NCBI RefSeq assembly: GCF_014195685.1
Contig: NZ_JACICF010000001.1
Coordinates: forward strand, 94,992 to 158,991
DNA from: Sphingomicrobium lutaoense
GTDB lineage: Bacteria; Pseudomonadota; Alphaproteobacteria; Sphingomonadales; Sphingomonadaceae
Direction of reading: 5' to 3'
DNA length: 64,000 bases
The notes beneath the pieces were generated by a model. It was not told the origin of the DNA and searched no databases. It was given only the letters and a program-made list of their open reading frames with translations. Below are positions 1 through 64,000 of the stretch, piece after piece (within the stretch, counting starts at the first letter, position 1; every line of letters begins with the position of its first letter). The position numbers and the translations under genes are program-made.

Positions 1-660
1 CATCGAATGCGCGAAGGCCGGGCCAGTGGCAATCTGGCAGGCAAGGTCGGTCGCGACGGCAAGCGGATCCTCGTCGACCCGCTGATAGAAGCCCCAGTCA
101 TGCCCTTCCGAAGCCGACATGGCGCGACCGGTGTAGAGAAGGTCCGCGGCGCGGCCATGGCCGATTAGGCGGGGAAGGATGGCGCAGGCACCCATATCTG
201 CGCCCGAAAGGCCGACGCGGCTGAAAAGAAAAGCGGTGCGTGCCTCCGGATGCGCGACGCGAAGGTCGCTGGCCATTGCAAGGATCGCGCCCGCACCCGC
301 GCAGACGCCTTCGATCGAGGCGATGATTGGCTGCGGACAGGCCCGCATCGCGCGAACGAGGTCGCCGGTCATGCGCGTGAAGGCCAGCAGTTCGGGCATC
401 GACATCCGCGTCAGCGGGCCGATGATCTCATGCACATCGCCGCCCGAACAGAAATTGCCTTCATCGCCCGACAGGATGATCGAGCGAACATCGCGGTTGG
501 TCACCAGCGCGCGAAAAGTATCGCGAAGTTCGGCATAACTGTCGAAGGTCAGCGGGTTCTTCTTCTTGGGCCGCGACAGGGTGATGGTCGCGACGCCATT
601 ATCACCGTCATAGGCCCATCGAAAATGCTCGGGATCGAAATGGGGTGGGTGGAAGGTCAT
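1..660 (-). CDS. Enoyl-CoA hydratase/isomerase (crotonase) family protein, 3' end missing
   Basis: The first 220 residues of a crotonase-fold enzyme are visible; the stop codon lies beyond the left edge. Such enzymes hydrate or isomerise acyl-CoA thioesters in the cytoplasm. Oxyanion-hole segments are present at about residues 71-76 (CSGGDV) and 118-125 (GVCAGAGA). The ATG at 660 overlaps the stop of the upstream SDR gene as ATGA, so the two are probably translationally coupled and act on one acyl-CoA pathway. The substrate cannot be told from the sequence; beta-oxidation or an aromatic or branched acyl-CoA route are all possible. Family assignment is firm, the specific reaction is not. Confidence 0.9.
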
Positions 661-1412
661 GCGTCGCTTCCTCCGTCGATGACCAGCGCTGCGCCGTTCA
701 CGTCACGGCTCTGCGGCAGGCAGAGAGTGAAGATCTGCGTCGCGACGCCGTCGGGGTGGACGAGCCGGCCATTGGCGTTGAACGCGGCGATGGCCTCCCG
801 GCTTTCGGCTTCGCTGCGCCCGGTCTTGGCGGCGACCCGCGATGCCGACTGGTCGGTCATCGGCGTGTCGACATAGCCCGGGCAGATCGCGTTGACCGTT
901 AGCGGGCTCTTGGCGAACTCCTTCGCCATCGAGCGCATCAGGCCGAGAAGGCCGTGCTTGGATGCTGCATAATGGGCGGCATAGGGCGTGCCGCGAAGAC
1001 CCGCGACCGAAGCGACGAAGATGATCCGCGTATCCTTCCCTTCCAAGAGGTCGGGAAGCGCGGCCTGGGCGCAATGGAAAGCAGCGGTCAGGTTGACGGC
1101 GATGATCCGGTCCCAGTCATCTGCAGCAAGCTTGGCGAAAGGCGCGCTGTCGGCAATCCCCGCATTGACGATGAGCAGTTCAATCGGGCCATGTGCGTGA
1201 CGCGCGCTTTCATAGGCGGCTTCGATGGCCTTCCGGTCGGTCACGTCGCATGGAATGGCCTTGCCGCTAGTCTCTCCAGCGACTTGCTCGATCGGCCCGC
1301 TGCGCCTTCCGAGAAGAGAGCATTTTGCTCCGGCAGCAGCGAGATGCGCGGCAGTGCTGGCACCGATGCCGCTACCTCCGCCGGTTATCAGCGCATGACG
1401 ATTTTCGAGCAC
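657..1412 (-). CDS. SDR family NAD(P)-dependent oxidoreductase
   Basis: A classical short-chain dehydrogenase of about 251 residues. The Rossmann motif TGGGSGIG is at residues 10-17, NAG at 83-85, the catalytic Ser near 135, and Tyr148 and Lys152 form YxxxK. A PG...TPM segment follows, as in 3-hydroxyacyl-CoA dehydrogenases. The GTG at 1412 is taken as start because the fold begins there; a TTG six bases upstream sits better behind the GGGGGA ribosome-binding site, so the N-terminus may be two residues longer. It is joined by ATGA to the crotonase gene. A role as hydroxyacyl-CoA dehydrogenase acting after that hydratase is inference. Confidence 0.88.
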
Positions 1413-1482
1413 GGCCAAACCAATTCCCCCTGCCTGTTCGCGAGCGAACTTGGCGCAAGCGCTGGTCGGGCGCAAGCGCGCA

Positions 1483-2856
1483 TCATGCGCGGCGGATCCG
1501 ATCCCATGGACCGTGGATGGCGAGCGTGAAGCCCGGTTCCTGGATGTTGACGAAAAGGACCTGGCCATCGGGCGAGAAGCAGGCGCCGCAAAATTCGCTG
1601 CGCTCGCCATGAGCATTGCGCGCGAGGTCGTAGACGAGGCCCTGCGGCGTGAGACCACGCAGATATTGGTCACCGACGCCGTCTTCGCAAAGAATAAGAT
1701 CTCCCCAGGGCGCGACCGCGAGATTGTCGCAATATTCGAGTGTTCCCGCGCCCGGCGATTCAAAGAAGAGTTGCAGGCTTCCTCCGCCTTCCTCGGCGGG
1801 ACGGTAGCGGAACACCTGGCCCACTTCGGCTGCCCCGCCCGAGGTGCAGTTGAAGAAGATGTCGCCGCGTGCGCCCGGTCGATGGCCATAGGCCATGCCT
1901 TCGCCGCGACGGAACAGTGCCGCGCCCGCCGCATGGCCCCGCTCGGCCAGATCGTCATCCGGGGCCTCGACATTGTCGAGATCGATCCAGCGCACGCGAT
2001 AGTCGCGCCCTTCCTCGATCAGACCGGCGGTGACATTACCGGTATCGACGCCCGGCATGCCCTCGATCGCGAGTGCCTGAAGCTTGCCGCCGCGCGCCAA
2101 CTGGCTGGGCACGTCGGGGAGAAATCGGTAGAAAAGTCCCGCCTGCTGGTCCTCGGTCATATAGACGATGCCGCTGTCGGGATCGACCGCACAGGCCTCG
2201 TGGGTAAAGCGCCCCATCGCCTTCAAGGGAACCGGATCGACCGGCCCTTTAGCCAAGGCGGGGACCTCGAACACGAAGCCGTGGGGTTTTCGTCCGATAT
2301 CGGTGGTTTCCTCGCAGCTCAGCCAGCTGCCCCACGGCGTCGCGCCGCCCGCGCAATTGATCTTGGTGCCGCCGAGCGCGAGAAACTGCCGTTCTACGCG
2401 CGGTTGGCCGAGTTCATAATGCGCGATGGTGACGCCACCATGATAGGGCCTTCCATCGGGTCGCAGGTTATAGAGTTTGTCGCGCGGGAAACGGTCGAGC
2501 AGCGCCTCACCCTTGCCGAAGGCGCTGATCGGATAGTCGTAGGGGATCTCGTGATTGCGGGTGAGAATGACCCGCTTCGGATCGCCGGGCATGGCGAAGC
2601 AGGCCATCCCGTCGGGGCGCCCGGGCAGCTTGAGCCCGTCGGCCATCGTCTCGCCCGTTTTCGAGATGAGATGGTAGGTGAAGCCTTCGGGCAGGTCGAT
2701 GATGCCGCGCGGATCGGGCTTGAGGGTGAGGCCCTTGTTCGTGGTCGGAATGTTGGGCTGGTAGAACAGCCGGAGCCCCCCATAGGCCGCCGCGATTGCG
2801 GCTGCGGACGTCCCGATGACGGCGCGGCGTGACATTTTCATTCTCGAATTTCCCAT
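1483..2856 (-). CDS. PhoX family (DUF839) protein, Tat-exported
   Basis: 457 residues. The N-terminus carries a twin-arginine signal (SRRAVIG followed by an Ala-rich hydrophobic stretch near residues 9-26), so the protein is probably exported folded to the periplasm. The rest matches the PhoX/DUF839 family: an N-terminal region with LPEGF and TRNHE segments, a WGSWLSCEET motif typical of this beta-propeller family, and repeated blade-like segments to the C-terminus. Characterised PhoX enzymes are Ca/Fe-dependent phosphatases, but many DUF839 members have no known substrate. It stands 70 bases upstream of the SDR gene on the same strand. No Pho box was recognised upstream. Confidence 0.85.
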   Translation of the reverse strand: MGNSRMKMSRRAVIGTSAAAIAAAYGGLRLFYQPNIPTTNKGLTLKPDPRGIIDLPEGFTYHLISKTGETMADGLKLPGRPDGMACFAMPGDPKRVILTRNHEIPYDYPISAFGKGEALLDRFPRDKLYNLRPDGRPYHGGVTIAHYELGQPRVERQFLALGGTKINCAGGATPWGSWLSCEETTDIGRKPHGFVFEVPALAKGPVDPVPLKAMGRFTHEACAVDPDSGIVYMTEDQQAGLFYRFLPDVPSQLARGGKLQALAIEGMPGVDTGNVTAGLIEEGRDYRVRWIDLDNVEAPDDDLAERGHAAGAALFRRGEGMAYGHRPGARGDIFFNCTSGGAAEVGQVFRYRPAEEGGGSLQLFFESPGAGTLEYCDNLAVAPWGDLILCEDGVGDQYLRGLTPQGLVYDLARNAHGERSEFCGACFSPDGQVLFVNIQEPGFTLAIHGPWDRIRRA

Positions 2857-2979
2857 CTCACGCCCAAGTCAGCCCGTGCCCAGCATGGGGAAGCAGGCGC
2901 CCTTTGCAAGCCTTGCATTAATTGGCGGGAAAATGCCGGGTCTTTACTGCGCGGCGGCGACCTCCTACCCCATGCGTCC

Positions 2980-4470
2980 ATGCAGACAGCGACACTTTTC
3001 AGCCTCGCCCTTTACTTCATCGTCATGATCGCAATCGGCCTTTGGGCCTGGCGGCGGTCCACCGATACCAGCGAAGGATATCTGCTGGCCGGCCGCAATT
3101 TGCATCCCGCGGTCGCCGCACTCTCGGCAGGCGCTTCCGATATGTCGGGATGGCTGCTTCTCGGCTTGCCCGGCGCGCTCTACGCCGCGGGCCTGGTCGA
3201 GGCCTGGATCGGCATTGGCCTTTTTGTCGGCGCGCTCGTCAACTGGATCGTCGTGGCGCCGCGGCTGCGCAACCAGACCGAAAAGCTGGGCAACGCGCTG
3301 ACCATTCCCGAATTCCTGTCCAACCGCTTTCCGGACAAGGCGGTCGCCCTGCGCGTGGTCAGCGCGCTCATCGTCGTGGTCTTCTTCGCCGTCTATACCG
3401 CCGCGGGGCTGGTTGGGGGCGGCAAGCTGTTCGAGACCAGCTTTGCCGGTATGCTGCCCGGGCTGGGAATGAGCGACTATATGGCGGGCATCTGGATCAC
3501 CGCCTTGGTGGTGCTGGCCTATACGATGGTCGGCGGCTTTCTTGCCGTGAGCCTCACCGACTTCGTCCAGGGGATCATCATGGTCACCGCGCTCGTCGTG
3601 ATGCCGCTGGTGGTGATGTTCGGTTCGGGCGGAAGCGCGGGCGGATCGATCCTCGAGGTGCCGGTCGAAGGCTTTCTCAGCCTTACCGAAGGACTGACGT
3701 TGCTGGGCTTCATCAGCGCCGTGACCTGGGGGCTTGGCTATTTCGGCCAGCCGCACATCATCGTCCGCTTCATGGCGGTCAAAAGCGTCAAGGCCGTGAC
3801 CGCGGCGCGCAACATCGGGATGACGTGGATGGGCGTGGCGCTCATCGGCTCGATCGGCATCGGGATCGCGGGCCGCGCCTATGCCGAGCGTAACGGCCTT
3901 ACGGTCGACGATCCTGAGACGATCTTCATCGTCCTCGCCAACCTTCTCTTCCATCCCTTGGTGACGGGCTTCCTACTTGCCGCGCTGCTGGCGGCGATCA
4001 TGTCGACCATTTCCTCGCAGCTTCTGGTCGCGTCTTCGTCGCTGACAGAGGATTTCTACAAATTGTTCCTGCGCAAGGATGCGAGCGAGCGGGAGACGGT
4101 CAATGTCGGCCGGATCTGCGTGGCGCTGGTCGCCTTTGCTGCGATCTTCATCGCGAGCGATCCCGACAGCCAGGTGCTGGGCCTGGTCTCCAACGCCTGG
4201 GCGGGCTTTGGCGCGGCCTTCGGTCCGCTGATCATCCTTTCGCTGACATGGAAACGCATGACCGGCGCGGGCGCGGTCGCGGGGCTCCTGACGGGCGCGG
4301 GCGTGGTGATTGCCTGGATCGCGCTTGGCTGGAACAGCGCGCTGCCCGGAATGGATGGCGGTCTCTACGAGATCGTGCCGGGCTTCATCGCGGCCTTCCT
4401 CGCTATCTGGCTGGTCAGCCTCGTCACCTCGAACAATGCCGACACCAGCGTCGTCGGCGAAGGAGCCTGA
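2980..4470 (+). CDS. putP: Sodium/proline symporter PutP
   Basis: 496 residues, the usual PutP length, with about 13 hydrophobic segments. The N-terminal [14 protein letters not shown] helix, the [10 protein letters not shown] loop and the [15 protein letters not shown] helix with its Na+-site Ser/Asp residues are characteristic of the SSS family proline carrier. It imports proline with sodium across the inner membrane. The ATG at 2980 lacks an obvious Shine-Dalgarno sequence but matches the family start. The next gene follows after four bases, which suggests readthrough into the formaldehyde-oxidation genes; the functional link between them is unclear. Confidence 0.93.
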
Positions 4471-4474
4471 TCGG

Positions 4475-5578
4475 ATGAAATCGCGCGCTGCCGTTGCCTT
4501 CGAAGCGAAGAAACCGCTCGAGATCGTCGAAGTCGATGTCGAAGGCCCCAAGGATGGCGAGGTCCTGGTCGAAATCATGGCGACGGGCATCTGCCACACC
4601 GATGCCTACACGCTCGATGGACTGGATTCGGAAGGCATCTTCCCTTCGATCCTCGGCCATGAAGGAGCGGGCATCGTGCGAGAAGTCGGCGCGGGCGTGA
4701 CCTCGGTCAAGCCCGACGATCATGTCATTCCGCTCTACACGCCCGAATGCCGCCAATGTAAGATGTGCCTGTCGGGCAAGACCAATCTGTGCAGCGCGAT
4801 CCGCGAGACGCAGGGCAAGGGACTGATGCCCGACGGGACCAGCCGCTTTTCCTACAAGGGCGAGACCATCCACCATTACATGGGCTGCTCGACCTTCTCC
4901 AATTTCACCGTGCTGCCCGAGATCGCAGTCGCGAAGATCCGCGAGGACGCGCCGTTCAAGACCAGTTGCTACATAGGCTGCGGCGTGACGACGGGCGTCG
5001 GCGCGGTCGTCAACACCGCGCAGGTCCGGCCCGGCGACAATGTCGTGGTGTTCGGCCTCGGCGGGATCGGATTGAACGTCATCCAGGGTGCCCGGATGGC
5101 AGGCGCCGACCGGATCGTCGGGGTCGACATCAATCCCGACAAGGCGGAGTGGGGCGAGAAATTCGGGATGACCGACTTCATCGACGCGCGCGATGGCGGA
5201 GTGGTCGAGAAGATCGTCAACATGCTCGACGGCGGTGCCGACTATAGCTTCGATTGCACCGGCAATACCGAGGTGATGCGCCAGGCCCTTGAATGCTGCC
5301 ACAAGGGCTGGGGAACCAGCATCATCATCGGTGTCGCCGAAGCGGGCAAGGAAATCGCCACCCGGCCCTTCCAGCTCGTCACCGGCCGCAATTGGCGGGG
5401 CACCGCATTCGGCGGCGCCAAGGGCCGGACCGATGTGCCCAGGATCGTGGACTGGTACATGGACGGGAAAATCGAGATCGACCCGATGATCACCCATGTC
5501 CTCGACCTTGAAGACATCAACAGGGGTTTCGACCTGATGCATGAAGGCAAGTCGATCCGCAGCGTAGTGCTGTTCTAG
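4475..5578 (+). CDS. frmA: S-(hydroxymethyl)glutathione dehydrogenase / class III alcohol dehydrogenase
   Basis: 367 residues of the zinc-dependent medium-chain alcohol dehydrogenase family, class III type. It oxidises S-hydroxymethylglutathione to S-formylglutathione with NAD+ in the cytoplasm, the first step of glutathione-dependent formaldehyde removal. Catalytic zinc ligands Cys40 and His62-Glu63 and the structural zinc cysteines 92, 95, 98 and 106 are visible, and the GLGGIG coenzyme motif lies near residue 195. The ATG at 4475 is four bases after putP. It is followed after six bases by a VOC gene and then by S-formylglutathione hydrolase, which confirms the pathway. Confidence 0.95.
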
Positions 5579-5584
5579 GAGGCA

Positions 5585-5962
5585 ATGATGTTCAGTCACA
5601 TGATGGTGGGATCGAACGATCTCGAACGTTCCAAGAAATTCTACGACGCGACCTTTGCCGCATTCGGCGGGCCCGAGGGGATCGTCGATCCCAAGGGGCG
5701 GCTGGTCTATCGCCACAATGGCGCGGCGTTCCTCGTCACCAGGCCGATCGATGGCGAGCCCGCGGGTTGCGGCAACGGCATGACCATCGGGTTCGCGATG
5801 ACGCCCGAACAGGCCGATGCATGGTGGAAGGCCGGACAGGAAGCGGGCGGCACCGCGATCGAGGATCCGCCGGGCGTTCGCGAAACTGCGGGGATGAAAC
5901 TCTATCTCGCCTATCTTCGCGATCCCGACGGCAACAAGCTTTGCGCCCTGCACCGGATGTGA
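5585..5962 (+). CDS. VOC family (glyoxalase/bleomycin-resistance fold) protein
   Basis: 125 residues with one vicinal-oxygen-chelate domain: an N-terminal MFSHMMVGSNDLERSKKFY strand-helix pair typical of the fold and a C-terminal YLRDPDGNKLCALH segment with the usual DPDGN turn. It lies between frmA and the S-formylglutathione hydrolase gene, 6 bases after the first and overlapping the second by GTGA, so all three are almost certainly co-translated. VOC members are metal-dependent lyases, isomerases or binding proteins. A role with glutathione adducts is inferred from position only. Confidence 0.87.
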   Translation: MMFSHMMVGSNDLERSKKFYDATFAAFGGPEGIVDPKGRLVYRHNGAAFLVTRPIDGEPAGCGNGMTIGFAMTPEQADAWWKAGQEAGGTAIEDPPGVRETAGMKLYLAYLRDPDGNKLCALHRM

Positions 5963-6807
5963 CTGAGCTGGAAACCGTCGATAGCTGGAAAAGCCATGGC
6001 GGGACGCAAGGCGTCTATCGCCATGCTTCGCGCGAAACCGGCACCGACATGCTATTTTCGGTCTTCGTTCCCGATCATGAGCCGGGCACGACGCTGCCTG
6101 TCCTCTGGTATCTGTCAGGTCTGACCTGCACCCATGCCAACGTCACCGAGAAAGGCGAATTTCGCGCCGCCTGCGCCGAGCGCGGGATCATCTTCGTCGC
6201 TCCCGACACCAGTCCGCGCGGAGAGGGCGTTCCCGACGACAGCGCGGGCGAATGGGATTTCGGCCTCGGCGCAGGCTTTTATGTCGATGCCAGCGAACGT
6301 CCCTTTTCGGATCATTATCGCATGGCCTCCTATGTGGCAGACGAGCTGCCCGAACTCGTCTCGGAGCATTTTCCCGTCGATCCGGAGCGGCAATCGATCT
6401 GCGGACATTCGATGGGCGGCCATGGCGCGCTGGTCATGGGGCTGCGCCATCCCGGGCGCTACCGTTCGGTCTCGGCCTTCGCTCCCATCGTCAATCCCTC
6501 GCAAGTCCCGTGGGGCAAGAAGGCATTCGCGCTCTATCTCGGTCCGGACAAGAGCGTCTGGCGAAAGCATGATGCCGTTGCACTCATCGAAGACGGAGCG
6601 AGATTGGACGAGCTGCTCGTCGACATCGGGACCGATGATCCCTTCCTCGAAGAACAATTGACGCCGGGACGGCTCGAACAGGCGTGCCGCGAAAAGGACA
6701 TTTCGCTGCGGCTTCGTCGCCAGCAAGGCTATGATCACAGCTATTATTTCATTTCGACCTTCATGGCCGATCATGTCCATTGGCATGCCGACCGACTGGT
6801 GAAATGA
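5959..6807 (+). CDS. fghA: S-formylglutathione hydrolase
   Basis: 282 residues of the esterase D family. It hydrolyses S-formylglutathione to formate and glutathione, the second step after frmA. Visible landmarks are the SGLTCTHAN oxyanion segment (about 53-61), the nucleophile elbow GHSMGG with Ser151, and GYDHSYYFI near the C-terminus carrying the catalytic His. The GTG start at 5959 overlaps the VOC stop codon as GTGA, and residues after it align with the family N-terminus; no ATG is available nearby. The gene completes the formaldehyde-detoxification operon. Confidence 0.94.
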   Translation: MTELETVDSWKSHGGTQGVYRHASRETGTDMLFSVFVPDHEPGTTLPVLWYLSGLTCTHANVTEKGEFRAACAERGIIFVAPDTSPRGEGVPDDSAGEWDFGLGAGFYVDASERPFSDHYRMASYVADELPELVSEHFPVDPERQSICGHSMGGHGALVMGLRHPGRYRSVSAFAPIVNPSQVPWGKKAFALYLGPDKSVWRKHDAVALIEDGARLDELLVDIGTDDPFLEEQLTPGRLEQACREKDISLRLRRQQGYDHSYYFISTFMADHVHWHADRLVK

Positions 6808-6865
6808 CCAAGCAGCAGCGAATGTGCGGGGATCTTCCCCGATCGCCGCAAGCGGAGGAACAACG

Positions 6866-7693
6866 ATGAAAACGATCCTTCTTCACGTGCAGGACGACCA
6901 GCGGGTCGATATCCGCATCGAGAATGCCCTGGCGATCGCCCGTGCGGCGGGCGCACATCTCGACGTGCTGCACATCATGCCCGAGGAAGCGATCGCGACC
7001 TTCGAAAGCTTCGGCGGCATCGATGTCGATGGAAAGGGCAAGAAGGCGCTCCTCGATGCCGAGCAGGCGCTGGAGGATCGGGTGAAGGCCGAACTGTCCA
7101 ACGAGGATGTCAGCTGGGACTATACCCGCGTCACCGGCCAGACGGTCAATTGCCTGGCAAGCCGGGCGGCGCTGGCGGACCTCATCGTCACGGGCCGGAT
7201 TTCGCACCGCCAGGAAGGGCGGGCCACGCCCATCCAGATGCTCGGCGATCTTCTTCACCAGTCCCGCTCGCCCCTGTTCCTGCGCGGTGACGAGGACCAG
7301 CGCTTCGATCCGTGCGGACCCGCCATCGTGGCCTGGGACGGCAGCTTCGAAGCGGCCAATGCGGTGCGTAACGCAGGCGATCTCCTCTCGCTGGCCAGCG
7401 ATGTCCATGTGGTGCGCGTCACCGAACGGGGCGAGGAGGTCCCGGCGGGTCTCTATCCGGTCACCCGCGTCCTCGAATATCTGTCACGGCGCGGCGTTCA
7501 TGCCGAGTATCACCGGATCGCGGAGAAGAATGGCAAGGTCACCGAAGCCCTGATGGATCATGCCGAAAAGCATGGCGCGGGTCTTTTGGTGAGCGGAGCC
7601 TACAGCCACAGCCGCATCGGAGAATTCTTCTTCGGAGGCGTGACGCGCAGCCTGCTCAAGGCCTGCCCGATCGCACTGGCCATCGCGCACTGA
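6866..7693 (+). CDS. Tandem universal stress protein (UspA family)
   Basis: 275 residues with two Usp domains in series. The first starts MKTILLHVQDDQRVDIRIENA, the second at about residue 150 with PAIVAWDGSFEAANAVRNA. The C-terminal domain ends with GAGLLVSGAYSHSRIGEFFFGGVTR, a standard ATP-binding Usp signature (G-x2-G-x9-G-S/T-like). The first domain is degenerate at this motif. The ATG at 6866 has a good site (GCGGAGGAA) upstream. It follows the formaldehyde operon by 58 bases and may be part of the same stress-related transcript. The specific stress is not known. Confidence 0.9.
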   Translation: MKTILLHVQDDQRVDIRIENALAIARAAGAHLDVLHIMPEEAIATFESFGGIDVDGKGKKALLDAEQALEDRVKAELSNEDVSWDYTRVTGQTVNCLASRAALADLIVTGRISHRQEGRATPIQMLGDLLHQSRSPLFLRGDEDQRFDPCGPAIVAWDGSFEAANAVRNAGDLLSLASDVHVVRVTERGEEVPAGLYPVTRVLEYLSRRGVHAEYHRIAEKNGKVTEALMDHAEKHGAGLLVSGAYSHSRIGEFFFGGVTRSLLKACPIALAIAH

Positions 7694-7711
7694 TGGCCGC
7701 GGTCCGGGCCG

Positions 7712-8074
7712 TTAGGGTGCGGGCGAAACCTGCACCTTGGGTTCGACGATCAGGTAGGTCACTGTCGTGTCCCCAATGTTGAGCACTTCGTGCCACGGGG
7801 TCCCGTTGCTGGCAAAGTGGCTTCCGGTGACGAGGTCCACGTCGCGCGTTCCCTTGGCGTCAGTGAGGCGCATTCGGCCTCCTGACAGCGCATAGCCGAA
7901 ATGGGGCGCGTGAAAGTGGCGATCATGCCCCACGCCCGGCGCAAAGCTGCAGCGCAGCACCCGCTGCATCTCATCTTCATGCAGATTTTCGCAGACGGGT
8001 TGGCCTCCCCAACCAGCCTGGAGCGGGTTGGGAAGTTCAGGCGAAGCGGCTTGGAGAAGCAGGGCGATCAGCAT
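7712..8074 (-). CDS. Cupin domain protein
   Basis: 120 residues with a short hydrophobic N-terminus (MLIALLLQAASP), possibly a signal peptide, then one cupin barrel. The motif GHDRHFHAPHFGYALSGG supplies the His-x-His metal ligands and TPWHEVLNIGD holds the second cupin histidine. The ATG at 8074 is preceded by AGGAGA. It lies between the convergent Usp gene and tRNA-Glu and shows no operon partner. The substrate is unknown; small exported cupins may bind metals or small ligands. Confidence 0.8.
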   Translation of the reverse strand: MLIALLLQAASPELPNPLQAGWGGQPVCENLHEDEMQRVLRCSFAPGVGHDRHFHAPHFGYALSGGRMRLTDAKGTRDVDLVTGSHFASNGTPWHEVLNIGDTTVTYLIVEPKVQVSPAP

Positions 8075-8110
8075 GAGGGTCTCCTATCGCTTCACCGCAA
8101 GCAGGCAAAG

Positions 8111-8136
8111 AAAAAGCCGCCCGAAGGCGGCTTTTG
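8111..8136 (-). terminator. Rho-independent terminator of tRNA-Glu (UUCG tetraloop)
   Basis: On the minus strand a perfect 6-bp stem GCCGCC/GGCGGC encloses a TTCG loop and is followed by TTTTTCTTT. It starts six bases after the tRNA-Glu CCA end. The opposite strand has TTTT after the same stem, but no plus-strand gene ends here. Confidence 0.9.
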
Positions 8137-8141
8137 AAAAA

Positions 8142-8216
8142 TGGTGACCCCTACGGGAATCGAACCCGTGTTTCAGCCGTGAAAGGGCCGCGTCCTAACC
8201 GCTAGACGAAGGGGCC
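8142..8216 (-). tRNA. tRNA-Glu (anticodon TTC)
   Basis: The reverse complement folds as a full cloverleaf of 75 bases including an encoded CCA. The acceptor stem GGCCCCT pairs with AGGGGTC (one G-U), the anticodon loop reads CTTTCAC with anticodon TTC, and the T loop contains GGTTCGATTCC. The D arm TCTAGCGGTTAGGA is typical of tRNA-Glu in alphaproteobacteria. A strong terminator follows directly. Confidence 0.97.
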
Positions 8217-8269
8217 ACTGTCGTGGTGCGGCGCCGACTAGGCGATGATCCGGCACCCGTCAACCCATA

Positions 8270-10012
8270 TCAGGCAATTGCTGCATCTTCGATGTGCATT
8301 TCCGCTGCATTGCCCCCGGTCCACTCGTCGCGCTTGATGGTTCCGGCAAGATAGAAGCGCTGATCGGGACCGGCGGCAAGCATCCCCTGGCCGAGCGGAA
8401 GATCGGCCGCGCGAAAGGCGATTGCCTTGAAACTGCGGCCGTCCTCGCCGATCGCGATGGTGCGCACATGGCCGTTGCCGACGATGCCCGTCTGGTGAAG
8501 GCGCACCGGCCCGACCGCGATGCGCGGTGCCGGCCAACCCGCGCCGAACGGTCCGGCGGCCTCGATTTTGTCGCATAGCTCGCCCGCAACGCCCCCCGGC
8601 GACAACAGGGCGTCGAGAAGCAAGGCGCGCTCGCCCAGCGCCTGTTCGACTACCTCGGCAAGCCGCTGGTCGAGATAGTCGCGCAAGGCCCCGATTCCGC
8701 CGGGCGGCACCGTGACACCGGCGGCCATGGCATGCCCTCCGCCCGCAATGAGGAGCCCTTCATCCTTGGCAGCGAGGACTGCAGCGCCCAGGTCGACGCC
8801 AGAAATCGACCGGCCCGATCCCTTGCCTTTGCCGTCTTCCTCTTCGGCAATGACGAGGGCGGGCCGATGGAACCGCTCTTTCAGACGGCTGGCGACGATC
8901 CCCACCACGCCCGGATGCCATCCGGGCCCCGATACGAGGATGATGCTGGCGGAACCTTGCGATTCGGCCTGGGCCATCGCGGCCTCGGTCACCGCCTGTT
9001 CGATGGCGCGGCGTTCCTCGTTGAGCGAATCGAGCTGCGCGGCGATGGCATCGGCTTCGGCGGGGTCGGTGGTGGTGAGAAGTCGAACGCCCAGATCGGC
9101 CTTGCCGACACGGCCACCGGCATTGATCCGCGGGCCCAGGGCGAAACCGAGATCGCGCGACTGGGGAGCCCGGTTGAGCCGCGCTGCCCGTCCCAGGGCG
9201 ACGAGCCCCATGTTGCGGCCCTGTGCCATGATCTTGAGGCCCTGGGTCACGAACGCACGGTTGAGCGTGCGCAGCTTGGCAACGTCGGCAACCGTGCCGA
9301 GCGCCACCAGGTCGAGCAAGTCGATGATCGGCGGCTCTTCGCGACCCGAAGCGAAAAAACCGCGCGCGCGCAGGACCCTGAGGAGCGCCACGCCGAGCAG
9401 GAAAGCCATGCCGACCGCTGCCAGATGGCCATGGGCCGCGCCTTCCTCGCTTTCGTCGAGACGATTGGGGTTGATCACGCTGTGCGCGACGGGGAGGCGC
9501 GTGGAACATTGATGATGATCGCACACGATCACGTCGAGACCGGCCTGTGCCGCTTCCTCGAGCGCATCGAACGCTTGCGCGCCGCAGTCGACCGTAATCG
9601 CAAGGTCGGCGCCCTGCTCGCGCAGCTTCACCAGCGCGGCGCCCGATGGCCCATATCCCTCCATCAGCCGATCGGGAATGTAGAGCATCGGTTCGTTGCC
9701 CAGTCGGCGCAAGAGCAGCGCCAGCAGGGCCGCCGATGTCGCGCCGTCCACGTCATAATCGCCGAACAGCGCGATCTTCTCGCCTTTTTCCAAGGCATCG
9801 GCGATGCGTTCCGCGGCCTGGTCCATGTCCTTGAACACCGACGGATCGGGAAGGAAATCGCGAATCCGCGGTTCGCGCTGGCGCGGCAGGTCCTGTTCGT
9901 CCACGCCGCGCGCGATCAGCAACTGGTCGACCAGATCGCGCTCGAGACTGCCCGCTCCCGGATGGCGCCAATGCCACGGCTGGCCCTTGAGACTTTTTTC
10001 CACGCTGAACAT
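8270..10012 (-). CDS. recJ: Single-stranded-DNA-specific exonuclease RecJ
   Basis: 580 residues, normal for RecJ. It degrades single-stranded DNA 5' to 3' in recombination and mismatch repair in the cytoplasm. DHH-family metal motifs are present: FGDYDVDGATSAAL near residue 80 and VIVCDHHQCST near 160, with a C-terminal DHHA1 domain containing GGGHAMAAG. The ATG at 10012 overlaps the stop of the upstream PH-domain gene as ATGA, so translation is likely coupled to that membrane-protein gene. tRNA-Glu follows 53 bases downstream. Confidence 0.95.
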   Translation of the reverse strand: MFSVEKSLKGQPWHWRHPGAGSLERDLVDQLLIARGVDEQDLPRQREPRIRDFLPDPSVFKDMDQAAERIADALEKGEKIALFGDYDVDGATSAALLALLLRRLGNEPMLYIPDRLMEGYGPSGAALVKLREQGADLAITVDCGAQAFDALEEAAQAGLDVIVCDHHQCSTRLPVAHSVINPNRLDESEEGAAHGHLAAVGMAFLLGVALLRVLRARGFFASGREEPPIIDLLDLVALGTVADVAKLRTLNRAFVTQGLKIMAQGRNMGLVALGRAARLNRAPQSRDLGFALGPRINAGGRVGKADLGVRLLTTTDPAEADAIAAQLDSLNEERRAIEQAVTEAAMAQAESQGSASIILVSGPGWHPGVVGIVASRLKERFHRPALVIAEEEDGKGKGSGRSISGVDLGAAVLAAKDEGLLIAGGGHAMAAGVTVPPGGIGALRDYLDQRLAEVVEQALGERALLLDALLSPGGVAGELCDKIEAAGPFGAGWPAPRIAVGPVRLHQTGIVGNGHVRTIAIGEDGRSFKAIAFRAADLPLGQGMLAAGPDQRFYLAGTIKRDEWTGGNAAEMHIEDAAIA

Positions 10013-11526
10013 CAGACCGATCCTTCCAGAAGGCGCTGGCGCAAGCGGAAGGCGTCGGCGGTGGCGAGGCCCGATACGCCATGCGCGGAGAAGCCCTTGC
10101 CGCCAGCTACGCCGAGGCGAACCGACGCGATACCGAACCAGCGATCGATGAAATTTCGCCGAAGGTCGGCACTCTGGATTTTCGCGAGCGGGAGGATGAC
10201 GAGGCGCTTCTGCCACCAGCCCGAGCGGATCAGCACGCGGTCGCGATCGACGCGATGCCGCCGCCAGCGCCAATCGAGCAGCGCGCCGATCGAAAGCAGC
10301 GTTGCCGCGCCGATCACCAACAGCCCGCTCCAATGGAAAAAGAGCAGCACGATCCCGCCGATGAACAAAGGCAGGAGCGACAGCAGGCCCTCCATTGCCA
10401 GCGCCGGGCTTGGCCGGTGCCAATCCTCGGCATCTTCGGGAAGCGGGCGCCAATCCATCGCGGCGAGAATCTCTTTCGTCTCGTCGGGACGGGCGAGGGG
10501 AGCAACGACATGGTCGCCGCTATTACCGCTGTCCTGCGCAAGGCTTTGCAGCTTGAGGCTGGTCCATCCGTAGTGACGTTTGACCGGGCCATCGAGATAG
10601 ATGGCGGCTTGCACCCGTTTCAGGGGCAGGACGGTATCGGTAAGGGTCAGCAGCCCGCGCCGCCTGCGGAAGCCGCTCTCGGTCCGGTCGAGCCGGAAAT
10701 TCCATTCGCGTAGCGCCGTGCCGATGATCCCGGTTGCCAATCCGACCAAGACCAGGCTCACGAGGCCCGCGATGACCGCCATGATCTGGTTGGCGAGGAT
10801 GAATATCACCAGCGGATTGTCCGGAGCGAAACTTTCCTGCCAGAAGGTTCGCGAGAAGAAATTGAAATTGGCCACATCGCCCAGCGTCTGCATGAGGCCG
10901 AAGAGCGCGCCCACCACCGCCAGCGAGAAATTGAACATGCCCGCGAGGAAAACCCGCCGTGCGTCCATCGCGAACACTGCGGGCCGTGCCTGCTCGCTTT
11001 CCATTGCCTCGCCCCTGTCCGGTAAGGCGGGCAACGCTGCCGCGCGATGGCGGCGAATGCGGTCGCGCAGTTCGTTGGCCCGGTCGAGCGCGATCGAATC
11101 GATGATCCCGTCCTCTTCGCCCTTGCCGGCGGAAGCCCCGGTCTCGAGCTTCACGCGCGCCAGGCCGAAGACCCGCGCGATGGGATTCTGCTCGATGTTG
11201 ACGTCCTGCACCCGGTCGAAGGGAACCGAACGGTGATTGCGGTTGAGAATGCCGCTGTTCATCACGATCTCGTCTTCCTCCACCAGGAAGGAAAAGCTGA
11301 GATAGCGAAGCAGCGGCTGGATGAAGCCCGACAGGAGGGCAAATCCGATTACCGCGATCGCGATCGTCTGGTTGCCGGAATAGAGAAGAAAGGCCGACGC
11401 CGCGATAGCGCCCCATAGCGATTTGAGAATACCGCCAAGCCCGGTGAGCATGGTGAGCGGATGCAAGCGTTCGGGCGCGGGCATCTCTTCTTCCATGATC
11501 GCCTCGGCAGCTTCGCTCATTGCCAA
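10012..11526 (-). CDS. Bacterial PH-domain (DUF304/YdbT-like) membrane protein
   Basis: 504 residues with several bacterial PH (bPH2) domains alternating with membrane segments. The first two hydrophobic helices are near residues 35-75, followed by a bPH2 domain with NSGILNRNHRSVPFDRVQDVNIEQNP, more helices around 210-290, a second domain with LTDTVLPLKRVQ and a third near the C-terminus with LPLAKIQSADL. This is the YdbT arrangement. The smaller YdbS-like partner gene precedes it and overlaps it by 10 bases. Function in the cell is not established for the family. Confidence 0.85.
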   Translation of the reverse strand: MAMSEAAEAIMEEEMPAPERLHPLTMLTGLGGILKSLWGAIAASAFLLYSGNQTIAIAVIGFALLSGFIQPLLRYLSFSFLVEEDEIVMNSGILNRNHRSVPFDRVQDVNIEQNPIARVFGLARVKLETGASAGKGEEDGIIDSIALDRANELRDRIRRHRAAALPALPDRGEAMESEQARPAVFAMDARRVFLAGMFNFSLAVVGALFGLMQTLGDVANFNFFSRTFWQESFAPDNPLVIFILANQIMAVIAGLVSLVLVGLATGIIGTALREWNFRLDRTESGFRRRRGLLTLTDTVLPLKRVQAAIYLDGPVKRHYGWTSLKLQSLAQDSGNSGDHVVAPLARPDETKEILAAMDWRPLPEDAEDWHRPSPALAMEGLLSLLPLFIGGIVLLFFHWSGLLVIGAATLLSIGALLDWRWRRHRVDRDRVLIRSGWWQKRLVILPLAKIQSADLRRNFIDRWFGIASVRLGVAGGKGFSAHGVSGLATADAFRLRQRLLEGSV

Positions 11527-12062
11527 TCGGTCTTGATGGTGGCGCGGATCGTGTCGCGCATTTCTCCGGCCCGCTCGGGGCTGAGGCCGGGCAGCGTCAC
11601 GATGCTGTTATGCGTCCCCGCGGTATGGACGATGAGGCTGGCCGTCCCGAGCAGCTTGTCGAGCGGGCCGCGCGCCACGTCGATATGCTGGACCCGCACG
11701 AAGGGAACGATCGTATCGACATGGAAAAGCCAGCCGCGAACGATCCGCAGCATCTTTTCACCCAGGAGATAGCCGAGGCGGCGGTAGATGCGCTGCGGGA
11801 CGAAGATGATCGCGGCAAGCCCGACGATGCCCACCACGGCAGTGGCGAGGCCACGGAATGGCTGCCCTTCGAAGGCAAAATTGTCGAGCACCAGCGCCCC
11901 GATGAACAGCGGGATCCAGGTCGCCATCTGGCGCAGGCGCAGCACCCAAGCATAGCTGCGTTCGACCGGGTGCATGCCCTCGGGCAGATGCGGTTGAAGA
12001 GGGTCGCGAAGAACCGCGGGCCGATCGGTTTCGGGCGGCGGTGCCGCCAGGTCTGTGGTCAT
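11517..12062 (-). CDS. PH domain-containing membrane protein (YdbS-like)
   Basis: 181 residues. A polar N-terminus is followed by two membrane helices (about 50-100) and one bPH2 domain with VDTIVPFVRVQHIDVARGPLDK and a TAGTHNSIVTLPGL strand pair, the pattern of YdbS. It starts at 12062 and its stop overlaps the beginning of the YdbT-like gene by 10 bases. The pair is commonly co-encoded, so a membrane complex is likely, although its role is unknown. Confidence 0.85.
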   Translation of the reverse strand: MTTDLAAPPPETDRPAVLRDPLQPHLPEGMHPVERSYAWVLRLRQMATWIPLFIGALVLDNFAFEGQPFRGLATAVVGIVGLAAIIFVPQRIYRRLGYLLGEKMLRIVRGWLFHVDTIVPFVRVQHIDVARGPLDKLLGTASLIVHTAGTHNSIVTLPGLSPERAGEMRDTIRATIKTDWQ

Positions 12063-12130
12063 GCGCTCATCTTACCGAGATGAGCGCCAAACCAAAGCTC
12101 TATTCGATCAACGCACCTTGATAACGAGGA

Positions 12131-13108
12131 TCAGGCGACGCCCTTGCGATGCTCGCCGCGCACATAGCGGACGGTGCCCGAGGAAGCGCGCATGACGATC
12201 GATTCGGTCGTCACCGCGCCGCCGCGAAGCCGCTTCACCCCGTCGAGCAGCGACCCGTCGGTCACGCCCGTAGCCGCGAAGATGCAGTCGCCCTTTGCCA
12301 TGTCGCGAAGGCCGTAGATCCGGTCCAGATCCTCGATCCCGAGCCGCGCGGCGCGGGCCTTTTCGTCATCGTTGCGGAAAACGAGCCGCCCTTCCATCTG
12401 GCCCCCGACGCAGCGAAGCGCCGCAGCGGCAAGAACGCCCTCGGGCGCGCCGCCAGTGCCCAGATAGATGTCGACGCTGGTATCGGGATCGGTGGTGGCG
12501 ATCACGCCCGCCACGTCGCCATCGGGAATGAGCTTGATGCCGCAGCCGAGCGCACGCAGCTCCGCGATGATGTCGGCATGGCGCGGACGGTCGAGCACGC
12601 AGGCGATGATCTCCGAAGGATCGACTTCCTTGGCAGCGGCCAGCGCCTTGATATTGTCGGTGACGCTATTCTTCAGGCTGACCACGCCTTCGGGATAGCC
12701 CGGCCCCACGGCGATCTTTTCCATATAGGTGTCGGGCGCGTTGAGGAGACAGCCCTTCTCGGCAATCGCCAGCACCGCAAGCGCGTTGGCGCCCGCCTTG
12801 GCGGTGATGGTGGTGCCTTCAAGCGGGTCGAGCGCGATGTCGATCTCGGGCGCCTTGTCATCCCCGCAGCCGACCTTTTCACCGATGAACAGCATCGGCG
12901 CCTCGTCGCGTTCGCCTTCGCCGATCACGACGGTGCCGTTCATCCACAATTCGTTGAGCGCGCTGCGCATCGCCTCGACGGCAGCGGCATCGGCGGCTTT
13001 CTCGTCGCCGCGCCCGATGAGCTTCGATGCGCCGATAGCGGCGGCTTCGGTGACGCGCACCATTTCCAGAACGAGAACGCGGTCGAGAACGTGGCTGGGA
13101 TTGGGCAT
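12131..13108 (-). CDS. glpX: Class II fructose-1,6-bisphosphatase
   Basis: 325 residues of the GlpX family. It hydrolyses fructose 1,6-bisphosphate to fructose 6-phosphate in gluconeogenesis, in the cytoplasm. The metal-binding motif LDPLEGTTITA is near residue 91-101, the N-terminal WMNGTVVIGEGERDEAPML segment holds the acidic metal ligands, and DIYLGTGGAPEGVLAAAALRC forms the substrate site. The start is family-typical (MPNPSHVLDRVLVLEMVRVTE). It stands alone, 69 bases before the PH-domain genes. Confidence 0.95.
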   Translation of the reverse strand: MPNPSHVLDRVLVLEMVRVTEAAAIGASKLIGRGDEKAADAAAVEAMRSALNELWMNGTVVIGEGERDEAPMLFIGEKVGCGDDKAPEIDIALDPLEGTTITAKAGANALAVLAIAEKGCLLNAPDTYMEKIAVGPGYPEGVVSLKNSVTDNIKALAAAKEVDPSEIIACVLDRPRHADIIAELRALGCGIKLIPDGDVAGVIATTDPDTSVDIYLGTGGAPEGVLAAAALRCVGGQMEGRLVFRNDDEKARAARLGIEDLDRIYGLRDMAKGDCIFAATGVTDGSLLDGVKRLRGGAVTTESIVMRASSGTVRYVRGEHRKGVA

Positions 13109-13258
13109 GGACGGACGGGCTCCCTGTGCTTGTCGATGGACAGGCGGGATAGGGGGGAGGCGTCAACTTGTCGAGCGCCCCTTTTTATGCGATTCTTGCG
13201 CGAGGTTGCATTCGTGATCGAATGGTCGCGGCAACCGGCCTGAAGGGGGGAAAGGCCG

Positions 13259-13513
13259 ATGCTCAAATTCGTCACCATCGTCTTTGCGACCATCTATGTC
13301 GTCTGCGTCGGGGTCTGGACCGTCGCAAGCCTGCGACTGTTCGGTTTTGCCGACCGGTCGGTGGTCTCCGGCATATTGGAGCCGCTCGGCTGGCCCTGGA
13401 GGAATTGGTTCAAGGAGCAGCTAGGCGATTTTTCGGCCCCGCTGGTCACCTTTGCGGTCCTTCTGCTGATGACCTATCTTGCCAAGCGCAACCTGCGGGG
13501 CACCGCTCGTTAA
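13259..13513 (+). CDS. Small membrane protein, unknown function
   Basis: 84 residues. There is one membrane helix at the N-terminus (LKFVTIVFATIYVVCVGVW) and another near 60-75 (APLVTFAVLLLMTYLA), with a short polar middle. No known domain was recognised. A GGGGGAAAGG site precedes the ATG at 13259. It is 69 bases upstream of a DUF805 membrane protein on the same strand and may be co-transcribed with it. Confidence 0.65.
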   Translation: MLKFVTIVFATIYVVCVGVWTVASLRLFGFADRSVVSGILEPLGWPWRNWFKEQLGDFSAPLVTFAVLLLMTYLAKRNLRGTAR

Positions 13514-13582
13514 AGGGTTGCTTTCTCGGGGCGCTGGGGCCAGTCACGCCGCAGCCGGACAAAAGGAAACACGGGGCGCGAT

Positions 13583-14005
13583 ATGCTGAATGACTATTTT
13601 GGCGAATGGATGAACGGCAAGCTGGGGCGCAAGCGCTTTGCGATCCTCTATGTCGTGCTCGTCGCGGCCATCGTCATCTTCGGCCTTCTCCTGATGAACG
13701 GCATGATCATCCCGATCGAGGAAGGCGGCTCGATGCGCCGTTCGATCAACGAAGCCAGCCCGCTCGTCGCCGGTATCCTGATGATCTTCAGCCTCGCTTT
13801 CTGGATCGCGCTCATCAACATCGTCGGAAAACGCGTGCGCGACATGGGGCTTCCCGGCTGGCTCGGCATCGTCCTATTCCTGGCCGGCGTCGTCGCGGCC
13901 TTCATGACGATCGCCTATGCCTTCGGTCTCGTCATCACCGCGATGGCCATCATCATCGCGCTCGTTCCCACCGGCAAGTTCTCGCGGGACCTGCCCGCCG
14001 CCTAG
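13583..14005 (+). CDS. DUF805 family membrane protein
   Basis: 140 residues with about four hydrophobic segments. The N-terminal GRKRFAILYVVLV segment and the conserved KRVRDMGLPGWLGI loop are hallmarks of DUF805 (YhaH-like) membrane proteins. Their function is unknown. Its TAG stop is shared with the convergent DUF2721 gene through one CTAG at 14002-14005. Confidence 0.82.
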   Translation: MLNDYFGEWMNGKLGRKRFAILYVVLVAAIVIFGLLLMNGMIIPIEEGGSMRRSINEASPLVAGILMIFSLAFWIALINIVGKRVRDMGLPGWLGIVLFLAGVVAAFMTIAYAFGLVITAMAIIIALVPTGKFSRDLPAA

Positions 14006-14469
14006 TCCTCGGCTTCGTGGAACAGCAGGCGTGAAGGCACCCGCACCATGCGGGTCGCCAATCGCGTTTCAACGAGGAAAATCGTGAAGCTCGACCCGAC
14101 CGCGATGATCGCGGCGATGAACAGCAATGCGATGACCGAAGCGAGATCGACCTGGAAGAGCCCGGTCACGAACAGCAGCACCACCAACAGACAGATGAAG
14201 ACCGCGGCGAGAACCGCCATGGTGATCGCCGAATTGACGACGCGGATCCGCCGGTCGAGCAGCCGCGCTTCCTCGACCAGCTGATCATGCTCGGCCCCGC
14301 GTGCTGCGAGAATGACAGGCTCCATCGCCCGCGCGCGATCGACGATCCGGGCAAGGCGGCCCGCGCAGACATTGAGAAAGCCCCCGATGGCCACCAGCAG
14401 GAACACCGGCGCCACGGCAAGCTCGATAACCGAAGCGATGGCATCGGCGCTGGGCGGAGCAAGTAGCAT
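14002..14469 (-). CDS. DUF2721 family membrane protein
   Basis: 155 residues. A first helix (about 12-32) precedes an amphipathic cytoplasmic stretch with ARLARIVDRARAMEP, typical of DUF2721, then two further helices (about 80-130) and a short basic tail. Function is unknown. The stop codon is on the same CTAG as the stop of the convergent DUF805 gene. It lies 33 bases downstream of the L,D-transpeptidase gene on the same strand, so the two may be co-transcribed. Confidence 0.82.
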   Translation of the reverse strand: MLLAPPSADAIASVIELAVAPVFLLVAIGGFLNVCAGRLARIVDRARAMEPVILAARGAEHDQLVEEARLLDRRIRVVNSAITMAVLAAVFICLLVVLLFVTGLFQVDLASVIALLFIAAIIAVGSSFTIFLVETRLATRMVRVPSRLLFHEAED

Positions 14470-14502
14470 GAACCGGCAAATGCCAGAGCCCGGCGCGCTC
14501 GC

Positions 14503-15090
14503 CTAGCCCTCGACGATCACTTCATCGCCGATGCTGGTGAGAGCGAAAAGCTTGGCCGCATAGGGTTCGGGCAGGCGGATGCAGCCATGGCTGGCAGGCT
14601 TGCCCGGATTATGACCACCGTGCAGCCCGATGCCGAACCGGTCCATCCGCTGGAAATAGGGCATCGGCGCATTGTCATATTTGCGGCTGCGATAGCGCTT
14701 GTGCTTGGTCAGGATCGGCCAGAAACCCAGCTGCGTTTCCTTGCCCGCCTTGCCGGTCGAGACCGAGGCCGCACCCACCAGCACATCGCCCTTCCATGCG
14801 TAGGTCATCTGCTCCTTGAGATCGACGATGACCTTGACCTCGCCCTCTTCGGGAACGCTATCGACCCAATGCCATTCGTTGGGGCCAACTTCGGTGACGC
14901 CGAAAGTCTCGACCATCGCTTCATGAGAGCGGGGCGCATGGCCGTGGCTCCAGCGATAGCCCTCGGGCATGACGAAGCCGCGCGGTTCCTCGACCGCTTC
15001 GACCACGGGCGGCGGCGCGGGCGTGGTCGAACAGGCTGCCAGCCCCAGTGCGACGAGGCCGATTGGCAGGATGTGACGCAGCTTCTTCAT
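14503..15090 (-). CDS. L,D-transpeptidase lipoprotein (YkuD domain)
   Basis: 195 residues. A type II signal ends in LGLAAC at about residues 16-21, so it is likely a lipoprotein facing the periplasm. The YkuD catalytic domain covers roughly residues 87-193 and carries the motif HGGHN...SHGCIRL with the nucleophile Cys170 and His168. Such enzymes cross-link peptidoglycan (3-3 bonds) or attach proteins to it. There is no LysM or other binding domain. The gene lies downstream of the TRIC-type channel gene on the same strand with 151 bases between them. Confidence 0.92.
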   Translation of the reverse strand: MKKLRHILPIGLVALGLAACSTTPAPPPVVEAVEEPRGFVMPEGYRWSHGHAPRSHEAMVETFGVTEVGPNEWHWVDSVPEEGEVKVIVDLKEQMTYAWKGDVLVGAASVSTGKAGKETQLGFWPILTKHKRYRSRKYDNAPMPYFQRMDRFGIGLHGGHNPGKPASHGCIRLPEPYAAKLFALTSIGDEVIVEG

Positions 15091-15180
15091 GTCTTCGGTC
15101 CGTTCGAGATTGCCCGTTCGCCTTACCCCAGCAGCGGCGATCCCGCGCCTCGCAGGTCAACGGGATGACCGCCACTGCTA

Positions 15181-15216
15181 ACCAATCGCCGTTAACATCG
15201 GCGAAGTGGGATTGGT
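15181..15216. repeat. Nested inverted repeat downstream of the TRIC-type gene
   Basis: ACCAATC at 15181-15187 and GATTGGT at 15210-15216 are perfect inverted arms. Within them TCGCCG and CGGCGA form a tighter 6-bp stem around TTAACAT. The element is 26 bases past the stop at 15242 and about 90 bases before the L,D-transpeptidase start. It has no clear T-tract, so it may be a Rho-dependent or processing hairpin, or an operator. Confidence 0.5.
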
Positions 15217-15241
15217 AAAGAGAGGGTGAACGGGGCCGAAA

Positions 15242-15862
15242 CTATCCCTGGTAGCTCGGCAGGCTCAGGCCCTTGGCGATCGCGGCTCCGCGCAGGGCAA
15301 AGCCCGCCAGTCCGGCAATCAGCGCGGCAAGCAGCACGGGCATTCCGAAAATCGCCATCCCCACGAACAGCCCCGCGGCTAGCGCGGCGGCGGTGACATA
15401 AAGCTCGGGACGCATGAGGATCGACGGTTCTCCGGCAAGGACGTCGCGGATGATCCCCCCGACGCAGGCTGTCAGCACGCCCATCGCAAAGGCCGGGACC
15501 GGCGCCACGCCATAGCGAAGCGCCTTGTTCGCGCCATAGACCGCATAGGCGGCAAGTCCGACCGCATCGAACCAGAGCAAGGCCTTTTCGGCCGCGCGCG
15601 CCTTGGTGAACAGCCACACCAGCAACGCTGCGGAAAGGCATACGAGCAGCGTCATGTTGTGATTGACCCAGAAAACCGGCGCGCCGATCAGCAAGTCGCG
15701 CAATGTCCCGCCGCCGACCCCCGTGACGACCGCGAAAAAGATGAAGGTGACCAGCGTCTGGCGCTTTTCGGCGGCCACCAATGCGCCCGAAACGGCAAAC
15801 ACGGCGATGCCCACATAATCGAGGGCAACCAGCGGGCCGGGCGGGATGATATCGGGGGTCAT
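15242..15862 (-). CDS. Trimeric intracellular cation (TRIC/UPF0126) family protein
   Basis: 206 residues with seven hydrophobic segments, the length and topology of bacterial TRIC channels. The internal repeat typical of UPF0126 is visible: AVTGVGGGTLRDLLIG near residue 50 and ACVGGIIRDVLAGE near residue 135. Structurally known bacterial members form homotrimeric K+-permeable channels in the inner membrane; the ion carried here is inferred. The ATG at 15862 aligns with the family start. phaC lies in the opposite direction 55 bases away. Confidence 0.88.
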   Translation of the reverse strand: MTPDIIPPGPLVALDYVGIAVFAVSGALVAAEKRQTLVTFIFFAVVTGVGGGTLRDLLIGAPVFWVNHNMTLLVCLSAALLVWLFTKARAAEKALLWFDAVGLAAYAVYGANKALRYGVAPVPAFAMGVLTACVGGIIRDVLAGEPSILMRPELYVTAAALAAGLFVGMAIFGMPVLLAALIAGLAGFALRGAAIAKGLSLPSYQG

Positions 15863-15917
15863 GCGGCTGTCATGCCGATCATCGCCAAAGGGCGCAATGG
15901 GCGCTATGACCCTCGGC

Positions 15918-17639
15918 ATGACGGATGATCGCGATTGGCAGGATTGGGCAGCGGTCGTGGGCCGCACCCAGGAAATGTGGATGAAAGCCTGGGCCGAGAG
16001 CCTTGGCGAAGGAGCGACGAAGCCGGGCCTCGGCGTCACGCCGCCGACCGGAGACCGGCCCATGGGTCCCGACCCTTCTCAATGGATGGAAGCAGGAGTG
16101 CAGGCCTGGACGAAGGGCATGGATGCCTGGAGCCGGATGATGCGGCAGATGGAACAGGCCGGCCAGGCGGCGGACCGTCGCTTTTCCGCCGAGGAATGGT
16201 CCGAAAATCCGGTCTTCGAGGGAATGAAGCAGGCCTATCTCGGCTGGTCGTCGAAAATGATGGAAACGGTCGAGACGATCGAGGGGCTCGACGAGGATGC
16301 GCGCGAGAAATTGCGTTTCGCTACGCGCGAATTCGTCGATGCGATGAGCCCGGCCAATTTTGCCCTCACCAATCCGCAGGTGCTCAGGAAAGCGGCCGAG
16401 ACCGGCGGCGAAAGCGTTGCGGCGGGGATGAAGAACTTCTTCGGCGATCTCGCGCGCGGGCAGATGACGCAAAGCCCCGAAGGCGCATTCGAATTGGGCA
16501 AGGACCTCGCGACCACGCCCGGCAAGGTGATCTTCGAAACCCCGCTATACCAATTGATCCAATATGCGCCCACGACCGACAAGGTCCTCGAAACGCCGCT
16601 GGTCATCTTTCCGCCTTGGATCAACCGCTTCTACATCCTCGACCTCACCCCCGAAAAAAGCTTCGTCCGATGGGCGATCGACCAGGGCCTGACCCTTTTC
16701 ATGGTCAGCTGGAGATCGGCCGACGAGACGATCGCAGACATCGAGATGGACGATTATGTAGGCGCGCAGATCGAAGCGATCGAGGTCGTTCGGGACCTCC
16801 TCGGTGTCGAGAAGGTCCACACCATCGGCTATTGTGTCGCGGGCACCGTGCTGGCGATGACGCTGGCCGCCCTCGCTGCCCGCAAGGAGGATGAGCGCGT
16901 CGCCAGCGCGACATTCTTCACCGCACAGGTCGACTTCAGCGATGCCGGCGAACTGACCGCTTTCGTCAGCGACGAGACCATGCATACGCTCGAACAGCTT
17001 ACGGCGGAAACGGGCGTGCTCGACGGACGCGTGCTCGCGGCGACCTTCAACCTGCTTCGCGGGCGCGATCTTGTCTGGAACTATGTGGTCAACAATTACC
17101 TGCTGGGGCAGGAGCCGCGACCCTTCGACCTTCTCCACTGGAATGGTGATGTCACCAACCTGCCGGGCAAATGGCATCGCGATTATCTGGAACGGCTCTA
17201 TCGCCAGAATCTGATGGTGGAGCCGGGGGCGATCAGCGTTCTGGGCCAGCCGGTCGATCTCACCAATATCCGGACGCCCGCTTATGTGCAGGCAGGCGAA
17301 ATGGACCATATCGCACCGCCGCAAAGCGTGTGGAAGATCATGGAGCATCTTTCGGGGCCCAAACGCTTCGTGCTGGCGGGGTCGGGCCATATCGCGGGTG
17401 TGGTCAATCCGCCGAGCGCGGGCAAATATCACTATTCGGTGTGCGAAAAGGATGTCGATAGCCTCGAAGGCTTCAAGTCTGCCGCCACCCGCCATGATGG
17501 AAGCTGGTGGCCCGACTGGATCAGCTGGATCCGCGACCTGGATGACAAGACGGTCAAGCCCGATGGCGCGAGGCAGCCGGGCAAGGGCAAGCTAAAGCCG
17601 ATCGAGGATGCGCCAGGCCGCTATGTGAAGACGCGCTAG
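15918..17639 (+). CDS. phaC: Class I poly(3-hydroxyalkanoate) synthase
   Basis: 573 residues from the ATG at 15918; an in-frame ATG at 15906 would add four. It polymerises 3-hydroxyacyl-CoA into PHA on the granule surface. The N-terminal PhaC domain covers about residues 90-260, and the alpha/beta hydrolase core follows. The modified lipase box IGYCVAGT holds the nucleophile Cys near residue 305. The Asp is in QAGEMDHIAPPQ and the His in GSGHIAGVVNPP. No phaA, phaB or phaE is adjacent; a phasin gene lies 6 kb away. The long acidic N-terminal extension is usual for class I. Confidence 0.95.
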   Translation: MTDDRDWQDWAAVVGRTQEMWMKAWAESLGEGATKPGLGVTPPTGDRPMGPDPSQWMEAGVQAWTKGMDAWSRMMRQMEQAGQAADRRFSAEEWSENPVFEGMKQAYLGWSSKMMETVETIEGLDEDAREKLRFATREFVDAMSPANFALTNPQVLRKAAETGGESVAAGMKNFFGDLARGQMTQSPEGAFELGKDLATTPGKVIFETPLYQLIQYAPTTDKVLETPLVIFPPWINRFYILDLTPEKSFVRWAIDQGLTLFMVSWRSADETIADIEMDDYVGAQIEAIEVVRDLLGVEKVHTIGYCVAGTVLAMTLAALAARKEDERVASATFFTAQVDFSDAGELTAFVSDETMHTLEQLTAETGVLDGRVLAATFNLLRGRDLVWNYVVNNYLLGQEPRPFDLLHWNGDVTNLPGKWHRDYLERLYRQNLMVEPGAISVLGQPVDLTNIRTPAYVQAGEMDHIAPPQSVWKIMEHLSGPKRFVLAGSGHIAGVVNPPSAGKYHYSVCEKDVDSLEGFKSAATRHDGSWWPDWISWIRDLDDKTVKPDGARQPGKGKLKPIEDAPGRYVKTR

Positions 17640-17646
17640 CGCAAGG

Positions 17647-17874
17647 TCAGATGACGCCGCCGCCCAATGCGAGGCGGATCACCATGATCGCGATCACGAA
17701 CAGGTTGAAATTGCGCCCGGTCGTGGACTTGGACAGAAAGCCGAGGCCCGCACCGATGATCGGCACGATCAGCCAGATCCAGTTGGTCCAGCCGAGAAGC
17801 GGGACCAGCCCGATGATCGCCAGCAGCAGGCCGACGATCCCGATGAGAATGGAAAGAATGTTCAACATGGCCAC
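17647..17874 (-). CDS. Small two-helix membrane protein, unknown function
   Basis: 75 residues that are mostly hydrophobic: helices at about 5-26 (LSILIGIVGLLLAIIGL), 30-45 and 55-73. A polar KSTTGRNFN loop separates the last two. No domain is recognised. It is convergent with phaC (7-base gap) and downstream of rarD by 9 bases, so it may be expressed with rarD. Confidence 0.7.
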   Translation of the reverse strand: MAMLNILSILIGIVGLLLAIIGLVPLLGWTNWIWLIVPIIGAGLGFLSKSTTGRNFNLFVIAIMVIRLALGGGVI

Positions 17875-17883
17875 ACTATGCGG

Positions 17884-18792
17884 CTAGCTCGACTGTTTTG
17901 CAAGACTAACACGCTTCGCCCGCTCGGCACCGACCAGCGCCTTGATGTAAAGCGCCATCGCAATCCAGATCGCGGCAAAGGCGAAGGCGCGGACCGGCGT
18001 GAGGATTTCGCCGAAAAGTAGGAAGCCCATCAGGAATTGCAGCGTGGGTGCGATGAATTGCAGGATGCCGATGGTCGAATAGGGCAGCCGCCGCGCTCCT
18101 TCGGTGAACAGAAGCAGCGGAAGCGCCGTCACCAGCCCCGAAACCAGGAGGAGCGCGGTATGGAGCGGGGTCGGCCCCATCAAGGGATCGCCCATGTCGC
18201 GCAGTGCGCCGAGCCAGATCAGAAAAAGCGGCGCCAGAAGCAGGGTCTCGATGAACAGGCCGGGCGCCGCACCGACATTCACCTGCTTTCTCAGATAGCC
18301 GTAGAAAGCGAAGGAGAAGGCAAGGCTGAGCGTGATCCACAGATCGCCCAGCGCCCCGAGCGCCAGCGCCCCCACGCCCAGTCCCGCGATCGCCAATGCT
18401 GCCCATTGCGATCGGGACAGATGCTCCTTCAGCAAGAAGTGGCCGATGAGGATGTTGAACAGCGGATTGAGATAATAGCCAAGGCTGGTGGCCAGTACCC
18501 GGCCGCCATTCACCCCCACGACATAGACCACCCAGTTGATCGCGATGAGCACCGCGCTGGCGAACAGAGTCAGCATTACCTTGCGGTTGCCCAATGCCGC
18601 CTTGACGTCGCCCCAGCGTTTCTTGGCGAAGATGAGGAGGGCCAGCGTCGGCACGGCATAAAGAACGCGGTGCGCGACGATATCCATCGAATCGATGGGG
18701 ATCAGTGCCTTGAAGAAAAGCGGGATCACGCCCCACAGTCCGAAGGCGGCAAGCGCGTAGATATAGCCGTGGCGGGTGTGGTGACTGCTCAT
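17884..18792 (-). CDS. rarD: EamA family transporter RarD
   Basis: 302 residues with ten hydrophobic helices in two EamA halves. The N-terminal YIYALAAFGLWGVIPLFFKAL segment, the IDSMDIVAHRVLYAVP loop and the NWVVYVVGVNGGRVLATSLGYYLNPLF motif identify the RarD subfamily (chloramphenicol-sensitive protein). It is an inner-membrane permease; the natural substrate is not known. The start at 18792 is divergent from the DUF4893 lipoprotein gene. Confidence 0.9.
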   Translation of the reverse strand: MSSHHTRHGYIYALAAFGLWGVIPLFFKALIPIDSMDIVAHRVLYAVPTLALLIFAKKRWGDVKAALGNRKVMLTLFASAVLIAINWVVYVVGVNGGRVLATSLGYYLNPLFNILIGHFLLKEHLSRSQWAALAIAGLGVGALALGALGDLWITLSLAFSFAFYGYLRKQVNVGAAPGLFIETLLLAPLFLIWLGALRDMGDPLMGPTPLHTALLLVSGLVTALPLLLFTEGARRLPYSTIGILQFIAPTLQFLMGFLLFGEILTPVRAFAFAAIWIAMALYIKALVGAERAKRVSLAKQSS

Positions 18793-18873
18793 GCGGCAAG
18801 GCGCTGCTGTCCCGCGACGGGATTGTCAATCGCGGGGTTGAACAAGGCTCGGCGGTCCGGCGTTATTCGGGGC

Positions 18874-19533
18874 ATGAGGAAAGCCTCTCTGCTGATCCTT
18901 CCGGGCCTTGCGCTCGCGGGCTGTGCGACCTTGTCGGGCGCCGAGGCGGACAAGCCTTCGGCGCAGGTGATCGTCGAGGAGCGCTCGGCGCTCGAATGGC
19001 AAGGCTATGCCAGCCAGGCCGATATCGACCGGATCGCTCTGCTCGACGAGGCCTGGAAAGAGGCCCTGGCCACGGCACGCAAGGCGGGTTTCGTGACGGC
19101 AATGGAAAGGGAAGGGCGCCTGCTCGTGCCAGATGCCGGGCTACGTCACCCCGACCCCACGCCCGGCAGCTACAGTTGCCGCCTCGTGAAGCTGGGCGGT
19201 GCGGCCAAGGGTGATCCGGCCTTCATCGCCTACAAGCCCTTCTTCTGTTACGTCGAAATCGAAAATGACCGTTTCACCATCGTTAAACAGACGGGCAGTC
19301 AGCGTCCTGCCGGTCGGCTGTGGGACGCCGGCGACCATTATATCTTCCTCGGCAGCCTTGTCCTCGGCAACGAAAGCGAGCCCCTGGCCTATGGCGAGGA
19401 TCCCGAGCGTGACATGGCGGGCGTGTGGGAGCGGATCGGCCCGTTCCGCTGGCGTCTCGCCATTCCCTATCCGCGCAACGGCGGCATCCTCGACCTCTTC
19501 GAATTGACACCGGTGGCCGACCAGCCCGAATAA
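18874..19533 (+). CDS. DUF4893 domain lipoprotein
   Basis: 219 residues. A lipoprotein signal with LALAGCA near residue 13-19 is followed by a DUF4893-like domain with LDEAWKEALATARKAGF, two conserved cysteines (YSCRLVKLG and FFCYVEIEN) that could form a disulfide, and a C-terminal FRWRLAIPYPR segment. The family is found mainly in sphingomonads and relatives and has no known function. It is 8 bases upstream of the next gene and may start the operon running to ATP12. Confidence 0.8.
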   Translation: MRKASLLILPGLALAGCATLSGAEADKPSAQVIVEERSALEWQGYASQADIDRIALLDEAWKEALATARKAGFVTAMEREGRLLVPDAGLRHPDPTPGSYSCRLVKLGGAAKGDPAFIAYKPFFCYVEIENDRFTIVKQTGSQRPAGRLWDAGDHYIFLGSLVLGNESEPLAYGEDPERDMAGVWERIGPFRWRLAIPYPRNGGILDLFELTPVADQPE

Positions 19534-19540
19534 GCTGTCC

Positions 19541-19894
19541 ATGAGCGATCTTTGGGACATGGCCGAGGTGCGCGCCCATCTCGTCGCGGCCGCGGCCGCT
19601 GGCCATTCGATCAGCTATTCCGAACTGCTCGGTCACCTCGGCTTCGCTTTTTCGAGGCCAAAGATGCGGGCCTTGTGCAAGACCTTGGGCGCAATCGATG
19701 CCGATGCGCGGGGGCGCGGTGAGCCCGACCTTGCCGTCCTCGTGGTTCGCCAGTCGGACGGGCTGCCGGGACAGGGCTGGTGGGTCGGCGAGGAGAAAGG
19801 CGATTATGACGGCCCTTGGGAAGGTCCGCGCGCGCAAAAACTTGTCGAGAAGCTCCAGCAACGAGCCTTCGACTATTGGCGGGAACATCGCTAA
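19541..19894 (+). CDS. Uncharacterised small protein
   Basis: 117 residues, no signal and no membrane segment. The middle ISYSELLGHLGFAFSRPKMRALCKTLGAIDADA looks like a small helical, winged-helix-type unit, and LPGQGWWVGEEKGDYDGPW follows. The arrangement recalls the C-terminal DNA-binding part of alkyltransferase-like proteins, but the PCHRV active-site motif is absent. I do not recognise a named family with certainty. It is 8 bases after the lipoprotein gene and 12 before the pseudouridine synthase, so it sits within an operon. Confidence 0.7.
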   Translation: MSDLWDMAEVRAHLVAAAAAGHSISYSELLGHLGFAFSRPKMRALCKTLGAIDADARGRGEPDLAVLVVRQSDGLPGQGWWVGEEKGDYDGPWEGPRAQKLVEKLQQRAFDYWREHR

Positions 19895-19905
19895 AGGCTG
19901 CCGCC

Positions 19906-21096
19906 ATGAGCAAGAATGACGGCGTTCGGCAGTTTGTGGTCGACGAGGATGATGACGGCATTCGCCTGGACCGCTGGTTCAAGCGCCATCTGCCCGACAC
20001 GAGTTTCAACATGGTGTCGCGCTGGGCGCGCACGGGACAATTGCGTGTGGATGGCGGCCGGGCCAACCCCGGCGACCGGTTGCAGGAAGGCCAAGTTATC
20101 CGCGTACCTCCGCCCGAAAGCGCCGCTGCCCGCGGGCCCAAGCCCAAAGTGAAGGTCGATCTCAGCGAGGACGAGATCGCCTTCGTGAAGGAAATGGTGA
20201 TCGCCAAGTTCCCCGACGCCTATCTGATCAACAAGCCGCCGGGCCTCGCGACGCAGGGTGGCACCAAGACCAGCCAGCATCTCGACCGGCTTCTCCACGG
20301 GCTCGACGAAGACGATCAGGGCAAGCCCAAGCTGGTGCATCGCCTCGACAAGGACACCTCGGGCGTCCTGCTGGTCGCGCGTTCGGCGCGCGCGGCGGGG
20401 CATTTCTCCAAGGCCTTCTCGGGCCGCACGGTACGCAAGGTCTATTGGGCGCTCGTGATCGGCGTGCCCGAGGTGAAGGAAGGCCTCATCGACCTGCCCC
20501 TCGCCAAGCAGCCGGGCACCGGCGGCGAAAAGATGCATGTCGACATGGAGGAAGGTGCGCCGGCCAAGACACGTATCCGCGTCATCGACCGCGCCGGCAC
20601 CCGCGCCGCCTGGGTCGAACTGCAACCGCTCACCGGTCGCACGCACCAACTGCGCGCCCACATGGCCGCGGTCGGCCATCCGATCGTGGGCGATGCCAAA
20701 TATGGCGGTGCGGAAAGTTTCCTCACGGGCGGGATCAGCCGCAAGCTGCATCTTCACGCCCGCCGCCTCAAGATCGGTGCGCCGGGCGGCAAGACGATCG
20801 ACCGGAAAGCCGAACTCCCGCCCCACTTTGCCGAAAGTCTCGCGACGCTGGGCTTCGAGGAGATGGACGGCGACAGCCTGCCGCTCACCAGTCCCGATCC
20901 CGCCCAATCGCCCGAAGCCAAGGCCAAGCGCAAGGCCGCCCATGCCAAGGCTTTTCGCAAGGCGAGGAAGGGCGAACGGCGCAATCGAGGCGAGCCCGCT
21001 CGCGGCCGTGCCAAGCCCGGTCCGACAAAGGGACGCGGCAGGAAAGCCCCGCCGCGCGGAAAGGGCGGTAAGCCGAGGCGTCCCGGGAAGCGATGA
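19906..21096 (+). CDS. RluA family 23S rRNA pseudouridine synthase with basic C-terminal tail
   Basis: 396 residues. An S4 RNA-binding domain occupies about residues 18-75. The catalytic RluA domain follows, with HRLDKDTSGVLLVAR carrying the catalytic Asp near residue 148, and GRTHQLRAHM near residue 245. It isomerises uridine in 23S rRNA, probably as RluC or RluD. From about residue 335 on there is a long Lys/Arg/Gly/Pro tail that normal RluC/RluD enzymes lack. The stop overlaps the HAD gene start by ATGA. Start chosen at MSKNDGV, just before the S4 domain. Confidence 0.92.
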   Translation: MSKNDGVRQFVVDEDDDGIRLDRWFKRHLPDTSFNMVSRWARTGQLRVDGGRANPGDRLQEGQVIRVPPPESAAARGPKPKVKVDLSEDEIAFVKEMVIAKFPDAYLINKPPGLATQGGTKTSQHLDRLLHGLDEDDQGKPKLVHRLDKDTSGVLLVARSARAAGHFSKAFSGRTVRKVYWALVIGVPEVKEGLIDLPLAKQPGTGGEKMHVDMEEGAPAKTRIRVIDRAGTRAAWVELQPLTGRTHQLRAHMAAVGHPIVGDAKYGGAESFLTGGISRKLHLHARRLKIGAPGGKTIDRKAELPPHFAESLATLGFEEMDGDSLPLTSPDPAQSPEAKAKRKAAHAKAFRKARKGERRNRGEPARGRAKPGPTKGRGRKAPPRGKGGKPRRPGKR

Positions 21097-21755
21097 TCAA
21101 GCTGGCGATTTTCGATTGCGACGGGACGCTCGTGGACAGCGGGGACACGATCTACCGTGCCCTGAAGGAAACGCTGTCGGCGCATGGGCATGATTGCCCG
21201 CCGCGCGAGATTTCGCAGAAGGTGATCGGCCTCAGCCTCGTCGAGGCAATGCAGTGGCTCGTTCCCGAGGGCGATCACCAACGGCTCGCCGCCAGCTACA
21301 AGGATGCCTTCGTCAGCTTCCGCTCGCGCGGCGAAGTCGAGGAGCCGCTTTACGACGGGATCCCCGAACTGCTCGATGCCTTCGAGGAGGATGGCTGGCT
21401 GCTCGGCGTGGCGACCGGCAAGAGCGATCGCGGGCTGGCCCATGTGCTGGCCTGTCATGGCTGGGAGAAGCGGTTTTCCTCGCTGCACACCGCCGATCGC
21501 CATCCTTCCAAGCCGCATCCCTCGATGGCGCTCGCGAATATGGCCGATTGCGGTGCCGAACCGGCGATGACCGTGCTGATCGGCGACACCTCGCACGACA
21601 TGGGCACGGCACGCGCCGCGGGCGTGGGCGCGATCGGTGCGACCTGGGGCTATCATGACCATGACGAACTGGTCGGCGGAGGCGCGCATTATATCACTTT
21701 GCGTCCGGACGGAGTGATGCATGCCGCGAGGAAATGGATAGGAGAGGGGGCATGA
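21093..21755 (+). CDS. HAD-IA family hydrolase (phosphoglycolate phosphatase-like)
   Basis: 220 residues. HAD motif I is FDCDGTLVDS with the nucleophile Asp at 8, motif II GVATGKS near residue 107, and motif IV VLIGDTSHDMGTARAAG near residue 163. A helical cap between motifs I and II marks subclass IA. The substrate is not evident; phosphoglycolate and related phosphate esters are typical. It is coupled on both sides, by ATGA to the pseudouridine synthase and to the next small gene. Confidence 0.92.
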   Translation: MIKLAIFDCDGTLVDSGDTIYRALKETLSAHGHDCPPREISQKVIGLSLVEAMQWLVPEGDHQRLAASYKDAFVSFRSRGEVEEPLYDGIPELLDAFEEDGWLLGVATGKSDRGLAHVLACHGWEKRFSSLHTADRHPSKPHPSMALANMADCGAEPAMTVLIGDTSHDMGTARAAGVGAIGATWGYHDHDELVGGGAHYITLRPDGVMHAARKWIGEGA

Positions 21756-21982
21756 CGCCCGAGGAACAGAAATGGCGCCATCGCGCCGCGATCGTTCAGT
21801 GGATGCGCATCGGGGGACTGTTGATTGCCCTTCTTGGCCTGCTTCTGATGCGAGGCGGCGTGATTACCGACGAGCCCTGGCCCATTCTCGGGGCGGTCCT
21901 TCTTGTCAGCGGGCTGATCGACGCCACGCTATCGCCCAAGATCATGAAGCGGCTCTATGATGCCGAGGACCGCGCCCAGTGA
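21752..21982 (+). CDS. Small two-helix membrane protein
   Basis: 76 residues. Two helices, about 18-34 (IGGLLIALLGLLLMRGG) and 42-60, are flanked by charged ends. No named domain was recognised. The ATG at 21752 lies within the HAD stop (ATGA) after a GGAGAGGGGG ribosome-binding site, and the stop overlaps the ATP12 start as GTGA. Placement right before an F1-ATPase assembly factor hints at a membrane energetics role, but that is only positional. Confidence 0.75.
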   Translation: MTPEEQKWRHRAAIVQWMRIGGLLIALLGLLLMRGGVITDEPWPILGAVLLVSGLIDATLSPKIMKRLYDAEDRAQ

Positions 21983-22668
21983 AAAGATTTTGGAAGGAAG
22001 CCAGCCGTGAGCCGCAGGACGACGGGCATGTCATCCTGCTCGATGGGCGCAAGGTGATGACCCCGGCCAAGCGCGAACTGGTCGTGCCGACCGGCACGCT
22101 TGCCGATGCGATCGTCGAGGAATGGCAATCGGCGGGCGAAAAGGTCGACCCCGCCGCCATGCCGATGACCGGGCTTGCCAATGCCGCCATCGACCGGGTG
22201 ATGCCCGACAGACAGGCCTTTGCCGCGGGGCTGTCGCGCTTCGCCGAAAGCGAGATGTGCTGTTACCGCGCCGACCAGCCCGACGCGCTGGTGGAGAGAC
22301 AGGCCGCGTCATGGGACCGGCTGATCGACTGGGCGCAGGCGCGCTACGATATCCATTTCACGGTCACGAGCGGCGTGATGCACGTCGCCCAGCCCGAGAC
22401 GACCCTCGATCGGCTCGCCTCGGCGGTGGGAAGCGAAGACGCGTTCCACCTCGCGGGTCTGTCGCCGCTGGTCACCGCGGGCCAGTCCCTGCTCGTCGCG
22501 CTCGCGGTCCGGCATGGCGAATTGAGCCCCGAAGAGGGGTGGAAAGCTAGCCAGATTGAGGAAGACTGGCAGATCGAGCATTGGGGCGAAGATGAGGAGG
22601 CGCGCAAAGCCAGCGAAGCGAGGCGCCGTGATTTCCTCAATGGCGCGCGCTTTCTCTCGCTGCTCTAG
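21979..22668 (+). CDS. ATP12 family F1-ATPase assembly chaperone
   Basis: 229 residues. It begins KRFWKEASREPQDDG and continues with the ATP12 pattern LDGRKVMTPAKRELVVPTGTLADAIVEEWQ, then NAAIDRVMPDRQAFAAGLSRFAESEMCCYRA, with the WDRLIDWAQARYDIHFTVTSG segment. ATP12 binds the alpha subunit of F1 during assembly in mitochondria, and the family is otherwise found in alphaproteobacteria. The GTG start overlaps the previous stop (GTGA). Its stop is on a CTAG shared with the convergent gmk gene. Confidence 0.93.
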   Translation: MKRFWKEASREPQDDGHVILLDGRKVMTPAKRELVVPTGTLADAIVEEWQSAGEKVDPAAMPMTGLANAAIDRVMPDRQAFAAGLSRFAESEMCCYRADQPDALVERQAASWDRLIDWAQARYDIHFTVTSGVMHVAQPETTLDRLASAVGSEDAFHLAGLSPLVTAGQSLLVALAVRHGELSPEEGWKASQIEEDWQIEHWGEDEEARKASEARRRDFLNGARFLSLL

Positions 22669-23306
22669 TCGTTGGGGCGCTCGACCAGCTGGCGCGCCAG
22701 CTCGGCGACATAGGGGCGGCGATGCTTGCGCAGGCGCTCGGCCTCGATGATCGCCTTCACTTCCTCGAGGCAGGTGTCGACATTGTCGTTGATCAGCACA
22801 TAGTCATATTCGTTCCAGTGCACGATCTCGCCCGAGGCACGGCGCATCCGGCCCTGGATGACTTCCTCGCTGTCGGTCGCCCGGTCGCGTAGTCGCCGCT
22901 CGAGTTCGCCCATCGAGGGCGGCAGGATGAAGATCGACACCAGGTCATTGCCGAAGGCGGTCTCGAGCTGCTGCGTGCCCTGCCAGTCGATGTCGAACAA
23001 GATGTCGCGCCCGGCCTTCAAGGCGTCCTTGATCGGCTCCTTGGGGCTGCCATAGCGATGGTCGAAGACATAGGCCCATTCGGCCAGTTCGCCTTCGTCG
23101 ACAAGGTGCTGGAAGGCTTCCTCGCTGACGAAATGATAATCCTTGCCATCGACTTCTCCCGGCCGCGCCGGCCGCGTGGTGGCCGATACCGACATGCGGA
23201 TCGTCGGGTCGGCTTCCATCAATTTTCGCGAAATAGTGGTCTTTCCCGCTCCCGAAGGCGAGGAAAGCACGATCAGGAGGCCGCGGCGCGTGGGTTGGTC
23301 TGCCAT
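22665..23306 (-). CDS. gmk: Guanylate kinase
   Basis: 213 residues. It phosphorylates GMP to GDP with ATP. The P-loop SSPSGAGKTT is at residues 15-24, followed by the GMP-binding strand SVSATTRPARPGEVDGKDYHFVS and the lid WQGTQQLE region. The ATG at 23306 aligns with the family; an in-frame ATG exists further upstream in the shared promoter region but is less likely. It is divergent from the phasin gene and convergent with ATP12, sharing a CTAG at 22665-22668. Confidence 0.95.
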   Translation of the reverse strand: MADQPTRRGLLIVLSSPSGAGKTTISRKLMEADPTIRMSVSATTRPARPGEVDGKDYHFVSEEAFQHLVDEGELAEWAYVFDHRYGSPKEPIKDALKAGRDILFDIDWQGTQQLETAFGNDLVSIFILPPSMGELERRLRDRATDSEEVIQGRMRRASGEIVHWNEYDYVLINDNVDTCLEEVKAIIEAERLRKHRRPYVAELARQLVERPND

Positions 23307-23367
23307 GAAAAGGCCATGCAAAGCAGGGGCGATGGCGTCAACCCGCATCATGCCTCGTCCAAGCCTT

Positions 23368-23428
23368 TTGTGCAGTGCAACAAAACCCTTGAAACCCCAT
23401 GCTGCATTTGCTATGTTGCGCTGCACAA
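23368..23428 (+). promoter_or_regulatory. PhaR-like inverted-repeat operator over the phasin promoter
   Basis: TTGTGCAGTGCAACA at 23368-23382 and TGTTGCGCTGCACAA at 23414-23428 are inverted copies with one mismatch in 15. The first lies upstream of the -35 element, the second covers the -10 and probable start. TGC-rich inverted sites of this kind are bound by the PHA regulator PhaR in other alphaproteobacteria. The identification here is by resemblance. Confidence 0.65.
23389..23417 (+). promoter_or_regulatory. Sigma70-type promoter of the phasin gene
   Basis: TTGAAA at 23389-23394 and TATGTT at 23412-23417 are separated by 17 bases. Transcription would begin near 23424, about 20 bases before the ATG, leaving a short leader with the GAGGGAGA ribosome-binding site. 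The promoter lies between and within the two arms of the operator. Confidence 0.6.
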
Positions 23429-23443
23429 ACGAGGGAGACAGTG

Positions 23444-24133
23444 ATGAGTGCTGAGAAAACCAATGGTGAAGCGGACACTGGCAAGGTGATCGAGACGCAG
23501 ACGGTGGCGACAGCGGCACCCGCCAAGGCGATCAACGAAGAAGCGCCTGTCTCCGAAGCGACGACCGGGGCGGCCAAGAAGGTCAAGAAGGTCACGAAGA
23601 AGAAAAAGATTGCTGGCACCAAGGCGGCGAAGACCGCGGCAGCCAGCGCGAAGAAAGGAACGGATATGTTCAATTTTGACAGCAAGCAGTGGATGGCCAA
23701 TTTCGAAATGCCGACCGCTGAAAAATTCGAAGCGCTGGTCGCCGAGACCAGCCGCAAGAACGAAGAACTGGTTCGCAAGACCCAAGCTGCGACCGAGGAA
23801 TTCGCCGAGCTGGCCAAGGCCAACATCGAAGCGATCGTCGAAGCCGGCCGTATCGCCGCTCAGGGTGCCAAGACGATTGGCAGCGAACTGATCGAAGACG
23901 GCCGCGAAGGCTTGGAAAAGAATGCCGAAGCGGTGAAGGCCCTCACCGAAGTGAAGAGCCCGACCGAATTCTTCCAGCTCCAGAGCGACTGGATGCGTTC
24001 GAGCTTCGACCAGCTCGTTTCGGAAAGCTCCAAGCTCACCGAAAAGCTGATCAAGCTTTCGGGCGATGCTGCTCAGCCGGTGACCAGCCAGGCCAGCGTC
24101 AACGCCGAAAAGGTCAAGGGCATGATGGCCTAA
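23444..24133 (+). CDS. phaP: Phasin family protein with Lys/Ala-rich N-terminal segment
   Basis: 229 residues. Phasin_2-type helices cover about residues 85-215, with [22 protein letters not shown] and [21 protein letters not shown]. Phasins coat PHA granules. An N-terminal region of about 70 residues precedes the phasin part and includes residues 43-71, where 12 of 29 residues are Lys, resembling histone H1-like tails of PhaF and PhaM. The ATG at 23444 follows GAGGGAGA. A terminator follows the stop. The gene is controlled by its own promoter and a PhaR-like operator. Confidence 0.92.
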
Positions 24134-24174
24134 GCCATCCGACCCTCGCGCGCCGGACAAGCGGCGCCGAAGAG

Positions 24175-24216
24175 CGGCCACCTCTCCCACATCGGGACAG
24201 GTGGCCGTTTCTTTTT
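24175..24216 (+). terminator. Rho-independent terminator of the phasin gene
   Basis: A perfect 9-bp stem CGGCCACCT (24175-24183) and AGGTGGCCG (24199-24207) is followed by TTTCTTTTT. It lies 41 bases after the phasin stop and ends 62 bases before clpS, so clpS has its own promoter or depends on readthrough. Confidence 0.9.
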
Positions 24217-24278
24217 CGCGACCAGGCGGAGCATCCAGTCTTGAAGCCCGTTACCGCCATGCCATATTTGGAGACGCA

Positions 24279-24632
24279 ATGATTCTCGAGAGCATCTTGA
24301 CCACGGCCGGTTCGGGCGAGCGCGATGACGATGCCGATTTCCAGACGGGCATCGCCACCAAGACGCGCCCCAAGACCAAGAAGCCCAGCAATTACAAGGT
24401 GCTGATGCTCAACGACGATTATACGCCGATGGAATTCGTCGTTCTCGTTCTCCAGCGCTATTTCGGCATGGGCACCGAGGATGCCACCCGCACCATGCTG
24501 CAGGTGCACCAGAAGGGCGTCGCCGTGTGCGGCGTCTTCACCTACGAAGTCGCCGAGACCAAGGTCAGCCAGGTCGTCGATTTCGCCCGGGAAAATCAGC
24601 ACCCGCTGCAGTGCACGCTCGAAAAGGCCTGA
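24279..24632 (+). CDS. clpS: ATP-dependent Clp protease adaptor ClpS
   Basis: 117 residues. The ClpS core begins around residue 37 ([24 protein letters not shown]), with the N-end-rule binding pocket residues in NDDYTPM and the [23 protein letters not shown] segment. It delivers N-degron substrates to ClpAP. The N-terminal tail is disordered and acidic. ATG 24279 was chosen because the phasin terminator lies just upstream; no clpA follows in the window. Confidence 0.94.
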
Positions 24633-24689
24633 CGCCAGGCGTGCTCTCGCGGCCTTGCGCTGGCGGGGCAGGGCGTTAAAGCCGCTTCC

Positions 24690-25973
24690 ATGGACTCGAT
24701 CTGGATTCAAGGCGGCAAGCGGCTCGAAGGGAAAATCCCCATCTCGGGCGCGAAGAATGCCGTACTCACGCTCATCCCCTGCGCGCTTCTCACCGAGGAA
24801 AAGCTCACGCTCGGCAATCTGCCGCGTCTCGCGGACGTCGACAGCTTTTCCCACCTGATGAACGAATTGGGCGTGGCGACCGCCTTTGCCGGGCGCCGCT
24901 CGGGCCAGACCAGCCGCAAGATGACGCTCGATGCGAGCCATATCGACTCTACCGTCGCGCCCTACGAACTGGTGCGCAAGATGCGCGCTTCGATCCTCGT
25001 CCTCGGCCCCATGCTTGCACGCATGGGCGAAGCAACGGTCTCGTTGCCTGGCGGCTGTGCCATCGGCGACCGGCCGATCGACCTTCACCTGAAGGCCATC
25101 GAGGCGCTCGGTGCGGAGATCGAGCTGGCAGCAGGTTATGTAAAGGCAAGCGCGCCCAAGGGCCGTTTGCCCGGCGGCGATTATAGCTTCCCCGTCGTAT
25201 CGGTGGGGGCGACCGAAAATGCCGTGATGGCGGCAACGCTGACCACGGGTCGAAGCCAGCTTTTCAACGCCGCGCGCGAACCCGAGATCGTCGATCTGTG
25301 CAACCTCCTCGTGGCCATGGGCGCGAAGATCGAGGGCATCGGGTCGAGCCATCTCATCATCGACGGCGTCGAGGCGCTTCACGGCACCGAATATGACGTG
25401 ATGCCCGACCGGATCGAAGCGGGCAGCTATGCCTGCGCCGCGGGGATTACGGGCGGCTCGATCGAGCTGGTCGGCGCGCGCCCCTCCGAGATGCTGGCGA
25501 CCACCAATGCGCTGGCGGCAGCGGGCCTCGTCACCGAATTCACCGCCGACGGCATCAAGGTCAGTGCGACAGGCAAGCTCAGGCCCATCGCCATTTCGAC
25601 CGCGCCCTATCCGGGTTTCGCGACCGACATGCAGGCGCAGTTCATGGCGATGATGTGCATGGCCGACGGCGACAGCTATCTCGAGGAAACGATCTTCGAG
25701 AACCGCTATATGCACGTCCCCGAACTGCGGCGCATGGGCGCCGACATCGAGACGCGCGGGCGTAGCGCGATCGTGCGCGGCGTCGAGCGCCTGACAGGCG
25801 CCGAAGTGATGGCCACCGACCTTCGTGCCTCGATGAGCCTCGTCCTCGCCGGTCTTCGTGCCGAAGGCGAAACCGAGGTCCTGCGCGTCTATCACCTTGA
25901 TCGCGGCTATGAGCGGCTCGAGGAAAAGCTGGCGGGCGTCGGCGCGACGATCGAGCGCCGCTCGAAAGGCTGA
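24690..25973 (+). CDS. murA: UDP-N-acetylglucosamine 1-carboxyvinyltransferase
   Basis: 427 residues of the EPSP synthase family. It transfers enolpyruvate to UDP-GlcNAc, the first committed step of peptidoglycan synthesis in the cytoplasm. Lys22-Asn23 (GAKNA) and the catalytic Cys123 in [11 protein letters not shown] are visible, so fosfomycin sensitivity at this residue is expected. RPSEM near residue 270 and the [14 protein letters not shown]-terminal block complete the family pattern. It is convergent with a DUF445 gene, 8 bases apart. Confidence 0.96.
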
Positions 25974-25981
25974 TCCTCGGC

Positions 25982-27262
25982 TTAAAGGCCGATGACGTCG
26001 AGAGCATGGATCGCCATGCCGACCATGCCGCCCACCAGCGTTCCGTTGATGCGGATATATTGAAGGTCGCGGCCCACCGCGGCCTCGAGACGGTCGGTGA
26101 TGGTGCGCGCATCCCAGTTGCGGATCGTGTCCGAGACAAGCTTGACCATCGACCCGCCATAGCTGGCCGCCATGCCGACCACGGCCCTACGCGCGAACTG
26201 GTTGATCGCGGCCTTCAAGCGCACATCCGATTCGAGCGTATGGCCCGCATCGGCGATCACCTTGCCCAGTTCGCCCGCCATCACCGCGTCAGGATTGCGC
26301 GCGCCCTTGATGATCGCGGCGCGGGCCTGCTGCCATAGGCCGTCGAGCCACAGCCCCACCGATTCATTCTCGATCAGCTGCTCTTTCCAGCGCTCGACCT
26401 TGGCGCGGGTCGCGGCATCGGTCTGGAGATCGTTTGCCAGCTTGGCCAGTTCCTGCTCGATGCGCGCCCGAACGGGGTGCCCCATGTCGCTTTCCATATC
26501 GACCGCCAGCTTGCGCAGCCCGTCGAGAATGGCATCGGCAAGCTTTTCGTCGAGCGAGGCAAGCCGCAGCACCCAGCTCACCCGTTCGCGGACCATTTCG
26601 CGGATCATGCTTTCATTGGCGTCGAGAGTGCGAGCCAGCCAGCGGATCGCGGCTTCGAGCAGCGGCAGATGGCGATCCTCGTTGATCGCCTGCGCCAGGG
26701 CCCGCCCGATGAGCGGGGCAACCTGCATTTCCTTCAGCCGCCTCGCCGTGGCCGACTTGACGATGCCCCCAAGGCGTTCGTCTCCGAGGCTTTCGGCGAG
26801 GTCGGCGATCAGGCGGCTGGCGCCCGCGCGGATGCGGCTTTCCTGCCCGCGTGGCGCCTTGAGGAACCGTCCCGCCGCTCCGGCAAGGTCGAGCCGGTGC
26901 ATGCGCCGGGCAACCACCTGCGGTACGAGGAAATTGTCGCGAATGAAGTTGGCGAGCGTATCGCCGATCCGGTCCTTGTTGGTCGGAATGATGGCGGTAT
27001 GCGGGATTGGCAGGCCGAGCGGATGGCGGAACAGCGCGGTCACCGCGAACCAGTCGGCAAGGCCCCCCACCATCGCGGCCTCGGCAAAAGCCTTGATCCA
27101 GCCAAGCGCGGGATAGACGGGCTCATAGGCGCGGGCAGTGAAAAAGGTGATCGCCATCACGACGAGAAGCCCCGTGGCGATGAGCTTCATTCCCCGCGCA
27201 CCGGACTGCACGACCTGGAACTTGACGATGGCGGGTGCGGGTTGGGAAGTGGGAGCGTTCAT
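25982..27262 (-). CDS. DUF445 family membrane protein (YjiN-like)
   Basis: 426 residues. An N-terminal helix near 30-50 and the GGLADWFAVTALFRHPLGLPIPHTAIIP motif around residue 73-100 are typical of DUF445. A long helical cytoplasmic region follows with NKDRIGDTLANFIRDNFL, and a C-terminal hydrophobic segment ends the protein. Function is unknown. The ATG at 27262 was chosen because the family begins with a short polar N-terminus before the helix. It lies downstream of the RND pump gene on the same strand, 31 bases away. Confidence 0.88.
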   Translation of the reverse strand: MNAPTSQPAPAIVKFQVVQSGARGMKLIATGLLVVMAITFFTARAYEPVYPALGWIKAFAEAAMVGGLADWFAVTALFRHPLGLPIPHTAIIPTNKDRIGDTLANFIRDNFLVPQVVARRMHRLDLAGAAGRFLKAPRGQESRIRAGASRLIADLAESLGDERLGGIVKSATARRLKEMQVAPLIGRALAQAINEDRHLPLLEAAIRWLARTLDANESMIREMVRERVSWVLRLASLDEKLADAILDGLRKLAVDMESDMGHPVRARIEQELAKLANDLQTDAATRAKVERWKEQLIENESVGLWLDGLWQQARAAIIKGARNPDAVMAGELGKVIADAGHTLESDVRLKAAINQFARRAVVGMAASYGGSMVKLVSDTIRNWDARTITDRLEAAVGRDLQYIRINGTLVGGMVGMAIHALDVIGL

Positions 27263-27293
27263 CGCCCCCACCTTACCATTCCGATTGCATCTG

Positions 27294-30200
27294 TCACTCG
27301 GCAGGAAGCGGCGGCGGCCCTTCGTCGCCTTCGACCGGCGTGGGGTCGGCGCCTTCGGGCAGCAGCGGATGCTTGCTCGAATTGACGAACCCACCGAGCT
27401 TGCGCGCCAGCCATTTCTCGATATCGATCGCCAGCGAGAAGAAGGCCGGCACGAGGAGAAGCGTGAGCGCGGTCGAGAAGATGAGCCCGCCGATCACGGT
27501 ATAGCCCATCGGCGCGCGCCACGATCCGTCGCCGTGTAGCGACAATGCGATGGGGATCATGCCCGCGACCATGGCGACGGTCGTCATCACGATCGGCTGG
27601 GCGCGCTTGTGACCCGCTTCCCAGATCGCTTCGTCCTTTTCCATCCCGCCATTCATCATCTCGAGCGCGAAATCGACCAGCAGGATCGAATTCTTCGCGA
27701 CAATGCCGAGCAGCATGAGAAGACCGATGAACACCGGCAGCGAGACCGCCATTCCGGCCAGATGCAGCGCGATCGCCGCGCCGAGCGGGGCGAGGAGAAG
27801 CGATCCCATGTTGACGAAGGGGGCAAGGAAGCGCCGGTAGAGAAGCACGAGCACCGCGAACACCAGCATCACGCCCGAAAGCACGGCGATGATGAAATTC
27901 TGGATCAGCTCCTGCTGCCATTTTTCCGCGCCCAGGTTGAGGCGCTGGACCCCCTGGGGCATGTCCTGCACCGAAGGCAGTTCGTCGATGATCTTCCAAG
28001 CATCCGACGAAACCATCCCCGGCTGCAGGTCGGCACCGATCGAGATGCGCCGCATCTGATCGGTGCGCTGGATGGTCGTCGGCCCCGCGCCGAAGCCGAT
28101 TTCGGCGACTGCCCGCAACGGCACCGCGCCGCCATTGGCCGTCGGCACCGGCAAGTTGGTCAGGGTGTCGAGATCGCGGCGCTCTTGTTCGGACAGGCTG
28201 ACGCGGATGGGGATCTGCCGGTCCGAGAGCGAGAATTTCGCGCTGTTCTGGTCGATGTCGCCCAAGGTCGCGATACGGATGGTCTGTGACAGCGCTGCCG
28301 TGGTGACGCCAAGATCGGCGGCAAGATCGAAACGCGGCGTGACCGTGATTTCGGGACGGATATCATCGCCGAGCACGCGGGGAGCGATGAACTCGGGCCG
28401 TTTCGACATGTCGGCGGCGATCTTGTAGGCGGTTTCTTCAAGCAATTGCGGGTCCGAGGATCCCAGATAGAAGGTGAGCGCCTGGCCCGAACCGCCCGGT
28501 CCGCCGCCGCCCTGGCTCTGGAAATTGACCCGCGCATCGGCGATCCCCGCCAGCACCGGCGCCAGTTCGCGCTCGACCTCGGTCGAGCTCTTCTCGCGAT
28601 CGTCGCGCAAGGTGACGTTGACATAGCCCGAATTGGTGAAGGTGCGTTCGAATACCGTCTCGACGTCCGGATGCTCCTTCACGAGCATCGCGGTCTCGTG
28701 GACCACTTCCTGCGTCTGCTCCAAGGTCGCGCCCGGGGGCATCGAGATGCGAACCGTCCGCGTGTCGAGATCGAGGTCGGGCTGGAACTGGCTCGGCAGC
28801 GCGGCGAACAGTACCACCGTCAGAACGAGCGTCGCGATCCCGCCGAGCACCGCTGCCCAGCGATGCTTGAGCGTCCAGTTGAGGACGCCGAGATAACGCT
28901 GCATCCACGGACCCGAGGCATGCTCGCTCTCGCCCTTCGCGCGGAGGAAATAGGCCGCCATCAACGGTGTGATCATGCGCGCGACGAGCAGCGAGACCAC
29001 CACGGCAAGCACCACAGTGTAGCCGAAATTCTTGAAGAACTGGCCCGAGATGCCGGGCATCAGCGCGACCGGCAGGAAGACCGCGACGATCGACATGGTG
29101 GTGGCGACCACCGCGAGGCCAATCTCGTCGGCGGCGTCGATCGAGGCCTGGTAGGCGGTTTTGCCCATGCGCATGTGCCGGACGATATTCTCGATCTCCA
29201 CGATCGCGTCATCGACGAGCACCCCCGCGACCAGCGCAAGCGCGAGTAGCGACAGGAAATTAAGGTTGATGGACATGAGATCCATGAACCAGAAGGCGGG
29301 GATCGCCGAGAGCGGAATGGCGACCGCCGCGATGATCGTGGCGCGGAAATCGCGCAGGAACAGGAACACCACCAGCACCGCCAGCAATGCGCCTTCGATC
29401 AGCGCCTGCATCGAACTGTTATACTGGCCCTTGGTATATTCGACGCTGTTGTTGATTTCGGTGAAGGAGACACGCGGGTCCTCTTCCTCGATCTTGCGCA
29501 GCTCTTCCCAGGCCTGGTCATAGACGGTGATGTCGCTCGCACCCTTGGCGCGGTTGAAGCTGAAGACCACCACTTCCTGGCCGTTCATGCGGGCAAGGCT
29601 GGTCTGTTCGGAAGCCGCATCGCGAACCGTCGCGATATCGCGCAGGCGCACCACGCGCCCGCCGCCCACGGCGATCTGCGTGTTGCCCAGTTCGGCAGCG
29701 GTTTCGGCATTGCCCAGCACGCGAACCGACTGGCGCGATCCCGCAATCTCGGTCAGGCCACCCGCGGCATTGAGGTTGGTCTGGCGGAGCTGGGCATTGA
29801 CCTGTGCGGCGGTGATGCCCTGCGCCTGGAGGGCCTGCGGATCGAGGATGACGCGGATTTCGCGATCGACACCGCCGAAGCGGCTGACTTCGGCCAGCCC
29901 TTCGAGGCCCAGGAGGCGGCGGCTGACGGTATCATCGACATACCAGGACAATTCCTCGAGCGTCATGTCGGTGGTGTTGATCGCAATGAAGCTGAGGCTG
30001 TCGCCGGTGATGTCGATCCGGTTGACGCGGGGCTCGAGGATACCGGCCGGAAGGTCGCCGCGGATCTGCGCGACCGCGTCGCGCACATCGTTGACCGCGC
30101 GGTCGGTCGGCGTGCCGATCTCGAACTGGACGAAGGTGTTGGAAGTGCCTTCGTTCACGCTGGAATTGATCTCGTCCACGCCATCGACGCTGCGCAGGGC

Positions 30201-30416
30201 CGCCTCGACCCGCTGGGTGATCTGGTTTTCCATCTCCTCGGGCGCGGCACCCGGCTGGATGATCGACACATTGGCCGCGGGGAAATCGATATCGGGATTA
30301 TCGGTGACTTCCATCGTGAAGAAGGAAATCAGCCCGGCGATCGTGAGCGCCGCGAATAGGACGATCGGCGGGACCGGGTTCCGGATGCTCCAGGCGGAGA
30401 TGTTGCGGAAGTTCAT
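27294..30416 (-). CDS. Efflux RND transporter permease subunit
   Basis: 1040 residues with the 12-helix, two-large-loop design of AcrB-type pumps. It exports compounds by proton antiport across the inner membrane as part of a tripartite complex. The proton-relay Asp pair is in [17 protein letters not shown] of helix 4, and the helix 10 Lys is in [13 protein letters not shown]. The N-terminus [18 protein letters not shown] and [11 protein letters not shown] are those of an RND subfamily distinct from AcrB of E. coli. The adaptor gene precedes it by three bases. No outer membrane factor gene is in the window. Substrates are unknown. Confidence 0.94.
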
Positions 30417-30419
30417 CGA

Positions 30420-31613
30420 CTATTCCTCGCGCGCGGCCTGCCGGCGGGGCGAAACCTTCTGCCCGGGGGTCAGGAAGCTGCCGGCACGGGCCACGATGGC
30501 TTCGCTGCCGTCGATGCCCGAAGCGATGGTAACGCCGCGATCATCCACCGTTCCGACGCGCACGTCGCGCCGCTCGACCTCATTGTCGCCATTGACGATA
30601 TAGACATAATTGCCCCGCGCATCGGCAAGCACTGCCGACTGGGGAAGCAGTGGCGCATTGGTCACGCCGCTTTCGATAAGCGCTTCGGCAAAGCCACCGG
30701 GCCGGATTGCCCGGTCGTAGGGAATGGCGATGCGTACTTCGCCCTGGCGCGATTGCGGATCGATGATCGGCGAAATCTGCCAGATGCGTCCCTGGATGCG
30801 CCGGTCGGTTCCGGTGGGAATGACCGTCGCCGGAAGCCCGACCGAAAGCCCCGTCAAATCCTGCTGCGACAGGCGGGCGCGCAGTTCCATTTCCCCGCCC
30901 CGCGCCATGCGGAACAGCTGCGGCGTCCCGGCGGATACGACCTGCCCGACCTCGACATTGCGATCGAGGATGAGGCCCGAAGTCGGCGCGCGCACATCAA
31001 GCTGCCCGATTTGTGCATTGGTCGCGGCCAGTTGGGCACGGGCCACGCCGACACGCGCCACCGCGGCGTCATAAGCAGCCTGCTTGCGGTCGATATCGGC
31101 CTTGGAGACGAAGCCGCGCTCGACGAGCTGCGCGGCGCGATCGAGTTCGTTCCTGGCAAGATCGGCATCGGCCTGCGCCGCGGCAAGCGATGCGCGCAGC
31201 TGCGCCGCCTGCTGGGCTTGGACCGAACGGTCGATGGAGGCGAGAAGCTGTCCCTGGCGGACCCAATCGCCGGCATCGACGAGAACCTGCGTTACGCGGC
31301 CGCCCTGTCCGGCGATACCGACCGGCTGGTCGCGCCGCGCCGCGAGCGTACCCGAAGCGGTCAGCGTGCGGGCCACTTCGCTGCGTCCGGGCACGATCAC
31401 CGTCACGGTCTGCGCTTGCTGGGCATCGCCTTCTGCAGCAGCGGCCGGGGCATTTTCTCCGCCGTCGCCCATGAACATCGCCGCAGCCACCAGCGCCACG
31501 ATGACGAGGATCACGCCGACGATGATCGCCATCCGCCGCTTGGAGCGCGTCGGCGAGGCGGGGTCGTCGATCGCGCGACGTTTGGTGAAACTGCTGAACC
31601 GGTTCATGCTCAT
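30420..31613 (-). CDS. RND efflux periplasmic adaptor (membrane fusion) protein
   Basis: 397 residues. A single N-terminal membrane anchor (about 29-48) is followed by the barrel-sandwich hybrid with two lipoyl halves around GRVTQVLVDAGDWVRQGQLLASID and VRAPTSGLILDRNVEVGQVV. A coiled-coil hairpin (about 130-185) sits between them. The C-terminal beta-barrel and membrane-proximal parts follow. It links the inner-membrane pump to an outer-membrane channel. There is no lipobox. It is co-transcribed with the permease gene (3-base gap). Confidence 0.92.
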   Translation of the reverse strand: MSMNRFSSFTKRRAIDDPASPTRSKRRMAIIVGVILVIVALVAAAMFMGDGGENAPAAAAEGDAQQAQTVTVIVPGRSEVARTLTASGTLAARRDQPVGIAGQGGRVTQVLVDAGDWVRQGQLLASIDRSVQAQQAAQLRASLAAAQADADLARNELDRAAQLVERGFVSKADIDRKQAAYDAAVARVGVARAQLAATNAQIGQLDVRAPTSGLILDRNVEVGQVVSAGTPQLFRMARGGEMELRARLSQQDLTGLSVGLPATVIPTGTDRRIQGRIWQISPIIDPQSRQGEVRIAIPYDRAIRPGGFAEALIESGVTNAPLLPQSAVLADARGNYVYIVNGDNEVERRDVRVGTVDDRGVTIASGIDGSEAIVARAGSFLTPGQKVSPRRQAAREE

Positions 31614-31664
31614 CTTTCCCTGATGCCCCGCTTTTCGGTCCCCCCAAGGGACAGGTCGGGAACT

Positions 31665-31693
31665 GTATTAAATCAATAAGTCACCACAAGCAA
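31665..31693 (-). promoter_or_regulatory. Candidate promoter of the RND efflux operon
   Basis: On the minus strand TTGCTT (31693-31688) and TAATAC (31670-31665) are 17 bases apart in an AT-rich island. The adaptor ATG is 52 bases downstream of the -10 element. No repressor gene or palindrome is seen beside it. Confidence 0.4.
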
Positions 31694-31780
31694 CAAAAAG
31701 GCCCCGCACGAAGGTAGCGCCATCGCTATTCGACCAACGGCCTTGTGGGACCCTGCCAGCGGGCAAGGCCGCCTCGCAAC

Positions 31781-31810
31781 TTGTCAGCGCCAAGGCGCGT
31801 TCACTATGTC
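31781..31810 (+). promoter_or_regulatory. Candidate promoter of the first glsB-type gene
   Basis: TTGTCA at 31781-31786 and TATGTC at 31805-31810 are 18 bases apart. The start codon at 31852 is 42 bases downstream. Confidence 0.35.
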
Positions 31811-31851
31811 TGGTCGTGCGCTTGGGTGCGCCATGAATGAAGGGGGAAGCC

Positions 31852-32112
31852 ATGGTCGAAAGTTACGGTTTTTTCGGGTGGATCATCGTCGGGCTGCTGG
31901 CGGGCGGACTGGCCAAGCTGTTGATGCCGGGCAAGGATCCGGGGGGCTGCGTCATCACCATCCTGCTGGGCATCGCGGGTGCCTTCCTCGCCGGCTATGT
32001 CGGCCATCTCATCGGTTGGTATGAAACCGGCGAAGCGGCGGGCTTCCTAGCGGCGGTCGTCGGCTCCTTCGTCATCCTGCTTGCCTATCGCCTGTTCATC
32101 CGCAATCGCTGA
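31852..32112 (+). CDS. GlsB/YeaQ/YmgE family stress-response membrane protein
   Basis: 86 residues with three glycine-rich hydrophobic helices. The pattern GWIIVGLLAGGLAKLLMPGKDPGGCVITILLGIAGAFLAGYVG is diagnostic of this family (transglycosylase-associated proteins). The ATG at 31852 has AGGGGGAAG ahead. A second family member is encoded 0.9 kb downstream on the opposite strand, with the SIMPL gene between them. The molecular function is unknown; members are often part of the general stress response. Confidence 0.88.
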   Translation: MVESYGFFGWIIVGLLAGGLAKLLMPGKDPGGCVITILLGIAGAFLAGYVGHLIGWYETGEAAGFLAAVVGSFVILLAYRLFIRNR

Positions 32113-32179
32113 TTCAGCCCGCGCTCAGCTAGTGCCGAGCAAGTTCGTGAAAGTTGAAGGCAAGAAGAGGAAAATGCGC

Positions 32180-32911
32180 ATGCGTAAGTTGAACCTTGTG
32201 CTCGCCGGCATAGGCGCGCTCGCTCCCCTGCTATGGACAATGCCTGCCACCGCGCAGGGCAGTCCGGTGGTGCAGACCGCGCCGGGTACCACGCGGCTCG
32301 AACTCAGCGTTACGGGCGAGGCCGTTCGCGTACCCGATATCGCAATTGTGAGCGCGGGCGTGCAGACCCGTGCGGCGACCGCGAACGGGGCGATCTCGGC
32401 GAACCGCAATCGCATGGCCAAGGTGATCGACGCGCTCAAGGCGGCAGGCGTTGCGGAGCGCGACATGCACACCTCCTCGGTCTCCCTGTCCGCCGATTAT
32501 GATTATAGCGAGCGCGAGGCGCCGAGGCTGACGGGCTATCGCGCCAGCAACATGGTCACGGTGCGCTTCCACGACATTGCTTCGACCGGCAAGATCCTCG
32601 ATGCGCTGGTGTCGGCGGGGGCCAACCAGATCAACGGGCCCAGCCTTGAAATCGACGACCGTGCGGGCGCGCTCGATGAAGCGCGGCTCGATGCGCTGAA
32701 GAAAGGTCAGGAGCGCGCCCAGCTATACGCCCGCGCATTGGGCAAGAACGGTGCTCGGCTGGTGATGGTCAGCGAGGGCGGCGGCGGAAACATGCCGCCC
32801 ATGCCGATGGCGATGCGGGCGGAAAGCATGGACCAGGCCGCATCGACGCAGATCCTGCCCGGCGAACAGCAGGTCAACATGACGCTGCAAATGCTGTTCG
32901 AGCTTCAATAA
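32180..32911 (+). CDS. SIMPL domain (DUF541) exported protein
   Basis: 243 residues. A Sec signal peptide (about 1-25, ending PATAQG) exports it to the periplasm. The SIMPL domain (about 35-240) begins TTRLELSVTGEAVRVPDIAIVSAGVQTRA and includes ARLDALKKGQERAQLYARALG, typical of the family (BP26-like). Members form rings and may have oxidative-stress or signalling roles, not established. ATG 32180 is favoured over 32174 by spacing from AAGAGG. A strong hairpin follows the stop. Confidence 0.87.
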   Translation: MRKLNLVLAGIGALAPLLWTMPATAQGSPVVQTAPGTTRLELSVTGEAVRVPDIAIVSAGVQTRAATANGAISANRNRMAKVIDALKAAGVAERDMHTSSVSLSADYDYSEREAPRLTGYRASNMVTVRFHDIASTGKILDALVSAGANQINGPSLEIDDRAGALDEARLDALKKGQERAQLYARALGKNGARLVMVSEGGGGNMPPMPMAMRAESMDQAASTQILPGEQQVNMTLQMLFELQ

Positions 32912-32923
32912 GGCAAAAAGAAA

Positions 32924-32957
32924 GGCCGCATCCGGGCTGGGATGCGGCCTTCTTTTT
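32924..32957. terminator. Bidirectional terminator between the SIMPL gene and the second glsB-type gene
   Basis: A 10-bp perfect stem GGCCGCATCC/GGATGCGGCC around a six-base loop is flanked by TTCTTTTTTT on one side and AAAAAGAAA on the other. It can stop transcription from both convergent genes. Confidence 0.93.
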
Positions 32958-32975
32958 TTGGATTGTGCCCGATCC

Positions 32976-33230
32976 TTAGCGAACGCGTCCGCGGCGGATC
33001 ATGTTGACGATACCCAGGAGCACCACGGCGCCGACAAGCGACACGAGGATGCTGCGGATGGTGATGCCATCACCGATCGAACCGCCGGAAACGACGAGGC
33101 CGGCGAGGAAGGCGCCGACGATGCCAACGACGATATTGAGCAGGATGCCCTGCTGCGCATCGGTCTTCATGATGATGCTGGCGAGCCAGCCGATCAGACC
33201 GCCGACAACAAGATAAATGATGAAACCCAT
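32976..33230 (-). CDS. GlsB/YeaQ/YmgE family stress-response membrane protein
   Basis: 84 residues, the usual length, with three helices. MGFIIYLVVGGLIGWLASIIMKTDAQQGILLNIVVGIVGAFLAGL is the family signature. The ATG at 33230 follows AGGAGAAC. Its leader contains two tandem hairpins (33249-33292). It is a paralogue of the gene at 31852 but more like the typical alphaproteobacterial version. The terminator at 32924-32957 ends it. Confidence 0.9.
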   Translation of the reverse strand: MGFIIYLVVGGLIGWLASIIMKTDAQQGILLNIVVGIVGAFLAGLVVSGGSIGDGITIRSILVSLVGAVVLLGIVNMIRRGRVR

Positions 33231-33248
33231 GATGTTCTCCTGTTTAGT

Positions 33249-33292
33249 CGTCGCCCCCAGTGCGACGTATGGGCATCAAGCGCGTGATGCCC
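33249..33292 (-). promoter_or_regulatory. Two tandem hairpins in the leader of the second glsB-type gene
   Basis: CGTCGC (33249-33254) pairs with GCGACG (33262-33267), and GGGCATCA (33271-33278) pairs with TGATGCCC (33285-33292). Both stems are perfect. They lie 19-62 bases before the start codon and could be in the mRNA leader or be operator sites. Confidence 0.5.
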
Positions 33293-33349
33293 GGATATTG
33301 TTCCGGATAGCTGGGCTAAAGTCCAGTAGGTTGCGATCCCGAAACGAAG

Positions 33350-33386
33350 CCGGCCCCGCTTTCCCGGAGTAGGAAAGCGGGGCCGG
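33350..33386 (-). terminator. Terminator-like 15-bp hairpin downstream of sciP
   Basis: CCGGCCCCGCTTTCC and GGAAAGCGGGGCCGG form a perfect 15-bp stem with a seven-base loop. It lies 29 bases after the sciP stop on the minus strand. The following T-tract is poor (CTTCGTTTCG), so it may terminate weakly or protect the 3' end. Confidence 0.6.
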
Positions 33387-33414
33387 TGTCATCTGGCTGG
33401 AGAGGGCAGGGGCC

Positions 33415-33714
33415 TTAGTAGCGCTGCTGCCGCTCATATTGGTCGCGGTAATGCTTGAGGCGGGTGACGCGAAGGCCCGGCATGCCCGAACGGTCGACCG
33501 CACGCTGCCAGGAGGTGAACTCCTCGAGGCTGAGCGAATAGCGTTCGCACGCTTCGTCGACGGTCATCAGGCCGCCGGCAACCGCTGCCACCACCTCGGC
33601 CTTGCGGCGCACGACCCAGCGAGTCGTGGTGGCCGGCGGAAGCGATTCCAGCGTCAGCGGCTCCCCGAGGGGGCCGACGACTTGTGCGGGGCGAATGTCC
33701 TGGTTCTCAAGCAT
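33415..33714 (-). CDS. sciP: DUF1153 protein, SciP-type CtrA inhibitor
   Basis: 99 residues of the alphaproteobacterial DUF1153 family. In Caulobacter this small helix-turn-helix protein binds CtrA and DNA and blocks CtrA-driven transcription in the G1 phase. TTRWVVRRKAEVVAAVAGGLMTVDEACERYSLSLEEFTSWQ is the conserved core. The ATG at 33714 is preceded by GAGGATTGTG and is preferred over an upstream TTG. The AT-rich region upstream holds TTAA-type half sites, in line with CtrA control known in Caulobacter. Function in this organism is inferred from the family. Confidence 0.92.
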   Translation of the reverse strand: MLENQDIRPAQVVGPLGEPLTLESLPPATTTRWVVRRKAEVVAAVAGGLMTVDEACERYSLSLEEFTSWQRAVDRSGMPGLRVTRLKHYRDQYERQQRY

Positions 33715-33766
33715 CACAATCCTCAATCAAATCTTCACTGCGTTCGATGAGCCCATTTAGCCTTCA

Positions 33767-33789
33767 CCCGTTGAACAAATTCCAACGGG
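33767..33789. repeat. Short inverted repeat between sciP and a small upstream gene
   Basis: CCCGTTG (33767-33773) and CAACGGG (33783-33789) pair perfectly around a nine-base AT-rich loop. It sits 19 bases downstream of the small gene at 33808 and may mark its transcript end, though no T-tract follows. Confidence 0.45.
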
Positions 33790-33807
33790 GGAGGGTTAAT
33801 GTCGCAG

Positions 33808-34017
33808 TTAAATATCCTTGTCTTTCGTTAACCCTGTCCCGGCAAAGGCGCCGCCCAGCGCCTCTCCGCGATCCTCTCCGGAAAGAAAGCGCGCCAGAGC
33901 GGCACAGCGGCTGCCCTGCACGGGCCCCCGTTCTCCGCTTGCCAGCGCCCTGATGACTTCGGCCATGTCGAAATGGGTTTCGGCTGCCGGTTCGAAATCC
34001 TTCTGGTGATGCGCCAA
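33808..34017 (-). CDS. Small hypothetical protein, TTG start
   Basis: 69 residues with no signal or membrane segment. Residues 8-60 look helical ([22 protein letters not shown]). A good ribosome-binding site (GGAAGGGGGATTC) sits 7-8 bases before the TTG at 34017, which supports translation, while no ATG is available in frame. I recognise no domain. It is divergent from mnmA and lies upstream of sciP on the same strand. Coding status rests on the ribosome-binding site and composition, so it is moderate. Confidence 0.5.
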
Positions 34018-34097
34018 GGCGAATCCCCCTTCCCTGTTCTCTCGTGGAATTGACTCTATGCGAACAGGGTGAATTTCCGGTAAAGACGCGTCCCATC

Positions 34098-35204
34098 ATG
34101 TCCCCGAACTTCGATCTTCCCGGTGCGCCCGAGACGGCGCGTATTGTCGTTGCCATGTCCGGCGGCGTGGATTCGAGCGTCGTCGCGGCGCTTGCCGCGC
34201 GCACCGGCGCCGAGGTCATCGGCGTTACGCTGCAGCTTTACGACCATGGCGAAGCGATCCAGCGCAGCGGCTCGTGCTGCGCGGGGCAGGACATCTATGA
34301 TGCCAAGATGGTATGCGACCGCCTGGGGATCGCCCATTATGTCCTCGATTACGAGAGCCGTTTCCGCGAAGGGGTGATCGACCGCTTCGCCGACGAATAT
34401 GCGATGGGGCGCACGCCCGTCCCGTGCAGCAAGTGCAACCAGGGCGTGAAATTCGTCGATCTCATCGGCTTTGCCCGCGAATTGGGGGCGACCTGCCTGG
34501 CGACCGGCCATTATGTGCGCCGCGTGCGAGGGCAGGATGGCAAGGTCCAGATGTGGAAGGGCCGTGACCCGCGCCGCGACCAGAGCTATTTCCTCTACGG
34601 CACCACTGCCGATCAGCTGGAATTCCTGCGTTTCCCGCTGGGCGACCTGCCCAAGGACGAAGTGCGTCGCCTTGCCGAGGCCGAGGGCCTCGAAGTCGCG
34701 GGCAAGCCCGACAGCCAGGACATCTGCTTCGTCCCCGACGGCGACTATGCCTCGCTGGTCAAGAAGCTGCGCCCCGCGACCGCCGCGCCCGGCGAGATCG
34801 TGAGCCTGTCGGGTGAAGTGCTTGGCCGGCACGAAGGTGTCGTCCATTTCACCATCGGGCAGCGCCGCGGGCTTGAAATCGGCGGACAGGCCGAACCGCT
34901 CTACGTCGTCAGGATCGAACCCGACACGCGCCGCGTGGTGGTCGGCCCGCGCCGCGCGCTCGCAGTCAGCGCGGCAACGGTCGAGGAAGTCAACTGGCTT
35001 GCCGAGGACCAGCGTCAGCTGAGCGCCAAGGTGCGCAGCCTCGCTCCGCCGGTTCCCGCCACATGGGACGGAACGCAGTTGCGCTTCGACCGCCTCGAAT
35101 ATGGCGTGGCGCCCGGCCAGTCGGCGGTCTTCTATGATGGTGAAAGGCTGTTGGGCGGCGGCACGATCGCCGCGACCCAGCCCGCCGAACTCGAACCCGC
35201 CTGA
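34098..35204 (+). CDS. mnmA: tRNA 2-thiouridine(34) synthase MnmA
   Basis: 368 residues. It transfers sulfur to U34 of tRNA-Lys, -Glu and -Gln. The PP-loop [14 protein letters not shown] is at residues 18-31, the first catalytic Cys in TPVPCSKCN near 115, and the second in [13 protein letters not shown] near 212. The C-terminal barrel includes [13 protein letters not shown] 34098 was chosen because residues before it do not align. Its target tRNA-Glu (TTC) is encoded in the same window. Confidence 0.95.
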
Positions 35205-35218
35205 CGGCGGGGCGGGAG

Positions 35219-36007
35219 CTAGAGCAGGAAGCGGCCCTCGATCACGGTGCGGCACCGGCCCGATAGAGCGAGCCGGTCACCCGAAAGCTGGCAATCGAGC
35301 TGCCCGCCCCGCGCGCTTGCCTGGAAGGCGCTGAACCGGTCGGATCCCAACCTCTTCGCCCAATAGGGGGCCATCGCGGCATGGGCCGCGCCGGTGACGG
35401 GGTCCTCGTCGATCCCGAATCCCGGGGCGAACACCCGGCTGGCGACATCGCAGCCTGTCCCCGGCGCGGTGACGATAATCAGTTGGGGCACTTCGCGCAG
35501 CCGTCCGAAATCGGGGCGGCAGGCGCGCACCTGCGCTTCGTCATCGAGGACGATCAAGAGCGCGTCCTCGGCGCTGGTCGCCAGCAGCGTTTCGGCGGGC
35601 TCGACCCCGAGTGCGGTCACGATGTCGGGCATTCGGTGGGGATTTGTCGCGCGGGCGGCGGGCAGGTCGAGAAGCAGTCGATCCCCGCGCCGCTCGACCG
35701 ACAATTGGCCCGAGCGGGTGGCGAAGGTGACGCGCTCCGAATCGCCGATCACCACATGGCCCGAGGCGATGGTTGCATGGCCGCACAGGTCGACTTCGCA
35801 GCCCGGGGTGAACCAGCGCAGGTCATAGTCGCTGGGACCGTCGGAGGGGCGGAGGAAAGCGGTTTCGGACAGGTTATTCTCGACCGCGATGGCCTGCAGC
35901 ACCTCATCCTCGAGCCAGTCGTCGAGGAGCATGACCGCGGCAGGATTGCCGGTCAGCGGCCGGTCGTCGACGGTGAAGGCATCGACCTGGGTGAAGGGAA
36001 TGTTCAT
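35219..36007 (-). CDS. PhzF family phenazine biosynthesis-like isomerase
   Basis: 262 residues of the PhzF/DapF-like fold. Conserved blocks are VDAFTVDDRPLTGNPAAVMLL, ENNLSETAFL with the catalytic Glu, the RWFTPGCEVDLCGHATIASGHV block and GIDEDPVTGAAHAAMAPYW. No phenazine genes are present, so it is a housekeeping PhzF-like isomerase of unknown substrate. The ATG at 36007 overlaps the stop of the CDF transporter gene as ATGA. Confidence 0.92.
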   Translation of the reverse strand: MNIPFTQVDAFTVDDRPLTGNPAAVMLLDDWLEDEVLQAIAVENNLSETAFLRPSDGPSDYDLRWFTPGCEVDLCGHATIASGHVVIGDSERVTFATRSGQLSVERRGDRLLLDLPAARATNPHRMPDIVTALGVEPAETLLATSAEDALLIVLDDEAQVRACRPDFGRLREVPQLIIVTAPGTGCDVASRVFAPGFGIDEDPVTGAAHAAMAPYWAKRLGSDRFSAFQASARGGQLDCQLSGDRLALSGRCRTVIEGRFLL

Positions 36008-36936
36008 TCGGGGGTCGTATCCTGTCCGGGCTCCTCCAGCCCCTTGGGATCGGGGTGGATGAGCACTTCGGTGCCCGGAAACTGGGCACTGATCTCGGCC
36101 TCGATCTCGTCCATCACGCGATGGGCCTGCTCGACCGTCATCTTGGGATCGAGCCAGATGTGGAATTGCGCGAAATCGACGCCGCCCGAGGTGCGGGTCC
36201 TCAATTCGTGGATACCCTGCATCTCGGGATGCGCCTTCACCATTTCGAGGAAGCGGTCGCGTTTTTCGTCATCCCATTCCCGGTCCATCAGCTGGTCGAT
36301 AGCATGGCTGGCGCCGCGCCAGCCGCCGTAGAGCAGCCACAGCGCGATCGCGATGCCGAAGATGGGATCGGCGAGGCCAAACCCCAGCCACTGGTCAAGG
36401 ACGAGCGCGGCGATGACCGACAGGTTGAGGAACAGGTCGGACTGGTAATGGACATGGTCGGTCATGATCGCGACCGATCCGGTGCGCCGGATCACGCTGC
36501 GCTGGTAAAGGAGCAGGCCCAGCGTCGCCGCGATCGCCAGCACCGACACGCCCACGCCCAGCTCGAGCCCCTCGGTCCGCGTGCCGCTACCGAGCCGGTC
36601 GATGGCGCGCCAGGCGATCCCGATCGCGCTGACCGAGATGAGGACGACTTGGAAAAGGGCGGCAAGCGCTTCGGCCTTGCCATGGCCGAAGCGATGTTCC
36701 TCGTCGGCGGGCATGGCGGCGTAGCGCACGCCGAAAAAGGTGATCAGGCTGGCGATGAGGTCGAGTGCGGTGTCGGCGAGGCTGCCGAGCATCGCGATCG
36801 AGCCGGTTTCGATGCTCGCCCAGGCCTTGAGACCGATCAGGAAAATGGCGACCGTGATGCTCGCGATCGCTGCGCGGGCGGTGAGGCGGGCACGGATGTC
36901 GAGATGTTCCTGCGGGTCGCGGAGCGCTTCGTTCAT
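36004..36936 (-). CDS. Cation diffusion facilitator (CDF) family transporter
   Basis: 310 residues with six membrane helices and a cytoplasmic C-terminal domain. It exports divalent cations by proton antiport. Metal-site residues are visible as SLADTALDLIAS in helix 2 (Asp pair) and TDHVHYQSDLFLNLSV in helix 5 (HxxxD), which fits a FieF-like Zn/Fe exporter. The C-terminal domain has VDFAQFHIWLDPKMTV. It is joined by ATGA to pdxH upstream and to the PhzF gene downstream. Confidence 0.93.
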   Translation of the reverse strand: MNEALRDPQEHLDIRARLTARAAIASITVAIFLIGLKAWASIETGSIAMLGSLADTALDLIASLITFFGVRYAAMPADEEHRFGHGKAEALAALFQVVLISVSAIGIAWRAIDRLGSGTRTEGLELGVGVSVLAIAATLGLLLYQRSVIRRTGSVAIMTDHVHYQSDLFLNLSVIAALVLDQWLGFGLADPIFGIAIALWLLYGGWRGASHAIDQLMDREWDDEKRDRFLEMVKAHPEMQGIHELRTRTSGGVDFAQFHIWLDPKMTVEQAHRVMDEIEAEISAQFPGTEVLIHPDPKGLEEPGQDTTPE

Positions 36937-37508
36937 GGGTAAAGCAGGGTCCGTGTCCAGCTGCCCTCGTCCGTGCGGGTGAAGAGCTGGCGATGATGCA
37001 TCCGGTCCTGCGTTCCTTCCCAGAATTCGATCGACAGAGGCTTGACCGCATAGCCGCTCCAATGCGGTGGGCGGGGAAGGTCGCGGCCCGCATATTCCTC
37101 GTCGAGCGCCGCGATCCTTTCGTCGAAGACCGCGCGGTCGGCCATCGGGCGGCTCTGTTTCGATGCCGAGGCCGCGAGTTGCTTGGCGCGGCCCCGGCTG
37201 GCGAAATAGGCATCGGCCTCCTCGTCGGAAACCGGCCGGACCGGGCCCTCGATGCGGACCTGTCGATAGAGCGATTTCCAATGGAAGCAGAGCGCAGCCT
37301 GCGGATTGACGCTGAGTTCGAGGCCCTTGCGGCTCAAGAGATTGGTGTAGAAGACGAAGCCTTCGGGGCCATGCGCTTTCAGGAGCACCATCCGAACCGA
37401 GGGGCGGCCATTTCCATCGCTGGTGGCGAGTGCCATGGCATCGGGGTCGCTGGGCTCGCCCGCCTTCGCCTTGGCGTACCATTCGTCGAATAAGGCCAGT
37501 GGATCCAT
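36933..37508 (-). CDS. pdxH: Pyridoxamine 5'-phosphate oxidase
   Basis: 191 residues, slightly shorter than E. coli PdxH. It oxidises pyridoxamine or pyridoxine phosphate to PLP with FMN. Motifs seen are GRPSVRMVLLKAHGPEGFVFYTN (FMN binding), the SRKGLELSVNPQAALCFHWKSLYRQVRIEG segment and the C-terminal RPPHWSGYAVKPLSIEFWEG...RMHHRQLFTR. ATG 37508 was chosen over an upstream in-frame ATG as it aligns with DPLALF. It supplies PLP for enzymes such as SerC and SPT in this window. It is divergent from the dnaJ-like gene. Confidence 0.94.
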   Translation of the reverse strand: MDPLALFDEWYAKAKAGEPSDPDAMALATSDGNGRPSVRMVLLKAHGPEGFVFYTNLLSRKGLELSVNPQAALCFHWKSLYRQVRIEGPVRPVSDEEADAYFASRGRAKQLAASASKQSRPMADRAVFDERIAALDEEYAGRDLPRPPHWSGYAVKPLSIEFWEGTQDRMHHRQLFTRTDEGSWTRTLLYP

Positions 37509-37600
37509 GGAGTGTGGCCTATCGGGCAGCGCGGGCCGAGGCAAGCGTCGCCATGAAACCCCTCTGGCCTTTACGCATTGGGTGGGGTTAGAGGAGTCTT

Positions 37601-38548
37601 ATGGACCTATATCAGCAATTGGGTTTGAAACGCGGGGCAAGCGAAGCCGAGATCAAGAAGGCCTATCGCAGTCTGGCCAAGCAGCTTCATCCCGACCGGA
37701 ACAAGGACAATCCCAAGGCCGCGGACCGTTTCGGCAAGGTCACGCAGGCCTATGACATCCTGTCCGACAAGGACAAGCGCGCCCGATACGACCGCGGCGA
37801 GATCGACGAGGAAGGCAATCCGCGCTCGCCCTTCGGCGCAGGCTTTGGGGGAGGCGGCAGCCCCTTCGGTTCGCGCCCCGGCGGGGCCGGCCAGCGCCCG
37901 CCCGGCGGCGGGTTCGATCCGGGCGGGATGGACCCCGATCTATCCGACCTCTTCGAAGGATTGTTCGGCGGAGGCGGTCCGGCCGGGGGTGCTTCGGCGC
38001 GGCGCGGGGGCTTCCGCAGCCGTCCGCCCAAGGGTGCCGACCTTGCCTTCCGCCTGACCGTTCCCTTCGAGGATGCAGCGCGCCGCGAACCCCAGCGCGT
38101 GAAGCTGGGTGCCGGCAAGACGATCGACATGAAGCTGCCTGCCGGGGTCGAGGACGGGACCAAGATCCGTCTCGCCGGGCAGGGACAGGAAGGCCCGGGA
38201 GGCAAGGGCGATGCGATCGTCACCATCCATGTCCGCAAGCATCCCTTCTTCGAACGGGACGGGCATCATATCCGGCTCGACCTGCCGGTGACGATCAAGG
38301 AAGCGGTCGAAGGTGCCAAGGTGCGCGTGCCGACGGTCGATGGCCCGGTGCGCATGACCATCCCCAAGGGATCCTCCTCGGGCACCACGCTGCGCCTCAA
38401 GGAAAAGGGCTTTACCGCCAAGAACGGGGTGCGCGGCGACCAGCTCGTCCGCCTCGAGGTGCAGGTCCCCAAGGATGATCCGGCGCTCCAGAAATTCGTC
38501 GAGAATTGGGACGCGCCGGGGGATGTGCGGGCCAAGCTCGGGGTCTGA
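37601..38548 (+). CDS. DnaJ C-terminal domain co-chaperone (CbpA/DnaJ class II-III)
   Basis: 315 residues. The J domain is at about 3-67 with the HPD tripeptide (LHPDRNK). A Gly/Phe/Pro-rich linker covers about 75-140. There is no zinc-finger; the two C-terminal substrate-binding domains follow, with VPFEDAARREPQRVKLGAGKT and PVRMTIPKGSSSGTTLRLKEKG. It stimulates an Hsp70 ATPase. Its TGA overlaps the next ATG as TGATG. Confidence 0.93.
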   Translation: MDLYQQLGLKRGASEAEIKKAYRSLAKQLHPDRNKDNPKAADRFGKVTQAYDILSDKDKRARYDRGEIDEEGNPRSPFGAGFGGGGSPFGSRPGGAGQRPPGGGFDPGGMDPDLSDLFEGLFGGGGPAGGASARRGGFRSRPPKGADLAFRLTVPFEDAARREPQRVKLGAGKTIDMKLPAGVEDGTKIRLAGQGQEGPGGKGDAIVTIHVRKHPFFERDGHHIRLDLPVTIKEAVEGAKVRVPTVDGPVRMTIPKGSSSGTTLRLKEKGFTAKNGVRGDQLVRLEVQVPKDDPALQKFVENWDAPGDVRAKLGV

Positions 38549-39555
38549 TGAGCGGGCGTTCGCCACAATCCCCCGAGGCGAGGCGCAAGCGGCTCGCGGC
38601 CCTGCACGCGCGCTTCGGCCGGGAAGCGATTGCCAAGCTGCGCGACAGCGACCGTCCCGCCGAAGTCGCCAAGCGCGTTGCGATCGGCGTCTATAACGAC
38701 GGCTTCATCCATGCCGGGAACCTCGCCTACATCTCGCTTCTCGCGCTCTTTCCCTTCATCATCCTCGCGACCGCGGTAGCGACCCTCATCGGCCGCGGCG
38801 GCGACAGCGAAGCGGCGATCTTCACCATCCTTTCCCAATTGCCGCCCAATGTCGCCGAAGTGCTGGCCGAGCCCTTGCTGGAGGTGTCGTCGGGGCGCAC
38901 CGGCCCGCTTCTATGGTTCGGTGCGCTGATCGGGATGTGGACCGCCGCAAGCTTCATCGAGACCATTCGCGAAATCCTTCGCCGCGCCTATGGCATGCAA
39001 TATTCGGCACCATTCTGGGAATATCGGCTCGCCTCGATCGGGTTGATCGTGGGGTCGGTCTTCCTGTTGATGATCGCCTTTGCCAGTGCGGTGACGCTGT
39101 CGAGCCTCCAGCACCTGGTGAATGTCTATCTGCCGATCTCGCAGAATATCGGGGCGGCGCTCGGGCTGGCGCGGATCATTCCCGCGCTCACCCTGTTCGG
39201 GACGATCTACGCGATCATCTTCGCGCTGACGCCGCTGCGCTATCGCAAGCGCGGGTGCCGCAAATGGCCCGGCGTGCTGCTGATCACCATCTGGTGGCTA
39301 CTGACGGTCGAGCTGCTTCCCAACGCGATCGGAGCGTTCGGGGGATATGGGCGCACCTATGGCAGTCTTGCGGGCGTGATGATCACGCTCATCTTCTTCT
39401 ACATCATCGGCTTTGGCGTGGTGATCGGCGCCGAACTCAACGCGGCACTGGCCGATGCGGGGGATAGCGCGCTAAAGGGCGAAAAATATGAGGGGCCCTA
39501 TTCGGACGAACTCGAGGTCGAGGACCCGGGCGAGGACGAAGAGGACCAAGAGTAA
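38548..39555 (+). CDS. YihY/BrkB family inner membrane protein
   Basis: 335 residues. A basic cytoplasmic N-terminus (about 1-45) precedes six hydrophobic segments. The family pattern NDGFIHAGNLAYISLLALFPFIIL and the C-terminal GAFGGYGRTYGSLAGVMITLIFFYIIGFGVVIGAELNAAL block match YihY/UPF0761. An acidic tail ends the protein. It is not an RNase despite old annotations; function is unknown. It overlaps the dnaJ-like gene by TGATG and is 12 bases before fabI. Confidence 0.9.
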   Translation: MSGRSPQSPEARRKRLAALHARFGREAIAKLRDSDRPAEVAKRVAIGVYNDGFIHAGNLAYISLLALFPFIILATAVATLIGRGGDSEAAIFTILSQLPPNVAEVLAEPLLEVSSGRTGPLLWFGALIGMWTAASFIETIREILRRAYGMQYSAPFWEYRLASIGLIVGSVFLLMIAFASAVTLSSLQHLVNVYLPISQNIGAALGLARIIPALTLFGTIYAIIFALTPLRYRKRGCRKWPGVLLITIWWLLTVELLPNAIGAFGGYGRTYGSLAGVMITLIFFYIIGFGVVIGAELNAALADAGDSALKGEKYEGPYSDELEVEDPGEDEEDQE

Positions 39556-39567
39556 GAAGGGATTGGC

Positions 39568-40371
39568 ATGACGGGGATCATGAAGGGCAAACGCGGGCTC
39601 ATCATGGGGTTGGCGAACAACAAGTCGCTGGCCTGGGGGATTTCGAAGAAGCTGGCGGCCGAGGGGGCGGAACTCGCCTTTTCCTACATGGGCGATGCGC
39701 TGGAGAAGCGGGTGCGCCCGCTCGCCGAGGAATTGGGAAGCGACTTCCTCATCGAGTGCGACGTGTCGGACATGGACAATCTCGACCGGGCGTTCGAGAC
39801 CTTGAAGGAGCGGTGGGAGACGATCGACTTCGTGGTGCATGCGATCGGCTTTTCGGACAAGAACGAGCTGCGCGGCAAATATGTCGATACCAGCCTCGAG
39901 AACTTCCTGATGACGATGAATGTCTCGGCCTACAGCTTCGTCGCGGTGGCGCGGCGGGCGCGCGAGATGATGGGGCCGGGCGGGTCGCTCGTCACGCTGA
40001 CCTACTATGGCGCCGAGAAGGTCATTCCGCATTACAATGTCATGGGAGTCGCCAAGGCGGCGCTGGAGACGAGCACGCGATATCTGGCGGCGGATCTCGG
40101 GCCCGAGGGGATTCGCGTGAATGCCATCAGCGCGGGGCCGATCAAGACGCTGGCGGCTTCGGGGATTGGCGACTTCCGCTACATCCTCAAGTGGAACGAG
40201 CTCAATTCGCCGCTGCGGCGCAATGTCACCATCGATGATGTGGGCGGGGCGGGGCTTTATTTCTGCTCCGATCTTTCCGCCGGGGTGACGGGCGAAGTGC
40301 ATCATGTCGATGCGGGCTACCATGTCGTCGGCATGAAGGCCGAGGATGCCCCCGATATCGCCCTCGACTGA
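39568..40371 (+). CDS. fabI: Enoyl-[acyl-carrier-protein] reductase FabI
   Basis: 267 residues. It reduces enoyl-ACP with NADH in type II fatty acid synthesis. The nucleotide site GLANNKSLAWGI, the HAIGFSDKNEL segment and the catalytic Tyr-x6-Lys (Y in PHYNVMGVAK) are visible. The substrate-loop SAGPIKTLAASGIGDF is that of classic FabI, which suggests triclosan sensitivity. A GAAGGG ribosome-binding site precedes the ATG. The next gene starts inside its last codons. Confidence 0.95.
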   Translation: MTGIMKGKRGLIMGLANNKSLAWGISKKLAAEGAELAFSYMGDALEKRVRPLAEELGSDFLIECDVSDMDNLDRAFETLKERWETIDFVVHAIGFSDKNELRGKYVDTSLENFLMTMNVSAYSFVAVARRAREMMGPGGSLVTLTYYGAEKVIPHYNVMGVAKAALETSTRYLAADLGPEGIRVNAISAGPIKTLAASGIGDFRYILKWNELNSPLRRNVTIDDVGGAGLYFCSDLSAGVTGEVHHVDAGYHVVGMKAEDAPDIALD

Positions 40372-40873
40372 GGTCCGGCTGGCGCGGGCGGAGGATCGCG
40401 AAGCGATCGACCATGTCCTGCGAGCCGCCTTCGAGGCGCCTGACGAGGCGCGGCTGGTCGAGAAGCTTGAAGACGCCGGAGATGCGGCGGTGTCGCTTGT
40501 GGCCGAGCAGGACGGAGCGGTGGTCGGTCATGTCCTTCTCAGCCGCATGCAGGCGAGCGCCGACGGCAGGCCGGTGACGGCGATGGCGGTCGGCCCGCTG
40601 GCGGTGCTGCCCGATCGGCAGCGTCGGGGCGTGGGCGAGCGGCTGATGAAGGCAGCGATCATGGCGGCGCGCCAGCTCGAGGTCGAGATCCTCTTCCTGC
40701 TTGGCGAGCCCGACTATTATGCGCGGTTCGGATTTTCATGCCGCGCAGCCCAGGCCTTCGAAAGTCCTTACGGCGGCCCTTATTGGCAGGCGCTGGCGAT
40801 CGACGAACGGCTGGCCGACGCGCACTCCGGCACGGCGGTCCATGCGCCCGCTTTCGCCATGTTCGAGCAGTGA
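40346..40873 (+). CDS. GNAT family N-acetyltransferase (YhbS-like)
   Basis: 175 residues. The GNAT acetyl-CoA-binding motif is VGPLAVLPDRQRRGVGERLMKAAI (about residues 80-103), followed by the LGEPDYYARFGFSCRA segment characteristic of YhbS-like members. It starts inside the end of fabI (26-base overlap in another frame) and its stop overlaps the next GTG. The acceptor substrate is unknown. Confidence 0.88.
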   Translation: MPPISPSTEVRLARAEDREAIDHVLRAAFEAPDEARLVEKLEDAGDAAVSLVAEQDGAVVGHVLLSRMQASADGRPVTAMAVGPLAVLPDRQRRGVGERLMKAAIMAARQLEVEILFLLGEPDYYARFGFSCRAAQAFESPYGGPYWQALAIDERLADAHSGTAVHAPAFAMFEQ

Positions 40874-41235
40874 AGACGCGCCTTGCCCGCTGGGCGAAGG
40901 CGATGCGGCACGGCGTCCTCATCGCCTGGCTGGCCGCGCGCGATCCGCGCACGCCCTTGTTCGCCAAGTTGATCGCGGGCCTGACGGCTGCCTATGCGCT
41001 CAGCCCCATCGACCTCATCCCCGACTTCATTCCGATCTTCGGATTGCTCGACGACCTGTTGCTGGTTCCGGCGGGGATCTGGCTGGCGCTGCTTCTCATC
41101 CCCGATGAACTGGTCGCCGACCTGCGCGCCAAGGCAGAGCAGCAGGCGAGGGCGCCTGCCAGCATGGTCGGCCTTGCGATCATCGTGACGATCTGGGCAG
41201 GCGCGGCCTTCGCGGCGTGGCGCCTGCTTGCCTAG
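40870..41235 (+). CDS. DUF1232 (YkvA-like) membrane protein
   Basis: 121 residues. The DUF1232 motif KLIAGLTAAYALSPIDLIPDFIPIFGLLDDLLLVPAGIW covers residues 35-80, and a C-terminal helix ends the protein. Function is unknown. The GTG at 40870 overlaps the GNAT stop (GTGA); a later ATG is possible but loses part of the basic N-terminus. Its TAG is on the CTAG shared with the convergent methyltransferase gene. Confidence 0.87.
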   Translation: MKTRLARWAKAMRHGVLIAWLAARDPRTPLFAKLIAGLTAAYALSPIDLIPDFIPIFGLLDDLLLVPAGIWLALLLIPDELVADLRAKAEQQARAPASMVGLAIIVTIWAGAAFAAWRLLA

Positions 41236-41960
41236 GGCTTGCGCGTCCCGATCAGCGTTCCCTTTTCGCCGCCCTTCCAAAGGGTGAAGTCGATTTCGGG
41301 ATGTCGAGCGCGCCAGCGGCGGGCGATCATCCGTTCGCCAGGCCGGTTGGCATCGTCGAGAAGGATCGTCGCGCCCGGGTTGAGCTGAGCGAAATGCGTT
41401 TCGGCTGCTCCGCGCGTCATCGGGTGCAGGGTCCAATGCGGTCCGTCGATCACCATCAGGTCGATATTCTCGATCGGCCCGGTATCGTAAAATAGCCCGG
41501 GCCAGCCGCCCGGCGCGGGACGCAGCGGAGCATGGCGGATATCGGCTTCCAGCCCGTGCTGGCGCAGCCATTGGCCGGTCTTTTCGACGAAAGTCACATG
41601 CTGGTCGAAGCTGGTGAGTGTGCCGCCGCCGGCTATCTGAAGCGCCCGCGACATGACCAGCGAAGAGGCCCCGCAGCCGAACTCGATCACTCTCCCTGGC
41701 TTCTTTTCGAAGATGGTGTCGACGATCATGTGCAGGAGACCCGTATCGGCTTTCCACGAACCGAGGTGGGGCAGGGCATCGTGGGGCAGATCGAGCCGTT
41801 CGAGCAGGCGACGCTTTTCCGATTTCGAGCCGCCGCGTAGCGATTTCAGGAGAAAGGGCGCGGTGAAAGGCGCGAACAGGGCAACCATCGCCCGGTCCTT
41901 CCAGCCGACGCGCGCATCGACATCCTTGGGGAGGAATCCGGTCGGCTCGCGAGAAGTCAT
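41232..41960 (-). CDS. Class I SAM-dependent methyltransferase-like protein
   Basis: 242 residues. Motif I is [17 protein letters not shown] near residue 90, the acidic ribose-binding loop is TLTSFDQHV, and [15 protein letters not shown] matches motif IV of O-methyltransferase-like folds. No target specificity is evident. ATG 41960 overlaps the purA stop by ATGA. The stop shares CTAG with DUF1232. Confidence 0.82.
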
Positions 41961-43246
41961 GAGGTGAAGGGGTCGGAGACCAGGATCGTGTCGTCGCGCT
42001 GGGGGCTCGTGGAAACGAGCGCCACCGGGCAGCGGATCAATTCCTCGATACGGCGCACATATTTGATCGCGCGCGCCGGAAGCTCGGCCCAGCTGCGCGC
42101 TCCGGCGGTGGTGCCTTCCCAACCCGCCATTTCCTCGTAAATCGGTTCGACCCGCTCCTGGTCGCGCAGATTGGGCGGGAGATAATCATATTCCATGTCG
42201 CCGATACGATAGCCGACGCAGATCTTGACCGTTTCCATCCCGTCGAGAACGTCGATCTTGGTGAGCGCGATGCCGGTGACGCCCGAGACCGCGACCGATT
42301 GGCGCACCAGCACGGCATCGAACCAGCCGCAGCGGCGCTGGCGTCCGGTCACGGTGCCGAATTCATGGCCGCGCGTCCCGAGCCGCTGGCCGACCTCATT
42401 GTCCTGTTCGGTGGGGAAGGGGCCGGCGCCGACGCGCGTCGTATAGGCCTTGACGATCCCCAGCACGAAGCCTGCCGCGCCCGGCCCCATTCCGCTTCCT
42501 GCGCCGGTGGTCCCGGCGACGGTGTTGGACGAAGTGACGAAGGGATAGGTGCCATGGTCGACGTCGAGGAGGACGCCCTGCGCGCCTTCGAAAAGGATGC
42601 GCCGGCCGCGCCGGCGCGCGGTGTCGAGGTCGCGCCACACGGGCCGAGCGAAGGGCAATACGAAATCGGCAATTTCGCGCAAATCGTCGAGAAGGCGCTG
42701 GCGGTCCACCTTGGGCTTGCCGAAGCCCGCGCGCAGATGATCATGATGCGCGCACAGACGGTCGATCTGACCCTCGAGCTCGCCCAGATGCGCGAGGTCG
42801 CAGACGCGGATCGCACGGCGTCCGACCTTGTCCTCATAGGCGGGGCCGATGCCGCGGCGAGTGGTGCCGATCTTTCCCTTGCCCGAGGCATCTTCGCGCA
42901 GCGCGTCGAGATCGCGGTGAATGGGAAGGATGAGCGGCGCGGTCTCGGCGATCCACAGAAGCTCGGGTGTGATGTCCACGCCCTGCCCGCGCAATTTCTC
43001 GACTTCGGCCTTGAGCGCCCAGGGATCGAGCACCACGCCGTTGCCGATGACGCTGGGCGTACCGGTGACGATGCCCGAGGGCAGCAGCGAGAGCTTGTAG
43101 ACCTTGTCACCGACGACGAGTGTATGGCCGGCATTGTGGCCGCCCTGGAAACGGACGACCAGATCGGCCCGGTTCGCTAGCCAGTCGACGATCTTGCCCT
43201 TGCCCTCGTCGCCCCATTGCGCGCCGATAACGGTGACATTTCCCAT
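41957..43246 (-). CDS. purA: Adenylosuccinate synthetase
   Basis: 429 residues, normal length. It joins IMP and aspartate using GTP in AMP synthesis. The N-terminal [17 protein letters not shown] loop (residues 8-24), [22 protein letters not shown], the [28 protein letters not shown] segment and the C-terminal GPVSTSP-like [15 protein letters not shown] are seen. ATG at 43246 is the family start. It is coupled to the methyltransferase gene by ATGA. Confidence 0.96.
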
Positions 43247-43335
43247 GGTTGCCAAGCTCCCGGATGTGGTCCGTCCCGCGCCTAGGCGGAACCATGGCCT
43301 TCGTCCAGCACTTCCATGGCCAACAGGAGAGAAGA

Positions 43336-44145
43336 ATGACCGACCAGCCAATGATCGAGCTCAACGATGGCCGCACGATGCCGCAACTGGGTTTCGGCAC
43401 CTACAAGATCGACAATCGCGAGGCTGCGAATGCGGTCCGCACGGCAATCGAAGTGGGCTATCGGCTGGTCGACACGGCTTCGATCTATCGCAACGAGCAA
43501 GGCGTCGGCGAAGGGATGACCGAAGGCGTCTGGCTGACCACCAAGGTATGGAATGACGACCAAGGCCGCCGCGAAGCGCCGCGTGCCCTGGAGGCCAGCC
43601 TCGAGCGATTGGGCCGGAGCCATGTCGACCTGTTGCTCATTCATTGGCCCTGTCCCGACAAGCGCCGATATCTCGAGACGTGGCAGGCGCTCATCGCGCT
43701 GCGCGACGAAGGGCTGGCCAGGTCGATCGGGGTATCCAACTTCATGCCCGAGCAGATCGAGGAACTGGTGCGCGAAACCGGCGTGGTCCCCGCAGTCAAC
43801 CAGGTCGAGTGCCATCCCCGTTTCCAGCAGCGCGAGTTGCGCGCGCTACACGAGCGATATTGCATCGTGACGCAAAGCTGGTCACCGCTCGGACAGGGCG
43901 GCGGACTGGAGGAGGAGACGGTCCAGGCCATCGCGCGGGAGGCCGACCAGTCGCCCGCCGCGGTGCTTCTGCGCTGGCACGTCCAGAAGGGCCTCGCGCC
44001 CATCCCGAAGGCGTCGAGCCAAGCGCATATGGAGGAAAATTTCTCCTGCCTGTCCTTCACGCTCGACGCGGGGCAGATGGCGCGGCTCGACGCGCTCGAC
44101 AGCGAGGACGGCCGCGTCGGGCCGCATCCCGCCAATTTCTGCTGA
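43336..44145 (+). CDS. Aldo/keto reductase (2,5-diketo-gluconate reductase-like)
   Basis: 269 residues of a TIM-barrel AKR. The catalytic tetrad is partly visible: Asp and Tyr in [15 protein letters not shown], Lys in TTKVW, His in LLIHWPCP. The NADPH site is [13 protein letters not shown]. Between VGEGM and TTKVW the loop is about six residues shorter than in DkgB. An AGGAGAG ribosome-binding site precedes the ATG. Substrate is not determinable. It is convergent with serA, 6 bases apart. Confidence 0.92.
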
Positions 44146-44151
44146 AGCGGT

Positions 44152-45726
44152 CTAGAATCGCAGGGCGACGACTTCGCGTACGCCTTCGAGCTCGCACAGC
44201 CGGCGGATCGTTTCGCGGCTCGCGGGGCTGTCGATCGCGATCAGCGCCACCGCCGCGCCGCCCACCTTGCGCCGTCCGAGGTTGAAGGTCGCGATATTGA
44301 TGTCGGCCTTGCCGAGAGTCGTGCCCAGCGCCCCGATGAAGCCCGGTGCGTCGGTGTTGACGATATAGAGCATCGGGCCGGTCAGCTCGGCCTCGATCCC
44401 CACGCCGAAGATATGGACGAGGCGCGGATTGTTATGCCCGAACAGGGTACCCGCGACACTGCGCGGGCCATCGGGAGTGCGTGCGGTGACGCGCACGAGC
44501 GTGTGATAGTCGCCTTCATGGCTGTGGCGCACCTCGGACACGTCGAGCCCGCGATCCTTGGCGAGCAAGGGAGCGTTGACCATGTTCACGCTGTCCGAAT
44601 AGCTGCCCATGAGGCCCGCGAGCACCGCGCCGGTAATCGGTTTGATATTGAGTTCGGCGGCATCGCCTTCGACCTCGACCGCGATCGATTCGATCTGTTC
44701 GCCCAGGGTCTGGCCGACCAGTTTACCGAGACTTTCGGCAAGCCCCATATAGGGCTTCACGCGCGGCGCTTCCTCGGCGGTGAGCGAAGGCATGTTGATC
44801 GCATTGGTAACCGCGCCCGACAGAAGGAAATCGCTCATCTGTTCGGCGACCTGGATCGCGACATTGACCTGCGCCTCGGTGGTCGAAGCCCCGAGATGCG
44901 GTGTCGAAATGAAACCCGGCGTCCCGAACAACGGGCTTTCATGCGCGGGTTCATTCTCGAACACGTCAAGCGCCGCGCCCGCGACCTTTCCGCTGTCGAG
45001 CGCCTCTTTCAGGGCCGCTTCGTCGATCAGGCCGCCGCGCGCGCAATTGATGATCCGCACGCCCGTCTTGGCCTTGGCGAGCGCATCTGCATCGAGAATG
45101 CCACGGGTCTGGTCGGTGAGCGGAGTGTGCAGGGTGATGAAGTCGGCACGCGCGAGCAGGCTGTCGAGATCGACTTTCTCGACGCCAAGTTCGAGCGCGC
45201 GTTCGGGAGTGAGGAAGGGGTCGTAGGCGATCACCTTCATCTTCAGGCCCAGAGCGCGGCTAGCGACGATCGAGCCGATGTTGCCCGCTCCGATGAGTCC
45301 GAGCGTCTTGCCGGTTAGCTCTACCCCCATGAATTTCGACTTTTCCCATTTGCCGGCCTGCGTCGAGGCGTCGGCGGCGGGAAGCTGACGGGCCAGCGCG
45401 AACATCATCGCAATGGCATGCTCGGCGGTGGTAATCGAATTGCCGAAGGGCGTGTTCATCACCACGATGCCGTGCTGCGAGGCGGCGGCGATGTCGATAT
45501 TGTCCACCCCGATCCCGGCGCGTCCGATGACCTTGAGATTGTCGGCATGTTCGAGGAGGGCGGGGGTGACCCTGGTCGCGGAGCGCACTGCCAGCCCGTC
45601 ATATTCGCCGATCACCCGGGCCAGTTCGTCGGGGCTCATGCCCGGCAGTTCATCGACCTCGAGCCCGCGTTCGCGGAAGATCTCGGCGGCGCGCGGATCC
45701 ATCTTGTCGGAAATGAGGATCTTCAC
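44152..45726 (-). CDS. serA: D-3-phosphoglycerate dehydrogenase
   Basis: 524 residues, the long type. It oxidises 3-phosphoglycerate in serine synthesis. The substrate/NAD domain has GLIGAGNIGSIVA near residue 145-157, RAGIGVDNID, and FENEPAHESPLF with HLGASTTEAQ. An intervening (allosteric substrate-binding) domain and a C-terminal ACT domain (about 450-524) follow. The GTG at 45726 overlaps the serC stop (GTGA), so the pair is co-translated. Confidence 0.95.
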   Translation of the reverse strand: MKILISDKMDPRAAEIFRERGLEVDELPGMSPDELARVIGEYDGLAVRSATRVTPALLEHADNLKVIGRAGIGVDNIDIAAASQHGIVVMNTPFGNSITTAEHAIAMMFALARQLPAADASTQAGKWEKSKFMGVELTGKTLGLIGAGNIGSIVASRALGLKMKVIAYDPFLTPERALELGVEKVDLDSLLARADFITLHTPLTDQTRGILDADALAKAKTGVRIINCARGGLIDEAALKEALDSGKVAGAALDVFENEPAHESPLFGTPGFISTPHLGASTTEAQVNVAIQVAEQMSDFLLSGAVTNAINMPSLTAEEAPRVKPYMGLAESLGKLVGQTLGEQIESIAVEVEGDAAELNIKPITGAVLAGLMGSYSDSVNMVNAPLLAKDRGLDVSEVRHSHEGDYHTLVRVTARTPDGPRSVAGTLFGHNNPRLVHIFGVGIEAELTGPMLYIVNTDAPGFIGALGTTLGKADINIATFNLGRRKVGGAAVALIAIDSPASRETIRRLCELEGVREVVALRF

Positions 45727-46841
45727 GCGCTTTTCTCCCAGGCATAGTCGAGCCATGGCCCGAGGGCCTCGATATCGGCGGTTTCGACGGTCGCTCCGCA
45801 CCAGATGCGGAGGCCCGGCGGTGCGTCGCGATAGCCGCCGATGTCATAGGCGACCTCTTCTTCCTCGAGCAGCGCGGTCATGCGCTTGATCCGCTCCTGG
45901 TCTGCGCCTTCGAGCGTCAGGCAGACCCCCGTGCGCGAGCGGATCGCGGGGTCGGGGCACAGGTGATGCAGCCAGTCGCGCTCCTCGACGAGACGGTCAA
46001 CCGCCTCGGCATTGGCGGTGCAGCGCTCGATCATGCCATCGAGGCCGCCGATCGACTGCGCCCATTCGAGCGAATGGATGGCATCCTCGACGCAGAGCAT
46101 CGAGGGAGTGTTGATGGTCGAGCCTTCGAAAATCTCCTCCATGAGCTTGCCCTTCTTGGTGAGGCGGAAGAGCTTGGGAAGGGGGCGGTCGGGGGTGTGG
46201 CTTTCGAGGCGCTCGACGGCACGCGGACCGAGGATCAGGACGCCATGCGCGGCTTCTCCACCCAGCACTTTCTGCCAGGAAAAGGTGGCGACATCGATCT
46301 TGTCCCAGGGAAGCTTGTGCGCGAACACCGCGCTCGTCGCGTCGACGAAGCTCAGGCCCTGGCGGTGGCCCGGGATCCAGTCGCCGTTCGGCACGCGAAC
46401 CCCGCTGGTGGTGCCATTCCAGGTGAAAAGAACATCGTGGTGCCAGCCGACCTTTTTCAAATTGGGAAGCTCGCCATAGGGGGCTTCCATCACATGGGTG
46501 TCGAGGCCCAGTTGCTCGATCGCGTCATTGACCCAGCCCTTGCCGAAGCTTTCCCATGCGAGCGCGGTGACGGGGCGGGCGCCGAGCATCGTCCACATCG
46601 CCATTTCGAAGGCGCCGGTGTCCGAGCCCGGAACGATGCCGAGGCGATGGGTGTCGGGAAGTTCGAGCGTTTCGCGCATCAGGTCGATGCAGCGCTGGAG
46701 GCGCGCCTTGCCGATCTTCGAGCGGTGGGACCGGCCGAGGCTTGCGGTGTCCAGTCTGGAAGCTTCCCAGCCCGGCGGCTTGGCGCAAGGGCCGGATGAA
46801 AAATAGGGTCGTGCAGGACGCACGGCAGGTGGTTTCGTCAT
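45723..46841 (-). CDS. serC: Phosphoserine aminotransferase
   Basis: 372 residues of the Methanosarcina-type SerC group common in alphaproteobacteria. It transaminates 3-phosphohydroxypyruvate with PLP. Visible: FSSGPCAKPPGW at the start, GIVPGSDTGAFEMAMWTML, and the PLP Lys in ATFSWQKVLGGEAAHG. The leader contains a structured RNA element. serA follows by GTGA. Serine made here feeds the serine palmitoyltransferase coded 15 kb away. Confidence 0.95.
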   Translation of the reverse strand: MTKPPAVRPARPYFSSGPCAKPPGWEASRLDTASLGRSHRSKIGKARLQRCIDLMRETLELPDTHRLGIVPGSDTGAFEMAMWTMLGARPVTALAWESFGKGWVNDAIEQLGLDTHVMEAPYGELPNLKKVGWHHDVLFTWNGTTSGVRVPNGDWIPGHRQGLSFVDATSAVFAHKLPWDKIDVATFSWQKVLGGEAAHGVLILGPRAVERLESHTPDRPLPKLFRLTKKGKLMEEIFEGSTINTPSMLCVEDAIHSLEWAQSIGGLDGMIERCTANAEAVDRLVEERDWLHHLCPDPAIRSRTGVCLTLEGADQERIKRMTALLEEEEVAYDIGGYRDAPPGLRIWCGATVETADIEALGPWLDYAWEKSA

Positions 46842-46974
46842 AATGTCCCCTCATCGAGAGGCGCGCCGCGTTGGGGCGGCGTGGCCCAAGGATCTTCTAC
46901 GTCAGCTAGGGGACGCATGACAGACTGAATCGATGCCTCGGGCCCGTGAAAAATTCGCGCCTTTCCGCGATTAT
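46842..46974 (-). promoter_or_regulatory. Structured 5' leader of serC (serC RNA motif candidate)
   Basis: On the minus strand, the last 40 bases hold CGCCGC/GCGGCG (46864-46881) and CCTC/GAGG (46849-46861); the second stem contains the GAGGGG ribosome-binding site. An alternative pairing TTGGG/CCCAA uses the loop of the first stem and cannot form together with it. Alphaproteobacterial serC genes are known to carry a conserved leader, the serC motif; I match it by position and shape, not by alignment. Confidence 0.55.
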
Positions 46975-46980
46975 TCATTT

Positions 46981-47010
46981 ACTAAACGTTAAACGCTTAA
47001 CCTGAATCAA
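46981..47010 (-). promoter_or_regulatory. Candidate serC promoter with TTAA half sites
   Basis: On the minus strand TTGATT (47010-47005) and TTTAGT (46986-46981) are 18 bases apart. The spacer holds GTTAA-N4-TTAAC (46988-47001). A GANTC site overlaps the -35 element. Transcription would start near 46974, giving a leader of about 130 bases. Confidence 0.4.
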
Positions 47011-47232
47011 GAAAATCCTGCATTTCATCGCTTCGTCGCCGCAGTTCGTCCCTAATGGTGGAACGATCAGTTGAATTCCTTAACCTTTCGGGCACAGCTT
47101 ACCCCTCGCGACTTCAAGGGGCACTGACTAGGTCGCGTTTCGGGAGGATGGGGATCCTCGAAATTGGGAATATTTAGTTGGGCCGCAGCCCGAATAGGCG
47201 AAGCGGTCGAACTAATAAGAGCGGGTAGAGGC
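47011..47232. other. Rest of the 391-base intergenic region between serC and the M23 peptidase gene
   Basis: No coding region was recognised here other than a possible TTG-started N-terminal extension of the peptidase from 47164. AT-rich stretches (for example GAATTCCTTAACC at 47072) could include a promoter for the peptidase gene, but no convincing -35/-10 pair was found. Confidence 0.4.
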
Positions 47233-48132
47233 ATGATGTTGATTTCGGCCATGAGGAAAATTCTGCGTGATCGCGAGCTGGTGGTTCGCGATGGAACCGC
47301 GCTCAAGATCGTGCGCATTCCGGTCGCCGTGCAGATGGCTGTCATTGCCGTGCTGCTCTTTCTGACCGCCTGGTCGAGCTATGCCGCTGCCCGTATTGCC
47401 ACCGCCGAATCGGCGGTGATTTCTTATCAGCAGCACGAGCGCGCCGAACTGGCCCGCATCGCCGAGCGCCAGAAGGCGCTTGCCGCGCTGGGGGCGCAGC
47501 TTCTCGAAGAACGTTACCAGGCCAAGCTGGCCGAGCTCGAAGCGCTGGGCGTCGATGTCGCCGTGGGCGGTCCGTTCGAAGCCGCCGGTGAAGGCGATGC
47601 CACCTTCCGCGAACTCTTCTCCAACTGGAAGAAGCTCGACAATCTGCACAATGGTGCGATTGCCGTGCCTTCGGACAAGCCGGTCAAGGCCGCCAGCCTG
47701 ACCTCCTCCTTCGGCACCCGCACCGACCCGTTCAAGGGTCGCCGCGCCATGCATGGCGGCATCGATCTTGCCGGTCCGGTGGGTACGCCCATCTATGCCA
47801 CGGCCGACGGCGTGGTGATCCGCGCGGGCTATAACCGCGGCGGCTACGGCAACCTCGTCGAGATCGACCATGGCAACGGCATCGTGACGCGTTACGCCCA
47901 CATGTCGAAAATCCTCACCAAGAAAGGCGATCGCATCGATCGCGGCCAGCAGATCGGCGCGATGGGGTCGACCGGCCGCTCGACGGGCAGCCATCTCCAC
48001 TATGAAGTCCGGATCGACGGCAAGCCGGTCAATCCCATTCCCTTCATGAAGTCGACCGACTATCTCGTCGCGATGCAGCAGCAGAACGACCAGGCCATGG
48101 AAGACATCGGTCTGGGCGGCGGCGGGCGCTAA
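47233..48132 (+). CDS. M23 family metallopeptidase (LytM domain), membrane-anchored
   Basis: 299 residues. A helix near residues 36-55 anchors a periplasmic protein; a coiled region (about 60-110, rich in Ala/Glu/Arg/Gln) follows. The LytM domain has AMHGGIDLAGPVG (HxxxD) and GSHLHYEVRIDG (HxH) zinc ligands, so catalytic residues are intact. It cleaves peptidoglycan cross-bridges. The start is uncertain: ATG 47233, 47236 and 47251 are all possible, and TTG 47164 would lengthen it. It is upstream of an ErpA/HesB gene. Confidence 0.88.
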   Translation: MMLISAMRKILRDRELVVRDGTALKIVRIPVAVQMAVIAVLLFLTAWSSYAAARIATAESAVISYQQHERAELARIAERQKALAALGAQLLEERYQAKLAELEALGVDVAVGGPFEAAGEGDATFRELFSNWKKLDNLHNGAIAVPSDKPVKAASLTSSFGTRTDPFKGRRAMHGGIDLAGPVGTPIYATADGVVIRAGYNRGGYGNLVEIDHGNGIVTRYAHMSKILTKKGDRIDRGQQIGAMGSTGRSTGSHLHYEVRIDGKPVNPIPFMKSTDYLVAMQQQNDQAMEDIGLGGGGR

Positions 48133-48193
48133 GTCCCCCACAACCCCGAGCGGGGCGCTTGCCCACCGGGAATGCAGTCCCTATCTCGATGGC

Positions 48194-48517
48194 GTGACTG
48201 ACATCATCCTTACTCCCAACGCGGCGCGACGCGTCGCCAAGATCGCCGAGAAGCAGGGCGCCGACGCGGTGCTGCGCCTGTCGGTCGATGGCGGTGGTTG
48301 CGCGGGTTTCACCTACAAGTTCGAACTGGGCGCTCCCGAAGAAGGCGATACCGTGGCGGAGGCCGAAGGCGTCAAGCTGGTGGTCGATCCGGTGAGCATG
48401 GACCTCGTTCGCGGCTCGGCGGTTGATTTCGTCGAAAATCTCGGCGGCGCCAGTTTCCAGGTCACAAATCCCAATGCCGCAAGCGGGTGCGGCTGCGGAT
48501 CGAGCTTCTCGATCTGA
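48194..48517 (+). CDS. erpA: Iron-sulfur cluster assembly/insertion protein (HesB/IscA/ErpA)
   Basis: 107 residues. The family cysteines are at GGGCAGF (residue about 36) and the C-terminal SGCGCGSSFSI pair, the A-type carrier signature. It carries Fe-S clusters to target proteins. The GTG at 48194 starts the family core (VTDIILTPNAARRV). Whether it is ErpA or IscA in function is not decided by sequence; ErpA is the usual alphaproteobacterial assignment. Its stop overlaps xthA by TGATG. Confidence 0.9.
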   Translation: MTDIILTPNAARRVAKIAEKQGADAVLRLSVDGGGCAGFTYKFELGAPEEGDTVAEAEGVKLVVDPVSMDLVRGSAVDFVENLGGASFQVTNPNAASGCGCGSSFSI

Positions 48518-49302
48518 TGGTCAATATCGTCAGCTTCAACATCAACGGGCTGCGCGCGCGTCTCCCCCGCCTGCTTGAATTTCTCGAACGCGAGAAGCCG
48601 GACATCGTCTGCCTCCAGGAATTGAAGGGCGAGCCCGATGCCTTGCCCACCGACCAGGTGGAGGCAGCCGGATACAAGGCGCTCTGGCATGGGCAGAAGG
48701 GTTTCAACGGGGTCGCCTTCCTGTCGCGCGGCGACGGCGATCTCAAGCTGCGGCGCGCCGGCCTGCCTGACGATCCGGCGCCCGAGCAGGCGCGCTATAT
48801 CGAGGCCGAGGCGCACGGCCTGATTGTCGCGAGCATCTATCTGCCCAACGGCAATCCGGTGGGCAGCGAGAAATTCGGTTACAAGCTCGAATGGATGGCG
48901 CGGCTCGAACAGCATGCGGCCGCGCTCCTGGCCGAGGAACGACCCGTGGTGCTGGCGGGTGATTACAATGTCATTCCTGAAGACCGCGACACCTTTTCGG
49001 TCAAGGCCATGGCCCATGACGCATTGATGCAGCCCGAAAGCCGGGCGGCGCTACGGCGCATTGTCCACCAGGGCTGGACCGATGCCTTGCGGCAGGTCCA
49101 TCCGGACGATGACAGGCTTTATACCTTCTGGGATTACCAGGCCGCGGCCTGGCCGCGCGATGCGGGATTCCGCATCGACCATTTCCTCCTCTCGCCGCAG
49201 GCAGCGGACCGGCTTGCCGGGGCGGGCGTCCACAAATGGGCGCGCGGGGAGGAAAAGGCCTCCGACCACGCGCCCGTCTGGCTACAACTGCACGACGCCT
49301 AG
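48517..49302 (+). CDS. xthA: Exodeoxyribonuclease III
   Basis: 261 residues of the EEP superfamily. It is an AP endonuclease and 3' exonuclease in base excision repair. Motifs: SFNINGLRARL, CLQELKG (catalytic Glu), GDYNVIPED, RIDHFLLS and SDHAPVW with the catalytic His. The ATG at 48517 overlaps the ErpA stop (TGATG). Its TAG is part of a CTAG shared with the convergent SDR gene. Confidence 0.94.
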   Translation: MVNIVSFNINGLRARLPRLLEFLEREKPDIVCLQELKGEPDALPTDQVEAAGYKALWHGQKGFNGVAFLSRGDGDLKLRRAGLPDDPAPEQARYIEAEAHGLIVASIYLPNGNPVGSEKFGYKLEWMARLEQHAAALLAEERPVVLAGDYNVIPEDRDTFSVKAMAHDALMQPESRAALRRIVHQGWTDALRQVHPDDDRLYTFWDYQAAAWPRDAGFRIDHFLLSPQAADRLAGAGVHKWARGEEKASDHAPVWLQLHDA

Positions 49303-50153
49303 CCGCCGATGACATAGCCTCCATTGGGATGGAGGACCTGTCCGGTCATATAGCTGGAATCCTCGCATGCCAGGAACAGAAAGCTGGGCGCCACTTCATT
49401 GGGCTGCCCGGGCCGCCCCATCGGAGTATCCTTTCCGAAATCGGGAATTTCCTCGGGCGGCTTGCCGCCGAAGGGATTGAGCGGGGTCCAGATCGGTCCC
49501 GGGGCCACGGCATTCACGCGAATGCCGTCCTTGGCGAGATTTTGCGAAAGCGAGCGTGTGAAGGCAGTGATCGCGCCCTTTGTCGAGCTATAGTCGAGAA
49601 GGTCGGACGAGCCCTTGTACATGGTCACCGAGGTGCAATTGACGATCGCCGAGCCCTTCTTGAGATGGGGACGAACCGCCTGGCTGAGGAAGAACATCGA
49701 ATAGATGTTCGTCTGGAAGGTTCGCTTGAGCTGCTCCTCGCTGATGTCGCGGATGTCCTTGTCGGGATGCTGCTCCCCGGCATTGTTGACGAGCACGTCG
49801 ATGCCCCCGAACCGGTCGGCGACCTTCTTCGCCACATCCTCGCAATTGGACTTGGTGCCAAGGTCGGTGGCGATGGCGAAGGCCTCGGCGCCTTCGGCCT
49901 TGCACGCCTCGACGGTCTTCTCGGCATCCTCATGTTCGCAAAGATAGACGATCGCGACCTTCGCGCCTTCGCGAGCGAACAGCACCGCGGTCGCTCGGCC
50001 GATGCCGCTGTCGCCGCCCGTGACGATGGCCACCTTGTCCTTGAGGCGGCCCGCCCCCGGGTAGCGGGGTTTCCATTTGGGCTGCGGGGACAATTTGGCT
50101 TCCTCGCCTGGCAGGCGATCTTCGTGGATCATCGGTTCGGCGGTGTCGGACAT
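49299..50153 (-). CDS. SDR family oxidoreductase (YhdF/YdaD-like)
   Basis: 284 residues. The N-terminal tail with PQPKWKPRYPGAGRLKDKVAIVTGGDSGIGRA is that of stress-associated SDRs such as YhdF. TGGDSGIG and NNAGEQH are at the Rossmann site, Ser in NCTSVTMYKG, and YSSTKGA holds YxxxK. The start at 50153 follows GGAGTTTTG. Substrate unknown; general-stress SDR is likely. It shares CTAG with xthA at its stop. Confidence 0.91.
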   Translation of the reverse strand: MSDTAEPMIHEDRLPGEEAKLSPQPKWKPRYPGAGRLKDKVAIVTGGDSGIGRATAVLFAREGAKVAIVYLCEHEDAEKTVEACKAEGAEAFAIATDLGTKSNCEDVAKKVADRFGGIDVLVNNAGEQHPDKDIRDISEEQLKRTFQTNIYSMFFLSQAVRPHLKKGSAIVNCTSVTMYKGSSDLLDYSSTKGAITAFTRSLSQNLAKDGIRVNAVAPGPIWTPLNPFGGKPPEEIPDFGKDTPMGRPGQPNEVAPSFLFLACEDSSYMTGQVLHPNGGYVIGG

Positions 50154-50223
50154 GACGCAAAACTCCTTTCGCCCCACGAACGCGGGGCGAAGGACCATGT
50201 TGCAGCGCCTTCGGCGAAGCGCC

Positions 50224-51363
50224 TTAGTTCAGCGATTTCCGGTAGATGCGATAATTATGGTTGATGTTCGCCCCTGGCAGGTTGGCGATCGACATCATGC
50301 CCTGGTTATCCTCGAGCACCCAGCCGAATTCGCCATGGAAGATGCCATATTTGTCGACGCAGACCCGGCGCGAATGTTCGATCAGCATGAAGGCGAACTG
50401 GCTTGCCAGCCGGCCTTTCTGATATTCCTTGCGAACCCCCATCAGCGGCACCCGTGCGCGGCGCGTACGCGGCCTGCGCAACCGCCAGAGGAGCTTGGCC
50501 CAGCCGAAGGGGAAGAGCCGTCCGTCAAGATCCTCGATCAGTTCGTTGGTATCGGGAATGGTGATCATGAAGGCCGCGGGCTTGCCGTCATATTCGGCGA
50601 TCTTGACCAGGTCCTCGACGATGATCGGCTTCAATTTCTTGCCGGCATAGGCGATTTCGGATTCGGTCAGCGGGACAAAACCCCAATTATCCGACCAGGC
50701 ATCGTTGAGAATATCGAGGATGATCGCGGCTTCCTCGTCGAAGCGGGATTTGTCGACGTCGCGAATGACGAGCTTCTCGTTGCGCTCCCCCGCCCTGATG
50801 AGCCGGTCGATCACCGGGATCATGTTGATGCGGATGTCGAGCGCGAAAGTGTGCAGGTCGCGCGCCTTGCGATAGCCGGCCTGCTCGACCCAGCCCTGAT
50901 ATTCGGGGCGGTGATGGCCCATCATTACCAGCGGCTTTTCCTCGAAGCCCTCGATCAGCAGCCCGGGCTCGTCCCAGATGGAGATGGAGATGGGCCCGAT
51001 TGCCTGCGTCATCCCTTCCTCGCGCAGCCAGCGTTCGGCGGCGGCGATGAGCGCGGCGGCAGCTTCGGCATCTTTGGCTTCGAAAAGGCCCCATAGCCCC
51101 GTCTCGGGCATTCGTTCGAGGACCAGATCGTCGATCTGTGCGCTGATCCGCCCGACCGTCTTGCCGTCGCGCTCGGCAAGGAAGAGTTGCAGCCTGCCAT
51201 GCTCGAACCAGGGGTTCTTGCCCGGGTCGATCAGTGCGTGGACTTCCGACTTGAGCGGCGGAACCCAATAGGGATCGTCGCGATAGATGTCCCATGGCAA
51301 GTCGACGAAGGCGCGCCTGTCCGCGCGGGTCCGTACGGGCCGGATGGTGAGCGTTTCGGTCAT
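50224..51363 (-). CDS. Uncharacterised protein with GNAT-like domain (YghO-like)
   Basis: 379 residues, no membrane segment. The N-terminal TIRPVRTRADRRAFVDLPWDIYRDDPYWVPPLK and the C-terminal LMGVRKEYQKGRLASQFAFMLIEHSRR with GEFGWVLEDNQGM match a family sometimes called YghO, thought to have an N-acyltransferase fold. The reaction is unknown. It is divergent from the desaturase gene; members of this family often lie next to lipid genes, but the link is positional. The SDR gene is 70 bases downstream. Confidence 0.75.
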   Translation of the reverse strand: MTETLTIRPVRTRADRRAFVDLPWDIYRDDPYWVPPLKSEVHALIDPGKNPWFEHGRLQLFLAERDGKTVGRISAQIDDLVLERMPETGLWGLFEAKDAEAAAALIAAAERWLREEGMTQAIGPISISIWDEPGLLIEGFEEKPLVMMGHHRPEYQGWVEQAGYRKARDLHTFALDIRINMIPVIDRLIRAGERNEKLVIRDVDKSRFDEEAAIILDILNDAWSDNWGFVPLTESEIAYAGKKLKPIIVEDLVKIAEYDGKPAAFMITIPDTNELIEDLDGRLFPFGWAKLLWRLRRPRTRRARVPLMGVRKEYQKGRLASQFAFMLIEHSRRVCVDKYGIFHGEFGWVLEDNQGMMSIANLPGANINHNYRIYRKSLN

Positions 51364-51434
51364 GTCATCGGGCTAGCCGCTTGGCCTGCCCCTGTCATCC
51401 CACGTAAAGGAATAAGGTCCTAATGGTGACGAAA

Positions 51435-51478
51435 GGCGAAGATTTCGCCATGATGACGCCATCATCTGTCGCCAGATG
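51435..51478. repeat. Three tandem palindromes upstream of the desaturase gene
   Basis: GGCGAA-GAT-TTCGCC (51435-51449), ATGATG-ACGC-CATCAT (51450-51465) and CATCTG-TCGC-CAGATG (51463-51478) follow each other with perfect 6-bp arms. The last covers the first possible start codon. They could be operator sites or RNA hairpins. Confidence 0.65.
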
Positions 51479-52588
51479 GCACGCGGAAAGATGAATATGT
51501 TCAACGCAGATATTCTCGGCAAGGGCCAGGAAAGCGCGGAAACCTCCGTCCGGCGCGCCGTCGTGCGCGGTGATGACAAGGAGATGCTGCGCGCGGCTGC
51601 CCAGCTGACCCGCGATCTCAAGGAGCCCGATGCCCGCATCTTCTGGGCGGACCTCATCCTTTCGGCGCTGCTCGGTTATGGGGCGTTGGCGCTGGCCATT
51701 CTTTCCGGCGAGCTGGCGGTCAAGCTGGCGGCCGGACTGGTGGCGATGCTGGCGCTTTATCGGGCGGGCAGCTTCATCCACGAGATCGCGCATATCAAGA
51801 AAGGCGACCTGCCGGGCTTCCGCCTGGTGTGGAACATGCTCATCGGGGTGCCGCTTCTGGCGCCGTCCTTCATGTATGAAGGCGTTCACAACCAGCATCA
51901 TGCCAAGACCAAATATGGCACGGTCGACGATCCCGAATATCTGCCGCTAGCATTGATGAAGCCGTGGACGCTGCCGCTATTTCTTATCGTAGCGGCGCTC
52001 GCGCCGCTGGCGCTGCTGTTCCGCTTTGCGGTTCTGACGCCCTTGTCGCTTCTCTTCCCCTCGCTTCGCCGCGTGGTGGTTGCGCGTTATTCGGGGCTGC
52101 AGATCAACCCTGCTTTCCGCCGCAAGCCCGCCGAGGGCGAGGCCGCGCGCCAATGGCGCTGGCAGGAAGGCGCGGCGAGCCTCTGGTCGATCGGCCTGAT
52201 TGCCGCGACGCTGGCGGGTGCGATTCCCCTTGCGGCGATGGCGACTTTCCTTGCCGTGCTGTCGGGTCTGATGTTCATCAACCAGGTCCGCACCCTGGTG
52301 GCGCACCTGTGGGAGAATGACGGCGAACCGATGAGCGTGACCGCGCAATATCTCGACAGCGTCAACGTGCCGCCGCCCGCGACGCTTCCGGCGCTGTGGG
52401 CGCCGGTGGGGCTTCGCTATCATGCGCTGCACCACTTGCTGCCCGGACTGCCTTACCATTCGCTGGGCGAGGCGCATCGCCGCCTGCGCCGCGAACTGGA
52501 CGGGCAATCGGTCTATCACGCCACCAACCATCGCGGCCTCACGCCGCTGGTGGCGCGGCTGGCGGCTTCGACGATGCGTCGCCGCTAG
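51476..52588 (+). CDS. Membrane fatty acid desaturase family protein
   Basis: 370 residues if started at 51476; ATG 51491 or 51497 is more likely because GCGGAAAG precedes them and 51476 is in a hairpin. Four to six hydrophobic segments. The di-iron His boxes are HEIAH (near 104), HNQHHAKT (near 142) and HALHHLLPGLPYHS (near 325), as in plant-type delta desaturases and carotenoid/sterol-type membrane desaturases. It introduces a double bond or hydroxyl into a lipid chain. The substrate is not known; a sphingolipid or phospholipid acyl chain is possible in this organism. Confidence 0.9.
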   Translation: MARGKMNMFNADILGKGQESAETSVRRAVVRGDDKEMLRAAAQLTRDLKEPDARIFWADLILSALLGYGALALAILSGELAVKLAAGLVAMLALYRAGSFIHEIAHIKKGDLPGFRLVWNMLIGVPLLAPSFMYEGVHNQHHAKTKYGTVDDPEYLPLALMKPWTLPLFLIVAALAPLALLFRFAVLTPLSLLFPSLRRVVVARYSGLQINPAFRRKPAEGEAARQWRWQEGAASLWSIGLIAATLAGAIPLAAMATFLAVLSGLMFINQVRTLVAHLWENDGEPMSVTAQYLDSVNVPPPATLPALWAPVGLRYHALHHLLPGLPYHSLGEAHRRLRRELDGQSVYHATNHRGLTPLVARLAASTMRRR

Positions 52589-52591
52589 GCG

Positions 52592-53695
52592 CTACTCCTC
52601 GGAGCGGATCAGGACCGTCTCGCCGATCAGGAAGAAGAGCAGGAACGGCCCCCAGGCCGCGAGCCAGGGCGGATAGACGCCTGCCGTGCCCATCGCGAGG
52701 CTGAAATTGTCGGCGACGAAATAAGCGAAACCGAGCGCCATGCCGATAGTAGCGCGCAAGAGCACTTGTCCGGAACGCGCGAGGCCGAAGGCAGCGACGG
52801 CGGCGAGCAGCGGCATCAGGAGCGTCGAGAGCGGGCCGGTGATCTTGTGCCACCATCCTGCGCGCGCGGCTTCGGCGGGGCGACCGGCCTGTTCGAGCGC
52901 CTCGATATCCTCGGCAAGATCGAAGATGTTGAGGCTGTCGGGATCGACGTCTGCGAGTTTGAACTGACTGGGTTTCACACCGGCAAGCCCGCGCCCGCTT
53001 TGCGCTTCGCGCACGAGATTCATTTCCGAATCATAGCTGGTGAGGCCTTCGAACTCCCAGCTGGTCCCGTCGGCCGAGGGTCGCGCATGCTCGATCTTAG
53101 TGATGGTCCGCAGCAAGCCCTCGGGGCGCTCGTAGACCGACAGGCCCTCGAGACGGAAATTCTGGCCGCGACCCGAGGCGAGGCGGGCATGGACATAGTC
53201 GTCGCCGCTGCGCAGCCAGACATTGCTCATCACTCCGCTGTCGGGCGGGACGGGGTGATAGTCATTGTCGCTCCATGCGTTCACGACGCGCGCCGATTTC
53301 ACGACCACCGTTTCGTTGAAGACGAAGAGCACGCCCGCGAGAGCGACGCTGGCGACGATCAGGGGGGCAAGAATCTGGTGCGCCGACAGGCCTGCGGCCT
53401 TCATCGAGATGACCTCGCTATGCTGGTTGAGGCTGGTGAAGGCGATCAGCGTGCCGAGCAGCACCGAGAAAGGCAGGAAGCGCGAGGCGAGCAGCGGCAG
53501 CCGGAGCGAGACATAGCGCCATAGTTCGGCTTCGCCATTGCCCTCTACCGCGAGGATCTTGCCGCTTTCGCCGAGGAGGTCGAGCATCATCAGGACCATC
53601 ACCAGCGCGATCAGCACCGCGAGCGAGCGTGTGACGAACAGTTTCACCATGTAGAGCGCAAGCTGGCGCGAGGGCATGAAATCCATGTTGATCAT
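52592..53695 (-). CDS. lptG: LPS export ABC transporter permease LptG
   Basis: 367 residues with six helices and a periplasmic domain of about 200 residues. FMPSRQLALYMVKLFVTRSLAVLI starts the family pattern and FSVLLGTLIAFTSLNQHSEVISMKAAG is the conserved coupling region. With LptF and LptB it extracts LPS from the inner membrane. It overlaps lptF by ATGA. No lptB is present. Confidence 0.94.
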   Translation of the reverse strand: MINMDFMPSRQLALYMVKLFVTRSLAVLIALVMVLMMLDLLGESGKILAVEGNGEAELWRYVSLRLPLLASRFLPFSVLLGTLIAFTSLNQHSEVISMKAAGLSAHQILAPLIVASVALAGVLFVFNETVVVKSARVVNAWSDNDYHPVPPDSGVMSNVWLRSGDDYVHARLASGRGQNFRLEGLSVYERPEGLLRTITKIEHARPSADGTSWEFEGLTSYDSEMNLVREAQSGRGLAGVKPSQFKLADVDPDSLNIFDLAEDIEALEQAGRPAEAARAGWWHKITGPLSTLLMPLLAAVAAFGLARSGQVLLRATIGMALGFAYFVADNFSLAMGTAGVYPPWLAAWGPFLLFFLIGETVLIRSEE

Positions 53696-54930
53696 TCGCT
53701 CGCCTCCATTCGCGCCGCACGGCGGGCGGCGAGCGCCTTGGCGCGGGGATCGGGAACGAGCTTGCGAACCGCCTTGGCGATCTTGGCAAAGCCCGCTTCG
53801 AGCGCGCCGATCGGTTGCCCGCCGGGGCGGTGCGCGATCACATGATACATCCAACCGATGAGGACCACGAAGACGACGAAGGGGATGTAGAGCGCCAGTT
53901 CGGGCTGCAGGCGACCCTGTGCCCCCGCGCTTTCGGCATATTGGTTGATCTTGTGATAGGTCACCACCATCACGATCGCCACGAAGATGCCGAGCGAGGA
54001 AGACGAGCGTTTGGGCGGGACCGCGAGCGCGATCGCCAGCAGGGGCAGCATCAGCATCATGATCACTTCGACGAGGCGGAAGTGGAGGTTGGCGCGCGCA
54101 GCGAGATTCTGTCCGGGATCGGCGCCCGTGGTGAAATAGGCGAGCTTGGCCAATTCGGGCAGGGTCAGTTCGCGGATCTGGTTGCCCCGTCCGCGGAAGA
54201 CATCGACCGCGGGCAGGTTGATCGGCAGGTCGTAGCTGTCGAAGGCCAGCGTGCGCGGGCTGGGGAAGTCGGGATTGTCCTGCACCAGCCGCCCGTCGCG
54301 CAGGCGGAAGATGATCACATCGGGATCGTCGGTGGCGAGGAATTGACCTTGGCGCGCGCTAGCGGTGATGAGCCCGTCGTCGCGGTCGTCGACGTGGACG
54401 AAGATGCCCTTGAGCATCGTCCCGTCATTCTCGCTTTCGTCGATCCGCAGGGTCATGCGATTGCCGAGCTTGTTGAATTCGCCCACTTCGATCGACGCAC
54501 CGAGCGAGCCCGAGCGGAGATCGAAACGCAGCCCTTCGTAATTATAGCGGGCATAGGGTTCGACATAGGAGACAATGACGAGGTTGAGCAGCAGGAGCGC
54601 ACCCGCATACATGTAAGGCACACGCAATAGGCGGCCATAGCCCACGCCGATCCCGCGCAGGGCATCGAGCTCCGACGAAAGAGCGAGTTTGCGGAAAGCG
54701 AGCAGGATGCCGAGCAGCAGGCCGATGGGAATCCCCAGCGCGAAATATTCGGGCAGCATGTTGGCGAGCATCCGCCAGACCACGCTGACCGGGCCGCCCA
54801 GCGCGACCACGAAATCGAAGAGGCGCAGCATCTTGTCGAGGACCAGCAGCATAGCCGCGACGATCAGCGTGCCGACCAGCGGAACGAAGATATTCTTCGC
54901 CAGATAGCGGTCGATGAGGCTGAGGTTCAT
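53692..54930 (-). CDS. lptF: LPS export ABC transporter permease LptF
   Basis: 412 residues, six helices and a large periplasmic domain (about 125-280). The conserved ALGIPIGLLLGILLAFRKLALSSELDALRGIG region is present. The C-terminal cytoplasmic tail is long and basic (RKLVPDPRAKALAARRAARMEASE). ATG 54930 is the family start (MNLSLIDRYLAKNIFV). It forms the LptBFG transporter with LptG. The lipid kinase gene is divergent. Confidence 0.94.
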   Translation of the reverse strand: MNLSLIDRYLAKNIFVPLVGTLIVAAMLLVLDKMLRLFDFVVALGGPVSVVWRMLANMLPEYFALGIPIGLLLGILLAFRKLALSSELDALRGIGVGYGRLLRVPYMYAGALLLLNLVIVSYVEPYARYNYEGLRFDLRSGSLGASIEVGEFNKLGNRMTLRIDESENDGTMLKGIFVHVDDRDDGLITASARQGQFLATDDPDVIIFRLRDGRLVQDNPDFPSPRTLAFDSYDLPINLPAVDVFRGRGNQIRELTLPELAKLAYFTTGADPGQNLAARANLHFRLVEVIMMLMLPLLAIALAVPPKRSSSSLGIFVAIVMVVTYHKINQYAESAGAQGRLQPELALYIPFVVFVVLIGWMYHVIAHRPGGQPIGALEAGFAKIAKAVRKLVPDPRAKALAARRAARMEASE

Positions 54931-55122
54931 GCGGCTCCTTTTTGTGGTCGCTGCGAGACCATGATTTGGCCGCATTGCGGCGCAATTCAATCATTGGTCC
55001 CGTTCGCTTCCCGCAAGGGTGGATGAACCGGACCGTTCCTATGGAGCCTATAAAGGATTGGTCAGCGAAATCATGCCCCTTCTTCTCATCAACCCCCTGG
55101 ATGATCGTGGAGAGCGTGCCTG

Positions 55123-56097
55123 ATGGAACATGTCCGGATCGCCTTGCTCTCCAATCCCCGTTCGACCGGCAATATCGCGCAATTGCCGCGCATCCGCGAA
55201 TATTGCGCCGAGCACCCCGACATCTTCCATTATGAAGTGGACGAAGTCGCGCAGATCGGCAACGCGCTCAAGATGATCGCGAGGATCAAGCCGACCATTC
55301 TCGTCATCAACGGCGGCGATGGCACGGTGCAGGCCGCGCTCACCGAAGTGCATAATGGCGGACATTTCGCCGACGGTGCGCCGCCGCTCGCGGTGCTGCC
55401 GAGCGGCAAGACCAATCTCATCGCACTTGACCTCGGGGCCGAGGGTGATCCCATCGCCGCGCTCGAGAAGTTGACCGAAATCGCGGCGCGCGACCTGTCG
55501 CCGCATCTCGTCGCGAAGGAGCTGATCGCGCTTCGCCATGGCGGCGATGACCAGCTTCCCGTGATCGGCATGTTCCTGGGCGGAGCGGGTCTTGCGGACA
55601 TCATGCTTTATTGCCGCCACAAGCTCTATCCGACCGGACTGCCCAACGGCATCTGCCATGTGCTTACCGCGATCGCGGTCCTGTTCCAGAACATCTTCGG
55701 GATGCGCGGCTCCTACCTGCCGCCCGCGCCTTCGGAAATGGGCATCGGCATCGACCGCGAACGGCGCCTTACGGGTCGCTTCTCGCTGCTTCTGGTCACC
55801 ACGCTCGACAAGCTTCTCCTCTCGCGGGACCTTGAAGGCAATGGCAAGGGCGGGCTCAAGGTCATCGCGGTCGAGGAAAAGCGCTTCACTTTGCTTCGCG
55901 CGATCGCGGCCAGTTTGCGTGGCAAGCTGGGCAAGAAGCCGCTCGACGGCGTGCATGTCACCGAGAGCGACGAAGTGTCGATCGAAGGAGGCATGAGCCC
56001 GGTGATCCTCGATGGCGAGATGTTCAGCGCCAGCGAAGGACGCCCGATCCTGCTGCGCAAGGCGCAGCCTCTGTCCTTCGTCAAAATCGCGGCCTGA
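55123..56097 (+). CDS. DAGK/LCB5-family lipid kinase; candidate ceramide kinase (CpgB-like)
   Basis: 324 residues. The nucleotide motif INGGDGTVQAAL is at residues 62-73 with the LPSGKTNLIALDLG segment after it, as in diacylglycerol and sphingosine kinases. In Caulobacter a kinase of this family, CpgB, phosphorylates ceramide and is coded beside the sphingolipid genes. The same neighbourhood here makes ceramide or another sphingoid lipid the likely substrate, though a glycerolipid cannot be excluded. It is one base before the nucleotidyltransferase-like gene. Confidence 0.85.
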   Translation: MEHVRIALLSNPRSTGNIAQLPRIREYCAEHPDIFHYEVDEVAQIGNALKMIARIKPTILVINGGDGTVQAALTEVHNGGHFADGAPPLAVLPSGKTNLIALDLGAEGDPIAALEKLTEIAARDLSPHLVAKELIALRHGGDDQLPVIGMFLGGAGLADIMLYCRHKLYPTGLPNGICHVLTAIAVLFQNIFGMRGSYLPPAPSEMGIGIDRERRLTGRFSLLLVTTLDKLLLSRDLEGNGKGGLKVIAVEEKRFTLLRAIAASLRGKLGKKPLDGVHVTESDEVSIEGGMSPVILDGEMFSASEGRPILLRKAQPLSFVKIAA

Positions 56098-56098
56098 C

Positions 56099-56992
56099 AT
56101 GTCCCTTCGATCGCTGATTGCGGCGGAACTGGCCGAACCGGTCGATCCGCGCGTAGCGGCCATGGCTAAGGCCGTCGCCGAAGCCCATGGCGATGCGAGC
56201 CTCGCCGTCATTTTCTACGGGAGCTGCCTTCGCGAACGGCAGCTCGAGGGGCTGATGCTCGATTTCTATCTCATCGTCGACGACTATCGCCGCGCCTATG
56301 ACAAGGCCTGGCTGGCGAAGGCCAATGCGCTCATTCCGCCGAATGTCTTTCATTTCCAGCATGAGGGCCTCGTCGCCAAATATGCGGTGCTCGATGCCGC
56401 CGACCTTGCGCGCGAAACCTCGCTCGACGCCGGCAGCGTATCGGTCTGGGCGCGCTTCGCCCAGCCGGTGCGGCTGGTGTGGCAGCGCGACGACAAGGCG
56501 CGGCAGATGGTCGAGGCAGCCGTGGCGGAGGCCCCGGTTACCTTGTTCGCGATGACGCTTCCCCTGATGGACGCGGCGCCGGAAGACAGCAATGCGGTAT
56601 GGAGCGAGGGATTTCGCCAGACCTATGCCGCCGAATTGCGCGCCGAGCGGAAAGGGCGGGGAGGGTCGATCATCGACAGCGATCCCGAGCGCTATCGGCA
56701 GGTCGGCGATGCAGCGCGCCGAGAAGTCGAGACCCGAGGCCTTTCCCGAGGCGTTTCATCCAGGGCGATGGCGCGCAAGTGGAAGAGGCTGCAGCGCAAG
56801 GGCAAGGCCCTGTCGGTGATCCGCCTTGCCAAGGCCAGCGCGACCTTCAACGGGGGTGCCGAATATATCGCCTGGAAGATCAATCGCCATGCCGGCACCG
56901 ACATCGAATTGACCGAATTCCAGAAAAGACACCCTCTATGGGCAGCGGTCAGTTTACTGCCGCGGCTCCTCCGTTCGGGTGCGATACGCTAG
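56099..56992 (+). CDS. Nucleotidyltransferase-like protein, unknown substrate
   Basis: 297 residues. Residues near 38-60 (YGSCLRERQLEGLMLDFYLIV) suggest a nucleotidyltransferase fold: a G-S pair followed by D-x-[YF] about 13 residues later. The rest has no clear domain; the basic segment SSRAMARKWKRLQRKGKA may bind phosphate or membrane. The ATG is two bases after the lipid kinase stop, so the two are co-expressed. A step in sphingolipid headgroup attachment is a hypothesis. The last 44 bases overlap the convergent histidine kinase gene. Confidence 0.75.
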   Translation: MSLRSLIAAELAEPVDPRVAAMAKAVAEAHGDASLAVIFYGSCLRERQLEGLMLDFYLIVDDYRRAYDKAWLAKANALIPPNVFHFQHEGLVAKYAVLDAADLARETSLDAGSVSVWARFAQPVRLVWQRDDKARQMVEAAVAEAPVTLFAMTLPLMDAAPEDSNAVWSEGFRQTYAAELRAERKGRGGSIIDSDPERYRQVGDAARREVETRGLSRGVSSRAMARKWKRLQRKGKALSVIRLAKASATFNGGAEYIAWKINRHAGTDIELTEFQKRHPLWAAVSLLPRLLRSGAIR

Positions 56993-58925
56993 TCTGAATC
57001 GCGGTCGCGACCGCGCGCGCGAGCCCGTTGACGGTGAAGGGCTTGCGTAGCAGCTCATAGCCGACGAGATCCTCGCTTTCGCCTTCTCCGACATAGCCGG
57101 TGACGAACAGGATCGGCAGGTCGTTCTGCCGGGCCTTGAGTTCGCGAACCAGCTCGGGGCCGGTCATCTCGGGCATGATGACGTCGGTGATGACCAGGTC
57201 GAAGGACCCGGGCTCGAACAGGGCGAGCGCTTCGGCCGCGCTACTGCAGCTCTTGGGTTCATAGCCTAGGTCTTCGAGCGCTCCGACGGTAGCGCTGCGT
57301 ACCCGCGCATCATCCTCGACCAGCAGAATGCGGGCCGATGTGAAGACCGGTTCCTCCTCGCTGGCCATCTGCGCCGAGGGATGGACATGGACATTGTCAT
57401 GTTCGACCTCGGTGCGCGGAAGGTAGATGGAAACCGTGGTCCCCTTGCCCAACTCGCTCTCGATGCCGACCTCACCGCCCGACTGGTGCGCAAAGCCGAA
57501 AATCTGGCTGAGGCCGAGGCCCGTTCCCTTGCCCACTTCCTTGGTGGTGAAAAAGGGCTCGAAGGCACGCTCGCAAATCTCCTTGGGCATACCGCAGCCG
57601 GTGTCGCTTACCGAAATCACCAGATATTCGCCCGCGCGGATGTCACCCACCTCGTTGGCGGCGAGCTTCATATTGGCGGTCCGGATGGTGAGGTCCCCCT
57701 TGCCGTCCATCGCGTCGCGCGCGTTGACCGCGAGGTTGAGAATCGCATTTTCCAGCTGGAGCGCGTCCACAAAGACCGGCCAGGCATCGTCGGCAAGATT
57801 GGTACGGATGCGGATGCGCTCGCCCAGCGTGCGATCGAGAAGATCGCGCATCGATTCGACCAGATTGGCACTCTCCACCCGCTCGGGCAGCAGGGGCTCC
57901 GAACGGGCGAAGGACAGCAGCCGCCGAGTCAGAGCGGCCGCGCGGGTGGCGCCGTCCATGGCGTTCGACAGATGGCCCAGAAGTTCGCGCCGGGGCCCGT
58001 CGATCCGGCGCCGGGCAAGGTCTAGCCCCCCTACCACCACGGCAAGCATATTGTTGAAGTCGTGCGCGATACCGCCGGTAAGCTGGCCGACCGCTTCCAT
58101 CTTCTGGACCTGTCGCAATTGCGCTTCGGCGGCGGCGCGTTCCTCGGCTTCGGCGCGAAGCGCAGCATTGGCCTTTTCCAATTCCTCGGTGCGCTGCGCG
58201 ACCGCGGCCTCGAGGCCGGTGGCGCGTTCGAACTGGTCTTCGGCCTGCTTCTTGCTGTCGACATATTGGCGAAGCGTGCGCATCGCGATGACGCCCATGG
58301 CGATTGCGATCAAGGCGACCAGGACGCCCAGCCAGGAAAGATAATCGGTGAGGCGACCCGCTTCGGCCGAGAAAAGCTGCGTTTGCTGCATCGAGGCCGA
58401 AAGGCTCTGCCGTTCGGCCGAACTGATCTCGCGCAGCTTGGCGGCAAGCTGGCGGACCGTTTCGGACTGGCCCGCCTGGTAGAAGAGCGCGATCCCGCCC
58501 GAGCCTCGCTGCGCCGAAGCGGCACGCGCGGCCGCGGCGAGTTCCTGCCCTCGCTCGTTGAACAGATGCTTGAGTTCGGTGACCCGCTCGCGCTGCGGGG
58601 GGTCGTTGGCGACCAGCCGTTCGAGCTGGTCGATCTGAATCCGCGCCAGCCGCCAGTCGGCATAATAGATGCTTCCGGTCGCCTGTTCTTCGTCGAGGAC
58701 ATAGCGGCCCAGCGCGGCTTCGGCGCTCGCGATCGAACTGTCCACCGTCCGCGCCAGCAGCATCACGTCATAGGATTGGCGTTCACGCTGCTGGGCTTCC
58801 TCGCGCGCCTCGTTGGAAAGCGCGACCAGCCACACCATGCCGAGAAGCAGGAGAGTTGCGAACAGCGCGACACCCGCCGCGACACCGCGTCGCCAGTCAA
58901 AACGCGTTTCTTCCCCGCCCGTCAT
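56949..58925 (-). CDS. Hybrid sensor histidine kinase with CHASE3-like domain and receiver
   Basis: 658 residues. An N-terminal helix (17-36), a CHASE3-type periplasmic four-helix sensor (about 40-190), a second helix (196-216), a coiled linker (about 225-275), HisKA with His288 in GGIAHDFNN, HATPase_c with DTGCGMPKE and GTGLGLSQIFGF, then a receiver domain (about 532-650) with phosphoacceptor Asp581 in ITDVIMPEMTG. No separate response regulator gene is adjacent. It starts 38 bases after serine palmitoyltransferase and could be co-transcribed with it. The signal sensed is unknown. Confidence 0.93.
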   Translation of the reverse strand: MTGGEETRFDWRRGVAAGVALFATLLLLGMVWLVALSNEAREEAQQRERQSYDVMLLARTVDSSIASAEAALGRYVLDEEQATGSIYYADWRLARIQIDQLERLVANDPPQRERVTELKHLFNERGQELAAAARAASAQRGSGGIALFYQAGQSETVRQLAAKLREISSAERQSLSASMQQTQLFSAEAGRLTDYLSWLGVLVALIAIAMGVIAMRTLRQYVDSKKQAEDQFERATGLEAAVAQRTEELEKANAALRAEAEERAAAEAQLRQVQKMEAVGQLTGGIAHDFNNMLAVVVGGLDLARRRIDGPRRELLGHLSNAMDGATRAAALTRRLLSFARSEPLLPERVESANLVESMRDLLDRTLGERIRIRTNLADDAWPVFVDALQLENAILNLAVNARDAMDGKGDLTIRTANMKLAANEVGDIRAGEYLVISVSDTGCGMPKEICERAFEPFFTTKEVGKGTGLGLSQIFGFAHQSGGEVGIESELGKGTTVSIYLPRTEVEHDNVHVHPSAQMASEEEPVFTSARILLVEDDARVRSATVGALEDLGYEPKSCSSAAEALALFEPGSFDLVITDVIMPEMTGPELVRELKARQNDLPILFVTGYVGEGESEDLVGYELLRKPFTVNGLARAVATAIQTSVSHPNGGAAAVN

Positions 58926-58963
58926 GACGCCATCCTAACCGCGCGGACGGACGGGATAAAGGC

Positions 58964-60166
58964 TCAATCGATACAACCGGTTGCGCGGCCTGCGCGTTCG
59001 AACATGCCGAGGATCTCGCCAACCTGTTCGTCGCTATGAAGCGCGCAGAGCGAACAGCGCAGCAGCGTCATGTTCGCCGGGGTCGCGGGCGGACGGGCCA
59101 GATTGACGTAGAGACCCTCGTTCAGGAGCGCTTCCCACATCGCCGCGCCCTTTTCGAGATCGGGCATGATCACCGCGATGATCGCCGACTGGGGGTCCTC
59201 GGTGCCCAGCTGGAAGCCGAGTTTTTTCAGACCGCCGTGCAAACGCTTGCTATTTTCCCACAGATGGTCGCGCTTGGCCTTGGCATGCTTGAGCTTGCCG
59301 ATCGAGGTGGCCGCGGTTGCGACGACGCTCGGCGGAAGCGATGCGGTGAAGACATAGGGGCGCGAAACGAGGCGGAGAATCTCGAACTTGGGATGGTTGG
59401 AGACGCAGAAGCCGCCGACTGTGCCGACCGACTTGGAGAAAGTGCCGATGATGAAGTCAACATCGTCGATCACGCCCTGCGCTTCGCACACGCCCCGGCC
59501 ATTTTCGCCGATGAAGCCCATCGAATGGGCTTCGTCCACGAGCACCATCGCGCCATATTTCTTCGCCAGCGGCACCATCTTGTCCAAGGGAGCGACATCG
59601 CCGAGCATCGAATAGACGCCCTCGAGGATGACGAGCTTTCCAGCATCTTCGGGAAGGCGCTTCAGCCGTTTTTCCAGCGCTTCGATGTCATTGTGGCGGA
59701 AGGGAATGACATTGGCATTGCCCATCGCGCAGCCGTCGTAGATCGAGGCATGGCTGTCGATGTCGAGGATGATATAGTCATCCTTGCCCGCCAGCGTCGA
59801 AATCACGCCCAGATTGGCGAGATAGCCGGTCGAGAAGACCATTGCCCCGTCCATGTCGTAAAAGTCGCGCAGCGCCTCTTCGCACGCCTTGTGGCCTGCA
59901 TAGGTGCCGTTGAGAACGCGGCTACCCGTCGTGCCCGAACCGAAATTGTCGAGCGCGTCCTTGCCGGCCTGGATGACGTCGGGATCGAAGGTCATCCCCA
60001 TGTAATTGTAGGTGCCGAGGAGGATGGTCTCGCGGCCGTTGCAGATGGCGACGGTGGGCGACAGCACCTTTTCCATCACGAGGTTGAACGGGTCGGTCAC
60101 GCCGGTGGAAAGCAGATCCTCCCGCGTCTTGATGAGGTCATCGAACTTGGTGAAAAGATCGGTCAC
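58964..60166 (-). CDS. spt: Serine palmitoyltransferase (aminotransferase class I/II, AOS family)
   Basis: 400 residues, soluble, like the crystallised Sphingomonas enzyme. It condenses L-serine with an acyl thioester to 3-oxosphinganine, PLP-dependent. The PLP Lys245 is in GTFSKSVGTVGG, His139 stacks on the cofactor in DSHASIYDG, and Asp211 and His214 are in DEAHSMGF. The GTG start overlaps the ACP stop (GTGA). With the ACP it probably uses acyl-ACP. Glycine C-acetyltransferase is the alternative but the ACP pairing and reductase neighbour favour SPT. Confidence 0.94.
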   Translation of the reverse strand: MTDLFTKFDDLIKTREDLLSTGVTDPFNLVMEKVLSPTVAICNGRETILLGTYNYMGMTFDPDVIQAGKDALDNFGSGTTGSRVLNGTYAGHKACEEALRDFYDMDGAMVFSTGYLANLGVISTLAGKDDYIILDIDSHASIYDGCAMGNANVIPFRHNDIEALEKRLKRLPEDAGKLVILEGVYSMLGDVAPLDKMVPLAKKYGAMVLVDEAHSMGFIGENGRGVCEAQGVIDDVDFIIGTFSKSVGTVGGFCVSNHPKFEILRLVSRPYVFTASLPPSVVATAATSIGKLKHAKAKRDHLWENSKRLHGGLKKLGFQLGTEDPQSAIIAVIMPDLEKGAAMWEALLNEGLYVNLARPPATPANMTLLRCSLCALHSDEQVGEILGMFERAGRATGCID

Positions 60167-60405
60167 TTCACCATCCCGGCCACGGCATCGACCAATTGGC
60201 CGACATTCTCGATCTCGGCCTGCTGGTTCATCGTGATGAGGATGTCGAATTCGTCTTCGACCTCGGCCACGAAATCGAGAACCGTGAGGCTGTCCCATTC
60301 GAGATCCTGGGCGAAGCGGGTCTCTTCGGACACCTCGATGCCCTTCTTGTTGAACTGGTCGATGAGGCCGAAGATGCGGCCCTTCACGTCTGCGCGGTCA
60401 GTCAT
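60163..60405 (-). CDS. Acyl carrier protein dedicated to serine palmitoyltransferase
   Basis: 80 residues. The phosphopantetheine site is DLEWDSLTVLDF with Ser39, an unusual W at -2 (EWDSL) compared with DSLD of FabF-type AcpP. In Caulobacter an ACP (AcpR) beside spt is needed for sphingolipid synthesis. It overlaps spt by GTGA. It is separated by 69 bases from the reductase gene upstream. Confidence 0.92.
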   Translation of the reverse strand: MTDRADVKGRIFGLIDQFNKKGIEVSEETRFAQDLEWDSLTVLDFVAEVEDEFDILITMNQQAEIENVGQLVDAVAGMVK

Positions 60406-60474
60406 GGAAATTCGCCTTAATGTGAGGGGTGCGCTTTCGCAATCAAATCGGGCGCAAAAAGGGCGGCAACCGGC

Positions 60475-63011
<2,537 letters not shown>

Positions 63012-63018
<7 letters not shown>

Positions 63019-63041
63019 TAGTGTCAGTAACAACCAGTTAG
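63012..63041 (+). promoter_or_regulatory. Promoter of the PF10118 gene with TetR-type operator
   Basis: A consensus -35 TTGACA (63012-63017) with a weak -10 (CAGTTA at 63035-63040) at 17 bases. The palindrome TGACA-TTAG-TGTCA (63013-63026) overlaps the -35. A divergent TetR regulator gene starts within it, so repression and autoregulation are likely. Confidence 0.6.
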
Positions 63042-63074
63042 AGAATGCTCGACACCTTTCTTTGGAGCCCCGCG

Positions 63075-63944
63075 ATGGCCACTGCAAGTATAACGCCCTC
63101 TGATCTGACGATTTCCCCACGGGATCGCCGCTTCGGTCGTGGCGAAGCAACCCCGCGCTGGTGGCACGGCGGCAACCCTTATGCGACGGCCTTCTACAAC
63201 GCGCTGTCGATCACCTTTCCCAAGGGCGAGGCCTTCTTCGTCGATAGCGTGCGCGCCTTTCGCGAAGGCACGCCGCCGCGCCTTGCCGAGGACATTCGCA
63301 ATTTCGTGACGCAGGAGGCGATGCACAGCCGCGAGCATGTCGCCTTCAACAATCGCGCCGCCGACACGGGCTACCGGATCGACCATCTCGAGGCGGTGGT
63401 GCAGGAGCGCATCGACCTGGTTTCCGAAAAACCCAAGATCGTTTCCCTGGCCGCGACCATGGCACTCGAACATTTCACCGCGATTCTCGCCCATCAGCTG
63501 CTTGCAGATCCGCGCCATCTCGAGGGCGCCGACGAAGCCACCGCCGAACTATGGCGCTGGCACGCGTCCGAGGAGATCGAGCATAAGGGCGTCGCCTACG
63601 ACACATGGCTTCATGCCACGCGCGACTGGTCGCGCTGGCAGCGGTGGAAAGTGAAAAGCCTCGTGATGATCGATGTCACGCGCAATTTCCTGGTCCACCG
63701 CTGGGAAGGAATGCTGGATCTCCTGCGGCAGGACGGCCTTACCGGGCGCAAGGCCAAATGGGCCATGCTGAAATATGCCTTCCTGTCACCGGGCATGGTG
63801 CGGCAATGGTTCGTCCCCTGGGCCAAATATTTCTTCCCGGGCTTCCACCCGTGGAACGAGGACGACCGTCATCTCATCCGTGACTATGACGCCTCGGTGG
63901 GGACCCGCTTCGACAGCCGGAAGAAAGTGCGCCGCGCAGGCTGA
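63075..63944 (+). CDS. Predicted metal-dependent hydrolase (PF10118 family)
   Basis: 289 residues. Conserved acidic/His motifs: FPKGEAFFVDSVRAF, FVTQEAMHSREH, ALEHFTAILAHQLLAD and WHASEEIEHKGVAYDTW form the di-metal-like pattern (ferritin-like helices) of PF10118. The fold suggests a diiron enzyme rather than a hydrolase; the activity is not known. ATG 63075 has GGAG upstream; an earlier ATG at 63045 would be almost leaderless. It is regulated by the divergent TetR gene. Confidence 0.88.
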   Translation: MATASITPSDLTISPRDRRFGRGEATPRWWHGGNPYATAFYNALSITFPKGEAFFVDSVRAFREGTPPRLAEDIRNFVTQEAMHSREHVAFNNRAADTGYRIDHLEAVVQERIDLVSEKPKIVSLAATMALEHFTAILAHQLLADPRHLEGADEATAELWRWHASEEIEHKGVAYDTWLHATRDWSRWQRWKVKSLVMIDVTRNFLVHRWEGMLDLLRQDGLTGRKAKWAMLKYAFLSPGMVRQWFVPWAKYFFPGFHPWNEDDRHLIRDYDASVGTRFDSRKKVRRAG

Positions 63945-63963
63945 GCGGCGCATCTCCCTCTCG

Positions 63964-64000
63964 TCAGGCTGCGACCTTTGCGGGTTGCATCGCCGCCAAC
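63964..64000 (-). CDS. C-terminal end of an unidentified gene, cut by the right edge
   Basis: On the minus strand a reading frame ending LAAMQPAKVAA followed by TGA (63964-63966) runs in from beyond the window. Only 11 codons are visible, so neither the family nor the coding status is sure. It would be convergent with the PF10118 gene, 20 bases apart. Confidence 0.35.
   Translation of the reverse strand, partial: LAAMQPAKVAA

Follow-up and report, generated by a model that had tools for sequence, protein, structure and literature searches.

A divergent variant of the serC leader RNA precedes serC-serA in Sphingomicrobium lutaoense

In a stretch of 64,000 nucleotides from Sphingomicrobium lutaoense (the whole analysed stretch is called the window here), the genes of phosphoserine transaminase, serC, and phosphoglycerate dehydrogenase, serA, follow one another on the minus strand (Table 1). 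The DNA before serC had been read, from the sequence only, as a leader of about 130 bases in which mutually exclusive hairpins hide the ribosome-binding site. The question is whether such a leader exists, to which family of RNAs it belongs, and how it might act on serC. The serC protein is 74.5% identical to that of Sphingomonas parapaucimobilis (tblastn), and the order serC-serA is likewise annotated in S. parapaucimobilis and in Sinorhizobium meliloti. For serA, the listed GTG probably lies upstream of the true start. In S. parapaucimobilis YK209, serC-serA and its leader are found on a record that is described as a plasmid of 395 kb.

Table 1. Positions in the window of the serC leader, its probable promoter and the two genes behind it.
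Feature	Position	Strand	Remarks
Probable -35 element CTGTCA	46918..46923	minus	best match with TAGAAG, spacer 18, 8/12
Probable -10 element TAGAAG	46894..46899	minus	family-wide -10 here or 1 nt off
GGG, probable first transcript bases	46885..46887	minus	positions 5-7; in 159/159 anchored elements
P1 hairpin CGCCGC-CCCAAC-GCGGCG	46864..46881	minus	arms 46881-46876 with 46869-46864; loop 46875-46870
P2 hairpin CCUCUC-GAU-GAGGGG	46847..46861	minus	arms 46861-46856 with 46852-46847
Shine-Dalgarno GAGGGG	46847..46852	minus	from sequence; 5 nt (ACATT) to ATG 46841
serC, phosphoserine transaminase, 372 aa	45723..46841	minus	start codon ATG at 46841; ORF list; tblastn matches to annotated phosphoserine transaminase
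serA, phosphoglycerate dehydrogenase	44152..45801	minus	serC then serA

The leader lies directly upstream of serC-serA and is a real, divergent ortholog of the alphaproteobacterial serC element RF00517. The Rfam covariance model matches positions 46891-46840 over its full length with 33.8 bits (E 8e-6), 1.2 bits below the curated gathering cut-off of 35 bits. Because of this score the leader is missing from a default Rfam scan of the window, which gives a tRNA as its only entry. A second covariance model (R2), for which 36 relatives but not the window were used, finds the leader at the same place with 48.3 bits (E 1e-10), and a search of the genome with this model gives no other match. The two scans thus bear out the suggestion of the sequence-only reading that the serC motif, perhaps in divergent form, is present here. 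The family itself was already known (Corbino et al. 2005, PMC1273637), and the window contributes a divergent variant of it. As in the published element, a promoter stands directly upstream, the sequence GGGNCAC precedes P1 with its CCCAAC-type loop, and P2 covers the Shine-Dalgarno sequence of the first gene of serC-serA. The family carries U[GNRA]G in P2, whereas in the window leader the register of P2 is shifted and a GAU triloop closes it. For lack of the GNRA tetraloop the leader is filed as a variant ortholog and not as a canonical member. Nothing on the window leader was found in the Zymomonas and other literature.

Both hairpins are seen in the comparison of relatives. In an alignment of 60 Sphingomonadales sequences (A1), 99.7% of the P1 cells are paired and five of its six pairs have changed on both sides; the corresponding values for P2 are 96.9% and four of six. 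Compensatory changes occur in 9 of the 16 named pairs, a number that none of 500 shuffles reached, and controls with slid partners were far lower. RNAalifold, unaided, recovers P1 and P2. The stem CGCCGC/GCGGCG that had been noticed by eye is therefore P1, supported by homology models and by covariation, and the stem said to hold the GAGGGG site is P2, with the Shine-Dalgarno sequence in its 3' arm. The earlier reading had named the lack of a covariance-model match and of compensatory changes across sphingomonads as its refutation; both are present, the changes far above the level of the shuffles. Thermodynamically the 48-nt leader stands out only weakly (z-score -1.1), and alternative folds of nearly equal energy are predicted; a value of -2.9 was set aside, since the stretch folded for it had taken in promoter DNA. 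The support for the structure is comparative, not energetic. At the foot of P1 an A10.C29 juxtaposition is nearly invariant; a few elements have G.U or G-C in its place, as would be expected of an additional pair.

The second hairpin departs from the family in its loop. UGNRAGG is found in P2 of 150 of the 159 elements compared, and the window P2, CUCUCGAUGAGGGGAC, has no GNRA tetraloop. Folded in the canonical register, it would have the loop GAUGAG closed by four weak pairs (-3.2 kcal/mol). In the shifted register, six pairs CCUCUC/GAGGGG enclose the GAU triloop at -7.3 kcal/mol, the family median being -6.6. Model R2, which was made without the window, selects the same shifted register and places a 3-nt deletion in the loop. 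The shifted P2 thus keeps its strength, and sequestration of the Shine-Dalgarno sequence is retained in spite of the lost loop; the start codon follows P2 after 5 nt, within the limit of about 11 nt. As the window leader comes from a single genome, a sequencing error may conceivably account for the loss. Two genomes of another family (G045 and G051; loci L089 and L090; genus g10, family f4) have lost the loop in another way and have kept the element. In them a near-perfect P2 stem encloses UAUUCUGU...AGAAUA, and AGGAG comes after it. Other variant serC elements (L092, L093, L094, L096 and L097) have an intact P1 and a short or absent P2; at position 10 they have G, not A, which pairs with position 29.

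How long the leader is depends on where its transcript starts. A near-consensus pair of probable -35 and -10 elements is situated at a fixed distance before the motif; in nearly all relatives the end of the promoter is immediately followed by the motif. CTGTCA is found at the same place in the relatives G018, G034 and G001. Counted from motif position 1, the family prefers T at -31 (146/159) and G at -29, and its -10 element has TA at -9/-8 and T at -4. A promoter directly before the motif was noted for the 2005 examples (PMC1273637). The GGG lies 7 nt downstream of the family -10. Throughout the 159 elements position 4 is a pyrimidine and position 5 is G, in keeping with transcription from G5, and the transcript probably begins there (46887). 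The RNA leader would then be about 46-48 nt long, and 46892-47010 would be promoter and upstream DNA. The length of about 130 bases given earlier is to be cut to about a third, because the conserved promoter puts the start near 46887; a 130-nt leader was rejected, as it would contain this promoter.

Just upstream of the serC promoter (46925-47020 and the loci of the same genus), GANTC occurs in 32 of 36 genomes, against about 16 expected. GANTC is the methylation sequence of CcrM. Four of these same-genus loci also carry a TTATCCACA-like DnaA box. The target of the GANTC sites may be the divergent M23 peptidase-like gene instead of serC.

The P1 loop CCCAAC is near-invariant across the family. 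Its first half, CCC at positions 17-19, is found in all 159 elements, as is the GGG, in a set that was anchored by a pattern requiring both; the one match that failed the pattern was judged spurious. Together they may form a 3-bp GGG:CCC pseudoknot, a possibility read from the sequences, between the 5' end and the P1 loop. In the main copies (n = 159) these pairs are invariant, hence they give no covariation signal. The sequence-only reading had proposed a longer pairing, TTGGG/CCCAA, that breaks the first stem. Since CCCAAC is the P1 loop, such a pairing would be a pseudoknot, and the hairpins do not exclude each other: there is no competing helix, and CCCAA belongs to the loop of P1, not to its stem. 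The longer pairing is not a family feature, as 113 of the 159 elements have C at position 4 and GGG:CCC alone is conserved. The UU of TTGGG is probably upstream of the transcript start.

The explanation that a TTGGG/CCCAA helix competes with P1 in a 130-nt leader, and in this way gates the ribosome-binding site, is thus very improbable. Both segments are present and complementary, but as a stand-alone hairpin they reach -4.1 kcal/mol, compared with -11.7 for P1. Their pairing would also have to rely on loop bases and on two unconserved, probably untranscribed ones, in a leader with the promoter inside it. Even less credence can be given to translational coupling or attenuation by an upstream reading frame, with an ATG about 76 nt upstream and a stop that overlaps the serC start (ATGA). 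This frame is open in the window, as judged by eye. However, its ATG overlaps the -35 region and precedes the probable transcript start, and its length and frame vary among relatives (also by eye). It was rejected because the start codon lies inside the promoter.

Matches to RF00517 are found in 58 of 61 related genomes, and most of them outscore the window. In a sample of the alphaproteobacterial class, 127 of 387 genomes have a match, a lower bound, since reading the sequence before serC reveals the element in five sphingomonad "negatives". True absence from genomes of the same family that have no RF00517 match was therefore rejected; the element had been lost by the search filters. All 159 elements compared precede serC, and the element was also matched here before the annotated serC-serA of S. 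parapaucimobilis and S. meliloti.

In the Kordiimonas family the element is doubled in 23 of the 27 genomes that bear it (L001:1449-1552; L170-L192). A degenerate first copy follows directly after the promoter and directly precedes a normal copy. The first copies keep P1 and a GG opposite the CC of its loop, and in P2 nearly all retain U[GNRA]G, although the sequence behind them has no conserved start codon. Half of the first copies would have U:A, C:G or G:C as the third pair of the pseudoknot; in the rest this pair is non-standard, mostly C.A. Covariation of the pseudoknot in these copies is suggestive only. No mention of tandem serC elements was found in the literature searched, a scope that did not include the 2018 motif update; Greenlee et al. 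reportedly updated the serC model in that year.

With a probability of about 0.8, the window leader is a divergent serC ortholog that works as follows. Transcription from the promoter upstream would start at the GGG (46887) or no more than about 2 nt away from it, and the serC start codon would follow about 46 nt later. Folding of this RNA would give P1 and P2, and the 5'-terminal GGG may hold the CCCAAC loop in a small pseudoknot. We infer that P2, by hiding the Shine-Dalgarno sequence in its 3' arm, would keep translation of serC low, and that of serA as well by way of the operon. A signal read by the part made of P1 and the 5' GGG would shift P2 between its closed and open forms; this signal could be a small molecule or an RNA-binding protein.

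In-line probing of the Agrobacterium tumefaciens element supports the two hairpins and the logic of P2 and the ribosome-binding site (PMC1273637). In the same experiments serine, threonine, PLP, pyridoxal, pyridoxine, pyridoxamine and 4-pyridoxic acid did not bind (PMC1273637). Two of the ligands put forward for the window leader, serine and PLP, thus fail for the canonical element of A. tumefaciens; the third, phosphoserine, was outside the tested set. The objection that the 2005 binding tests lacked the GGG was dropped as unproven. In S. meliloti the first G of GGG is at -46, which equals the published end of the A. tumefaciens construct (-46), and the construct therefore probably included the GGG.

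Among known systems, the SAM-II (metA) riboswitch is likewise alphaproteobacterial and short, with a single stem and a pseudoknot (PMC1273637). Its sequence and genes differ from those of the serC leader, no Rfam match to it was found here, and the serC pseudoknot, which is only suggested, would join the 5' end to a loop, unlike that of SAM-II. In other phyla serC or serA are controlled by the glycine riboswitch or T-box(Ser) (PMC9481103, PMC3766115). These RNAs are unrelated to the serC leader, and Rfam scans gave no match to them within the window.

It is conceivable, at somewhat less than even odds, that both hairpins are read by an RNA-binding protein and not by a metabolite, as a leader is read by PyrR in Bacillus. 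With about 48 nt the element is short, its hairpin loops are its most conserved parts, and the negative probing with serine, threonine and the B6 vitamers agrees with a protein (PMC1273637). No candidate protein is at hand, however, and serC is still counted among the orphan riboswitch candidates in a later review (PMC7266159). A more doubtful proposal is a 5'-terminal micro-switch in which GGG docks into the P1 loop, so that sensing would involve the choice of start site or the 5' end as such; the tandem copies of Kordiimonadaceae would belong to the same picture. That the window element is degenerating is improbable. On this account reading of the signal was lost with the GNRA loop, and P2 sets a fixed low rate of translation; the missing U[GNRA]G, a Rfam score near the bottom of the range of the relatives and the small genome (2.08 Mb) would fit. 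Nevertheless, P1 has all its pairs and its CCCAAC loop, the GGG is intact, the register shift preserves the stability of P2, and the two g10 genomes kept the element without the loop. The reading preferred here remains that of a divergent serC ortholog with P2 as the element controlling translation.

The GNRA-less variant and the tandem copies help to separate the parts of the element that sense from those that control translation. If the micro-switch proposal were true, the first tandem copy would mark U[GNRA]G as belonging to the recognised fold and not to the expression platform, and the window copy would be a natural loop mutant. The probable start at GGG defines an RNA that is suited to binding tests.
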